Source of the DNA: Erysipelotrichaceae bacterium
Lineage (GTDB): Bacteria; Bacillota_I; Bacilli_A; Erysipelotrichales; Erysipelotrichaceae
Length of the DNA: 41,896 bases
Direction of reading: 5' to 3'
Assembly: GCA_017459795.1 (NCBI GenBank)
Contig: JAFUCG010000002.1
Span: 1-41,896 of the forward strand
This document shows positions 1-41,896 of the stretch, one piece after another. Below the pieces are notes generated by a model. The model was not told the DNA's origin. It made no database searches and worked only from the letters and a program-made list of their open reading frames with translations. Numbering within the stretch: position 1 is the stretch's first letter; each line of letters begins with the position of its first letter. The position numbers were made by a program, and so were the translations under genes.

Positions 1-447
1 TTAACACCTAGAATTTTTACAGAAAGCTTATTTGATGATTTATTTGATGACTACCCATTCAGAAGTCTGGAAAATGTAGACAGAAAGTTATACGGTAAGC
101 ATGCCGGAAAAGAAATGCTGACAGATGTAAAGGAACATGAAGATCACTATGAAGTAGAAATAGATTTGCCAGGTTTCAAGAAGGAAGAAATTACCATTGA
201 ACTTAATGAAGGTTACTTGACAATAACCGCTTCCAAGGGATTGGATGAAGATGAAAAGAGCAAGCAGGGCAAGATCGTCCGTCAGGAAAGATATGCCGGC
301 GTAATGCAGAGATCCTACTATGTAGGTGAACAGATGACAACTGAGGACATTAAGGCTAAATATGAGGACGGTGTTCTGAAGTTGGAAATCCCAAAGAAGG
401 AAGAAAAGAAATTGCCAGAAAAACATACCATCATGATTGAAGGTTAA
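1..447 (+). CDS. Small heat shock protein, Hsp20/alpha-crystallin family (5' end outside window)
   Basis: The reading frame is open from the first base, so the gene begins upstream. The first visible residues (LTPRIFTESLFDDLFDD) look like the N-terminal arm of bacterial Hsp20 proteins, so probably only a few codons are missing. The alpha-crystallin domain follows: a DVKEHEDHYEVEIDLPGFKKEE stretch split over visible codons 39-60, then the YAGVMQRSYYV strand and a GVLKLEIPKK end strand. The C-terminal tail is short and lacks a clear IxI motif. Hsp20 proteins are ATP-independent holdase chaperones in the cytoplasm that keep unfolded proteins soluble for DnaK/ClpB. The ATG at 115 is inside the conserved domain and is not the start. 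A terminator follows directly. Its regulation (CIRCE, HrcA or CtsR) cannot be judged because the promoter is not in the window. Confidence 0.93.
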   Translation, partial: LTPRIFTESLFDDLFDDYPFRSLENVDRKLYGKHAGKEMLTDVKEHEDHYEVEIDLPGFKKEEITIELNEGYLTITASKGLDEDEKSKQGKIVRQERYAGVMQRSYYVGEQMTTEDIKAKYEDGVLKLEIPKKEEKKLPEKHTIMIEG

Positions 448-451
448 CAGA

Positions 452-475
452 AATCCCCTGCGGGGGATTTTTTGT
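452..475 (+). terminator. Rho-independent terminator after hsp20
   Basis: Seven-base arms AATCCCC and GGGGATT enclose a TGCG loop and are followed by TTTTTGTT. It sits five bases after the Hsp20 stop codon. Confidence 0.85.
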
Positions 476-508
476 TATACTAATAATATAAAGAACGGAG
501 ACCATAAT

Positions 509-1696
509 ATGATTTACAACGATTTCAGAGGTGACAGACTATCCAGACTGGGTTTCGGCTGCATGAGATTTGTTAATGATCCGCAGACCGGCGAAATAGA
601 TCAGAAGAAGGTTAACGACATGTTTGATCTGGCCATCAGCAGAGGGGTTAATTACTTTGATACTGCCTATCCTTACTTAGGCGGCAAGAGTGAACTGGCC
701 ATGGCTGAGGCATTAAGGAAGTATCCGCGTGACAGCTATTATCTGGCTGATAAGTTCCCGGGACATTCCTTGCCAGGACCTGTTGATAACATTGCTCTGT
801 TTAACATTTCCCTGCAGAAATGTAATACGGATTATTTTGATTATTATCTGCTCCATAACATAACGGAATGGTCAGTAAAGATCTATGAAAGTGAAGAATA
901 CCATATCATAGATGACATTGTAAAAATGAAGAATGAAGGTAAGATCAGACATCTTGGTTTTTCATTCCATGGTGGACCTGAACTGTTGGAAGAGTTCCTC
1001 AACAGACATGAAGGAGTCTTTGAATTTGCTCAGATTCAGTGTAACTATCTGGACTGGAGCTTACAGAACGCCAGAAAAAAATATGAGATCATTACCGAAC
1101 ATGGCTTAGGAGTCTGGGTAATGGAACCTTGCCGTGGCGGTAAGCTGGCTGTTTTAAATGAGAAAAATACTGCTAAATTAAGGGAGCTTGATGAAAAGGC
1201 ATCAGCCGCATCATTCGCTTTCCGTTTTGTTCAGGGGCTTGAAAATGTAAAGATGATCTTATCAGGCATGAATGAAGTATTCCAGGTAGAAGATAATCTG
1301 AATACATTTGAAAGCTATAAGCCTTTAACTGAAAAGGAAAGAGAGGTTCTCTTGGAAATGGCTGAAGGAATGAAAAAAGGCGTTCCATGTACTGCCTGCA
1401 GATATTGTTGCGCCGGCTGTCCGATGGGCTTGAACATCCCATATCTGTTGGAATGTTACAACGATTACAAGTTCGCAGAGAGTGTTTCAGCTTCAGTCAG
1501 AATTGACGGGTTGGATGAAGATAAGAAGCCTGCCAACTGTATTCAGTGCGGTCAGTGTGCACATGCCTGTCCGCAGGGCATTGACGTCCCAACTGTTTTA
1601 AGTGAGTTAGCTGAAATGTATGCCAATGGGCCTAAATGGGCAGACATGGCCAAAGGGCGTCAGGAATCAATCAGAAAAGATCTTAACATAAAATAA
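509..1696 (+). CDS. Aldo/keto reductase with C-terminal 4Fe-4S ferredoxin-like domain
   Basis: This 395-residue protein has an aldo/keto reductase barrel in its first 280 residues or so. The usual tetrad is visible: Asp51 (DTAYPY), a Tyr at 54 or 56, Lys82 (ADKFPG) and His116 (YYLLHN). The last 90 residues carry two cysteine clusters, CTACRYCCAGCP and CIQCGQCAHACP, which resemble two [4Fe-4S] sites. This matches the family of predicted oxidoreductases that join AKR and ferredoxin domains. The true substrate is unknown; electron exchange between a nicotinamide and Fe-S centres is inferred. I chose the ATG at 509 because AACGGAG lies 8 bases upstream and the protein then begins like other AKRs. 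A longer frame opens upstream but runs through the preceding terminator. It ends at a shared bidirectional terminator facing a radical SAM gene. Confidence 0.9.
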   Translation: MIYNDFRGDRLSRLGFGCMRFVNDPQTGEIDQKKVNDMFDLAISRGVNYFDTAYPYLGGKSELAMAEALRKYPRDSYYLADKFPGHSLPGPVDNIALFNISLQKCNTDYFDYYLLHNITEWSVKIYESEEYHIIDDIVKMKNEGKIRHLGFSFHGGPELLEEFLNRHEGVFEFAQIQCNYLDWSLQNARKKYEIITEHGLGVWVMEPCRGGKLAVLNEKNTAKLRELDEKASAASFAFRFVQGLENVKMILSGMNEVFQVEDNLNTFESYKPLTEKEREVLLEMAEGMKKGVPCTACRYCCAGCPMGLNIPYLLECYNDYKFAESVSASVRIDGLDEDKKPANCIQCGQCAHACPQGIDVPTVLSELAEMYANGPKWADMAKGRQESIRKDLNIK

Positions 1697-1716
1697 AACC
1701 ACCCGCGGGTGGTTTT
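1695..1716. terminator. Bidirectional terminator between convergent genes
   Basis: A perfect 22-bp palindrome: arm AAAACCACCC, centre GC, then the complementary arm ending in TTTT. It has A/T tracts on both sides, so it can stop transcription from either gene. It overlaps the last codons of the minus-strand gene. Confidence 0.85.
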
Positions 1717-2701
1717 AAAATCTGATTGAGAAATCATTGTATTCTTCAATTGTGGCCGGTATGTCAGGGTGTTCCCTTGCCCATAACTGGCGGTACTTTA
1801 TGATTAAGTCTCTCTTACGGTACATTAACTGACTGTCTGAGTTACCATACATTTTAGCCAAAGTTTTATTATCCGGTAACTTACTGTAGAACAGGTCATC
1901 CTTTTCCTTTAGGTTATCGAGGATTTCCTTAGCTGTTAAATTAAGATAGTCAGTGTTATTCTTTAATACCATTGTAAGAATGCGGTTTTCTTCCTGCGGG
2001 AAGTCATTTTCTTCAAGCCACATTGCTTCAGTTTTAACCGGTATCTTTGTAAAGTTGTCTTTGATGACCTCAGGTAATGAGAGATAGTCATTCATATCAA
2101 TTCTCTTATTTTCCAGTCTGAAACCTCTGCCCTTACTGTGCGGCAGGAAAATGAAGGATCTCTGGATGTCCAGGGTATTAAGGAAGTGATATAATTCCTC
2201 AGCCTGATCCAGGTTATCCTTGAATAATGGCATGCTTATTTCTACCGGGACAAACAGTCTGTTACAGGTTCTTATTATGTCCACAAGGTAGTCAAAGTCG
2301 CCTTTGCGTCCGGCAAATCTGTCATGGAATTCCCTGGTACCATAGAATGTCAGATCAACAAGCTTAATGCCATTGTCCTTAAGGTTGTAGATGAATTCTC
2401 CTAAGGAAGCCAGATTACGGAACCTTAATCCATTCAGCTGCAGGAAGTCAGCTGATGAATAGTTGAATTCACGGCATAACTTAAGATAGTCATTTAAGTA
2501 TGGCGTATCCATGCAATAGCCGATGTAATAATTGAAGTTGATGTTAAGCTCATTCATCTCGGTCTGGATCCTTCTGATGAATTCTTCTGTTTTATGGTAG
2601 TCTTCAGTATTTACATCATTATTGCATGACAAAAGGCAGTAACGGCAGTAGTTACTGCATGGTACCATCAGATTTTCAATTGCGATTGAGTGTAACTTCA
2701 T
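1715..2701 (-). CDS. Radical SAM protein of unknown function
   Basis: The 328-residue protein has the radical SAM cluster motif CSNYCRYC (Cys15, Cys19, Cys22) close to its N terminus, which would bind a [4Fe-4S] cluster and S-adenosylmethionine. A further Cys at 26 follows. Downstream there is a barrel-like pattern (IGYCMDTPYLNDYLKL, LTFYGTREFHDRFAG) but no C-terminal SPASM or Twitch cysteine cluster. The last 100 residues are charged and helical (KEKDDLFYSKLPDN, MYRKRDLIIKYRQLW). I do not recognise a characterised subfamily and assign no substrate. It is transcribed divergently from murI. The start codon has no Shine-Dalgarno sequence, but a TATAAT ends 6 bases before it, so the transcript may be leaderless. 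Confidence 0.8.
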   Translation of the reverse strand: MKLHSIAIENLMVPCSNYCRYCLLSCNNDVNTEDYHKTEEFIRRIQTEMNELNINFNYYIGYCMDTPYLNDYLKLCREFNYSSADFLQLNGLRFRNLASLGEFIYNLKDNGIKLVDLTFYGTREFHDRFAGRKGDFDYLVDIIRTCNRLFVPVEISMPLFKDNLDQAEELYHFLNTLDIQRSFIFLPHSKGRGFRLENKRIDMNDYLSLPEVIKDNFTKIPVKTEAMWLEENDFPQEENRILTMVLKNNTDYLNLTAKEILDNLKEKDDLFYSKLPDNKTLAKMYGNSDSQLMYRKRDLIIKYRQLWAREHPDIPATIEEYNDFSIRF

Positions 2702-2707
2702 AATTCA

Positions 2708-2713
2708 ATTATA
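2708..2713 (-). promoter_or_regulatory. -10 box (TATAAT) of radical SAM gene, leaderless arrangement
   Basis: On the minus strand a perfect TATAAT is separated from the ATG at 2701 by only TGAATT. A start site 6-8 bases after the -10 box falls on the start codon itself. No clear -35 box is visible. Confidence 0.55.
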
Positions 2714-2739
2714 ATGTTTCTCATTTTTGTTTTCTAGAC

Positions 2740-2745
2740 TATAAT
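2740..2745 (+). promoter_or_regulatory. -10 box (TATAAT) of murI, leaderless arrangement
   Basis: A perfect TATAAT is followed by GGTGGT and then the murI ATG at 2752. Transcription would begin at or next to the ATG. GGTGG could pass for a weak ribosome site but would lie upstream of the predicted transcript. It faces the opposite promoter at 2708-2713 across about 26 bases. Confidence 0.55.
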
Positions 2746-2751
2746 GGTGGT

Positions 2752-3459
2752 ATGAACATAGGTGTATTTGATTCCGGCATAGGTGGCCTGACAGTATTGG
2801 AAGAATTAGTAAAGGAATTACCGCAGTGTAATTTCATTTTCTATGGTGATCAGAAAAATAACCCATATGGTGAAAAAAGTGATGAGGAATTATTGAAAAT
2901 CACTTCGGAGATAGTTGATTATCTGAATGAAAAAGACTGTAAGGTAATCGTAATAGCCTGTAATACCGCAACGACCAGATGCCGTAACAGATTAATTGAA
3001 AAATACCCTGACAATATCTTCATCGGTACTGTCCCGGCTGTTAAGGTTGCCTGTGACAATAACTATAAGAATACTCTGGTGCTCGCTACACCCGCTACAA
3101 TCGAATCTGAGAGGCTTCATCAGATTGTTGACGAGAATATAAGGGAAGACCAGAACATTTATCTGGTGCCTTGTTACGGGCTGGCAGATGCCATAGAGCA
3201 TAATGATGTTGATACGATAGAAAGAATACTTTCAGAAATAACTGAAGAGTATCAGGATAAGGAAATAGATTCCATTGTCCTGGGCTGTACCCACTATCCT
3301 TTCATTAAGGACAGAATAGCCAGTTACATGCCTGATACAGTTCTGCTCGATGGCTCAAAGGGAGTTGCCAGAGAAACCAGACATCAACTTGTACTTCATG
3401 GACTCTTACCTGATCACAAGGAAAAAGGAACTTTGGAAGTAGTATTTACAAGAAAATGA
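2752..3459 (+). CDS. murI: Glutamate racemase
   Basis: The 235-residue enzyme converts L-glutamate to D-glutamate for peptidoglycan stem peptides, in the cytoplasm and without cofactor. Family signatures are complete: N-terminal GVFDSGIGGLTV, YGD (31-33) and NNPYG (36-40), and the two catalytic cysteines in ACNTATT (Cys70) and GCTHYP (Cys179). It is somewhat shorter than typical racemases (about 260-270 residues), ending soon after the last conserved helix. Its stop codon overlaps the start of the next gene (ATGA), so the two are probably translationally coupled. The promoter box lies 6 bases before the ATG. Confidence 0.95.
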   Translation: MNIGVFDSGIGGLTVLEELVKELPQCNFIFYGDQKNNPYGEKSDEELLKITSEIVDYLNEKDCKVIVIACNTATTRCRNRLIEKYPDNIFIGTVPAVKVACDNNYKNTLVLATPATIESERLHQIVDENIREDQNIYLVPCYGLADAIEHNDVDTIERILSEITEEYQDKEIDSIVLGCTHYPFIKDRIASYMPDTVLLDGSKGVARETRHQLVLHGLLPDHKEKGTLEVVFTRK

Positions 3460-4478
3460 ACTTAGAAGAAAAAACATTTGAAAAATACAGCCCTGACTTT
3501 AAAAGGCTGCTGGAATACGGCTTTAAGAAAGATAAGGATAATTATGTATTCCAGAAGGAATTTGAAACTTCCCTGGAAGCTTTTGTCATGGTAAAGCCTG
3601 ACGGTAAGGTCATAGGCAGGGTAATGGACTCAGAATTAGATGAGGAATACATTAACTTCAGACTTCCTTCATCCATTGGTGAATATGGGGCAAGAGTAAA
3701 GGAAGAATATACGGCAATTCTTAAAGACATCAGAGATAACTGCTTTATTAAGAGTCCTTTTCATAGTGAACAGGCCAATAGAATAACTGATGAAATAAAG
3801 AATAGATATGGAATCTCTCCTGAATTCCTATGGGAAAAGTTTCCTGACTATGGGGTATTCCGTAATCTGAACAGTCCGAAGTGGTTTGGTTTGATTGGCA
3901 CGGTTGATAAGGAAAAACTGATAAAAAGGAAAAAAGGAAAAGTAGAGGTTCTGAATGTCAGAGCCGGTAGTGAAACGGAAAGATATCTGCACGAAGAAGG
4001 TTATTACCCGGCTTTCCACATGAATAAGAAAAACTGGGTCAGCATCATCCTTGATGATACCTTAAGTGATGAAGAAATAATGAGCTTGGTGGAAAAGAGC
4101 ATGGCTTCTTCAAATGTCCATGGTGAATGGCTGGTGCCTGCCAATCCAAAGTACTATGACAGCGTCAATGCCTTTAACAATACTGATACGATAATCTGGA
4201 AACAGTCCAGTAAGGTAAAGGTGGGAGATACCGTATATCTCTACGTAGCTGAACCGTATTCCTGCATCATGTTCAGATGTGAGGCAATTGAAACAGACAT
4301 ACCATATGAATACATGAGCAGGGAAGTTTCCATGACTCACGTAATGAAAATCAGACTGATCAGAAAATATGATCAAAATCAGTTTACTTTTAAGAAGCTT
4401 AATGAGTACGGCATAAAGGCAATAAGAGGGCCAAGAGGCGTACCCGAGAAGCTTTCCGAAGATTTAAAAGCTATTTAA
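3456..4478 (+). CDS. MmcQ/YjbR-like protein fused to a C-terminal EVE-like domain
   Basis: This 340-residue protein appears to have three parts. Residues 1-110 form an N-terminal segment I do not recognise. Residues about 115-220 resemble the MmcQ/YjbR (CyaY-like fold) family: WFGLIGTVDKEKL, EVLNVRAGS and the typical PAFHMNKKNWVSIILD strand with a following amphipathic helix. Residues about 225-340 resemble an EVE (PUA-like) domain: WLVPANPKYYD, IIWKQSSKVKVGDTVYLYVA, then IMFRCEAIET. EVE domains are thought to recognise modified bases in DNA or RNA, and YjbR proteins are often labelled DNA-binding. The fusion therefore suggests a nucleic-acid sensor, but that is inference. It overlaps murI by 4 bases. 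No nuclease or methyltransferase partner lies nearby; a toxin-antitoxin pair follows after 231 bases. Confidence 0.75.
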   Translation: MNLEEKTFEKYSPDFKRLLEYGFKKDKDNYVFQKEFETSLEAFVMVKPDGKVIGRVMDSELDEEYINFRLPSSIGEYGARVKEEYTAILKDIRDNCFIKSPFHSEQANRITDEIKNRYGISPEFLWEKFPDYGVFRNLNSPKWFGLIGTVDKEKLIKRKKGKVEVLNVRAGSETERYLHEEGYYPAFHMNKKNWVSIILDDTLSDEEIMSLVEKSMASSNVHGEWLVPANPKYYDSVNAFNNTDTIIWKQSSKVKVGDTVYLYVAEPYSCIMFRCEAIETDIPYEYMSREVSMTHVMKIRLIRKYDQNQFTFKKLNEYGIKAIRGPRGVPEKLSEDLKAI

Positions 4479-4513
4479 GTTATGAATGTAAAATAGTATA
4501 AGGTGGTTATTTT

Positions 4514-4556
4514 ATGCTTTGAACAGTGGACGTGGCTCAAACATAAAGCATTTTTC
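4514..4556 (+). terminator. Possible terminator hairpin after YjbR-EVE gene
   Basis: ATGCTTT (4514-4520) and AAAGCAT (4545-4551) can pair and are followed by TTTTC. The loop is long (24 bases), so the call is weak. The rest of 4479-4630 shows no gene. Confidence 0.4.
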
Positions 4557-4630
4557 ATATGCTTATTAAAAAGTCCATGAAATTTTAGCTTGTGTATGGT
4601 TCATGTTTTGGTAAAAGAAAAATAATAACG

Positions 4631-4659
4631 TTTACAAATAATACTGAACAGCATATAAT
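4631..4659 (+). promoter_or_regulatory. Promoter of toxin-antitoxin operon
   Basis: TTTACA (4631-4636) and a perfect TATAAT (4654-4659) are 17 bases apart, close to the sigma-A optimum. The -10 box touches the operator-like palindromes that follow. Confidence 0.8.
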
Positions 4660-4691
4660 AGTACTATAAAACGTACGTAAAACAGTACTAT
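4658..4691. promoter_or_regulatory. Nested palindromic operator of toxin-antitoxin operon
   Basis: ATAGTACTAT (4658-4667) and ACAGTACTAT (4682-4691) are 9/10 inverted copies placed symmetrically about the central palindrome ACGTACGT (4671-4678); all share the same centre at 4674/4675. The first arm overlaps the -10 box. By analogy with Phd/YefM autoregulation, this is the likely site where the antitoxin, alone or with toxin, represses its own promoter. Confidence 0.7.
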
Positions 4692-4709
4692 CTAAAGGAG
4701 GTTCTGGAA

Positions 4710-4964
4710 ATGACTATTGTTAAGCAGATGGACATCAGAGACAACATAAAAAAATATTTTGATATGGCTCACGATGGAGAACCAATAATCGTCCCAAGAA
4801 AGAACGATAAAAACGTTGTAATAATTTCCGAAAATGATTATAAGGAATTTGAAAAATATAAAAGAAATCAGGAGTATCTGGCAATGCTAAGAAAATCCAT
4901 GCAACAAGCCAAAGAAGGAGGCTTTGTAGAAACAACATTGGAACAATTGGAGTCTTTTGAATGA
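4710..4964 (+). CDS. Antitoxin, Phd/YefM family
   Basis: The 84-residue protein has the Phd/YefM pattern: an N-terminal DNA-binding and dimer part (MDIRDNIKKYFDMAHDGEPIIVPRKNDKNVVIISENDYKEFE) and a charged C-terminal tail (MQQAKEGGFVETTLEQLESFE) that would wrap the toxin. It neutralises the toxin and normally represses its own promoter. A strong ribosome site AAAGGAGG (4694-4701) precedes the ATG, and the palindromic operator overlaps the promoter. Its last codons overlap the toxin start by 4 bases (ATGA), the usual coupling in such pairs. Start, length and partner all agree; the exact subfamily name is not assigned. Confidence 0.9.
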   Translation: MTIVKQMDIRDNIKKYFDMAHDGEPIIVPRKNDKNVVIISENDYKEFEKYKRNQEYLAMLRKSMQQAKEGGFVETTLEQLESFE

Positions 4965-5224
4965 GGAATATTGTTTGGACTCAAATAGCCTGGACTCAGT
5001 ATACTGAGTGGCAGCAAGAAGATAAGAAAATGGTCAAAAGAATAAATGATCTTATCAAGGATATAGGAAGAAACGGTTTACTCAAAGGGATTGGGAAACC
5101 GGAACCTTTAAAAGAAATAAAAGCTTGTAGCAGACGGATTAATGATGAACACAGGTTGGTGTATAATTTCGACGATATGCAGAATCTGATCATCTATGCC
5201 TGCAAGGGTCATTATGAAGATTGA
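4961..5224 (+). CDS. yoeB: Toxin, YoeB/Txe family mRNA interferase
   Basis: This 87-residue RelE-fold toxin belongs to the YoeB/Txe family, which cleaves mRNA in the ribosomal A site. The hallmark residues are present: Glu48 in KPEPL, Arg65 in RRINDEHRLVY and His84 in CKGHY, matching the E46/R65/H83 set of E. coli YoeB. The segment between KPEPLK and SRRI is EIKAC, about two residues shorter than the GDLSGYW loop that is usual there. The gene starts within the antitoxin stop (ATGA), so it is translated from the same message. No mobile element flanks the pair. The activity is predicted from motifs only. Confidence 0.9.
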   Translation: MRNIVWTQIAWTQYTEWQQEDKKMVKRINDLIKDIGRNGLLKGIGKPEPLKEIKACSRRINDEHRLVYNFDDMQNLIIYACKGHYED

Positions 5225-5384
5225 GAATTAATGAAAGAAACTTCATACATTTTAAGCCAGTTTTTGCTTCACTTGTTGGACTAAATGAAAGTTTTGTAAA
5301 AGAATCTATAAAACTGGCGTTTAACATTACATTTATAAACTTTTTTAAGATATTCAGAAGGTGAATGCCAGATTAAAAAAAGAG

Positions 5385-5431
5385 AAAAAGTGCTGATTAT
5401 TGATGTCCTTTGTCAAACAACAGCACTTTTT
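5385..5431. terminator. Bidirectional terminator between toxin and partner-switching operon
   Basis: Eleven-base arms AAAAAGTGCTG (5385-5395) and CAGCACTTTTT (5421-5431) enclose a 25-base loop that can itself pair (TTGA with TCAA). T tracts occur on both strands. The stretch 5225-5384 shows nothing else recognisable. Confidence 0.7.
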
Positions 5432-5455
5432 GTTATCAAAATATGAATATATTCG

Positions 5456-6646
5456 TTATTCAATTCCTGTATCAAAATACAGACTGTCAAGTTCAAATAT
5501 GTATTTGTCCAGACATTCTCTGGCCTTATCAATTAATGGCTTGCCATTTTCATAACCGAATCTCTTTATGGTTCTTCTTAAGATACGGGTAAAACCAAGT
5601 ACGGCAGCCTTCTTGCCGATTTCTTCAATTTCCTCTTCACTGCGTCCTTCCAGATACTTGTGCATGAACTTGTTGAAGAACAGTACACTGTCGTCCCAGT
5701 CAAGACCTAAGAAGTCCTTGGCAATGGAATGGTCAGCTGAGTTGAAGCCAATGTAGGCATTGTATACACTGGCCAGTTCGAAGATCGGATGACCTACGCA
5801 TAAGGTATCCATGTCAATGAGTAACACTTCACCGTTCTGCATCATGACGTTTTTAATGTGATAGTCACCATGCAACATGTGGTGTTCTCTAGGAATATCA
5901 TTGACCATCTTATTAAGCTTTTCATACTCTTCTTTTGGCAAATGATCCTTAAGGAAATCAACCCAGCCCAAAGCCGTATCTTTAATGTATGGCATTTCTC
6001 CATCTTTTACCGGGGTGTTGTGGATCTGCTTGGCCAGTTCGACTGCCATGTCAACTATTTCATCCATGGTTTTCTGGCCTGAAATAAGCAGTTCAGCGAA
6101 TGAATCAGCGTTTAACAGTTCAAATACTGAACCATACTGGTCGCCAACTTTTACTACGTCATATGGTATTGCGGTAGGAACGCCAAGGATGAGAGCCTTT
6201 CTGGCCATTTCTCTTTCTCTTTTAATATCATCCAAAGAACTGTACTGGTTATAGACTTTAACGATTGTATCTTCATCATAACGGTAAACACTGCCGTTAG
6301 CTCCCTTGCCAATCAGTTCGCAACCGTCAACTGAGAACTTACGGTAGGCCTTTTCAATGGTCATCATTTCGGCGAAACCGGTCATGTCAAAAATCTCGTA
6401 GATTTCTGTTGGAACATTAATGATCTTGAGATCAGGATATTCCTTTTTCAGTCTCAAAATGATTCTCAAGCCGGCACTTGAAATGTACTTCAGTTCTTCA
6501 GCATCAATAACAAGGTTATCAAACTTTTCGTTACCGAGAGTTTCGTTTATTTCCTTTTCAATGTCAGGTGCGTTTGATGAATCAATGTGACCTTTGAGAA
6601 AAATGGTTGCGGTGTTATCCTTGTTTGTAAAATCTATGTAGTTCAT
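5456..6646 (-). CDS. STAS domain fused to APH-like kinase domain
   Basis: This 396-residue protein joins two domains. Residues 1-100 form a STAS (anti-sigma antagonist) domain; the loop KYISSAGLRIIL aligns with the phosphorylated DSSG motif, so Ser57 is the probable phosphosite. Residues about 108-396 form an aminoglycoside-phosphotransferase-like kinase: Gly-rich GKGANGSVY (113-121), Lys130 in TIVKVY, the catalytic loop HGDYHIKN (259-266, Asp261) and the metal site LIDMD (276-280). The C-terminal 60 residues are helical. It lies 11 bases after the PP2C/GHKL gene on the same strand and is the third gene of the operon. I infer that the STAS phosphorylation state controls the kinase. The kinase substrate is unknown; antibiotic resistance is unlikely in this context. 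Confidence 0.85.
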   Translation of the reverse strand: MNYIDFTNKDNTATIFLKGHIDSSNAPDIEKEINETLGNEKFDNLVIDAEELKYISSAGLRIILRLKKEYPDLKIINVPTEIYEIFDMTGFAEMMTIEKAYRKFSVDGCELIGKGANGSVYRYDEDTIVKVYNQYSSLDDIKREREMARKALILGVPTAIPYDVVKVGDQYGSVFELLNADSFAELLISGQKTMDEIVDMAVELAKQIHNTPVKDGEMPYIKDTALGWVDFLKDHLPKEEYEKLNKMVNDIPREHHMLHGDYHIKNVMMQNGEVLLIDMDTLCVGHPIFELASVYNAYIGFNSADHSIAKDFLGLDWDDSVLFFNKFMHKYLEGRSEEEIEEIGKKAAVLGFTRILRRTIKRFGYENGKPLIDKARECLDKYIFELDSLYFDTGIE

Positions 6647-6657
6647 TTATGCTCTCC

Positions 6658-8514
6658 TCAGTTATTCTTCGTAATTGTCAGAATGTTCTGGCCATCCTTA
6701 TATTCGTAACGCATGTCATCCATGCTCTTCTTTACCATGTAAATACCCAGACCACCGATGCCTCTTTCCTCAGCACTTAGTGTTACATCAGGATCAACGG
6801 CTTCAACAGGGTTAAACGGTATGGCACTGTCCTTGAATACAAGTGAGGTACTTGTACCATCGTTAATTACCGTAACGCTTATCTTTCCTTCGCCGTTCTG
6901 ATAACCGTGCTTGATTATGTTACTGCAGATCTCATCTATTGCCACATCAAACTGCATTCTGGTTCTGGCTAAGGTATTATAACTCTCCAGTTTTTCATTG
7001 ACAAATGCGGTGATTTTACTGATGTTGTCTATTGATGAATCAACAACTATTTCACTTGTCTGTGGTTTCATGCCTGTGAATCTTAAGCCAAGCATTGTTA
7101 TGTCATCAAATTGTTCGGTATTACGCTGATAGATATCCAGGGCTTCCTTGATGTGGATGCAGAGTTCTTTCATTGAATACTCTGAATTCTGTTTGATTAG
7201 TTCCAAAGTCTTGTCCATGCCATAGAGATTTCTGTATTCATCTTCAGCTTCCGTGACACCATCGGTATACAGATAGAGGAAGTCACCCTTATGCAAGGTA
7301 AATTCTTCATCAGGGTATTGAACATCAGGCATGCCGCCTAAAATGAAGTTAGACTTGCACTTGATTGTTTCCGGAATGCCATTATGAACAAGTACTGGTG
7401 GATTATGGCCTGCATTGACGTATTTTACCTTACCGGTACGACAGTTTAGTATGCCCATCCAGGCAGTTACGAATAATCCTGTATCATTACTCTCACATAA
7501 GAGATTATTGACATCCTTGAATACTTCAGATGGCTTTCGGTAGTTCATGGTATGGTTCTTAAGAAGTGTCTTGGCAATGACCATGAACAAGGCCGCAGGA
7601 ATGCTCTTGCCTGAAACATCAGCAATTATGAATGCCAGATGATTTCTGTCGATCATGAAGAAGTCATAGAAATCGCCACCGACCTGCTTGGCAGGAATGT
7701 TCAGGGCATAGAGGTCAAACTCTTCATGATCAGGGAAGGCCGGGAATGTCGTTGGTAACATGCTGTTCTGAATGTCATTTGCCAGAGTCAGTTCAGAATC
7801 AATACGGGCAGACTTCTTGGTTGACTCGTCCTGTTCCTGTACCATTTCACGGCCTCTTTCAGCGATGTTAACGCTGATGACGGCAACAAGTAGGTATATC
7901 AGTAATTTAGGCAGGAAAGAATACAGCAGCGTATTCCTTATCAGCATTTCTGAGGTATAGAGCCCCGTAGCTTTTATGCTTGGACCCAGAAAACGGCTGA
8001 TTACTTCAATTAAGGTTCCTTTTGGGAAGGAAACGATGTTAATGTCTACAAGGCCAACAGTTGTTCCCAATATCGTTGATATCAGAAACAGAACAATGGT
8101 TACTACAGCTGTTGTTATTGTCAGATTTTTGGAAAAATAACGGCTGCTCATTATGACCGGTACAGTCATGAGTAATGAAACCTTGTATGTCAGTAACATG
8201 TCTACTCTGGCAAAGGCAATGGTCAAGCCAAACAGTAACAGATACTTTAACCACCATTTCTTCTGCTTGTAGTGGAAACTTAAGTAGAGTGGGATGGATA
8301 GTTCAATGAGACCCTGCCATACTACCAGGTTCATGTCACTAGGATCGATTGGGAAAACATCGAGGATCATTAAGATCCAGCCGACAACTAATAAAAAAGC
8401 GCATAAAACCATGATCGTGGTAACTAACTTGTTAGCCTCGACCTCGTTATGCCAGAAAACATCATTTTCCCTTACACTGTTTCTTACTCTTTTGAAGAAC
8501 CCGTCCTTTGCCAT
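6658..8514 (-). CDS. Membrane PP2C (SpoIIE/RsbU) phosphatase fused to GHKL (RsbW-like) kinase
   Basis: This 618-residue protein has about six membrane segments in residues 30-220 (for example TTIMVLCAFLLVVGWILMIL from 32 and LLIYLLVAVISV from 204). A short coiled linker leads to a SpoIIE-type PP2C domain (about 240-478) with metal-binding motifs GGDFYD (279-284), ADVSGKS (299-305), YTDG (416-419) and FDDIT (469-473). The C-terminal domain (about 485-618) is an RsbW-type ATPase/kinase with N box DEICSNIIKHG (527-537) and G box GIGGLGIYMVK (585-595). Family knowledge: PP2C removes phosphate from STAS serines while the GHKL domain adds it. Both opposing activities are therefore on one polypeptide, next to two STAS genes. 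The signal sensed by the membrane part is unknown. Confidence 0.9.
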   Translation of the reverse strand: MAKDGFFKRVRNSVRENDVFWHNEVEANKLVTTIMVLCAFLLVVGWILMILDVFPIDPSDMNLVVWQGLIELSIPLYLSFHYKQKKWWLKYLLLFGLTIAFARVDMLLTYKVSLLMTVPVIMSSRYFSKNLTITTAVVTIVLFLISTILGTTVGLVDINIVSFPKGTLIEVISRFLGPSIKATGLYTSEMLIRNTLLYSFLPKLLIYLLVAVISVNIAERGREMVQEQDESTKKSARIDSELTLANDIQNSMLPTTFPAFPDHEEFDLYALNIPAKQVGGDFYDFFMIDRNHLAFIIADVSGKSIPAALFMVIAKTLLKNHTMNYRKPSEVFKDVNNLLCESNDTGLFVTAWMGILNCRTGKVKYVNAGHNPPVLVHNGIPETIKCKSNFILGGMPDVQYPDEEFTLHKGDFLYLYTDGVTEAEDEYRNLYGMDKTLELIKQNSEYSMKELCIHIKEALDIYQRNTEQFDDITMLGLRFTGMKPQTSEIVVDSSIDNISKITAFVNEKLESYNTLARTRMQFDVAIDEICSNIIKHGYQNGEGKISVTVINDGTSTSLVFKDSAIPFNPVEAVDPDVTLSAEERGIGGLGIYMVKKSMDDMRYEYKDGQNILTITKNN

Positions 8515-8516
8515 AA

Positions 8517-8819
8517 CTATTGCTCGATTGTCAGGATATCACTGAATCCAGTAACATCAAAAATTTCCATTATGTAACTGTTAACATTGCGTAGCACTAA
8601 CTTACCGCCTTTAGCGTCCATCAGCTTGTGCAGAGCCAGGATGACTCTGAGTCCGCTGGAAGATGTATATTCCAGTCCACGCATGTCCAGAACGACTTCG
8701 TTAACAGAATCAACAGATTCTCTAACTGCACTGTCAAATTCAGCACTGTTTGATGTATCAAGTCTTCCAGACAGGAAAACTGTCAGTACGTCATTTTCTA
8801 AACTCTTTCTTATCATCAT
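8517..8819 (-). CDS. STAS-domain anti-sigma factor antagonist (RsbV/SpoIIAA-like)
   Basis: This 100-residue single STAS domain is the first gene of the minus-strand operon. LDMRGLEYTSSSGLRVIL carries the conserved SSG loop; Ser54 aligns with the phosphorylated serine of SpoIIAA. The C terminus (NSYIMEIFDVTGFSDILTIEQ) resembles the STAS part of the downstream fusion, where IYEIFDMTGFAEMMTIEK occurs at the same place, so the two STAS domains are probably paralogues. The ATG at 8819 follows AAGGTG by 7 bases; a second ATG follows directly. Its stop lies 2 bases before the next start. No sigma factor is encoded in the window, so its binding partner may be the GHKL domain only. Confidence 0.88.
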   Translation of the reverse strand: MMIRKSLENDVLTVFLSGRLDTSNSAEFDSAVRESVDSVNEVVLDMRGLEYTSSSGLRVILALHKLMDAKGGKLVLRNVNSYIMEIFDVTGFSDILTIEQ

Positions 8820-8863
8820 ATTTAAACACCTTATTTCTTACAGATATAATATCATTTTTAAAA

Positions 8864-8893
8864 TAATAAAAAAACGATGTTACCACCGTTTTT
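8864..8893 (-). terminator. Terminator of small-multidrug-export-family gene
   Basis: On the minus strand the arms AAAAACGGTG and CATCGTTTTT enclose a GTAA loop (one G-U pair) and run into a T-rich tract. It separates the membrane-protein gene from the STAS operon downstream. Confidence 0.8.
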
Positions 8894-9386
8894 ACAGAAA
8901 TACCTTTAAAAAGCCCAGGACGCCATAACTGGCCAGTGTCAGTATTACTCCTGCCAGTACAACACCTAAGAAGATGCTTAACAAGCCTCTCTTAAAGTCA
9001 AAACCCAGTATTGTGGCTACTAAGGATCCTGACCAGGCACCTGTACCTGGCACTGGAATGCCAACAAACATGGTCAGGGCAAAGAAGCCGTATTTCTTTA
9101 CTGCTTCAGACTTTGACTGAAGTTTCTTTTCATATTTGGTGAAAAACGGGCCAAAGGTCTTGGTCGTCTTTAACCAGGCAATGATCTTCATACCGAAAAT
9201 GAGCAGGAAAGGTACCGGCAACATGTTTGCGGTAATGCATATCGGCAATACCTTGTACCAGGCCATGCCTCTGGCTGCCCCAAAGATGATGGCTCCTCTT
9301 TCCTCAATCAATGGAATTAAAGAAATCATGAACAGGGCAAATTCATCACCCATGGCTGAGAAAAAGTTAAATATATTCTGAATCAT
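8892..9386 (-). CDS. Small multidrug export family membrane protein (COG2426-like)
   Basis: The 164-residue membrane protein shows the family pattern SLIPLIEERGAIIFGAARG near the N terminus (22-40) and MFVGIPVPGTGAWSGSL in the middle, with four to five hydrophobic segments. The family is named for putative small-multidrug export, but function is poorly established and it also resembles DedA-like proteins in topology. I place the start at 9386 because TTGGAG lies 8 bases upstream; an upstream in-frame start would add 14 residues without a ribosome site. It is divergent from the gene at 9465 and ends in its own terminator, so it is probably a single-gene unit. Confidence 0.8.
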   Translation of the reverse strand: MIQNIFNFFSAMGDEFALFMISLIPLIEERGAIIFGAARGMAWYKVLPICITANMLPVPFLLIFGMKIIAWLKTTKTFGPFFTKYEKKLQSKSEAVKKYGFFALTMFVGIPVPGTGAWSGSLVATILGFDFKRGLLSIFLGVVLAGVILTLASYGVLGFLKVFL

Positions 9387-9464
9387 AAAGTACACTCCAA
9401 CGATATCAATGCGTTTTAAATATATCAAATATGATATAATAAAAGCAACAGGTAGGATATTCTG

Positions 9465-9785
9465 ATGCAGGTATTAAATCATAAGAATTCAATCATTGTC
9501 AGAGAAAACAAAATAATTATCTACATATATGATGAACTGTTTCTGTACCGCCCGGAAGAAATTAACAGAATTGCCATCTTGACTACCGCACAGCGTTTGG
9601 TCAATGAAACGGTATTTCTGGTTTTTGATGTGGTGGATGACATTTATCTGATTGGGTTAACCCATCCTGATTTTGACCAGATCCTCTTACATGATCTTGC
9701 CAGATTCTGTGAAGTAGATAATCATCTGGTCATAGAAGCAATGCAGAATAAGGGCGATAAACAGTTTGTTCTGTATCAGAAGTAA
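9465..9785 (+). CDS. Hypothetical protein, first gene of the dehydrogenase cluster
   Basis: A 106-residue soluble protein with no family I recognise. It starts with a beta-rich part (NSIIVRENKIIIYIYDELFLYRPEE), then ETVFLVFDVVDDIYLIGLTHPDFDQI, and ends in a helical region. There are no cysteines in a metal motif and no membrane segment. A TATAAT (9435-9440) lies 24 bases upstream and AGGTAGG just before the ATG supports the start. It is followed after 20 bases by the GlpA-like gene on the same strand, so it may be co-transcribed. That position is the only clue to its role. Confidence 0.7.
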   Translation: MQVLNHKNSIIVRENKIIIYIYDELFLYRPEEINRIAILTTAQRLVNETVFLVFDVVDDIYLIGLTHPDFDQILLHDLARFCEVDNHLVIEAMQNKGDKQFVLYQK

Positions 9786-9805
9786 CAAGGGAGTAGAAGT
9801 ATAGT

Positions 9806-11248
9806 ATGTATGATGTGATTATCATCGGCGCTGGCATAGTAGGATCAAGTGTTGCCTACTACCTGTCTCGCTACAATCTCAATGTCGTATTACTGGAAAA
9901 GGAAAATGATGTTTCCAACGGTACGACCAAGGCAAATTCAGCCATAATTCATGCCGGTTACGATCCTGAAGAAGGAACGTTAATGGCAAAGCATAATGTC
10001 AGAGGTTCAAGACTGGCCAAGCAGTTATGTGAGAAACTTGATGTTCCTTACAAGCAGTGCGGAGCCATGGTCTTAGGCTTTGATGAAGAAGATGAAAAGA
10101 CTGTCAGAATGTTATATCAGAGAGGCCTGAACAACGGTGTAGAAGGTCTTGAGATTCTCAATAAGGAACAGATCCTTGAAAAGGAACCGCAGATATCTTC
10201 TGAAGTAAGAATAGCCTTATTGGCTAAGACAAGTGCCATCGTTTCACCATGGGAATATGCTTTAGCCCTAGCTGAAACAGCTGTAAGAAACGGTGTGGAA
10301 ATAAAGCTCAACAATGAAGTAAAGGCAATCAAGAAGACTGGTGAAACTTTCCTGGTAACAACCGATAAGGGCATATATGAAGGCAAGTACATCATTAACT
10401 GTGCCGGTCTTTACGCTGATAAGATTCAGGAAATGGCCGGGGAAAAGGAATTTGAAATCAGACCTTCAAGAGGCCAATATTACTTGCTGGACAAGGCTGA
10501 AGGAAAGAGATGTTCTCATACCATTTTCCAGTGTCCTAGCAAGGTTGGTAAGGGTGTATTGGTATCACCTACCGTTCACGGTAACCTGATCGTTGGTCCT
10601 AATGCCGAAGAGAGTGAAAATGATGATACATCAACCACAATGGGTGGTTTGGCCTTTGTTAAGGTCGCCAGCAGAAAGAGCGTTCCAAACGTTGATTTCA
10701 GAGAGAACATCAGAAACTTTGCCGGTGTCAGAGCCAGAAGTGACAGAAGTGATTTCATTCTTGAAGAAAGCAGAAGCGTTAAGAACTTATTTAACATTGC
10801 CGGCATCAAGTCTCCTGGTTTAAGTGCTGCACCATCCCTGGCTTTGGAAGCCGTTGAATGGTTAAAGGGCAAGGGTGTTGTCTTAACTGAAAAGGAACAC
10901 TTCATTGACGAACGTAAGAGAGTAAGATTCAAGGAGTTAAGTGGTGAGGAAAAACAGGAACTCATCAGAAAGGAACCTGCCTATGGCAGAGTCATCTGCC
11001 GTTGTGAAACGATCACGGAAGGTGAGATCCTTGATGCATTAAAGAGACCTATTCCACCGGTATCAATTGACGGTGTAAAGAGAAGATGCAATGCCGGAAT
11101 GGGCAGATGCCAGGGTGGCTTCTGTTCCGAAAGAGTTGCGGACATCTTAATGAGAGAACTGCATTTGAATGGTTTGAATGTCTTACAGGACAAGGAAGGA
11201 TCAAATGTATTGTTAGACTATTCTAAGGGGGGTAATTCAAATGTATGA
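9806..11248 (+). CDS. FAD-dependent dehydrogenase with C-terminal BFD-like [2Fe-2S] domain (GlpA-like)
   Basis: The 480-residue protein begins with the FAD dinucleotide motif IIIGAGIVGSSVAYYLSRY (GxGxxS type) of the DAO/glycerol-3-phosphate dehydrogenase family, and has AGVRARSDRSDF and AGIKSPGLSAAPSLA in the second half of the FAD domain. The last 90 residues carry CRC (Cys398, Cys400) and CNAGMGRCQGGFC (Cys435, Cys440), the pattern of a BFD-type [2Fe-2S] domain. With the next two genes it forms a three-part complex known in anaerobes and proposed as an anaerobic glycerol-3-phosphate dehydrogenase; L-2-hydroxyacid oxidation is an alternative. AAGGGAG precedes the start at a long spacing. Its end overlaps the next gene by 8 bases. 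Confidence 0.85.
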   Translation: MYDVIIIGAGIVGSSVAYYLSRYNLNVVLLEKENDVSNGTTKANSAIIHAGYDPEEGTLMAKHNVRGSRLAKQLCEKLDVPYKQCGAMVLGFDEEDEKTVRMLYQRGLNNGVEGLEILNKEQILEKEPQISSEVRIALLAKTSAIVSPWEYALALAETAVRNGVEIKLNNEVKAIKKTGETFLVTTDKGIYEGKYIINCAGLYADKIQEMAGEKEFEIRPSRGQYYLLDKAEGKRCSHTIFQCPSKVGKGVLVSPTVHGNLIVGPNAEESENDDTSTTMGGLAFVKVASRKSVPNVDFRENIRNFAGVRARSDRSDFILEESRSVKNLFNIAGIKSPGLSAAPSLALEAVEWLKGKGVVLTEKEHFIDERKRVRFKELSGEEKQELIRKEPAYGRVICRCETITEGEILDALKRPIPPVSIDGVKRRCNAGMGRCQGGFCSERVADILMRELHLNGLNVLQDKEGSNVLLDYSKGGNSNV

Positions 11249-12497
11249 TGTCATAATCATCGGCGGCGGTCCTGCCGGTTTAGCCAGTGCCAAGGCCTGT
11301 CTTGATAAGGGACTGGAAAAGGTACTGATCGTAGAAAGAGATAAGGAATTGGGAGGCATTCTGAACCAGTGCATTCATAATGGATTCGGTCTGCATCTGT
11401 TTAAGGAAGAATTGACAGGTCCTGAATTTGCGGGCAAGTTCATTGATCTGTTAAAGGATACCAAACTGGAAGTAATGCTTGATACCATGGTATTAAGCAT
11501 TGAAGATGACCATACCGTTCACGTTGTTAATACAGTCAACGGTTATCAGTGTCTGAAAGCCAAGAGCATAATCTTAGCCATGGGCTGCCGTGAAAGAACC
11601 AGAGGCGCCATTGCCATTCCTGGTACCAGAGCAGCCGGTGTCTTTACCGCCGGTACAGCTCAGAGATACATGAACATTGACGGCTACATGGTCGGTAAGA
11701 GAGTAGTCATCTTAGGTTCAGGTGACATTGGTCTGATCATGGCCAGAAGAATGACCCTGGAAGGTGCCAAGGTATTGGCTTGCGTTGAATTAAATCCATA
11801 TTCAGGCGGTTTGGCCAGAAACATCAAGCAGTGTCTGGAAGACTTCAACATTCCACTGTATCTGAGTCATACAATTACTGACATCAGAGGTGAAACCAGA
11901 GTTGAAGGAGTTACAGTCAGTGCCGTAGATGATCATTTCCAGCCAATCCCTGGCAGTGAAATGTATTTCGATTGCGATACCGTACTGTTATCTGTCGGTT
12001 TGATTCCAGAGAATGAATTAAGCAAGGCAGCTGACATTAAGTTAGATCCAAGAACAAAGGGACCTGTTGTCTATGAAAACATGGAAACAAGTCAGAAGGG
12101 CATCTTTGCCTGCGGTAACGTCGTACATGTACATGACCTGGCAGACAACGTAGCCTTGGAAGCCAAGAAGGCTGGTGAAAGCGCTGCTGACTACGTTAAC
12201 GGCTTAAGCAATGAAAGTGAAACAATTATGGAAGTTAAGACCTTGCCGGGCGTAACCTATACGGTTCCTCAGCACATTCACTTCCCGTTAGTAAAGAAGA
12301 GTACAGACATATTCTTCAGAGTTAATAAGATATTTGGCAACAGTGTAATACTGGTTACTGATGAAGAAGGACAGATCATATCTCAGTTCAAGCGTCAGTA
12401 TGTCGTTCCTGGCAGCATGGAAAAGATCATCGTACCAAAGGTCATGCTGGATAAGGCCAAGGGCAGTATTACCGTATCAGTGAAAGAGGTGGAATAA
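11241..12497 (+). CDS. FAD/NAD(P)-binding oxidoreductase, partner of GlpA-like dehydrogenase
   Basis: This 418-residue flavoprotein has an N-terminal FAD motif (IIIGGGPAGLASAKAC), a central NAD(P) motif (VVILGSGDIGLIMARRM), the conserved MGCRERTRGAI segment and a C-terminal FAD-contact GIFACGNVVHVHDLADNV. Proteins of this type pass electrons between the GlpA-like dehydrogenase and NAD or another carrier. It starts inside the end of the preceding gene, after AAGGGGGG, and ends immediately before the DUF1667 gene, so the three are translated together. The final 90 residues (after VKTLPGVTYTVPQHIHF) form a beta-rich domain seen in this subfamily. The name GlpB is not used because the E. coli protein is different. 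Confidence 0.85.
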   Translation: MYDVIIIGGGPAGLASAKACLDKGLEKVLIVERDKELGGILNQCIHNGFGLHLFKEELTGPEFAGKFIDLLKDTKLEVMLDTMVLSIEDDHTVHVVNTVNGYQCLKAKSIILAMGCRERTRGAIAIPGTRAAGVFTAGTAQRYMNIDGYMVGKRVVILGSGDIGLIMARRMTLEGAKVLACVELNPYSGGLARNIKQCLEDFNIPLYLSHTITDIRGETRVEGVTVSAVDDHFQPIPGSEMYFDCDTVLLSVGLIPENELSKAADIKLDPRTKGPVVYENMETSQKGIFACGNVVHVHDLADNVALEAKKAGESAADYVNGLSNESETIMEVKTLPGVTYTVPQHIHFPLVKKSTDIFFRVNKIFGNSVILVTDEEGQIISQFKRQYVVPGSMEKIIVPKVMLDKAKGSITVSVKEVE

Positions 12498-12842
12498 ATG
12501 ACCGAATTAATTTGTATAGGCTGTCCTAGAGGCTGTCATTTGAAGGTTGATGAAGAAAACGGTTATAAGGTAACCGGAAACAGCTGTCCGATCGGTGCAG
12601 AATATGGGGCAAATGAGTTACGTAATCCTACCAGAGTTCTGACCTCCACAGTTAAGATCAAGGGCGGTTTACATGACTGTCTGCCAGTCAAGACAAACAA
12701 GCCTATTCCAAAGGGACTGTTAATTGAAGCCATGGGACAGTTAAGAAACATTGAAGTAAGTGCACCTGTAAAGACAGGTGATGTAATAGTTGAAAATCTG
12801 CTCAATACCGGGGCAGATGTCATCGCAACTAGAAACATGTAA
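12498..12842 (+). CDS. DUF1667 cysteine-motif protein, third part of dehydrogenase module
   Basis: The 114-residue protein starts with CIGCPRGCHL (Cys6, Cys9, Cys13) and has a fourth cysteine at 30 (GNSCPIGAEYG). This resembles the N-terminal Fe-S site of molybdopterin oxidoreductases and suggests a metal or Fe-S centre. DUF1667 genes normally occur directly after the two flavoprotein genes seen here, and the start codon follows the preceding stop with no gap. The probable role is electron transfer in the complex; this is inferred from context. GAGGTGG at the end of the upstream gene serves as the ribosome site. Confidence 0.85.
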   Translation: MTELICIGCPRGCHLKVDEENGYKVTGNSCPIGAEYGANELRNPTRVLTSTVKIKGGLHDCLPVKTNKPIPKGLLIEAMGQLRNIEVSAPVKTGDVIVENLLNTGADVIATRNM

Positions 12843-12851
12843 GGAGCATTA

Positions 12852-14060
12852 ATGGAGAAGCTTGCGGAAAAGAGAGTTATCAGAGACCCGATTCACGGTT
12901 ACATTCACATTGAAGACAAGGTCATCTGGGATCTGATCAACAGTAAGGAATTTCAGAGGTTAAGAAGAGTCAGACAGCTTGGCAGTACACTGATGGTTTT
13001 TCCTAGCGGTGAACATTCAAGAATGATGCATTCTCTGGGCGCTTATGAAATAGCCCGCAGAATGATAAATGAAGTTGATGACATCAGAAATACCTTAACT
13101 GAGCGAGAAAAAATGGTATTAATGGTTGCGGCACTACTGCATGACATTGGACACGCACCGTTTTCTCATTCCTTTGAGAGCATTCTTTCCTGTAAGCATG
13201 AACTCTATACTGCTCAGATCATTACCGGGCCAAGTGAAGTGGCTGATGTATTAAGAAGCATAGATCAGAACCTTCCAGAGGAAGTGGCTTCGGTAATTGA
13301 TCATACCCATCCAAATCCGATATTAAGTCAGTTAATTAGCTCTCAGCTTGACGCTGACAGACTTGATTATCTGTTAAGAGATTCATACTTTACCGGTGTA
13401 AGCTATGGCCAGATTGACTTGGACAGAATACTAAGAACAATGCGCGTTAAGGATAATAAGGTCGTTGTAAAGCGCAGCAGCATCTATACGGTGGAAAACT
13501 ACATCATGGCCAGATACCACATGTACTGGCAGGTGTACTATCATCCTAATTCTAGAAGCTACGATACCTTGTTGAAGTCAATATTCACCAGATTAAGAGA
13601 TCTGTACAGTGAGAATGAAGAGATCCTGGAAAAGTACCCGATGTACAGGGAACTGTTGACTAAGAAGCGCCTGTCAAATGAGGAAATGTATCTGCTTGAT
13701 GATTCAACATGTATATACAGCTTTTCACTAATGCGCAGGTCTGATGACCCTGTATTAAAGGATCTGGCTTCAAGAATTCTTGACCGTAAGCTGTTTGAAT
13801 ACATGTCAGCTGACAGGGAAGAATACCTTATCAATGAGTGTAAGAAAAAAGGCTATGATCCAAGATATTATGTGGTCAAAGACCATCAGAAGCAGATACC
13901 GTATCTGCCATATACCGGGGACGGTTCAGATAACATCTATGTCTTAATGGATAATGGAACGATTGAGGAACTGTCAAATGTATCACAGGTAGTTAAGTCA
14001 CTAAGCACGATAGACGAACAGGACGAACGCGTGTTTTACCCAAAGGAAATAGAACTATGA
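12852..14060 (+). CDS. HD-domain phosphohydrolase (YwfO/COG1078-like)
   Basis: The 402-residue protein matches the HD superfamily group related to dGTP triphosphohydrolases: N-terminal RDPIHGYIHI, EHSRMMHSLGAYEIA (His55, His60), the metal-binding ALLHDIGHAPFSHSFE (His97, Asp98) and LDADRLDYLLRDSYFTGVSYG. Members of this group hydrolyse nucleotides, in some cases dNTPs; the substrate here is unknown. TAAGGAG, overlapping the DUF1667 stop codon, is the ribosome site. It overlaps lplA by 4 bases (ATGA). It thus sits in the same probable operon as the dehydrogenase module, with no obvious biochemical link. Confidence 0.88.
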   Translation: MEKLAEKRVIRDPIHGYIHIEDKVIWDLINSKEFQRLRRVRQLGSTLMVFPSGEHSRMMHSLGAYEIARRMINEVDDIRNTLTEREKMVLMVAALLHDIGHAPFSHSFESILSCKHELYTAQIITGPSEVADVLRSIDQNLPEEVASVIDHTHPNPILSQLISSQLDADRLDYLLRDSYFTGVSYGQIDLDRILRTMRVKDNKVVVKRSSIYTVENYIMARYHMYWQVYYHPNSRSYDTLLKSIFTRLRDLYSENEEILEKYPMYRELLTKKRLSNEEMYLLDDSTCIYSFSLMRRSDDPVLKDLASRILDRKLFEYMSADREEYLINECKKKGYDPRYYVVKDHQKQIPYLPYTGDGSDNIYVLMDNGTIEELSNVSQVVKSLSTIDEQDERVFYPKEIEL

Positions 14061-15037
14061 TAGAAAAGTGTTATTACATCAAAAGCGGCAGTATTAATCC
14101 ATATTACAACCTGGCTTTGGAAGATTACCTTTTCCACAACATTCCTGCCAACAGTCTAGTATTTTTCCTGTGTCAGAACCAGAATACGGTAATGATCGGC
14201 AGAAACCAGAATGCCTATAAGGAATGTCATTTACAGACCATGGAAATTGACCACTGTTACCTGGCCAGAAGAAGCAGTGGCGGTGGGGCAGTTTACCAGG
14301 ACATCGGTAATCTTAACTTCAGCTTCATGATGTATCTTGACAGCTATGACATTGAAAAGCAGACTCAGACCGTTGTCAATGCATTGAGAAGTCTGAACAT
14401 TCCAGCTTACATCAGCGGACGCAATGACATTGAGGTTGATGGCTTCAAGGTATCAGGCAATGCCTATCTTACGGAAAAGGAACATTGTCTGCATCACGGT
14501 ACCTTAATGTGGAACGTTGATAAAGAAAAGATGGAAAAGTATCTGAATGTTTCAGACAGAAAGATTCAGGCCAAGGGCTTTGATTCAGTTTCCTCAAGAA
14601 CTGCCAACATAACGGATTTTGATTCTTCAATATCGCTTAACCAGCTGCAGCAGGCCCTATTACAGGCCGTAGCCAACAGCTATGGCCCGCTATATGAACT
14701 TAACATAGCTGGCAATCTTGATGACATAATAGAACACTATCATTCATATAAGTACATCTACAATACGATTGGCAAGTTTACCGTCATCGTTCATGACTAT
14801 TATTCATTCGGTGAATTACAGATGTATGTTGATGTTGAAAACAACACGATAACCCACATCGACATGTTTACCGATGCGGTAGATCTGGAAATTGAAGATA
14901 AGCTGCATAAGATGTTTGATGACATGCATGTTGATGACAATACCTTCAAGACCAGACTGTTTACCCTGTTTGACAAGGATATGCACGCAGACATCGCCAA
15001 GATGTATCTAGCAATAAAGAAATACCTTGCATATTAA
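14057..15037 (+). CDS. lplA: Lipoate-protein ligase A
   Basis: The 326-residue enzyme activates free lipoate with ATP and attaches it to lysines of lipoyl domains (E2 and GcvH proteins). Seen here: NLALEDYL (18-25), the lipoyl-AMP binding loop RRSSGGGAVYQDIGNLNFSF (71-90), catalytic-site Lys131 in GFKVSGNA and the HHGTLMWN strand. A C-terminal accessory domain (about 240-326) completes the usual LplA length. No lipoylated protein is encoded in the window. It overlaps the HD gene by 4 bases and closes the operon with a strong terminator. Confidence 0.93.
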   Translation: MIEKCYYIKSGSINPYYNLALEDYLFHNIPANSLVFFLCQNQNTVMIGRNQNAYKECHLQTMEIDHCYLARRSSGGGAVYQDIGNLNFSFMMYLDSYDIEKQTQTVVNALRSLNIPAYISGRNDIEVDGFKVSGNAYLTEKEHCLHHGTLMWNVDKEKMEKYLNVSDRKIQAKGFDSVSSRTANITDFDSSISLNQLQQALLQAVANSYGPLYELNIAGNLDDIIEHYHSYKYIYNTIGKFTVIVHDYYSFGELQMYVDVENNTITHIDMFTDAVDLEIEDKLHKMFDDMHVDDNTFKTRLFTLFDKDMHADIAKMYLAIKKYLAY

Positions 15038-15066
15038 ATCTGTGCTCACAAGCACAGATTTTTTTA
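15036..15066 (+). terminator. Terminator after lplA
   Basis: Arms AAATCTGTGCT and AGCACAGATTT enclose a CACA loop, followed by a run of T. It probably ends the transcript that begins near 9440. Confidence 0.9.
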
Positions 15067-15099
15067 AGTACAAGACTTTATATGGCTTTTTTCGTATTG

Positions 15100-15105
15100 T
15101 AAAAT
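15100..15105 (+). promoter_or_regulatory. -10 box (TAAAAT) of SanA-like gene, leaderless arrangement
   Basis: TAAAAT is followed by AACTCC and then the ATG at 15112. No ribosome site is present. TTTATA at 15077-15082 is a possible -35 box at 17-base spacing. Confidence 0.5.
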
Positions 15106-15111
15106 AACTCC

Positions 15112-15720
15112 ATGAAGAAAATTGGAAAGTACATTACACTGGCCATTCTGTTGGTAATGGCCGCAGTAATAATCATAAACATAACCGTCATAGCTTCCAG
15201 CCAGAAGTACATCACCGATGTTGAAAAGCTGGATAAGGACGGTGATTACGTCGTGGTTTTCGGTTGCGGTTATCTGGATGAGGAAACTCCGACAAAACTG
15301 TTAAGAGACAGAATAATTACCGGCATGAAAGCCAGTAACGAAACAGGAATCAAGATAATGTTTACCGGTGATTCCGAAGAAGCCGAAATACATGATGAAG
15401 TAAAGGTAATGAAGAATTATGCCTATAAGATTGATTCATCACTGACCATTGAAGGGGATGTCTATGGGTTAAGTACCTATGACAGTTTGTGGCGCTTGAA
15501 GAACATCTATGGCGCCAGAAAGATAATTGTCGTAACCCAGAAGTTTCATTTATCCAGAGCCATTTACATAGCTAAGGGTCTGGGCATGGAAGTAAGTGGT
15601 GTTGCGTGTGATAAAGAGGACTATGGACCATCAATGGTCTGGTATCAGATAAGAGAAGCAGTTGCCAGATGCAAGGACTTCTTCCAGGTTATCATAAAGC
15701 CTAAAGCACAGTACTATTGA
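15112..15720 (+). CDS. SanA/YdcF-like DUF218 protein
   Basis: The 202-residue protein has one N-terminal membrane segment (ITLAILLVMAAVIIINITVIA, residues 8-28) and an outside or membrane-face DUF218 domain. Typical elements are VVVFGCGYL, TPTKLLRDRIITG, IMFTGD and IIVVTQKFHLSRAIYIAKGLGM, the last being the conserved HLxRA motif. SanA, ElyC and YdcF are linked to envelope integrity, but the biochemical activity is unknown. No Shine-Dalgarno sequence is present and a -10-like TAAAAT lies 6 bases before the start, which suggests a leaderless message. It stands alone between the lplA terminator and a non-coding region. Confidence 0.85.
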   Translation: MKKIGKYITLAILLVMAAVIIINITVIASSQKYITDVEKLDKDGDYVVVFGCGYLDEETPTKLLRDRIITGMKASNETGIKIMFTGDSEEAEIHDEVKVMKNYAYKIDSSLTIEGDVYGLSTYDSLWRLKNIYGARKIIVVTQKFHLSRAIYIAKGLGMEVSGVACDKEDYGPSMVWYQIREAVARCKDFFQVIIKPKAQYY

Positions 15721-15792
15721 TCTTGTGAAAAAAATAATGAGTATTACACTTTACGTCCTGTAGTACTGATGCTAGTATAGTTGTAGCAAAAA

Positions 15793-15901
15793 GGACAAAA
15801 ATACCTGAAACAGAAGTCGTATCAAAAGAATTTGGAATACGTCTTTTATAGATGGTTCTGTCCTGCAAAGTTACTTTTTCGCTAAAAAAGCAGCTTTGCA
15901 G
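15793..15901. other. Unexplained structured non-coding region with two hairpins
   Basis: The 314-base gap 15721-16034 has no credible gene. It can form a hairpin with arms AGAAG-T-CGTAT (15812-15822) and ATACG-T-CTTTT (15837-15847), framed by GGACA (15793-15797) and TGTCC (15859-15863). A second, longer hairpin has CTGCAAAG (15863-15870) pairing with CTTTGCAG (15894-15901) and an inner CTTTTT/AAAAAG stem. Neither is followed by a T run, so they do not look like terminators. They could be a small RNA, a regulatory element or the remains of something lost. Strand is uncertain. Confidence 0.4.
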
Positions 15902-15941
15902 ATTATGATGTAAAAACAGGTAAGAATAATGTAAATTGCTA

Positions 15942-15969
15942 TTGCATAAATATGGTTTTATATTATAAT
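15942..15969 (+). promoter_or_regulatory. Probable promoter of rpoE
   Basis: TTGCAT (15942-15947) and TATAAT (15964-15969) are 16 bases apart. The start site would lie near 15976, giving a leader of about 60 bases with the ribosome site ACAGGAGGC at 16017-16025. Confidence 0.6.
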
Positions 15970-16034
15970 CATAGAAGTTAAAAGGGGAATCAAACTCGAA
16001 ACTATTTAATAATTGTACAGGAGGCGAAAGAATA

Positions 16035-16373
16035 GTGAGTGTAAGGACAATTGATGTCGCTTATGATTATTTGAAAGCCCAAAGGCACAGTGTCTCATTC
16101 AGAGATCTGTGGCAGGTAGTGAAATCTGAGCTGGGCTTCAATGATGCACAAGCGCAAAGAAAGATTTCTCAATTCTATACTGATCTGACATTGGACGGTA
16201 GATTCACTTCTTTGGAAAATAATGAATGGGATCTCAAGAGCAACCACAAATTTGACGAAGTTTACATTGATACAACCACTCTTGTAGACGAAGATTCCGA
16301 AGAGGAAGATGAAATTGAACAGGACAGCGATGAGCTGGACGTTGTATCTGATGACAGTAAGGATGAATATTAA
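16035..16373 (+). CDS. rpoE: RNA polymerase delta subunit
   Basis: The 112-residue protein has the HARE-HTH fold of the delta subunit at its N terminus (TIDVAYDYLKAQRHSVSFRDLW, then GFNDAQAQRKISQFYTDLTLDGRFTSL and NEWDL) and an acidic tail from about residue 75 (VDEDSEEEDEIEQDSDELD). Delta is limited to Bacillota; it raises promoter selectivity and recycling of RNA polymerase. It is shorter than the B. subtilis protein (about 170) because the acidic tail is short. The start is GTG, after AGGAGGC at 16019-16025. It has its own promoter and terminator and is a single-gene unit. Confidence 0.92.
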   Translation: MSVRTIDVAYDYLKAQRHSVSFRDLWQVVKSELGFNDAQAQRKISQFYTDLTLDGRFTSLENNEWDLKSNHKFDEVYIDTTTLVDEDSEEEDEIEQDSDELDVVSDDSKDEY

Positions 16374-16397
16374 AAAACCTCGTTAGAGGTTTTTTAA
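16372..16397 (+). terminator. Terminator after rpoE
   Basis: AAAAAACCTC, loop GTTA, GAGGTTTTTT. The stem begins at the stop codon. Confidence 0.88.
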
Positions 16398-16444
16398 TTT
16401 GCCTTGCTCATGCAATAATATTATTAAGTTCAAGGAGAATCATA

Positions 16445-17191
16445 ATGAAGGAATTCTATATTAATGATGATGGTATCAGATTACATTGCAAGCTGGATAC
16501 GCCTGAAGAAAAGAAGGACAAATATCCACTGGTAATAGTCATTCATGGTCTTACCGGTGACATGGAAGAAACCCACATAGTAGCCATAGCTGAAAGAATG
16601 AATCAGCTTGGTTTTGCGACCTTAAGAGCTGAAATGTATGGCCATGGTAAGAGTGAGGGCGACTTTGAAGATCATAATCTATTAAAGTGGATCTTAAATG
16701 GCTTCAAGGTAATCGATTATGCCAGAAGTCTGGATTTTGTTAGTGATCTGTATATTGCCGGTCATTCCCAGGGCGGCTTACTGACAATGATATTAGGCGG
16801 TTTACGAAATAATCAGTTTAAGGCAATAATGCCATTGTCTCCAGCCGTTGTTATCAGCGATGGGGCAAGAAAGGGAGAAATATTAGGCATGCAATTTGAT
16901 CCTGATGACATCCCTGATAAGGTAACCATTCCTATCTACAGCCTGAATGGTGACTACGTCAGGGCCGCACAACTGATAGATGTTGATTATGTCATAGGCA
17001 AATATAAAAAACCGGTGTTCATTGTTCATGGTGATGAAGATGAAGCGGTACCGGTTGAGTATGCCTACGAATTAGAGAAAAAATACCGTAACTGCCAGCT
17101 GGCTATAATTAAGGGTGATGACCACTGCTACAACAGACATCTTGATGAAGTGCTGGATGCAATAACAGAATTTTTAAATAAAGTAAAATAA
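16445..17191 (+). CDS. Alpha/beta hydrolase similar to cinnamoyl/feruloyl esterases
   Basis: The 248-residue hydrolase has a complete serine esterase set: oxyanion region VIHGLTG (32-38), nucleophile Ser108 in GHSQGG, acid Asp197 or Asp199 in HGDEDEAVP and His227 in GDDHCY. Beyond the triad, the segments ATLRAEMYGHGKSEGDFEDH and IMPLSPAVVISDGARKGEILG resemble the feruloyl esterase Est1E of Butyrivibrio and cinnamoyl esterases of Lactobacillus. Such enzymes release ferulate or chlorogenate-type esters from plant material in gut microbes. There is no signal peptide, so it would act on imported small esters. CAAGGAG precedes the start by 8 bases. The match comes from memory of the family, so substrate is moderately certain. 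Confidence 0.82.
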   Translation: MKEFYINDDGIRLHCKLDTPEEKKDKYPLVIVIHGLTGDMEETHIVAIAERMNQLGFATLRAEMYGHGKSEGDFEDHNLLKWILNGFKVIDYARSLDFVSDLYIAGHSQGGLLTMILGGLRNNQFKAIMPLSPAVVISDGARKGEILGMQFDPDDIPDKVTIPIYSLNGDYVRAAQLIDVDYVIGKYKKPVFIVHGDEDEAVPVEYAYELEKKYRNCQLAIIKGDDHCYNRHLDEVLDAITEFLNKVK

Positions 17192-17215
17192 AAACCTCAG
17201 CTGAGGTTATTTGTT
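17190..17215. terminator. Bidirectional terminator between esterase and NifX-like genes
   Basis: The palindrome AACCTCAGCTGAGGTT (17193-17208) has a T-rich tract on the plus side and TTTTTATTTT on the minus side. Confidence 0.75.
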
Positions 17216-17217
17216 TG

Positions 17218-17592
17218 TTAATGGCAACAGTGTTCGTGTGAACAGTTACCGTCATCGTGGTGGTGATTGCATGATGCATCAGGATCATACATCAGTTCAC
17301 CCTTAAGGAATGAATTAACTGCTTCATCAGCGTTTCCTTCAATGCCAGGGAAGCACTTGATTCCAATCTGAGCCAAGGCATTTATGGCACCAGGGCCAAT
17401 GCCGCCGCAGAATAATGCATCTACGCCTAAGCTGTTTAAGATGGCTGCCAGGGCACCATGACCCTGACCATCAGTGCTGACTACTTCCTGCTGGAGTATT
17501 TTCCCGTCAACGATGTTGTAAAGCTTAAAATAAGGTGTTTTTCCAAAATGCTGGAATACTTCTCCGTTTTCATAAGTAACTGCTAAGATCAT
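17218..17592 (-). CDS. NifX/NifB-type iron-molybdenum-cofactor-like protein with His/Cys tail
   Basis: The first 100 residues of this 124-residue protein fit the dinitrogenase Fe-Mo cofactor family: MILAVTYENGEVFQHFGKTPYFKLY, then GHGALAAILNSLGVDALFCGGIGPGAINALAQIGI and a conserved GNADEAVNSFLKG. In non-nitrogen-fixers these small proteins are of unclear role, perhaps Fe-S or metal carriers. The tail is unusual: in the last 17 residues six His and four Cys are packed together (CNHHHDDGNCSHEHCCH), a likely metal-binding site. It is 3 bases after prmC on the same strand and probably shares the prfA transcript. Confidence 0.85.
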   Translation of the reverse strand: MILAVTYENGEVFQHFGKTPYFKLYNIVDGKILQQEVVSTDGQGHGALAAILNSLGVDALFCGGIGPGAINALAQIGIKCFPGIEGNADEAVNSFLKGELMYDPDASCNHHHDDGNCSHEHCCH

Positions 17593-17595
17593 GTT

Positions 17596-18465
17596 CTATT
17601 CCTCCAGGTTGTGGTATACAAATAACATTCTGTCCTTGCCGTTGAGGTCCTTTAAGACATCATAACGGTCAAGTGGGAAATGTTTCTTAAGTTCTGCGAC
17701 TATGGCATCTTTTTCATCATAGCCGATCTCAAAGGCCATGAAGCTGTGTTCCTTAATGACCTTATGGGCATTTTCAAATATCTTACGGTAGAAGAACAAA
17801 CCATCGTTACCGCCAAATAAAGCTACATGTGGTTCGTACTCTTCAACGCTTTTCTGTACTTCCTGATGAACAGGAATGTATGGCGGGTTTGAAACCAGAA
17901 TGTCCAGTTTGATGTTTCTGTCAATTAATGGCTGTAACATGTCACCCTGATAGAAGGTAACTTCACATTCATTGAAATCGGCATTTTCCTGAGCCTGCTT
18001 CAGGGCTGTATCAGAAATGTCCGTAGCGTACATTCTGAATTTAGGTTCTTCCTTTTTTAGAGCGATGGCAATTGAGCCGCTGCCGGTACCTACATCGGCA
18101 ATGGTTATTTCTTCCCTGTCCTTGAAATAGTAGTCACTGTCTGCCAGTACGTTGGCAACCAGTTCTTCAGTTTCATAACGTGGAATTAATACTTCCGGGT
18201 TAACGTTTATCTGGTAACCGTAAAACCACTGGTGACCGACAATGTACTGCAATGGTTCATTGTTTAATAATCTCTTTACCCCATCCTGATACTGTTTGTA
18301 TAAGTCTTCAGGCATTTCATCATTGTAATGAAGGTAAAGGTCATTATGAGACATGTTGCACAGTTCCAGCATTAATAACTGGACGGCTTCATCTGATATG
18401 TCAGCGTCCTTTATTTCCTTAAAGGTCTGCCATAATACGTCATGGTAGCTGGCCATCTTATTCAC
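17596..18465 (-). CDS. prmC: Release factor glutamine N5-methyltransferase
   Basis: The 289-residue enzyme methylates the glutamine of the GGQ motif in release factors, using S-adenosylmethionine. The N-terminal helical domain is followed by PRYETE (95-100), the SAM site DVGTGSGSIAI (124-134) and the catalytic NPPYIP (193-198). It follows prfA directly with an 8-base overlap, so enzyme and substrate are co-expressed. Length and motifs are normal for the family. Confidence 0.95.
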   Translation of the reverse strand: MNKMASYHDVLWQTFKEIKDADISDEAVQLLMLELCNMSHNDLYLHYNDEMPEDLYKQYQDGVKRLLNNEPLQYIVGHQWFYGYQINVNPEVLIPRYETEELVANVLADSDYYFKDREEITIADVGTGSGSIAIALKKEEPKFRMYATDISDTALKQAQENADFNECEVTFYQGDMLQPLIDRNIKLDILVSNPPYIPVHQEVQKSVEEYEPHVALFGGNDGLFFYRKIFENAHKVIKEHSFMAFEIGYDEKDAIVAELKKHFPLDRYDVLKDLNGKDRMLFVYHNLEE

Positions 18466-19519
18466 CGGCTATCTTGGCTTTCTGATCAGCTTCCAGTAAG
18501 GCAGCGATGATGTCATCAAGCTTGCCTTCCATTACTCTGTCAAGCTGCTGCAAGGTGAAGTTGATTCTGTGGTCAGTAACTCTGTTCTGTGGATAGTTAT
18601 AGGTTCTGATCTTTTCAGAACGGTCACCGGTACCGATCTTGCTTCTTCTTTCAGCGCCTTTTTCAGCTTCAGCCTTTCTCTGATAGTAGTCATATACTCT
18701 GGCTGTGATGATTCTCATGGCCTGTTCTCTGTTCTGGATCTGGCTTCTGCCATCCTGACAGTTAACGGTAATGCCTGTTGGTGTATGAGTAATTCTTACT
18801 GCTGAGTCAGTCTTGTTGATGTGCTGACCGCCGGCACCTGAAGCTCTGTGGGTTTCAATTACCAGATCTTCCGGGTTGATGTCTACATCAGCTTCTTCTA
18901 CATCAGGCAGACACAGAACAGTTGCGGTTGAAGTATGAATTCTGCCGGCTGATTCTGTCTTTGGTACTCTCTGCACTCTGTGTGCACCGGATTCAAATTT
19001 TAATTCCTTATAAACATCCTTACCCTTAACCAGGAAACTTACGATGGTGAAACCGCCGGCTTCACTTTCTTCAGCTTCATATATTTCGGTTTTCCAGCCC
19101 TTTGTTTCGGCATAACGGGTATACATTCTGTATAAGTCACCGGCAAAGATGTTACCTTCATCACCGCCGGCTGCGCCTCTGATTTCAATAATGGCATTAC
19201 ACTCATCATTAGGATCCTTTGGAATTAACAAAACCTCAAGATGGTCGATGAGCTTCTGCTCCTGCTCTCTTAATTCCTCTAATTCCATTTCAGCCATTTC
19301 TCTTAAATCATGGTCTGATAACAGTTCTTCGTCATCCTTGATATGCTGCATTACATCTAATAATTCCTGGTAAGCCTTTACCGGGGCTTCCAGGTTGGAC
19401 TGTTCCTTGCTTAAACGGGCGTATTCTCTGTTATCAGAAAATTTTGAGTTTATCAGTAAGTCGTTGATTTCATTGTATCTGTCCAGCATTCCCTGCAGAC
19501 GTTTTAACATTTTATCCAT
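18458..19519 (-). CDS. prfA: Peptide chain release factor 1
   Basis: The 353-residue factor reads UAA and UAG and triggers peptide release. It has the PxT codon-recognition motif as PKT (186-188) in RVPKTESAGRIHTS and the catalytic GGQ (230-232) in GAGGQHINKTDSAV. The presence of PxT rather than SPF identifies RF1. AGGAGG (19528-19533) gives a strong ribosome site for the ATG. It heads the minus-strand unit prfA-prmC-NifX-like. Confidence 0.96.
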   Translation of the reverse strand: MDKMLKRLQGMLDRYNEINDLLINSKFSDNREYARLSKEQSNLEAPVKAYQELLDVMQHIKDDEELLSDHDLREMAEMELEELREQEQKLIDHLEVLLIPKDPNDECNAIIEIRGAAGGDEGNIFAGDLYRMYTRYAETKGWKTEIYEAEESEAGGFTIVSFLVKGKDVYKELKFESGAHRVQRVPKTESAGRIHTSTATVLCLPDVEEADVDINPEDLVIETHRASGAGGQHINKTDSAVRITHTPTGITVNCQDGRSQIQNREQAMRIITARVYDYYQRKAEAEKGAERRSKIGTGDRSEKIRTYNYPQNRVTDHRINFTLQQLDRVMEGKLDDIIAALLEADQKAKIAGE

Positions 19520-19675
19520 ATTAGTACCTCCTGGTAAGCCCTTAAATTATACATTGAAACAGTCATATTCGCAAACTCGTTAGTAATCAGGTTGTATATT
19601 CTTTTTTTAAAGGGAAAAAAAGAATGAAAGATAATTATTAAGATTGTTAAAATTTTAAAAAAAGGAGATTATACA

Positions 19676-20594
19676 ATGGATAATGATGTACAGAAAGTAT
19701 TAAACAGAATGACGGGGAATTCAGATATACTGACAAAAAAAGTATTTCGATTCGTTAGCCATAGAGATGAGAATAATAAATTCAGATCTGGCAGATGTAA
19801 ATTTTGATTTTTTTGGAAACAAGCCTCCTTTCCCAATCATGATGGGTGTAATAGGTGGATTTACACATCTGGGTGAAGATGCAAGCTATAAGGCAGCTTT
19901 AGCAGCCAGGGAACTTGGAATCGTATATTGGGTCAGCAGTCATACTTCGGATGAGGACTTAAAAAGACTTGTGGAAACAGGAGCTATGATTGGAATAGTC
20001 ATCAAGCCTTTCAAGGATCAGCAGTATTACCTTGACAGGATTAAGAAGGCCGAAGAAATGGGTGTATGTGTCATCGCTTCTGACATTGACCACGCTTATA
20101 ATAAGAATGGCGGTTATGATGGTCAAAGAGACGATGTAATGGGCCCTAAGAGTTTTGAAGAGCTTAAGGAAGCAGCTGCTTCAACTAAACTTCCATTCAT
20201 TGCCAAGGGCGTATTAAGTGTTCATGATGCCTTGTTATGCAAGGAGGCAGGTTTAAGTGGTATAATTCTTTCTCATCATCACAACATCATGTCATCAGCC
20301 GTACCACCAGTTATGATCTTACCGGAAGTAAGAAAGGCTGTTGGTAATGATTTCATGGTAATGGTTGACTGTGGCGTTAACGGTGGGGCAGAGGCCTTCA
20401 AGGCCATTGCGCTTGGTGCAGATGCGGTATTGACAGCTCGTGGCTACATGGCACCTCTGGCTAAGGAAGGAACAGAAGGAGTAGTTCAGCACATTACCAA
20501 GATGGCGGGTGAATTCAGAGAATTCATGAATAGAACAGGTTCACTTGATCTGAAGCATATAGACAGTTCAGTCATTCATAAGATGCCATTCTAA
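19676..20594 (+). pseudogene. FMN-dependent alpha-hydroxy-acid oxidase family gene, frameshifted at an A7 run
   Basis: The well-marked start is the ATG at 19676, after AAAAGGAG. Its frame runs 22 codons to TKK and then enters A7 (19735-19741), after which it goes wrong and stops at 19807. With one A fewer it would continue as KKYFDSLAIEMRIINSDLADV into the long frame from 19767, giving about 305 residues. YFDSL.IEMR.I is typical of the family, so the break is real in this sequence. The remaining 275-residue frame shows IAKGVLSVHDALLCKEAG, an LSHHH active-site segment and GADAVLTARGYM, the FMN-phosphate region of lactate/glycolate-oxidase-like enzymes. The ATG at 19767 has no ribosome site. 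It may be a pseudogene, a phase-variable gene, a case of slippage, or a sequencing error. Confidence 0.78.
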
Positions 20595-20608
20595 GTGTAG
20601 TTAATCAG

Positions 20609-20631
20609 CCCAGACAATTGTCTGGGTTTTC
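20609..20631 (+). terminator. Terminator after FMN-enzyme gene
   Basis: CCCAGACAATTGTCTGGG is a perfect palindrome followed by TTTTC. Confidence 0.82.
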
Positions 20632-20680
20632 TATCTATAGAAATAAGGATATAATACAAATAATATAAAGAGGGACTTTT

Positions 20681-21967
20681 ATGAACTACGCTATAATAAA
20701 CGCTAATCTTTTAAATGGAACAAGGAATATGGAAGTACAGAATGACGTTACTATTCTGGTTGAAGGTAATGTTATAAGGAAAATAGGACAGGACTTAAAG
20801 ATACCTGATGGATATAAGGTCTATAACCTCAGTCATAAGTATCTGATGCCTGGCTTGATCAACATGCACGTTCATTTGTTTGGTACAGGCAAGCCTAGTA
20901 AAAACATATCAGGCGGACCTACCCAGAAATATGTCATTAAGTTCATTAAGACAGGTTTGGGCAATGTAGTATTAAACAAGATCGTTGAAAGAGATGCCTT
21001 GTTGGCTCTTAACTCCGGAACAACTACCATAAGGTGTGTCGGTGACTTTGAATACGCAGATGTAAAGTTAAGAGACAGAATCAATAAAGGTGAAATAGTC
21101 GGGCCTAGAATGATTGTTTCAGGACCAGCCTTAACGGTCACTCATGGTCATGGTGACGGCACTTTTGCGATAGTCTGTGACAGTGAGGAAGCAGCCAGAA
21201 ACCAGGTCAGAAAGAATCTGAAAAACGGTACGGACTTCATTAAGATCTGTAATACCGGTGGTGTAATGGACTCAACCGAAAAGGGTCACGCCGGGATACT
21301 AAGAATGCCAATTGAGATAACAAAGGCGATAGTTGATGAAGCACACAAGGCTGGTGTAATAGTAGCATCTCATACAGAAAGTACTGAAGGGGTTAAGCAG
21401 GCTTTGGAAGCTGGAGTTGATTCAATTGAACATGGTGCACCAATGGATGAAGAGATCATTAAGATGTATAAGGAAAAGGGAAGCTTTGTTACATGCACGA
21501 TTTCTCCGGCTTTGCCTATTTCAAAACTGGATTCTGAATTGACTAAGATGACAGATATCCATGTATATAATGGTAAAATCGTTGCTCAGGGAATCATCGA
21601 CAGTGCCAAACAGGGTGTTGAAAATGACATATCTGTTGCCCTGGGAACAGATGCGGCCTGCCCGTTTGCGATGCAGTATAACATGTGGAGAGAACTTGTT
21701 TACTTCAAGCAGAATGTCGGAGTTGATAACCGCTTTGCCTTATACAGTGCCACATTAAATAATGCCAGACTGTTGAAGATGGATGATAAAATCGGTTCTA
21801 TTGAAGAAGGAAAACTGGCTGACATGATCGTTACTGACAATAACCCGCTTGATGACTTAAGAACTCTTAAGGACGTAAGAATGGTATTTGTGAATGGCAA
21901 TGTCATAGAGCATCCTGCTGTAAAGAAGTTTGAAGACATTGAAAAAGAACTTGATAAGCTTATTTAG
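20681..21967 (+). CDS. Metal-dependent amidohydrolase (COG1228-like, prolidase/imidazolonepropionase type)
   Basis: The 428-residue protein has a complete binuclear amidohydrolase set: HVH (His63, His65) in PGLINMHVH, a lysine likely carboxylated (Lys188 in FIKICNTGG), His231 in ASHTES, His251 in IEHGAP and Asp324 in GTDAACP. The C terminus has the usual GSIEEGKLADMIVTDNNPL return to the small beta domain. This resembles Xaa-Pro dipeptidases and related peptidases of the amidohydrolase superfamily, but the substrate cannot be read from sequence. There is no signal peptide. AAAGAGGGA precedes the ATG. It lies between two terminators and is a single-gene unit. Confidence 0.87.
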   Translation: MNYAIINANLLNGTRNMEVQNDVTILVEGNVIRKIGQDLKIPDGYKVYNLSHKYLMPGLINMHVHLFGTGKPSKNISGGPTQKYVIKFIKTGLGNVVLNKIVERDALLALNSGTTTIRCVGDFEYADVKLRDRINKGEIVGPRMIVSGPALTVTHGHGDGTFAIVCDSEEAARNQVRKNLKNGTDFIKICNTGGVMDSTEKGHAGILRMPIEITKAIVDEAHKAGVIVASHTESTEGVKQALEAGVDSIEHGAPMDEEIIKMYKEKGSFVTCTISPALPISKLDSELTKMTDIHVYNGKIVAQGIIDSAKQGVENDISVALGTDAACPFAMQYNMWRELVYFKQNVGVDNRFALYSATLNNARLLKMDDKIGSIEEGKLADMIVTDNNPLDDLRTLKDVRMVFVNGNVIEHPAVKKFEDIEKELDKLI

Positions 21968-21991
21968 AAGGCCTTAATGACCTTCTTTTTT
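21966..21991 (+). terminator. Terminator after amidohydrolase gene
   Basis: AGAAGG and CCTTCT arms enclose a nine-base loop and are followed by TTTTT. The stem overlaps the stop codon. Confidence 0.75.
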
Positions 21992-22065
21992 GTGAGAATT
22001 ATTAAAAATGTCTCAAATGTACTTAATAATGTCTTAACATATGGAAATAGTGTTATTTTTTCTAA

Positions 22066-22071
22066 TATAAT
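22066..22071 (+). promoter_or_regulatory. -10 box (TATAAT) of HD gene, near-leaderless arrangement
   Basis: TATAAT is followed by nine bases (AAAAGCACT) and the ATG at 22081; there is no Shine-Dalgarno sequence. No good -35 box is visible. Confidence 0.5.
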
Positions 22072-22080
22072 AAAAGCACT

Positions 22081-22545
22081 ATGAAACTGAAAGAAGAAGA
22101 TTACAGATTCATTAAAAATGAATTAAATGAATATCTTAACCACCCGGAAGTCCAGAAGATGAAGGGGTATGTGGCTCATGGCCGTAAGACTCTTTACAGT
22201 CACTGTCTTTCAGTTGTCATAACAGCGTACAAGATCAACAGGCAGTTCAAACTGAATGCCAATGAGCATACCCTACTGGTAGGGGCCTTATTACATGATC
22301 TGTACTTATATGACTGGCATGACTATCCTCTTAACTGGAACATATTCAAGATGCATGGTTTCACTCATCCTGAGGCAGCCAGAAAGAATGCCGAAAGAAT
22401 ATTCAATGTTGACGAGGATATTCAGAGTGTAATTAAATCGCACATGTGGCCACTAACATTACGAAGCTTTCCTAAGTCAAAGGAGGCAGCCATCGTATGT
22501 CTGGCCGATAAATTAGTAGCAACAAGGGAGACACTCAGAAGATGA
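22081..22545 (+). CDS. Small HD-domain protein
   Basis: The 154-residue protein is an HD-domain metal phosphohydrolase by motif: His41 (LYSHCLSV), His72-Asp73 (ALLHDLYLYDWHDY), His in GFTHPEAARKNAERIF, and the late ADKLVATRE. Unlike signalling HD proteins, it has no other domain. Its substrate is unknown. The start lacks a ribosome site and may be leaderless. It overlaps the next gene by 4 bases, so the pair is translated together. Confidence 0.83.
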   Translation: MKLKEEDYRFIKNELNEYLNHPEVQKMKGYVAHGRKTLYSHCLSVVITAYKINRQFKLNANEHTLLVGALLHDLYLYDWHDYPLNWNIFKMHGFTHPEAARKNAERIFNVDEDIQSVIKSHMWPLTLRSFPKSKEAAIVCLADKLVATRETLRR

Positions 22546-23195
22546 TTTGGGTTTATGTTTTATACTTTTTCATACTAAGCTACGTCGGTTATGTATATGA
22601 AACCATCGCCATGACCTTATGGGGTGGCAAGTGGGAAAACCGTGGCTTTTTCTATGGCCCAATCATTCCAATCTATGGGGCAGGAGCATTAGGTGGAACA
22701 CTGTTATTTACTTACATTATGCCACATCATACCATGATGCAGGTCTTCTTTATCAGCATGTTTGTCAGTGCCGTTCTGGAGTATGTTGTTCATTATGTAT
22801 TGGAAAAACTATTTAATCAGGTATGGTGGGATTACTCCAAGTCAATTTTCAATCTGAACGGCAGAATCTGTCTGCCGGCATCGATCGGCTTTGGCCTGGC
22901 AGGGGTACTGATCATTTACTTCATCAATCCGTTCTTATTAAGCTATCTGGCATCTTTAAACCGCATGAAGGTATTCTGCGTTTCAGTAGCCTTATTACTG
23001 ATATTCATTGAAGACTTCAACCTGACCATCATGAAGCTTAAGGGTAAGGTTGGAAAGTTTGATCACAGTTATCAGCACCTTAACGATTCAATGGAGCGAT
23101 TTACCGGCAAGATCATAAATGAAGACATGGCTTTAAGCAGGCCGGTATACAAGGTGTTTGACATGATCGATCACCGCACTAGATCAGCTGAATAA
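22542..23195 (+). CDS. Putative ABC-transporter type IV (CmpB-like) membrane protein
   Basis: The 217-residue protein fits the family Pfam names ABC_trans_CmpB: N-terminal FFILSYVGYVYETIAM, WENRGFFYGPIIPIYG, VLEYVVHYVLEKLF and WWDYS...FNLNGRICL, with five or six membrane segments before a soluble tail of about 50 residues. No ATP-binding component is nearby, so the transporter label is weak; function is not established. Overlap with the HD gene (ATGA) suggests the two work together. Confidence 0.83.
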   Translation: MIWVYVLYFFILSYVGYVYETIAMTLWGGKWENRGFFYGPIIPIYGAGALGGTLLFTYIMPHHTMMQVFFISMFVSAVLEYVVHYVLEKLFNQVWWDYSKSIFNLNGRICLPASIGFGLAGVLIIYFINPFLLSYLASLNRMKVFCVSVALLLIFIEDFNLTIMKLKGKVGKFDHSYQHLNDSMERFTGKIINEDMALSRPVYKVFDMIDHRTRSAE

Positions 23196-23209
23196 TAATG
23201 TTAAACGAT

Positions 23210-23232
23210 ACTGCCTCAGGGCAGTTTTTTTG
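23210..23232 (+). terminator. Terminator after CmpB-like gene
   Basis: ACTGCC, loop TCAG, GGCAGT and a run of seven T. Confidence 0.88.
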
Positions 23233-23324
23233 TTTCCTTTCAAAATCTCCTTTTTACTAAGTCAAAACTAGAACTGATGGCTTATATGAACAAAAGTATA
23301 ATGACAGCGTAAGGAAGGATAATA

Positions 23325-24683
23325 ATGAATAGAAAGAACATAGATTTAACAGAAGGTAACATAATATCTGTTCTGATTGCCTTTGCGGTTCCCCTTTTCA
23401 TAGGGCAGTTATTTCAAACACTGTATCACAGTGTGGATTCAATTGTTGTTGGAAACTTTGTCAGTTCAGACGCATTGGCAGCCGTAAACGCATCCACTTC
23501 AATATCAAATACTCTGGTAGGCTTTTTTACTGGATTATCTGCCGGTGTTGGTGTTGTATTTGCAAATCATTTTGGAGCAAAGAATTATACAAAACTCCAT
23601 GAGGCAATTCAGACAACCATGACTTTTACCTTAGTAAGCGGCATAGTTGTAGCACTTATCGGTGTTGTATTTGCCAGACAGTTTCTGATTCTGCTTAAGG
23701 TTGATCCGGAAATCATGGATTCTGCCGTTTCATACTTAAGAATATACATGTTTGGTGTATTGTTTACTGCCATATACAATGTTGGCGCCAGTGTCGTAAG
23801 AAGTGTCGGTGACAGTGTCAGCCCGTTTTATCATCTGGTAATAAGCAGTGTGGCAAACATCATTCTTGACTTGCTGTTTGTGGCCGTATTCAAGTGGGGC
23901 GTCAATGGCGTAGGAATCGCTACCGTCATTGCGCAGTTCATTTCCGTAGTACTGGTATTCATCAGAATGATGAACATTGATGAGAGGTATGGCCTGGACA
24001 TTAAGGACCTGCACATTGACAGTGCTACATTAGGTGAAGTTCTTTCACTGGGCTTACCTGCAGCCATCCAGTCAAGCATTACATCAATAGGTAACATATT
24101 TACTCACCGTTATATAAACGGCTTTGGGAAAGCCGCTACGGCAGGATTACCAACCGGCCAGAAAATAGACCAGTTTGCCCAGCTTGCCTGTAAGGGCGTC
24201 GGTTTAGCCATTCCTACATTCATTGCTCAGAATATCGGCGCCAAGAAGTATGACAGAGCCATAAAAGGCGTTAAGATATCAGTCTGGTTGGTTATGGCAT
24301 TGACAGTCATTCCAGGGTTTGCGGTTTACTTCTTTGCTCATCCATTAGCCAGGATCTTTACTCCTGATGAAGAGGTAATAAATGTCATTGTCGGATTCCT
24401 GCATACCGTAATGCCGTTATACGCCTTCATGGGCATGCATCAGGTATTCTCCGGCATCAACAAGGGATTCCATGAGGCTAAGTTTGATATGATAAACAAC
24501 ATTTTCTCAATGGTAATCGTAAGACAGTTATGGCTGGCATTATCATTGAAAGCCAACCATGTAATTGAAAACATCTTCTGGTGTTACCCGATAACCTGGG
24601 CGTGCGCCGGCATCATCGGCTGGCTGTATTATGAATTCAGGGTCAAGAAGAAGATAAAAAAATTAACAGAGTTAAGCAAATAG
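23325..24683 (+). CDS. MATE family efflux transporter
   Basis: The 452-residue protein has the MATE layout with about twelve membrane helices: N-terminal ITPL-like segment LIAFAVPLFIGQLFQTLYHSVD, VVGNFVSSDALAAVN and NIGAKKYDRAIKG at the start of the second half. MATE carriers export cationic compounds or drugs against Na+ or H+. Substrate and ion cannot be deduced. TATAAT at 23297-23302 and AAGGAAGG before the ATG mark its own promoter and ribosome site. A terminator follows, so it is a single-gene unit. Confidence 0.9.
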   Translation: MNRKNIDLTEGNIISVLIAFAVPLFIGQLFQTLYHSVDSIVVGNFVSSDALAAVNASTSISNTLVGFFTGLSAGVGVVFANHFGAKNYTKLHEAIQTTMTFTLVSGIVVALIGVVFARQFLILLKVDPEIMDSAVSYLRIYMFGVLFTAIYNVGASVVRSVGDSVSPFYHLVISSVANIILDLLFVAVFKWGVNGVGIATVIAQFISVVLVFIRMMNIDERYGLDIKDLHIDSATLGEVLSLGLPAAIQSSITSIGNIFTHRYINGFGKAATAGLPTGQKIDQFAQLACKGVGLAIPTFIAQNIGAKKYDRAIKGVKISVWLVMALTVIPGFAVYFFAHPLARIFTPDEEVINVIVGFLHTVMPLYAFMGMHQVFSGINKGFHEAKFDMINNIFSMVIVRQLWLALSLKANHVIENIFWCYPITWACAGIIGWLYYEFRVKKKIKKLTELSK

Positions 24684-24702
24684 TTTTCCTTTCTATTTTT
24701 TG

Positions 24703-24728
24703 GACTACGATAAAACGTAGTCTTTTTT
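24703..24728 (+). terminator. Terminator after MATE gene
   Basis: GACTACG, six-base loop ATAAAA, CGTAGTC and TTTTTT. Confidence 0.88.
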
Positions 24729-24736
24729 AAGGCATG

Positions 24737-24762
24737 AAAAAACCTTAACCATTTGGCTAAGG
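24737..24762 (-). terminator. Terminator after rpmE
   Basis: On the minus strand CCTTAGCC, loop AAAT, GGTTAAGG (one mismatch or wobble) and TTTTTT. It lies 18 bases after the rpmE stop and faces the MATE terminator. Confidence 0.82.
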
Positions 24763-24779
24763 CTCTTTTTTCAATTCTC

Positions 24780-24983
24780 TTACTTAAGTCCGTATTTCTT
24801 ATTGAATTTTTCAATACGTCCTGCTGCAGCCTGGAAACGCTGTCTGCCTGTATAGAATGGATGACAGTTAGAACATGTGTCTACTCTGATTTCCTTTCTT
24901 GTTGAATGAGTCATGAACTCATTACCGCAAGATGTACAAACGACCTTTGTTTCAAACAGCTTAGGATGGATATTACTCTTCAT
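24780..24983 (-). CDS. rpmE: 50S ribosomal protein L31, zinc-binding type
   Basis: The 67-residue protein is L31 with both zinc cysteine pairs: CTSC (Cys16, Cys19) and CSNC (Cys37, Cys40), then [25 protein letters not shown]. It forms part of the bridge between ribosomal subunits. I chose the ATG at 24983 because AAGGAG (24991-24996) is 7 bases from it; the ATG two codons earlier is only 1 base from that site. It follows murA; in Bacillus the rho gene lies between the corresponding genes, and here it is absent. Confidence 0.95.
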
Positions 24984-25058
24984 ATTCATTCTCCTTCCGC
25001 CTTGGATTACATGCGAATCCAAAGTAAGTGCTTAATAATCTTACCATTTAAAAATGGA

Positions 25059-26321
25059 TTAATCAATAGTTTCACGCCAGATTTTTGCGCCAATTTCCTG
25101 TAATTTTCCATCAAGATTTTCATATCCTCTGTCGATATGATAAATGTCATGAATGGTGGTAATTCCTTCGGCTAATAACCCGGCAACAACCATGCCGGCA
25201 CCGCATCTTAAGTCGGTTGCCCAGACATCTGTTCCTACTAGTGGGGTCTTACCGATGATGGTGGCCTTAGGGTATGTTACCGAAGTATTGGCACCCATTT
25301 TTCTTAACTGTTCACAATGCTTGAATCTTTCAGGATAAATTGTTTCGGTAACGGTTGAAATGCCTGTTGCCTGAGTTAATAAGCTTGATAACGGGGCCTG
25401 TAAGTCTGTCGCAAATCCAGGATATGGTGAGGTCTTGATGTCGACTGCCTTCAGTTTATCGCTGCGGTATATGTCAACGTAATCGATCTTTGAGTCAATG
25501 TGAACTCCTGCTTCCTTGAGCTTGCTCATTAAGGCATCAAGATGGTATGGAATGACATTTTCCAGAGTTACGTGATCTGCCATGGCAGCGGCCAGGATCA
25601 TGAATGTACCGGCTTCAATTCTATCCGGAATGATTTCGTGGAAACAGCCACCCAATTCCTTTACACCGTCAATGGTAATGACGTTTGTACCGGCGCCCTT
25701 GATTGAAGCGCCCATCTTGTTTAAGAGGGTAATTACGTCAATGATCTCAGGTTCTCTGGCTGCGTTTTCAATTACCGTTCTGCCTTCAGCATATACGGCA
25801 GCCATGATGATGTTGATGGTTGCTCCAACACTGGCAAAGTCCAGATAAATCCTGGTTCCTTTCAGTCTGTCGGCAGTGATTGTATATGTATCATCTGTAT
25901 AATCAACCTTTGCCCCTAGGGCTTCAAAGCCTTTAATGTGCAGGTCAATTGGCCTTGGACCAAGGTTACATCCGCCAGGCATCTTGATTACTACCTTGCG
26001 GTATTTGCCAAGTAAGGCACCCATGAAATAGTATGATGCTCTGAGCTTACTGACAGCTTCGATGTCCAATGGTTTATTAACCATGTGACTTGGGTCAATG
26101 TATATTTCATCACTCAGAGTGCTGTTTACATCTATTTCAAGGTATTCCAGACATTTTTTAAGACTCTTAACATCAGATATATTTGGTATTCCTACCAGTC
26201 TTACAGGCTTGGTTGCCAGTACTGAAGCTGGAATGAGGGCAACAGTTGCGTTTTTAGCCCCAGATACTCTGATTGTTCCGTTTAGAGTATGTCCGCCTTC
26301 AATTCTGATTACTTCTTCCAT
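25059..26321 (-). CDS. murA: UDP-N-acetylglucosamine 1-carboxyvinyltransferase
   Basis: The 420-residue enzyme transfers enolpyruvate from PEP to UDP-GlcNAc, the first committed step of peptidoglycan synthesis and the target of fosfomycin. Present are SGAKNATVALIPASVLA, the catalytic loop MPGGCNLGPRPIDLH with Cys118 (so predicted fosfomycin-sensitive), and DRIEAGTFM. The ATG at 26321 follows AAGGAGAG and fits the family length; a longer open frame extends upstream without a ribosome site. It shares a divergent intergenic region with the MFS gene. An extended -10 promoter is visible. With murI and tagO this adds to the envelope genes in the window. Confidence 0.95.
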   Translation of the reverse strand: MEEVIRIEGGHTLNGTIRVSGAKNATVALIPASVLATKPVRLVGIPNISDVKSLKKCLEYLEIDVNSTLSDEIYIDPSHMVNKPLDIEAVSKLRASYYFMGALLGKYRKVVIKMPGGCNLGPRPIDLHIKGFEALGAKVDYTDDTYTITADRLKGTRIYLDFASVGATINIIMAAVYAEGRTVIENAAREPEIIDVITLLNKMGASIKGAGTNVITIDGVKELGGCFHEIIPDRIEAGTFMILAAAMADHVTLENVIPYHLDALMSKLKEAGVHIDSKIDYVDIYRSDKLKAVDIKTSPYPGFATDLQAPLSSLLTQATGISTVTETIYPERFKHCEQLRKMGANTSVTYPKATIIGKTPLVGTDVWATDLRCGAGMVVAGLLAEGITTIHDIYHIDRGYENLDGKLQEIGAKIWRETID

Positions 26322-26343
26322 AATGATCTCTCCTTGTGAATTT

Positions 26344-26352
26344 AGTATATCA
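26344..26352 (-). promoter_or_regulatory. Extended -10 promoter of murA
   Basis: On the minus strand TGATATACT gives a TG-n extension plus TATACT. The leader to the ATG is about 20 bases and contains AAGGAGAG. No good -35 box is seen, as is usual for extended -10 promoters. Confidence 0.5.
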
Positions 26353-26415
26353 TATTTTAGGTGTATGAAATGTGAAGAATTACGAGTATAATTGACGCAG
26401 TGAAAGGGTGTCACT

Positions 26416-27582
26416 ATGAAACTGTCCGCTAAAAACTACAAATTCTTTGCTGTATATTTCATGATGTTTTTTACAGAAGCATTATCATATTGTCTGCTGA
26501 TCGCCTTTCTGACCAGCTTGGGCTACAGTGCGACTGAAAGAAGCATTTTCTTTGTCTGCGATGCCATCTTTGGCATGATCGTACAGGTCATTTTCGGTTA
26601 TCTGTGCGACAGATATCTGACGATCAAAAGATATTATTACATCGGTATGATCATCTATGGCGTGGCAGCTTTCCTCATATACCGAACAACTCAGATGAAT
26701 TTCTGGCTTCATACCATACTGGTCATGAATCTTGGAGCCTTAATGAGAACGACAAACGGATTAATAGATTCCCTGACTCTGGAAACAAGTGAAGAATGCC
26801 GTAATAACTATGGCATCATCAGATCGTTTGGTTCTGTAGGCTGGGCCGTTGGGGCACCTGTAGCAGCAAAAGTAGTTGAATTATTTGGTTATAAGAATCT
26901 TGGCGTTGCCTATGTCATAAGTGCCATGATACTTATCATAATAACCTTTAAAGTTAATGATGTCAGAAAGAAGACGGCTAAAAACAGTGTAACATTCGCT
27001 GACATAAGAAATCTGATTTCAGATAAGGGATACTTCATTGTCGTAACCATGTTACTGTTATTCTTCATTGTTGATTCAATGCAGAATTATTCAATACCGG
27101 ATAAGATACTGTTTCTGGGCGGCAGTGAAACGGATGTGGGAAACTACTGGGCTCTGGCTGCCATGATTGAGTTACCTTTATTTCTTTATGGCGGTAAACT
27201 GGTAGAACGTTTTGGCGCAATGAAGGTAACTGCCTTTGCCGGATTATTCTATATTATTAAATATGTATTATATGGCCTGGCCAGTGTGGTAGGGCATATG
27301 TTCTTAGTTGGCTTATTCCAGTCTGTTACTTATCCGTTATTGGTTGTATCTTCCAAGATACTTGTAAATGAACATACACCTGATCATGTTAAGACCAGCG
27401 GCTTACAGCTTGCCTTATCTGTATATGGCGGTGGCAGTGCCTTGATTTCACCATTGTTAAATGGTCTGTTGGAAGATTCTATTGGCATCAGCAATACCAT
27501 GACGGTAATAGCCGCACTGGCCATTATTCCAACACTGTTCAGTGTATATTTGATAGTTAAAAACAAAAACAAACCTGCTTGA
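26416..27582 (+). CDS. MFS family transporter
   Basis: The 388-residue protein has about twelve membrane helices in two halves. Features include FTEALSYCLLIAFLTSLGYSA, the loop GYLCDRYLTIKR (an MFS motif A equivalent), MRTTNGLIDSLTLE and RSFGSVGWAVGAPVAAKV, which resemble the MFS_1-like group related to LacY and nucleoside transporters. The transported compound is unknown. TATAAT at 26387-26392 and AAAGGG upstream of the ATG give a plausible promoter and ribosome site. It is divergent from murA. Confidence 0.87.
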   Translation: MKLSAKNYKFFAVYFMMFFTEALSYCLLIAFLTSLGYSATERSIFFVCDAIFGMIVQVIFGYLCDRYLTIKRYYYIGMIIYGVAAFLIYRTTQMNFWLHTILVMNLGALMRTTNGLIDSLTLETSEECRNNYGIIRSFGSVGWAVGAPVAAKVVELFGYKNLGVAYVISAMILIIITFKVNDVRKKTAKNSVTFADIRNLISDKGYFIVVTMLLLFFIVDSMQNYSIPDKILFLGGSETDVGNYWALAAMIELPLFLYGGKLVERFGAMKVTAFAGLFYIIKYVLYGLASVVGHMFLVGLFQSVTYPLLVVSSKILVNEHTPDHVKTSGLQLALSVYGGGSALISPLLNGLLEDSIGISNTMTVIAALAIIPTLFSVYLIVKNKNKPA

Positions 27583-27622
27583 ACCAACATGGAGATCATC
27601 TGAACAGGCTGCCACTTTCTGG

Positions 27623-27641
27623 CTGAAGGGTTTCAGTTTTT
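27623..27641 (+). terminator. Weak terminator after MFS gene
   Basis: CTGAA and TTCAG pair over a short loop and are followed by TTTTT. The stem is only five pairs. Confidence 0.4.
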
Positions 27642-27642
27642 A

Positions 27643-27671
27643 TGTACAGTAAAACCCTAATGTGCTAAAAT
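27643..27671 (+). promoter_or_regulatory. Probable promoter of tsaC-glyA-upp-atp region
   Basis: TGTACA (27643-27648) and TAAAAT (27666-27671) are 17 bases apart, and TG one base before the -10 box makes it an extended -10. The tsaC ribosome site GAGGAAA follows. Confidence 0.55.
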
Positions 27672-27697
27672 GTTGATAGTCAAAAACAGAGGAAATT

Positions 27698-28306
27698 ATG
27701 ACAGTTCTATTAGATAAAAGAAGTTTAAAAAAGATATTATCTCTTTTGAATCAGGAAGAAATAGTTTCATTTCCCACCGATACTGTTTTTGGTATCGGTG
27801 TTATTTATAATAGTGCCAATGCCGTTAATAAAATGAAAATAGCCAAGGGCAGAGATGCCAGTAAGCCGTTTCCATTAATGGTGGCTGATGTAGAGCAGAT
27901 GGAAGAAGTTGCCTACTTAAGCGACAGAGAAAGAAAGATAGCCGAGAAATACATGCCTGGCGCTTTAACGCTGGTACTTAATAAAAAAGATACAGTAGAT
28001 GACAGTTTCGTTAACGGTTTTAAGACCATTGCCATCAGAATACCTGATGACAGATTTGCGTTGAGATTACTGAAAAAGGCCGGACCTATGTTTGTGACAA
28101 GCGCAAACATGTCAGGTGAGCCGGCTGCCAATACTCATGAAGAAGTACTTGCCCAGTTAGACGGCAGGATCGCTGCCGTGGTAAAGGGTGAGGCCAAGTC
28201 ACATGTTGCCAGTACGATAATTGACTGTACAGGCAGGGAATTAAAATGTTTAAGAGAGGGAACAATAAGTTTTAAGGAAATCAGGGAGCTAGTACATGAA
28301 GGATAG
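27698..28306 (+). CDS. tsaC: L-threonylcarbamoyladenylate synthase (Sua5/YwlC/TsaC)
   Basis: The 202-residue enzyme makes threonylcarbamoyl-AMP from threonine, bicarbonate and ATP for the t6A base of ANN-decoding tRNAs. Motifs: PTDTVFGIG (26-34), [13 protein letters not shown] (50-62) and [11 protein letters not shown] near residue 132. It is of TsaC length, lacking the extra Sua5 domain of longer homologues. It lies just upstream of glyA and overlaps it by 11 bases. In Bacillus the equivalent ywlC is also a near neighbour of glyA-upp-atp. Confidence 0.93.
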
Positions 28307-29516
28307 AGAAATCGCAAGAGCAATAAGAAAAGAATTATACAGACAGAAGAATAACATTGAGCTGATCGCTTCTGAGAACTATGCTTCAAGGGATGTACGT
28401 GCAGCTAACGGTTCAATTCTGACAAATAAATACGCTGAAGGTTATCCAGGAAGACGTTATTATGGCGGCTGTGTAAATGTTGATACCATTGAAGAACTGG
28501 CCAGAAAGAGAATGTGCCAGATATTTGGCGCAGATCATGCCAATGTTCAGCCACACTCAGGATCCCAGGCCAACATGGCTGTCTATTTCAGTGTTCTTAA
28601 ACCTGGTGATAAGGTTCTGGGAATGGATCTTTCAAGCGGCGGACATCTTACCCATGGTCATCCGTTAAGCTTCTCAGGAAAGCTTTTTGAGTTTGATAGT
28701 TATGGTGTAGACAGGGAAACGGAACTCATTGATTATGATGCCCTGGAAAAGAAAGCTCTGGAATTCAAACCTAAGATGATCGTGGCCGGGGCAAGTGCCT
28801 ACTCACGTTTCATTGACTATAAGAGAATAAGAGAAATATGCGATAAGGTAGATGCCTACATGATGGTAGACATGGCCCACGTGGCCGGGTTGGTAGCTGC
28901 TGGCTTACATCCAAATCCATGTGAATACGCTGATTTCGTAACTACCACGACTCACAAGACCTTAAGGGGTCCTAGAGGCGGTGCGATTCTGTGTAAGGCA
29001 CAGTTTGCCAAGGATCTCGACAGAACCGTATTCCCTGGCATTCAGGGCGGACCTTTGGAAAATACGATTGCCGGTAAGGCAGTATGCTTCTACGAAGCCA
29101 TGCAGCCGGAATTCGTTGAATATCAGAAGCAGGTAATAAAGAACTGCCAGGTAATGTGTGAAGTATTAAAGGAAAATGGCTTCAGACTGGTAAGCGGTGG
29201 CAGTGATAATCATCTGATATTAATAGATGTAAAGGCTTCAGTTGGTTTAACCGGTAAGCAGGCTGAAAAACTGCTTGATGATGTCTGTATTACCTGTAAT
29301 AAGAATTCCATTCCATATGATGAAGAAAAGCCTGCTTACTGCTCAGGCATCAGAGTTGGAACTCCAGCCATGACAACCAGAGGCTGTAAGGAAGAGGAAT
29401 TCAGAAAAATTGCTCAGTGGATCGCCGATGTATTAAGGAACCCTGAGGATAAGGAAGTTTTGAATAGAGTGCGTAAGGAAGTCTTAGAGTTAACTAAACG
29501 CCTGCCGCTTTATTAA
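28296..29516 (+). CDS. glyA: Serine hydroxymethyltransferase
   Basis: The 406-residue PLP enzyme converts serine and tetrahydrofolate to glycine and methylene-tetrahydrofolate. Signatures: [11 protein letters not shown] (21-31), [14 protein letters not shown] (45-58), [13 protein letters not shown] (191-203) and the PLP lysine Lys221 in [14 protein letters not shown]. Length is normal. It starts within the end of tsaC, after AGGGAG, and precedes upp with a 28-base gap. Confidence 0.96.
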
Positions 29517-29544
29517 CATATTTGGCATAAAGGAGGATTTGTAT

Positions 29545-30165
29545 ATGCTGCATGTTTTAGATCATCCAATGATTAAGCACAAACTGACAACCATGAGAAA
29601 GATTGAAACAGGAACAAAGGATTTCAGACAGAACCTTGATGAAATTGCTTCATTAATGGCTTATGAAATCACAAAGGATTTCCCAACCAGACCTGTTGAA
29701 ATCGAAACACCAATGGGAAAGTGCATTGGTCAGGAATTAGATAAGGAAGTTGTATTGGTACCTATCTTAAGAGCTGGCTTAGGCATGGTAAATGGCATTC
29801 AGCAGCTCATCCCAACTGCTAAGGTTGGTCATGTTGGTTTATATCGCGATGAAGAAACATTGGAACCTCATGAATATTACGCAAAATTCCCTAAGAACAT
29901 TGCGAACTCAATCGTTCTTATCTTAGACCCAATGCTGGCAACAGGTGGAAGTGCCAAGGCCGCAATTGACTTCGTTAAGAAGACCGGTGCTACCCAGATT
30001 AAGCTGGTTAACCTGGTAGGTGTTCAGGAAGGAATTGACTTAGTAGAAAAATATCATCCGGATGTTGACATTTATCTGGCAGCCAAGGATGAAAAGTTAA
30101 ATGAAATCGGTTATATCGTTCCAGGCTTGGGCGATGCCGGTGACCGTATTTTCGGAACAAAATAA
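29545..30165 (+). CDS. upp: Uracil phosphoribosyltransferase
   Basis: The 206-residue enzyme makes UMP from uracil and PRPP for pyrimidine salvage. It has the family start [26 protein letters not shown], and the PRPP-binding loop [13 protein letters not shown] at about residues 128-140, ending in [11 protein letters not shown]. The ATG at 29545 is 8 bases after AGGAGG; the in-frame TTG two codons earlier is less likely. The order glyA-upp-atp is the classical Bacillota arrangement. Confidence 0.96.
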
Positions 30166-30176
30166 TCTGATCATTA

Positions 30177-30515
30177 ATGGATAAGAAAATACTCGATATT
30201 TCGACAAAAGGTGGTTTACTGATAGCCATTCTTTTGGTCGTTGTGGATTACAGAATTACATTGGGGATGATATTGGGCCTGGTGTTTTACCGTCTTTACT
30301 ACATGTTACTTACAATGAGCATTGAAGACCAGATCGATGTTCCTTCGGAAGTAAAAGCCCGCAATATCGGTGCAGTAGCCCTAAGACTTTTGTTACTGGC
30401 GTTTCCGATGCTGGTGAGTTTTGTAATTCCGGAAATCTTTAATATCTGGGGAGTATTTTTCGGATTACTGGCATTTAAGATCACCGTTTATGCCTATGGT
30501 GTCATAAAGAGGTAA
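30177..30515 (+). CDS. atpI: AtpI-like membrane protein
   Basis: A 112-residue membrane protein between upp and atpB with about four hydrophobic segments (GGLLIAILLVVVDYRI, LGMILGLVFYRLYYMLL, LRLLLLAFPMLVSFVIP, GVFFGLLAFKITVYAY). Its position and pattern fit AtpI, which helps c-ring assembly or Mg2+ uptake in other species; sequence conservation is low, so the name rests mainly on context. It is 111 bases upstream of atpB, and a separate promoter may lie in that gap. Confidence 0.75.
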   Translation: MDKKILDISTKGGLLIAILLVVVDYRITLGMILGLVFYRLYYMLLTMSIEDQIDVPSEVKARNIGAVALRLLLLAFPMLVSFVIPEIFNIWGVFFGLLAFKITVYAYGVIKR

Positions 30516-30533
30516 TCAAAGTATCAGAGGGAG

Positions 30534-30580
30534 TTTTCAATCTATAAAGATTGAAAAATTAATATTATTAGTAGTAATAT
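30534..30580 (+). promoter_or_regulatory. Hairpin and possible internal promoter upstream of atpB
   Basis: TTTTCAATCT and AGATTGAAAA (30534-30557) form a perfect 10-bp stem with loop ATAA. It has no T run, so it is not a typical terminator. TTGAAA (30551-30556) and TAATAT (30575-30580) at 18 bases could be a promoter; the -35 box lies in the 3' arm of the stem. ATATTA/TAATAT form a second short stem. Confidence 0.4.
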
Positions 30581-30626
30581 AGAAACGTAAAAATTTTTAT
30601 TGTTTTTGGAAGGGAAGGTGAGAGTC

Positions 30627-31322
30627 ATGTTTGAGATACAGGGTACAGTTTTCTATATCGCCATCGTATGTCTGGCTATACTTGTATTCCTATTAATATT
30701 AAACATGAAACTAAAAAAGTTTGATCCGTTAGATGAGCCAAAGGGCTTGGTTCTGATGGCAATGATGGGTGTTAACTTCATAGAAAACATGCTGAAGAAA
30801 GACACTAATAAGGAAATGACAGAGAAACTTGGACCTTACCTTGCTTTCCTGTTCATCTACATTTTCATTGCGAACATATCAGGTTTGTTTGGAATAACGC
30901 CGCCGACATCAAATTACAGTGTAACTCTGACTCTGGCTGCCATTACCTGTATCATGATTGAGGTTTATTCAATCAAGTACAATGGGGTAAAAAGCTATGT
31001 CAAGAAACTGTTTGAGCCACTGGCACCGTTTGTTGTCATTAACATCATCAGTAAGGTAGGTACTTTACTGTCACTGTCGCTGCGTCTGTTCGGTAACATC
31101 ATCGCCGGATCTATTCTGATGAGTGTAGTTTATCAATTACTGGCAAGGGTATCAGCCTTGATTCCGGTAATTGGCAAGTTTAACTTTATAGGGGTTATTG
31201 TTTGCTCGGTATTACACATGTATTTTGACTTGTTTGCCGGAGCAATGCAGACATATTTATTTGGAACACTGACAGTTGCGTTCATCAGTAACGAACTGCC
31301 GGAAGAAGCTAAAGGAAAATAG
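30627..31322 (+). CDS. atpB: F-type ATP synthase subunit a
   Basis: The 231-residue membrane subunit forms the proton or sodium half-channels against the c ring. The essential arginine is in SLSLRLFGNIIAGSIL, and GLFGITPPTSNYSVTLTLA is conserved. Five to six membrane helices are visible. I set the start at the ATG at 30627, 8 bases after AGGGAAGG; in-frame TTG and GTG codons upstream are less well placed. It is the first structural gene of the operon atpB-E-F-HA-G-D-C. Confidence 0.93.
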   Translation: MFEIQGTVFYIAIVCLAILVFLLILNMKLKKFDPLDEPKGLVLMAMMGVNFIENMLKKDTNKEMTEKLGPYLAFLFIYIFIANISGLFGITPPTSNYSVTLTLAAITCIMIEVYSIKYNGVKSYVKKLFEPLAPFVVINIISKVGTLLSLSLRLFGNIIAGSILMSVVYQLLARVSALIPVIGKFNFIGVIVCSVLHMYFDLFAGAMQTYLFGTLTVAFISNELPEEAKGK

Positions 31323-31331
31323 GAGGATATT

Positions 31332-31562
31332 ATGGAAAAAGGACTTATTGCTATCGCTGCTGCATTAGCTGTTATGACAGGTATGGTTACTGGTATTGGT
31401 GAAGCCAGTGTTGCCAGACAGGCTGTAGAATCAATCGGAAAGAATCCGGATGCTGCTGACAAGATCAGAAGCATGGCTATCTTAGGCGCTGCCATTTCAG
31501 AAACCTGTGCCATTTACGGCATGCTTGTTGCCTTCCTTATCATATTCGTTTTAGGAGCATAA
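31332..31562 (+). CDS. atpE: F-type ATP synthase subunit c
   Basis: The 76-residue hairpin of two membrane helices forms the rotor ring. The ion-binding carboxylate is Glu57 in AAISETCAIYG. The first helix has GIGEASVARQAVESI instead of the more common GxGxGxG run, with Glu24 at the position that is Gln32 in Na+-dependent c subunits. Thr58 and Tyr62 correspond to other Na+ ligand positions (Ser66 and Tyr70 of Ilyobacter). The polar loop is KNPDAADKIRS rather than ARQPE. Ion specificity is therefore open. AGGAGG precedes the ATG. Confidence 0.94.
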   Translation: MEKGLIAIAAALAVMTGMVTGIGEASVARQAVESIGKNPDAADKIRSMAILGAAISETCAIYGMLVAFLIIFVLGA

Positions 31563-31566
31563 TATT

Positions 31567-32076
31567 GTGGATATTATATCAGTAATTGAAAATCTGATGC
31601 CTAATCCACTGACTGTAATCACACAGCTGTGTGCAACTTTGTTAATGTTCATCTTATTAAAGAAACTGGCTTGGAATCCAGTTAAGAAGATCATGGCTGA
31701 ACGTACAAAGTTTGAACAGGATAAGCTCATTGAAGCTGAAAATCTTAGAAAAGAAAATGAACAGCTGAAGGAAAGACTCGATGAGGAATTGAAGAAGGCA
31801 GATCAGACAGCTCAGGAAACAATTGAAAGGGCTCAGAAGGAAGGCCAGAGACTTAAGGATGAGCTGATCGAAGAAGGCAAGCAGCGTTCTCAGCAGATCG
31901 TGAACGATGCTCAGCACAATGCAGAATTACAGAAAGCCAAACTGCTTGATGAAATGCATGATGACATCGTAGATGTTGCTTTAAGTGCAACTGAAAAGAT
32001 GTTAGGCGAACGTCAGAACGATAAGACAAACCGTCAGATCGTTGATGATTTTATTAAGGAAGTATCAAAGAAATGA
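31567..32076 (+). CDS. atpF: F-type ATP synthase subunit b
   Basis: The 169-residue protein has one N-terminal membrane helix ([21 protein letters not shown]) and a long charged coiled coil (about 40-140) typical of the peripheral stalk. It connects the membrane sector with delta at the top of F1. The start is GTG at 31567, after AGGAG at 10 bases. It overlaps the delta-alpha gene by 4 bases (ATGA). Confidence 0.93.
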
Positions 32077-34151
32077 GTTTAGATACAAAGCGCTATGCTC
32101 AGGATCTTTTGGAGATGGCCAGACAGGAAAATAAGGAGGATCTTTATTTTCAGCAGTTCAGGTTATTGAACGATGGCTTTAATTCATCAGATTCATTGAG
32201 AAAATACATTGACAGTGACCAATATACTTCACAGGAAAAGAAAGATAAGCTTGTGGAGACTTTTGGTGATGCTTTGGACACTAGTGTTTTAAATACCTTT
32301 TTCCTGGTTAGTAAAACCATAAATAAAAGTCATACTGAACTTCTGTTAATACATGATTTCATTCAGCATTATTATCAGATCAGAGGTATTCTGTTTGGAA
32401 CAGTCTACACTGTTAACAAATTAGATGAAAAATCAGTAGAGGACATTGAAAAGGCCATTTCTGACCGCCTTGAACATCCTGTTAAGCTTGAAAACAAGCT
32501 TGACGCAGACATGGTTGGCGGCATTAAGGTAGTTGTTGACGACTACGTATGGGATGGCTCATACAAGACAAGACTTAAGAACATGCGTGAAAATCTCACT
32601 TCAGGCATTCAGGAATATGCCAGCACTGAGGAGATCGGCAGAGTTATTAAGGAAAAAATCAAGAAATTTGACATCGGTGACAAGGTTGAACTGCAGTCAT
32701 CTGATACTGTAGGTTATGTTGAAACAGTCGCTGATGGAATCGTCAAGGTTAAGGGCTTAGCCAAGGCAATGGCCGGCGAAATTCTGGAAGTCGGTGATAC
32801 TGAAGCCATGGTCATGAACCTTGAAGAAGACAGCATCGGTGCCGTATTACTCGGCGATGAAGTTGAAGTAGTTGAAGGCCAGCAGGTCGTAAGTACCGGC
32901 AGGATCATTGAAGTTCCGGTTGGCGATACAATGTTAGGCAGAGTTGTAAATGCCTTAGGTAACCCAATAGACGGAAACGGTCCAATCAGACCTTCAGCAT
33001 TCTATCCAATTGAAAGAACTGCTCCTGGTGTTATTTCCAGACAGTCAGTAAGTGAATCTCTGGAAACAGGCATTAAGGTCATCGACTCAATGATCCCAAT
33101 CGGCAAGGGCCAGCGTGAGCTGATCATCGGTGACAGACAGACCGGTAAGACAGCCATTGCCGTTGATGCGATCATTAACCAGAAGGGCAAGGATGTTAAA
33201 TGCATTTACGTTGCCATCGGTCAGAAGGCATCAACAGTTGCTCAGATCGTTGAAAAACTGAAACAGAACGGTGCCATGGAATATACGACTGTCGTATGTT
33301 CAAGTGCATCTGAGCTGGCTTCATTACAGTACATCGCTCCATATGCCGGCTGTGCAATCGGCGAATACTGGATGGAACATGGCCAGCATGTTCTGATCGT
33401 TTACGATGACTTAAGCAAGCATGCCATCGCATACAGAACATTATCATTACTGTTAAGAAGACCTCCGGGAAGAGAAGCCTTCCCAGGTGATGTATTCTAT
33501 CTGCATTCAAGATTACTGGAAAGAAGCGCTAAGCTTTCTGATGAATTAGGCGGCGGTTCAATGACGGCTTTACCTATCGTTGAAACATTGTCCGGGGACA
33601 TCAGTGCCTATATTCCAACCAATGTAATTTCCATTACAGACGGTCAGATCTTCTTGCAGACAGAATTATTTAACAGTGGTAACAGACCGGCTGTTGACAG
33701 TGGCTTAAGTGTATCACGTGTCGGCAGTGCCGCTCAGAGCAAGGCCATGAAGAAGGTTTCAGGTTCTCTGAAACTGGAACTGGCTCAGTATCAGGAAGTA
33801 CTGGACTTTGCTCAGTTCGGCAGTGATCTGGATGCCGCAACCAAGAAAACGATCAACCATGGTCAGAGACTGATGGCCTTATTGAAACAGCCACAGTATT
33901 CACCATATTCAATTGAAGATCAGATCATCATACTGTTCGCTGCTCAGAAAGGCTATGTTGAAGACATCAGACTTAACAGAGTAGAAGACTATGAAAAGCA
34001 GCTGCTTGTAGAAATGCACAGCAGACATGCAGATCTGGTAAATGAATTAAAAGAAAAGAAGATCTTTACTGATGAGCTTACAGCCAAACTGGAAGATGCC
34101 ATCATGAAGTTCTCAGACACATATCGCAGAGCAGGTAACGGAGTTAACTAA
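32073..34151 (+). CDS. atpHA: Fused F-type ATP synthase delta-alpha subunit
   Basis: A single frame of 692 codons encodes both subunits. Residues 1 to about 178 match delta (OSCP): [12 protein letters not shown] at the N terminus and [30 protein letters not shown] at the C terminus. From about 180 the protein is alpha: [13 protein letters not shown] aligns with the extreme N terminus of E. coli alpha, followed by [13 protein letters not shown], Walker A GDRQTGKT (353-360), and [10 protein letters not shown] with the arginine finger. Neither partner is truncated and there is no linker or stop. Met171 is the only nearby internal start and has no ribosome site. F1 normally holds three alpha and one delta, so the fusion raises a stoichiometry question. 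It overlaps atpF by 4 bases and atpG by 1. Confidence 0.93.
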
Positions 34152-34990
34152 TGGCAGGACAAATCAGCAGTATCAGACGTCAGCTCAGGTCAATACGCTC
34201 CACTCAGAAGATTACCAATGCGATGGCACTGGTATCAACTGCCAAACTGCAAAAGCAGAAGGGCGTAATGCATGATAATAATGAGTATTCCCAGGCTTAC
34301 CAGGAAATGATTTTAACTGCGCTTTCAGCCAGGGGTACTAAAGACGAGTCTAACATTTACTTCAATGATAACGGTGCTGATAATCCATTACACATTGTCA
34401 TAACCAGTAACTCTGGATTATGCGGCTCATACAACATGGATCTGTTGAAATATGTACAGAAGTATATAAGCAAGAATGAACCTATCTTCGCAATAGGAAC
34501 ATACGGCATTAAGTGGCTGGATGAAAACGACTATCTGGTCATCAGAAGGTATAACGAATTAGATAACGCAAATACGTCAATCATTAATAAGATGATAAAT
34601 GACATAATTACCCTTTATCAGGAAAAGGAAGTATCGTATGTTGACATTGTTTATACCCAGTATGTCAACACACTGACTTTCCAGCCTTCTACTTTCCCAT
34701 TACTGCCGTTACACATACCGGATGAGCTGGAACCAAAAGACATTGAATTAGTTCCTGACAAGGAAACACTGTTCAGTTATCTGGTTCCAAGATATATTAA
34801 TTCGGTAGTATATGCTACATTCCTGGAAGCAAAGACAAGTGAACATGCGGCCAGAAGAAGTGCAATGGACGCAGCCAATAACAATGCCAGAGAGTTAATT
34901 GAACAGATTCAGTTACATTACAATCAGGCCCGTCAGGCGGCTATTACGCAGGAAGTTAATGAAATCACTGCGGGTGCTGACGCACTGTAG
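34151..34990 (+). CDS. atpG: F-type ATP synthase subunit gamma
   Basis: The 279-residue rotor shaft has the two coiled-coil ends of gamma: N-terminal ISSIRRQLRSIRSTQKITNAMALVSTAKL and C-terminal ARRSAMDAANNNARELIEQIQLHYNQARQAAITQE, with SGLCGSYN in the central domain. Its ATG overlaps the stop of the preceding gene by one base. Length is normal. Confidence 0.95.
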   Translation: MAGQISSIRRQLRSIRSTQKITNAMALVSTAKLQKQKGVMHDNNEYSQAYQEMILTALSARGTKDESNIYFNDNGADNPLHIVITSNSGLCGSYNMDLLKYVQKYISKNEPIFAIGTYGIKWLDENDYLVIRRYNELDNANTSIINKMINDIITLYQEKEVSYVDIVYTQYVNTLTFQPSTFPLLPLHIPDELEPKDIELVPDKETLFSYLVPRYINSVVYATFLEAKTSEHAARRSAMDAANNNARELIEQIQLHYNQARQAAITQEVNEITAGADAL

Positions 34991-36397
<1,407 letters not shown>

Positions 36398-36403
36398 AAC
36401 CAA

Positions 36404-36799
36404 ATGTTTACTCTGAAGGTAATTACTTACAGAGGAGTGCTTCCTCTGATGCATCTTGATTCGATAAATCTTCCTACTCCTGATGGCAGAAGAGGAATAT
36501 TGCCGAATCACATGCCAATCATGACACCGGTGGACATAGGAGTAATGTATCTTACTGAAAATGGTAAGAGAAAGAAATATACTGTTGATGGCGGCATGTT
36601 CTATTTTGAGAACAATGAAGCAACACTTCTGACAGGTTCTGTTGAAGATGCTGAATTCATTGACATTGCCAGAGCAAAGGCAGCTCAGTTAAGAGCTGAG
36701 GAAAGACTAAGAACATCACAGACTGAGTATGACATCAACAGAGCAAGAATTGCCTTGAATAAGGCCATAAACAGAATAAACGCAAAGGAACAGGATTAA
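36404..36799 (+). CDS. atpC: F-type ATP synthase subunit epsilon
   Basis: The 131-residue protein has the N-terminal beta sandwich (RGILPNHMPIMTPVDIGVMYL, KYTVDGGMFYFENNEATLL) and a C-terminal helical hairpin (IARAKAAQLRAEERL, ARIALNKAINRINAK) that can inhibit rotation. It is the last atp gene, 6 bases after atpD, and a hairpin terminator follows. Confidence 0.94.
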   Translation: MFTLKVITYRGVLPLMHLDSINLPTPDGRRGILPNHMPIMTPVDIGVMYLTENGKRKKYTVDGGMFYFENNEATLLTGSVEDAEFIDIARAKAAQLRAEERLRTSQTEYDINRARIALNKAINRINAKEQD

Positions 36800-36826
36800 G
36801 GCTTTCAATGTTGAGAGCCTTATTTG
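36798..36826 (+). terminator. Terminator after atpC
   Basis: AAGGCTTTCAA and TTGAGAGCCTT pair with one G-U and a two-base loop, followed by a weak T tract (ATTTG). Some read-through into the AlkD-like gene is likely. Confidence 0.65.
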
Positions 36827-36855
36827 TATGTTAGAATTGTGATGAGGAAAAGCGC

Positions 36856-37542
36856 ATGAATAACAGGGAAATAAAGGAAATTCTGTACAGTAAAAGTGAA
36901 CATGGCTATCAACAGTTCACTTCTTCTCTGACTCCTGATGGTAAATACCGTTTTCTGGGAGTAAGAATTCCTGCCTTAAGAGAAATTGCCAGATGGCTGG
37001 TAAAGGAAGATGGGATCAAGGCTTTAAATAATTTATCTGATGACAGCTTTGAAGAACTGTTATTACAGGGCTTTGTCATCGGTTATTGTAAAATGCCGTT
37101 TGAGGATAAGAGATCATATGTCCTTGATTATCTTGATAAGTGCGACAGCTGGAGTCTCATAGACAGTTTCGTGTCAACGATAAAGCTAAATAAAATAGAC
37201 AGAGAAAAATGCTGGAAGTTTCTTAATGATATTAAGTCAATTGATAAACCATATTATATAAGATATGTATTAGTAACAATGCTTAACAGATATCTTGATG
37301 ATGATCATATAGATGATGTATTAAGATATACCGTCAGTATTAAATCTGATCATTATTATGTGGAAATGGCCCAGGCATGGTTACTTGCGACTGCCTGCAT
37401 TAAATATAATGATTCAGTGATCGACATTCTGAAAGAAGAAAAACTGAATGACTTTGTCCATAACAAGACCATTCAGAAAGCCATTGAATCATATCGCATT
37501 ACAGAAGAACAGAAAACAGTTCTCAGGAGTCTTAGAAAATGA
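36856..37542 (+). CDS. DNA alkylation repair protein, AlkD-like
   Basis: The 228-residue all-helical protein resembles AlkD-type DNA glycosylases built from HEAT-like repeats: FLGVRIPALREIARWLVK, FEELLLQGFVIGY, CDSWSLIDSFVSTI, DHYYVEMAQAWLLATA and NKTIQKAIESYRI. The enzymes excise 3- and 7-alkylpurines. The catalytic Asp/Trp set cannot be fixed without alignment. It overlaps the next gene by 4 bases and lies between atpC and DUF1146, where Bacillus has other genes. Confidence 0.85.
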   Translation: MNNREIKEILYSKSEHGYQQFTSSLTPDGKYRFLGVRIPALREIARWLVKEDGIKALNNLSDDSFEELLLQGFVIGYCKMPFEDKRSYVLDYLDKCDSWSLIDSFVSTIKLNKIDREKCWKFLNDIKSIDKPYYIRYVLVTMLNRYLDDDHIDDVLRYTVSIKSDHYYVEMAQAWLLATACIKYNDSVIDILKEEKLNDFVHNKTIQKAIESYRITEEQKTVLRSLRK

Positions 37543-37748
37543 ACATAAAGGAAATAGCCCGTATCATATTACACTTTGGAACATTTGCGTTCAGCTTTTA
37601 TTGCCTGTCAGGGCTTGATTTAAGTAAAATCATGCTTAAGACACCGCAGCGCAATACCAAGGCTCAGGTACTGTTGTTAATGATGTCTATGGCACTAGGA
37701 TATCTGGTTGCCCAGTTCATATTAGCCATCATGTACCGCTTAGGGTAA
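37539..37748 (+). CDS. DUF1146 family small membrane protein (YwzB-like)
   Basis: A 69-residue protein with two membrane segments (IILHFGTFAFSFYCLSGLDL and LLLMMSMALGYLVAQFILAIMY) and the linking KTPQRNTKAQ. The DUF1146 family occurs just downstream of the atp operon in many Bacillota, as here; its function is unknown. The start overlaps the AlkD-like stop (ATGA). Confidence 0.85.
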   Translation: MNIKEIARIILHFGTFAFSFYCLSGLDLSKIMLKTPQRNTKAQVLLLMMSMALGYLVAQFILAIMYRLG

Positions 37749-37756
37749 GTAATGTT

Positions 37757-37779
37757 AAGGCTGCCTGGGCAGCTTTTTT
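37757..37779 (+). terminator. Terminator after DUF1146 gene
   Basis: GCTGCC, two-base turn, GGCAGC and TTTTTT. Confidence 0.83.
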
Positions 37780-37784
37780 CATGC

Positions 37785-37804
37785 AAAAACCACCTTGCTG
37801 TGGT
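37785..37804 (-). terminator. Terminator after HAD phosphatase gene
   Basis: On the minus strand ACCAC and GTGGT enclose AGCAAG and are followed by TTTTTG. The stem starts next to the stop codon. Confidence 0.72.
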
Positions 37805-38431
37805 CTATAGTACTTTCTTAACCATATCAGGTATTTCTGCGAATGTTGAAACCGTGTATTCAGGATCAATTGCCTCGCCAAAGCCATAGCTGGCAAAGAT
37901 GAATGGTACATTGGCGTTTGCGGCATAAACCTGGTCGTCTCTTGTATCACCAATGTATACTGCCTTATCAATGTTGTTTCTTTCTATCAGAATCTTCAGG
38001 TTTTCCGTCTTGTTAAGATTGGTATCCCCATGACAGATGTGATCAGCGAAAACTCCTTCGGTATGGCTTGTAGCAATGTATGATTCAACATAGCCCTTTC
38101 CAGCATTGGTCAGTATCATTAGCAGGTAGTCATCACGCAGCTTATTAATGGTTTCGATTTCTTCTGGATAAAGGTCACCGCCTTTAACTTTCAGATATTC
38201 CATTTGCGTGTTATAACACTCTTCTGTTAGTCTGACCTTTTTTTCTTCTCCCAGATAAGAAAAGAATATGTCACCTATTTCCGGTAATGACTTACCCAGA
38301 ATTGATTCAATATCCTCAATGCTGAGAAGTTTATATCCATATTTTGCCAGAACGCTGTTCCAGGAATCCTTAATGACATTCTTGGCGTCCCATAATGTTC
38401 CATCTATGTCAAATATTACTGCTTTTCTCAT
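37805..38431 (-). CDS. HAD-superfamily hydrolase (phosphoglycolate-phosphatase-like)
   Basis: The 208-residue protein has the HAD motifs FDIDGT (Asp8, Asp10), LTNAGKG with Thr108, Lys141 or Lys146 and YIGDTRDD (Asp162, Asp165, Asp166). The helical cap lies between residues 16 and 85. It belongs to the PGP/beta-phosphoglucomutase-like subgroup; its substrate is unknown. AAGGGG upstream of the ATG lies within a 24-bp unit that is repeated in tandem and also carries a TATAAT box. Confidence 0.87.
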   Translation of the reverse strand: MRKAVIFDIDGTLWDAKNVIKDSWNSVLAKYGYKLLSIEDIESILGKSLPEIGDIFFSYLGEEKKVRLTEECYNTQMEYLKVKGGDLYPEEIETINKLRDDYLLMILTNAGKGYVESYIATSHTEGVFADHICHGDTNLNKTENLKILIERNNIDKAVYIGDTRDDQVYAANANVPFIFASYGFGEAIDPEYTVSTFAEIPDMVKKVL

Positions 38432-38438
38432 TTTTTAA

Positions 38439-38486
38439 TTCCCCTTATCATTATAATTAAACTTCCCCTTATCATTATAATTAAAC
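38439..38486 (-). repeat. Tandem duplication of a 24-bp promoter/SD unit
   Basis: Two perfect 24-bp copies (38439-38462 and 38463-38486). Read on the minus strand, each contains TATAAT followed by GATAAGGGGAA, that is a -10 box and a Shine-Dalgarno sequence. Only the proximal SD is placed for the HAD gene; the second -10 box lies 24 bases further upstream. It is the only clear tandem repeat I see in the window. Confidence 0.85.
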
Positions 38487-38535
38487 TTAATGGCGAAAAA
38501 CAGTGAATTAATGTATACTTAATTCTGGTGATTAG

Positions 38536-39603
38536 ATGGATATTATGTATTTTGTTGCACCGTTATTGTTATCGGCCATATTGATCTGGCCGGTAAGAAT
38601 GGTCGCAAAAAAATTTAATTTATATGCGAAGGAAAACAAGCGTACCATTCACCACGGTAAGATTCCAAGAATCGGTGGTGTTGCAATATATCTTTCCTTC
38701 ATGGTTTTTTCAATGCTCTTTGTCAAGGAGAACAGAACATTTGACGGTCTTATTATCGGTGCTTCCATCGTGTTCATTGGCGGCTTAACTGATGACATCT
38801 TTGACATAAAGCCTATATTCAAGATCTTTTTCCAGTTTGCGGCAACTACTGCACTGGTATTCATTGGCAATGTATATCTTAATGAAATCAACCTGCCGTT
38901 TGGCATCGTATTAAGAATGCCGTTACTTGGCTATATCGTTACTTATCTCTGGGTAATAGGCATAACCAATGCGCTTAACCTCATTGATGGCTTAGATGGT
39001 TTAGCCGGGGGCTTCAGCATCATTGTCCTAATGACCATAGCCATCTTAACAACGGTTATTCACCAGCGTAATGTATTCATACTGTGTCTGGTAATGGCTG
39101 GAGCTACCATGGGATTTCTGTTTTATAACTTCCATCCTGCCAGCATATTCATGGGGGATTGCGGCTCACAGTTATTAGGTTACTTCATTTCATCAATTGC
39201 CTTATACGGTTTCAAGAGTACAACATTCATTACTCTTGGTGTACCGATCATTCTTCTGTTCATTCCGATTTTCGATACATTCTCGGCAATCATCAGAAGA
39301 AAGCTCAAAGGCGAGAGTATTTCAACTCCTGACAAGAGCCATTTCCATCATGTCTTAATGAATGGCATGGGCTTAGGTCAGGTAGGTGCAGTATTAACTA
39401 TCTACATCGTTACCGCATTGTTTGGCTTAACAGCCTATCTGTATGTATATGATGAAAAGCTTGGTGTTACATTACTGGTAATGCTGATCATTCTCTTTGA
39501 AATATTCATTGAATATACCGGAATGATATCACCGAAATACCGTCCGATCCTTTCATTAATGGACAGATTAACGGAACATAGTAAGGAAAACAGAAATAAT
39601 TAG
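38536..39603 (+). CDS. tagO: Undecaprenyl-phosphate GlcNAc-1-phosphate transferase (TagO/WecA-like)
   Basis: The 355-residue membrane enzyme transfers a sugar-1-phosphate to undecaprenyl phosphate, starting wall teichoic acid or other envelope polysaccharides. Motifs: GLTDDIFDIKP (Asp86, Asp87), NALNLIDGLDGLAGG (145-159), MGDCGSQLLGY near 208 and SHFHH near 270. About ten membrane helices are seen. These motifs place it in the TagO/WecA group rather than MraY. The start has only a weak ribosome site (GGTG); TATACT at 38514-38519 could be its -10 box. It ends just before a hairpin that also covers the next gene's SD. Confidence 0.9.
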   Translation: MDIMYFVAPLLLSAILIWPVRMVAKKFNLYAKENKRTIHHGKIPRIGGVAIYLSFMVFSMLFVKENRTFDGLIIGASIVFIGGLTDDIFDIKPIFKIFFQFAATTALVFIGNVYLNEINLPFGIVLRMPLLGYIVTYLWVIGITNALNLIDGLDGLAGGFSIIVLMTIAILTTVIHQRNVFILCLVMAGATMGFLFYNFHPASIFMGDCGSQLLGYFISSIALYGFKSTTFITLGVPIILLFIPIFDTFSAIIRRKLKGESISTPDKSHFHHVLMNGMGLGQVGAVLTIYIVTALFGLTAYLYVYDEKLGVTLLVMLIILFEIFIEYTGMISPKYRPILSLMDRLTEHSKENRNN

Positions 39604-39615
39604 GTAAAAACATTT

Positions 39616-39644
39616 AACCCTCACTAATGATAATTAGGAGGGTT
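39616..39644 (+). promoter_or_regulatory. Hairpin acting as terminator and covering the SD of the next gene
   Basis: AACCCTC-A-CTAAT (39616-39628) pairs with ATTAGGAGGGTT (39633-39644), leaving one bulged A and loop GATA. T residues follow. The 3' arm contains AGGAGG (39636-39641), the ribosome site for the ATG at 39650. The same stem can end the tagO transcript and hide the SD on a read-through message. Confidence 0.65.
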
Positions 39645-39649
39645 TTATT

Positions 39650-40219
39650 ATGGAATTGACAGAGTTAAAAAGCATAGGTAAGAAGGCCTATGATGATGAG
39701 GCAATAAAATATCCGGTTTTACGTGAAGCCATAGAAGACTACATTGTTAATGTAAAGAACGAGTATCGGGCTATGAATGCCAAACAGGCCAGAGACAGCT
39801 TATTAAGTGAATACAACTATCAGATGAGAGCTAAATTAAAATCAAGCAGAAGCTTTGGCTTGGACATATCAGCCGGTGACATCTGTTATATAGACTATGG
39901 CAAGGCTTATATTTCAGAAGTTGGTTACCAACATTTCGGTCTTGTTTTAAAGGTATTTTGTGGCAAGGCCTTTGTGATTCCCATGACTTCAAATGCGGTA
40001 AACTATGAACTTGCCTATGATCCAATCAGTAACCCAACAGGCTTAAGGCATCTGATGCGTTTGGGAAAGATGGATGGATTATACAAGTATTCAGTATTAT
40101 TCCTGAATGACGGCAAGTTCATTAACACGGCCAGAATAATAGACATAAAATCACACCTTGATGTGGACAGTGAATTATTCAGGCAGATCTTTGAAAGGTT
40201 CATTGACTGTCTCAGATAG
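39650..40219 (+). CDS. MazF/PemK-fold protein with N-terminal extension
   Basis: The 189-residue protein has a MazF/PemK-like domain from about residue 75: AGDICYIDYG, HFGLVLKVFCGKAFVIPMTSN, YSVLFLNDGKFINTARIIDIKSHL and a final helix RQIFERFIDCLR. The conserved Arg-Pro of MazF (RPALV) is His95-Phe96 here, while the PMTS threonine remains, so RNase activity is uncertain. The first 70 residues are helical and charged, and may fold back as a built-in antitoxin-like segment or serve another role. No separate antitoxin precedes it; its strong AGGAGG lies in a hairpin. It stands between tagO and tilS. Confidence 0.7.
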   Translation: MELTELKSIGKKAYDDEAIKYPVLREAIEDYIVNVKNEYRAMNAKQARDSLLSEYNYQMRAKLKSSRSFGLDISAGDICYIDYGKAYISEVGYQHFGLVLKVFCGKAFVIPMTSNAVNYELAYDPISNPTGLRHLMRLGKMDGLYKYSVLFLNDGKFINTARIIDIKSHLDVDSELFRQIFERFIDCLR

Positions 40220-40237
40220 AAATCAGGTAATAATAAT

Positions 40238-40243
40238 GATAAT
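40238..40243 (+). promoter_or_regulatory. Possible -10 box of tilS, near-leaderless arrangement
   Basis: GATAAT ends 8 bases before the ATG at 40252. No Shine-Dalgarno sequence lies within range; the nearest is AGGTAA at about 28 bases. The A/T-rich sequence offers several overlapping boxes, so the position is uncertain. Confidence 0.35.
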
Positions 40244-40251
40244 ATAAAAAT

Positions 40252-41469
40252 ATGAATATGAAGATTGATCTGCCGCAGGACAGAAAGTATTTATTAGGCA
40301 TCTCAGGGGGCTGTGACTCAATGGCTCTTCTTTCTTTATGCTTAAGGGCTAAACTTGATGTCGTTGTGTGTCATGTTAATTATAAGAAAAGAAAGTCCGC
40401 TGATGATGAGGAAGTAATGGTCAGAGAGTATTGCGAAAAACATGATATTCCTTGTCATGTACTTTATCCTCACAAAACTGATAACAGTAACTTTCAGATG
40501 TGGGCCAGAGAAGCCAGATATGAATTCTATAAGGATGTTTATGAAAGGGAAAACTGTGATGCCTTATTATTGGGGCATCAGAAGGATGACCATCTGGAAA
40601 ACTATCTGATGGCCTTAGAAAGAGGTTCTCATGGCTGGTACTATGGAATACAGAAGGAAACCAGACACCATGAGATGAACATCATCAGACCTTTATTGGA
40701 TTACCGTAAAGCAGAAACAAGAAGCTATTGTGAAGAAAACAATGTTCCATATCATGATGATGAATCCAACTTTACTGACGACTATCAGCGTAATAGGATC
40801 CGTCGTTCCCTGGTTGAACCAGCATCTGAAGAACAGATCAGTGAATGGATGCAGGAAATTGAAGAGTTTAACCATAAACAGAAGAACAAACTGTTACACT
40901 TTGAAGAGACTTATGACAGTAAGGAATTAAAGATCAGTGATTTTCGTAACGAAGAAAACAAGGAAGATCTTCTCAGATGGTTCTTATGGAAACATGATGG
41001 TTCAATGAGCTTTTCTTCCCGTCAGTTAACCACCATAACAAGCAACATCCTTAATACCGATAAAAACGGGTATGTGGGACTGGAGAATGACAATGTACTG
41101 GCTTTTGAGTACGGCGTAATGTATGTCTATGACAAACAGGAAGACTATGAATATGTCATAAATGAATTAACCTGCTTCTCAACCCCATACTTTACCCTGG
41201 CGGATAAAGGCAGAAAGATAGAGCAGCTGACCGTGGAAGCTGAGGACTTTCCACTAGTTATCAGAAACTGGAAACCTGATGATACCATAGAGCTAAGATT
41301 CGGTCATAAGAAGGTTTCAAGATTCTTAATTGACCGTAAAATAAAGCGTAAGGACAGGGAAACATGGCCGGTTGTGGTAAACGCCAAAGGCGAAGTAATC
41401 TTTGTCTGTGGACTGGGTTGTGATGTTCGACATTTCTCTATTAATGCAAATTTGTTTGTGATAAAATAA
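40252..41469 (+). CDS. tilS: tRNA(Ile)-lysidine synthetase
   Basis: The 405-residue enzyme changes C34 of the CAU-anticodon isoleucine tRNA to lysidine, which makes it read AUA. The PP-loop is SGGCDSM (18-24), followed by CHVNYKKRKSADDEE, LGHQKDDHLENYLM and IIRPLLDYRKAE. The C-terminal domain (about 330-405) contains KVSRFLIDRKIKRKDRETWPVV, typical of TilS. The start has no ribosome site; a second ATG is two codons later. tilS followed by hpt is the common Bacillota order, usually with ftsH next. Confidence 0.93.
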   Translation: MNMKIDLPQDRKYLLGISGGCDSMALLSLCLRAKLDVVVCHVNYKKRKSADDEEVMVREYCEKHDIPCHVLYPHKTDNSNFQMWAREARYEFYKDVYERENCDALLLGHQKDDHLENYLMALERGSHGWYYGIQKETRHHEMNIIRPLLDYRKAETRSYCEENNVPYHDDESNFTDDYQRNRIRRSLVEPASEEQISEWMQEIEEFNHKQKNKLLHFEETYDSKELKISDFRNEENKEDLLRWFLWKHDGSMSFSSRQLTTITSNILNTDKNGYVGLENDNVLAFEYGVMYVYDKQEDYEYVINELTCFSTPYFTLADKGRKIEQLTVEAEDFPLVIRNWKPDDTIELRFGHKKVSRFLIDRKIKRKDRETWPVVVNAKGEVIFVCGLGCDVRHFSINANLFVIK

Positions 41470-41493
41470 CTATATTGTCGAAAGGAAACAGTT

Positions 41494-41896
41494 ATGATTA
41501 AAGACGATTTAAAAAAGATTCTTGTATCTGAAAAGGAAATAATTGAAAGATGTGAGCAGTTAGGTAAGCAGCTGGATAAGGATATTGCGGCAATGAGAAA
41601 TCCTGTGCTTTTTGTCGGCATCTTAAAGGGAAGCGTTCCTTTCATGGCTGAACTCATTAAGCATATTGATTCAGATATTGAAATGGACTTCATGGCTGTA
41701 TCCAGTTACAGTGGCACAGAGTCTGTAGGTGACATCAAAATCATCAAGGACCTTGACCATTCAATCAAGGGAAGAGACCTGGTTCTGGTAGAAGACATTG
41801 TAGATACAGGCACTACAATTAAAGAATTGAAGAAATTATTATATAATAAAGGGGCACACGAAATTAAAGTAGTTACGTTATTGGACAAACCTTCAA
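41494..41896 (+). CDS. hpt: Hypoxanthine phosphoribosyltransferase (3' end outside window)
   Basis: The first 134 codons are visible. The protein salvages hypoxanthine and guanine with PRPP. Signatures are LFVGILKGSVPFM (39-51), a flexible-loop region AVSSYSGTESVG and the PRPP-binding motif LVLVEDIVDTGTTI (96-109). AAAGGAAA precedes the ATG at 41494. It follows tilS by 24 bases on the same strand. Confidence 0.94.
   Translation, partial: MIKDDLKKILVSEKEIIERCEQLGKQLDKDIAAMRNPVLFVGILKGSVPFMAELIKHIDSDIEMDFMAVSSYSGTESVGDIKIIKDLDHSIKGRDLVLVEDIVDTGTTIKELKKLLYNKGAHEIKVVTLLDKPS

Follow-up and report, generated by a model that had tools for sequence, protein, structure and literature searches.

A three-gene operon of a gut/rumen Erysipelotrichaceae bacterium, located in the 41,896-nucleotide stretch of DNA analysed here (the window), joins a STAS domain to an APH-fold kinase and encodes a GHKL kinase and a PP2C phosphatase beside it. 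We consider it moderately likely that this membrane-anchored, self-contained module performs non-transcriptional partner switching, with a STAS-gated APH-fold kinase as its direct output. Partner switching is known mostly as a route to the release of sigma factors. What appears to be new is a widespread and conserved link between STAS and an APH-fold kinase that comes with a kinase/phosphatase pair of its own; no description of STAS-APH proteins was found in the literature searched (STAS + APH, TIGR02172, SAH + partner switching). The conserved STAS-kinase fusion and the GHKL domain that moves around it would represent a compact system for the control of an enzyme in cis by STAS phosphorylation, and the STAS-APH family points to a signalling or metabolic route that has gone unrecognised in rumen and gut anaerobes.

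The original prediction placed a three-gene operon at positions 5456-8819, and the open reading frames and Pfam domains were found there as claimed, the matches of all three proteins exceeding the curated cut-offs. The features are as follows:

8517..8819, reverse strand: lone STAS protein (RsbV/SpoIIAA-like), 100 aa; Pfam STAS 2.9e-19; phospho-acceptor position S54
6658..8514, reverse strand: TM-PP2C-GHKL protein, 618 aa; SpoIIE 7.8e-48 and HATPase_c_2 5.5e-19
6647..6657, reverse strand: 11-nt spacer preceding STAS-APH, starting with a ribosome-binding-site-like GGAG stretch (from the sequence)
5456..6646, reverse strand: STAS-APH fusion, 396 aa; STAS 5e-14 and APH 2.4e-15
8870..8893, reverse strand: terminator-like hairpin after the upstream gene (pattern scan, consensus only)

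As read, the order is lone STAS, PP2C-GHKL and STAS-APH, with gaps of 2 nt and 11 nt. Because the terminator-like hairpin immediately precedes the lone STAS gene, the trio probably forms a single transcription unit of its own. A chance grouping is excluded by the repeated co-occurrence of these genes in dozens of genomes. On the opposite strand, the operon adjoins a YefM-YoeB-type toxin-antitoxin pair (window 4710-5224, forward strand; Pfam).

The presence of both PP2C and GHKL domains in one membrane protein, also claimed previously, was borne out by Pfam matches above cut-off and by the hydrophobic N-terminal stretches. At least four hydrophobic segments are found within aa 25-219 of the first 220 residues, followed by the SpoIIE domain at aa 290-479 and the HATPase_c_2 domain at aa 495-616. 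The former is a SpoIIE/RsbU-type PP2C with its metal Asp residues kept, and the latter an RsbW/SpoIIAB-like GHKL domain in which the E/N of the N-box are present. In homologues, the PP2C Asp residues examined are conserved in 73/73 proteins and the N-box Glu in 111/111 domains. The G1-box Gly of the window GHKL is replaced by Ala, which occurs there in 5/111 domains (the window and four others) and could weaken ATP binding. The host genome encodes a second SpoIIE-type PP2C (G000:C61 45810-46379, L094) without a GHKL domain, the N-terminal membrane region of which resembles 5TMR-LYT by eye.

Both STAS domains carry a serine at the position of the RsbV phosphosite, S56 (PMC11418112). S54 of the lone STAS protein, which was also aligned to SpoIIAA, corresponds to RsbV residue 56 in the alignment to the RsbV chain and lies two residues ahead of a conserved Gly; S57 of STAS-APH occupies the equivalent place, again two residues ahead of the Gly. 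These are the two serines named in the original prediction, and a serine at this position is invariant in homologues (78/78 lone STAS, 126/126 STAS-APH). Because some of these loci were retrieved by a motif that includes the serine, the fair count is that of the 48 family members obtained by whole-protein search without the motif, where S57 is present in 48/48 and S56 in 46/48.

STAS domains are also familiar as docking modules, as in SulP and MlaB (PMC7367683). The APH might then be constitutive, its STAS domain serving as a tag for localisation or scaffolding that brings it to the membrane-bound PP2C-GHKL protein, and the partner protein does have hydrophobic segments. A passive tag, however, would not need an invariant phospho-acceptor serine, and we regard this explanation as very improbable.

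The similar C termini of the two window STAS domains (EIFDVTGF and EIFDMTGF) had been taken as a sign of internal duplication, an idea that has to be abandoned. This likeness is a general STAS feature, present in SpoIIAA and RsbV too, and in the STAS tree the STAS-APH domains fall on one side of a branch (support 98), with the lone STAS and STAS-HAD domains on the other. Given the separate deep clades and the family-wide C-terminal likeness, the sequences identify the two domains as old paralogues, with no local duplication. A search of the host genome (212-contig assembly, 95.8% complete) returned no STAS domain beyond these two.

The fusion of the second STAS domain to an APH-type kinase with catalytic motifs was likewise recovered, both as Pfam matches and as motif residues. 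In STAS-APH, the STAS domain (aa 1-100) is followed by an APH-fold kinase (aa 105-390) with a G-loop IGKGANG, K130, E144, HGDYHIKN at 259-266 and D278, and the Lys, HGD, Asn and Asp are invariant in 126/126 homologues. The confident AlphaFold model of the window protein (pLDDT 94.5) was used for fold comparison, in which the kinase part is closest to choline/ethanolamine kinase (3dxq, Z 17.3) and APH(4)-Ia (Z 16.8); PsiK, APH(3'), LicA and others follow within about 1-2 Z units, and methylthioribose kinase was also matched. Fold, G-loop, Lys, HGDxHxxN and Asp place the protein in the APH kinase superfamily (PF01636). It shares the fold and the HGDxHxxN/D motifs with APH/choline-kinase fold enzymes (PF01636; the TIGR02172 Fibrobacter family), but, unlike them, it carries an N-terminal STAS domain and it scores under the TIGR02172 cut-off (103.6 bits vs the curated 228.2). 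Concerning the substrate, many small-molecule kinases tie at Z 15-17 in the fold search, which singles out no compound; a small metabolite is probable.

The alternative that STAS-APH is a protein kinase, with STAS gating allowing the phosphorylation of a protein, which might belong to the module or be an HD or transporter partner, has to be weighed at this point. The G-loop GANG and the alpha-C Glu look protein-kinase-like, and the fold matches include the lanthipeptide kinase LxmK, but these matches are mostly small-molecule kinases (choline kinase, APH(4), APH(3'), PsiK, LicA, methylthioribose kinase), and the HGDxHxxN motif is typical of the small-molecule group. A common fold does not in itself show the substrate. 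A protein substrate is thus distinctly unlikely, and a small-molecule kinase is the output preferred here.

A search of 245 genomes of the window's own family yielded several dozen full-length STAS-APH homologues. The protein is present in 5/8 of the other same-genus genomes listed, is sparse in the class at large (19/395 genomes matched at 1e-20) and recurs in Lachnospiraceae, Oscillospiraceae, Christensenellaceae and others, with at least 575 related stretches. The 73 non-duplicate loci used to count gene neighbourhoods had flanks of 5 kb or more on both sides, and a GHKL domain was scored when fused to STAS-APH or located within 5 kb on the same strand. As the loci were picked by similarity to the window protein, the following proportions describe its close relatives and not STAS-APH proteins in general: GHKL is fused or adjacent to STAS-APH in 62/73, lone STAS is found in 48/73 and PP2C in 41/73. 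For comparison, such a neighbour would be expected at random in an estimated ~1% of loci if a 2-Mb genome carries about two copies of each domain. The gene trio is thus conserved in other genomes, as the original prediction demanded of it. None of STAS, PP2C and GHKL is nearby in 10/73 loci, which counts against the preferred reading, although the two partner-less genomes examined each contain strong HATPase_c_2 matches elsewhere. Divergent STAS-APH copies of about 40-47% identity are also found without partner genes nearby (L075, L076, L084, L087 and others).

Within this conserved neighbourhood the placement of GHKL varies. It may be fused to the C-terminal end of PP2C, the arrangement of the window, stand as a separate gene of ~140 aa, or form the C terminus of STAS-APH itself, the last case accounting for 30/126 homologues. 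On the STAS-APH tree (a single quick tree, some branches of which are not firm), the fewest GHKL state changes needed are 18, vs a least possible 2. In the model of one fused homologue, L124 (pLDDT 86.7), the C-terminal domain is closest to RsbW of the RsbV-RsbW complex (6m37; Z 17.6, rmsd 2.2 A, 110 residues) and also matches SpoIIAB in the model fold search. GHKL has been repeatedly re-fused to different partners while staying in the operon, and the kinase is therefore tied to STAS-APH. Nothing else speaks as strongly for joint action of kinase, phosphatase and STAS-APH as this re-fusion.

The mobility of GHKL also bears on ordinary sigma control, in which the domain would be the anti-sigma factor of a distant sigma, freed by the lone STAS protein, STAS-APH acting as another antagonist. 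The components of the classical cascade all have homologues in the trio, and the genome offers candidate targets: its six sigma-region-2 matches were assigned by eye to RpoD, an RpoD-like neighbour and four ECF-like genes. On the other hand, no sigma gene was found within or close to the operon or anywhere else on the window contig, in line with what had been claimed, and of about 128 homologous loci only 3 have sigma genes nearby, with no recurrent one among them, so a sigma factor as a local target was rejected. GHKL has fused repeatedly with STAS-APH or PP2C, and it was not found with a sigma factor. No SigB/SigF-like sigma was recognised by eye among the six region-2 matches, and no free RsbW/SpoIIAB-like protein was above cut-off in the host genome, an assembly of 212 contigs and 95.8% completeness in which an absence is no proof. 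Both of its strong HATPase_c_2 domains belong to fusions with membrane proteins, one being that of the window and the other, on a different contig, being joined to a MATE transporter; the weaker matches sit in longer frames of 435-489 aa. Altogether, we judge sigma control to be unlikely. A role in anti-phage defence was also considered and rejected, as PADLOC gave no match for the three window proteins or for the HD protein of relatives described below.

The reading preferred here, a partner switch with an APH-fold kinase as output, can be described as a sequence of putative steps. The membrane region at the N terminus of the PP2C-GHKL protein would sense a signal and set the balance between GHKL and PP2C. 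GHKL would phosphorylate the STAS serines, S54 of the lone STAS protein and S57 of STAS-APH, and PP2C would strip the phosphates from them. The phosphorylation state of S57, together with GHKL binding to STAS, may then gate the joined APH-fold kinase, which would phosphorylate a metabolite, probably a small one. The lone STAS protein would compete for the same GHKL and in this way set how much STAS-APH is held or released. As for the original proposal of a partner switch that ends in a kinase rather than in transcription, the operon, the two STAS clients and the conserved gene set stand, and APH as the non-transcriptional output is likely.

Several features of this scheme have precedents. The SpoIIAA-SpoIIAB-SpoIIE and RsbV-RsbW-RsbU systems of B. 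subtilis have in common with the window a STAS client with the serine at the same position, a GHKL kinase and a SpoIIE-type PP2C phosphatase; the window differs from them in that kinase and phosphatase share one membrane protein, no sigma factor was found nearby and the second STAS is fused to APH. Enzyme control by partner switching, a precedent that the original prediction had not named, is already known from SiaC-SiaD, HsbA-HsbD and BgrV-BgrR. SiaABC, for instance, controls the enzyme SiaD (PMC8457831), and in SiaABCD, HsbA-HsbD and BgrV-BgrR the control is exerted through a STAS or STAS-like protein, as proposed here (PMC8457831, PMC7647112). In these systems the STAS-like protein acts in trans on a diguanylate cyclase, whereas the window STAS is in cis with the kinase. 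STAS fused to an output domain, likewise not named there, is known from CapS, where CapK phosphorylates Ser54 of the STAS domain and alters the fused output domain (PMC13373217). Both CapK-CapS and the window have a STAS-output fusion and a GHKL kinase encoded with it, but the CapS output is a winged-helix repressor, activated by DNA damage, and that of the window is APH by Pfam and not a wHTH DNA-binding domain, with PP2C and a lone STAS in addition. A STAS domain fused to a glycosyltransferase, all4160, is cited in a further paper (PMC8256260).

Relatives of the operon contain additional modules. An HD_4 protein of ~190 aa is often encoded just upstream of STAS-APH (40/126 neighbourhoods, incomplete ones included; 20/73 full-flank loci). 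Among solved structures it is nearest to small alarmone hydrolase-like proteins (7qoe, 9e-25; 4yf1, 7e-24), followed by SpoT/RelA and MESH1. It shares with MESH1/SAH HD hydrolases the domain and the intact HP, LLHDTVED and DKLxN motifs, all eight motif positions examined being invariant in the 40 proteins; unlike these known enzymes, the putative hydrolase is embedded in a partner-switch operon. The HD protein is absent from the window operon, and the host genome encodes elsewhere a 747-aa HD protein of RelA/SpoT size. An apparent HD fusion to STAS-APH in L165 was rejected, as the overlap proved to be two reading frames. Three loci (L044, L050, L051; 3/73) contain a fusion of STAS to HAD, a Cof-type phosphatase, upstream of PP2C, and thus, alongside STAS-APH, STAS is attached here to more than one enzyme. 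A tentative extension, which we consider rather unlikely as a whole, is a widespread signalling system of anaerobic gut Bacillota in which the STAS-gated APH kinase would make a phosphorylated signal molecule, possibly of nucleotide type. Its removal would fall to the MESH1-like HD hydrolase or the STAS-HAD phosphatase that many relatives encode next to the kinase. If true, partner switching would be wired to second-messenger metabolism.

The MATE-family transporter fused to an RsbW-like HATPase_c_2 domain in the window genome (domain at G000:C154 8792-9139; L078 8780-10561, reverse strand) has counterparts near STAS-APH in eleven other distinct loci (L070, L103, L107, L113, L118, L125, L148, L149, L153, L154, L166), the assignment being confirmed by Pfam for L078 and made by size, N-terminal sequence and HATPase match for the rest. 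These transporters may form a further arm of this network. Finally, a 470-aa protein with a PTS lactose/cellobiose IIB match and a weak ROK match stands beside the module in L045, L052, L054, L055, L057, L058, L059, L065 and others (6/73 full-flank loci), hinting at sugar signals.

Follow-up and report, generated by a model that had tools for sequence, protein, structure and literature searches.

What happens to a gene whose reading frame changes at a short run of A residues close to its start codon? We addressed this question at a locus near the middle of the window, by which we mean the whole 41,896-base contig analysed, part of a 212-contig draft genome (G000). The frame opened by the ATG at 19676 reads MDNDVQKVLNRMTGNSDILTKK, continues as VFRFVSHRDENNKFRSGRCKF and stops at 19805-19807, after 44 codons. 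A second frame, which contains KKYFDSLAIEMRII... and KKYFDSLAIEMRIINSDLADVNFDFFG..., remains open to 20594. The sequence at the junction is ACA AAA AAA GTA. The locus has the following features:

19664..19668, plus strand: Shine-Dalgarno-like GGAGA, recognised in the sequence 7 nt 5' of the ATG at 19676
19676..19807, plus strand: first frame, 44 amino acids, with conserved N-terminal residues 1-22 followed by out-of-frame residues and a stop
19735..19741, plus strand: A7 run at which the frame changes, from codon 20 (last base) through codon 22
19740..20594, plus strand: second frame, the remainder of an FMN_dh-family gene, 284 amino acids and a stop
19767..20594, plus strand: ORF of 275 amino acids from an internal ATG, with no visible Shine-Dalgarno site and unlikely as the native start
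20607..20628, plus strand: terminator-like hairpin 3' of the gene with a T-rich tail (one found; shuffles gave a mean of 0.5, sd 0.9)
19577..20667, no strand: segment left unmatched by blastn in the sister genome G001, with borders as drawn by blastn

The second frame matched the Pfam family FMN_dh (PF01070) with 166.6 bits against a gathering score of 24.9, which bears out the assignment to the FMN alpha-hydroxy-acid oxidase family made in the first-pass annotation. Five NCBIfam models also matched the protein but each scored far under its cut-off, so that no finer name is justified. The shared Pfam match and the fold modelled for an intact relative (L026) liken the gene to the FMN-dependent alpha-hydroxy-acid oxidases and dehydrogenases (glycolate oxidase, 4-hydroxymandelate oxidase, L-lactate oxidase). 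Judged by its sequence, it is a member of a short, divergent FMN_dh subgroup of about 305 residues, whereas the solved single-domain members have about 360-380, and SHHHN stands where 4-hydroxymandelate oxidase has SNHGG in the alignment. Alpha-hydroxy-acid oxidase activity relies on a catalytic His and on a substrate-binding Arg shortly after it. In the alignment with a solved chain, a His is present and the Arg of the solved chain aligns to a gap. The AlphaFold2 model, built for L026 rather than for the broken product of the window (mean pLDDT 82.2, pTM 0.85, alignment of 4 sequences), predicts an FMN-type TIM barrel whose best solved matches are glycolate oxidases, with query TM values of 0.81 and 0.83 against the human and spinach enzymes (2w0u and 1gox, respectively). 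The position of the A7 run falls within the second helix of this model (16-26), and the 44-residue peptide read from 19676 would be without the barrel.

The two frames belong to one gene, displaced at the A7 run as had been proposed. The gene of L026, from the Erysipelotrichaceae MAG RGIG2494, reads through in a single frame (MADNDYQTVLNRMAGNADVMTKKYYDSLAIEMRLV...), and the 20 residues encoded 5' of the run in the window (DNDVQKVLNRMTGNSDILTK) are identical to it at 14 of 20 positions. None of 100,000 shuffles of these residues reached 14 matches (maximum, 8). Relatives that read through without a change of frame (L026/L031, L036 and L027) align to both halves. L036 and L027 resemble L026 at the N-terminus and have GNSD in frame there, the first 89 residues of L019 are likewise similar, and the distant copies L003, L033 and L005 have different N-termini. 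Further, the second frame differs from L026 at 67, 44 and 186 first, second and third codon positions, respectively, over 283 codons. What exceeds chance is the conservation on either side of the run in different frames, and not the run itself.

The same comparisons place the start of the gene. Reading the ATG at 19767 as the native start, with the upstream frame irrelevant, would account for the 275-residue ORF and would leave in place the strands predicted in the intact relative from residue 44 onward, but at the cost of the model's helices 6-13 and 16-26. No Shine-Dalgarno site is visible before this ATG, the residues upstream of it are conserved and the relatives' starts lie upstream as well. 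Because intact relatives have the two halves in a single frame, and one of them matches the N-terminal residues at 14 of 20 positions, 19767 is not the native start, and we regard this reading as scarcely credible. The start favoured in the first-pass annotation, at 19676 with its ribosome site, is preceded by GGAGA at 7 nt and followed by the conserved residues, and a GGAG-type site also precedes the starts of the five relatives listed. The alignment it called for showed conservation before the equivalent of 19767 in these relatives, rather than proteins beginning there with nothing conserved upstream. For annotation, the 275-residue ORF is the remainder of a broken gene and not an enzyme with a start of its own.

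A run of A near a start codon with the frame broken there is also what homopolymer contingency loci look like. In a phase-variable gene of this kind, the length of the run would shift at a high rate and toggle the enzyme on and off. The run of the window differs from such loci in being short and not conserved in relatives. Among 30 loci, the 19 other copies that could be scored, most of them distant and from another genus (g48), all have A5 or less at the run position; the remaining 10 were unscored because the motif was not found (four) or because no ORF carried the expected motif (six). In the closest copies the longest stretch of A is five (L026) and three (L019). The conservation of the run by which a phase-variable locus is recognised was thus not seen in the 19 scored copies, nor was a conserved slippery run found among them. 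Runs of this length are ordinary in G000, as 375,000 sampled bases contained 85 runs of exactly seven A or T, six of eight and one of nine. In addition, 122,712 coding bases of G000 that aligned unbroken to G001 contained 11 sense-strand A7 runs and one A8. The A7 run is, then, not unusual in this genome. To our knowledge, metabolic enzymes are not the usual type of switched gene. We consider phase variation improbable, and the locus lends it no support. In the window as a whole we counted 15 runs of at least seven A or T, five of them close together in the roughly 210 bases around the gene start (19602-19814).

A homopolymer at the junction could also restore the frame in a fraction of products, by transcriptional slippage or +1 ribosomal frameshifting, so that the A7 gene would still give some full-length enzyme. 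G000 does carry a +1 frameshift gene, as follows:

L082 (G000:C173:42000-45000): prfB with CTTTGAC, a +1 frameshift site

Frameshifting of the prfB type takes place at a stop codon. There is no stop codon where the frame of the FMN_dh gene shifts, in contrast to prfB, and the junction reads ACA AAA AAA GTA rather than CTTTGAC. A -1 shift would run into a stop within six codons, and RNA structure downstream of the junction was unremarkable (z -0.41), a result that led us to reject structure-assisted recoding. As for slippage during transcription, one transcriptome study describes single-base deletions in runs in Buchnera, unlike in E. coli, that increase with run length (PMC5574713). The same study gives slippage in A and T runs as mainly adding a base, in-run deletions in E. 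coli as rare and no error as having restored the frame (PMC5574713). From nine bases on, selection against slippage can be seen in a large proportion of genomes (PMC1088944). A slippage site would be expected to have a run of about that length in A or T, conserved together with the frame change; the run of the window is an A7 that is not conserved at the site. Recoding is therefore the more improbable of the two, and very improbable in itself, and the evidence does not support a conserved site for switching or recoding. The suggestion of phase variation or polymerase slippage in the first-pass annotation thus found no support, on three counts: the scored copies do not conserve the run, genes with an unbroken frame contain A7 as well and slippage in A and T runs mainly adds bases (PMC5574713).

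With the frame broken at codons 20-22, ribosomes starting at 19676 halt after 44 codons. Because the second frame is free of stops over 284 codons, the break is either recent or not real. The main rival to a recent break is an error of assembly or sequencing, in which living cells carry an intact gene and the run is wrong by one base in the consensus. The host genome is a draft of 212 contigs, the remainder of the gene is open and the GeneTack authors expect an isolated frameshift validated by BLASTp to be a sequencing error and not a genuine indel (PMC3711429). Frameshift-like breaks were found in 2 of 165 query-subject pairs when G000 was compared to G001 and in none of 169 in the reverse comparison, so some errors or young pseudogenes are particular to G000. 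These two breaks, however, lie near a contig end and outside runs, whereas the break of the window is in mid-contig, and the sense-strand runs in unbroken coding sequence described above argue that A7 runs are not generally mis-assembled. We judge an error at the run to be possible, and to be taken seriously, but short of probable. The two other breaks map to positions of about 750 and 4,910 in L083 (G000:C173), both less than 5 kb from the beginning of the contig. One is a difference of a single base and the other of two bases, in each case outside long runs. The ORFs affected are one that looks by eye like a sigma factor and another without a name.

We favour, with moderate confidence, the reading of the locus as a single FMN_dh-family gene broken at the A run, most likely a dispensable gene that has recently become a pseudogene. 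Ordinary replication slippage at the run would have broken the frame, in a bacterium that can presumably do without the gene, so that the loss of a dispensable gene may be under way. The break would then be real in cells and no active protein would be made. Young pseudogenes whose frame is broken in a short run of A have the same single break, the same open remainder and the same absence or breakage in several relatives, and we found no difference from them.

Comparison with the sister species (G001, whose PrfA is 99% identical) showed that the gene is absent at this site there. G001 aligns to the window with 94% identity up to 19576 and 90% from 20668, and has 91 bases in place of 1,091. The 91-base spacer bears a weak resemblance to the leader of the gene, at a score that 37 of 2,000 shuffles reached, and its score against the trailer was reached by 1,652 of 2,000. 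The gene may have been lost from G001 or gained in G000. Among the nine genomes compared in the genus, several of which are only 68-89% complete, a close copy was found only in G000 and G007, with weaker matches in G001 (37% identity) and G005 (26%). A search of G000 at E 0.001 found no second close copy. In G006 and G007 the sequence from about 19580 to 24728 is missing at the site and prfA adjoins the next conserved stretch. The region 19580-24728 of the window is thus variable, since G001 also lacks there, besides the FMN_dh gene, the gene at 23325-24683. Family-wide, 28 of 272 genomes had a match at a strict cut-off of 1e-60, below which the G007 copy scores. At the 34 places listed, a stop inside the gene occurred only at that of the window and a short open frame only at that of G188, which indicates that the wider subgroup is generally intact.

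Four copies have at least 60% identity (those of the window, G007, G188 and G173), and three of the four are broken, each differently, which speaks against an error confined to the window. The G007 copy (L019:1203-1472, in G007:C119) lies elsewhere in its genome and ends after 89 codons, at a point 1.2 kb inside a 7.7-kb contig. After codon 89 it joins the end of a short frame, as if by deletion, and this short frame had no relative among the loci compared. The copy in RUG14120 (L029:2965-3342; by contig number and position G188, also G061) has 125 codons against about 305, with an in-frame join at the short, 6-base match AGCGGC. In both G007 and G188 the break may reflect a chimeric join in a draft assembly. 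RUG14120 belongs to the same genus (g3) as RGIG2494 (G173, also G060), where the close copy is intact and which also has an intact copy of 57% identity.

As a control, we searched 11 genomes (G000-G008, G173 and G188) for copies of three neighbouring genes at E 0.001 and at least 60% identity. Of 11 copies in all, one in G003 ran off the end of its contig and was left out, and the other 10 were unbroken. The contrast of three of four with none of 10 (Fisher p 0.011) is weak. The numbers are small, and choosing the window for its break makes the comparison partly circular. With the window's own genes removed it became two of three against none of seven (p 0.067), and adding the intact 57% copy of G173 gave three of five broken (p 0.022). 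An earlier control with a stricter E value, covering 33 to 100% identity, found one internal stop in 23 copies but was biased against short fragments and was not relied on.

The diversity of these states (frame break, internal deletion, truncation and outright absence) raises the alternative that the FMN_dh-family gene is under repeated, gene-specific loss in this bacterial family, a reading we hold to be unlikely. If true, it would point to conditions in which the product is costly, and repeated breakage, if real, would mark the subgroup as one whose activity may be costly or tied to a niche. In G004 we also observed, at G004:C57:813-2138, a homologue of the gene at 23325-24683 with 43% identity and one TAG inside the match.
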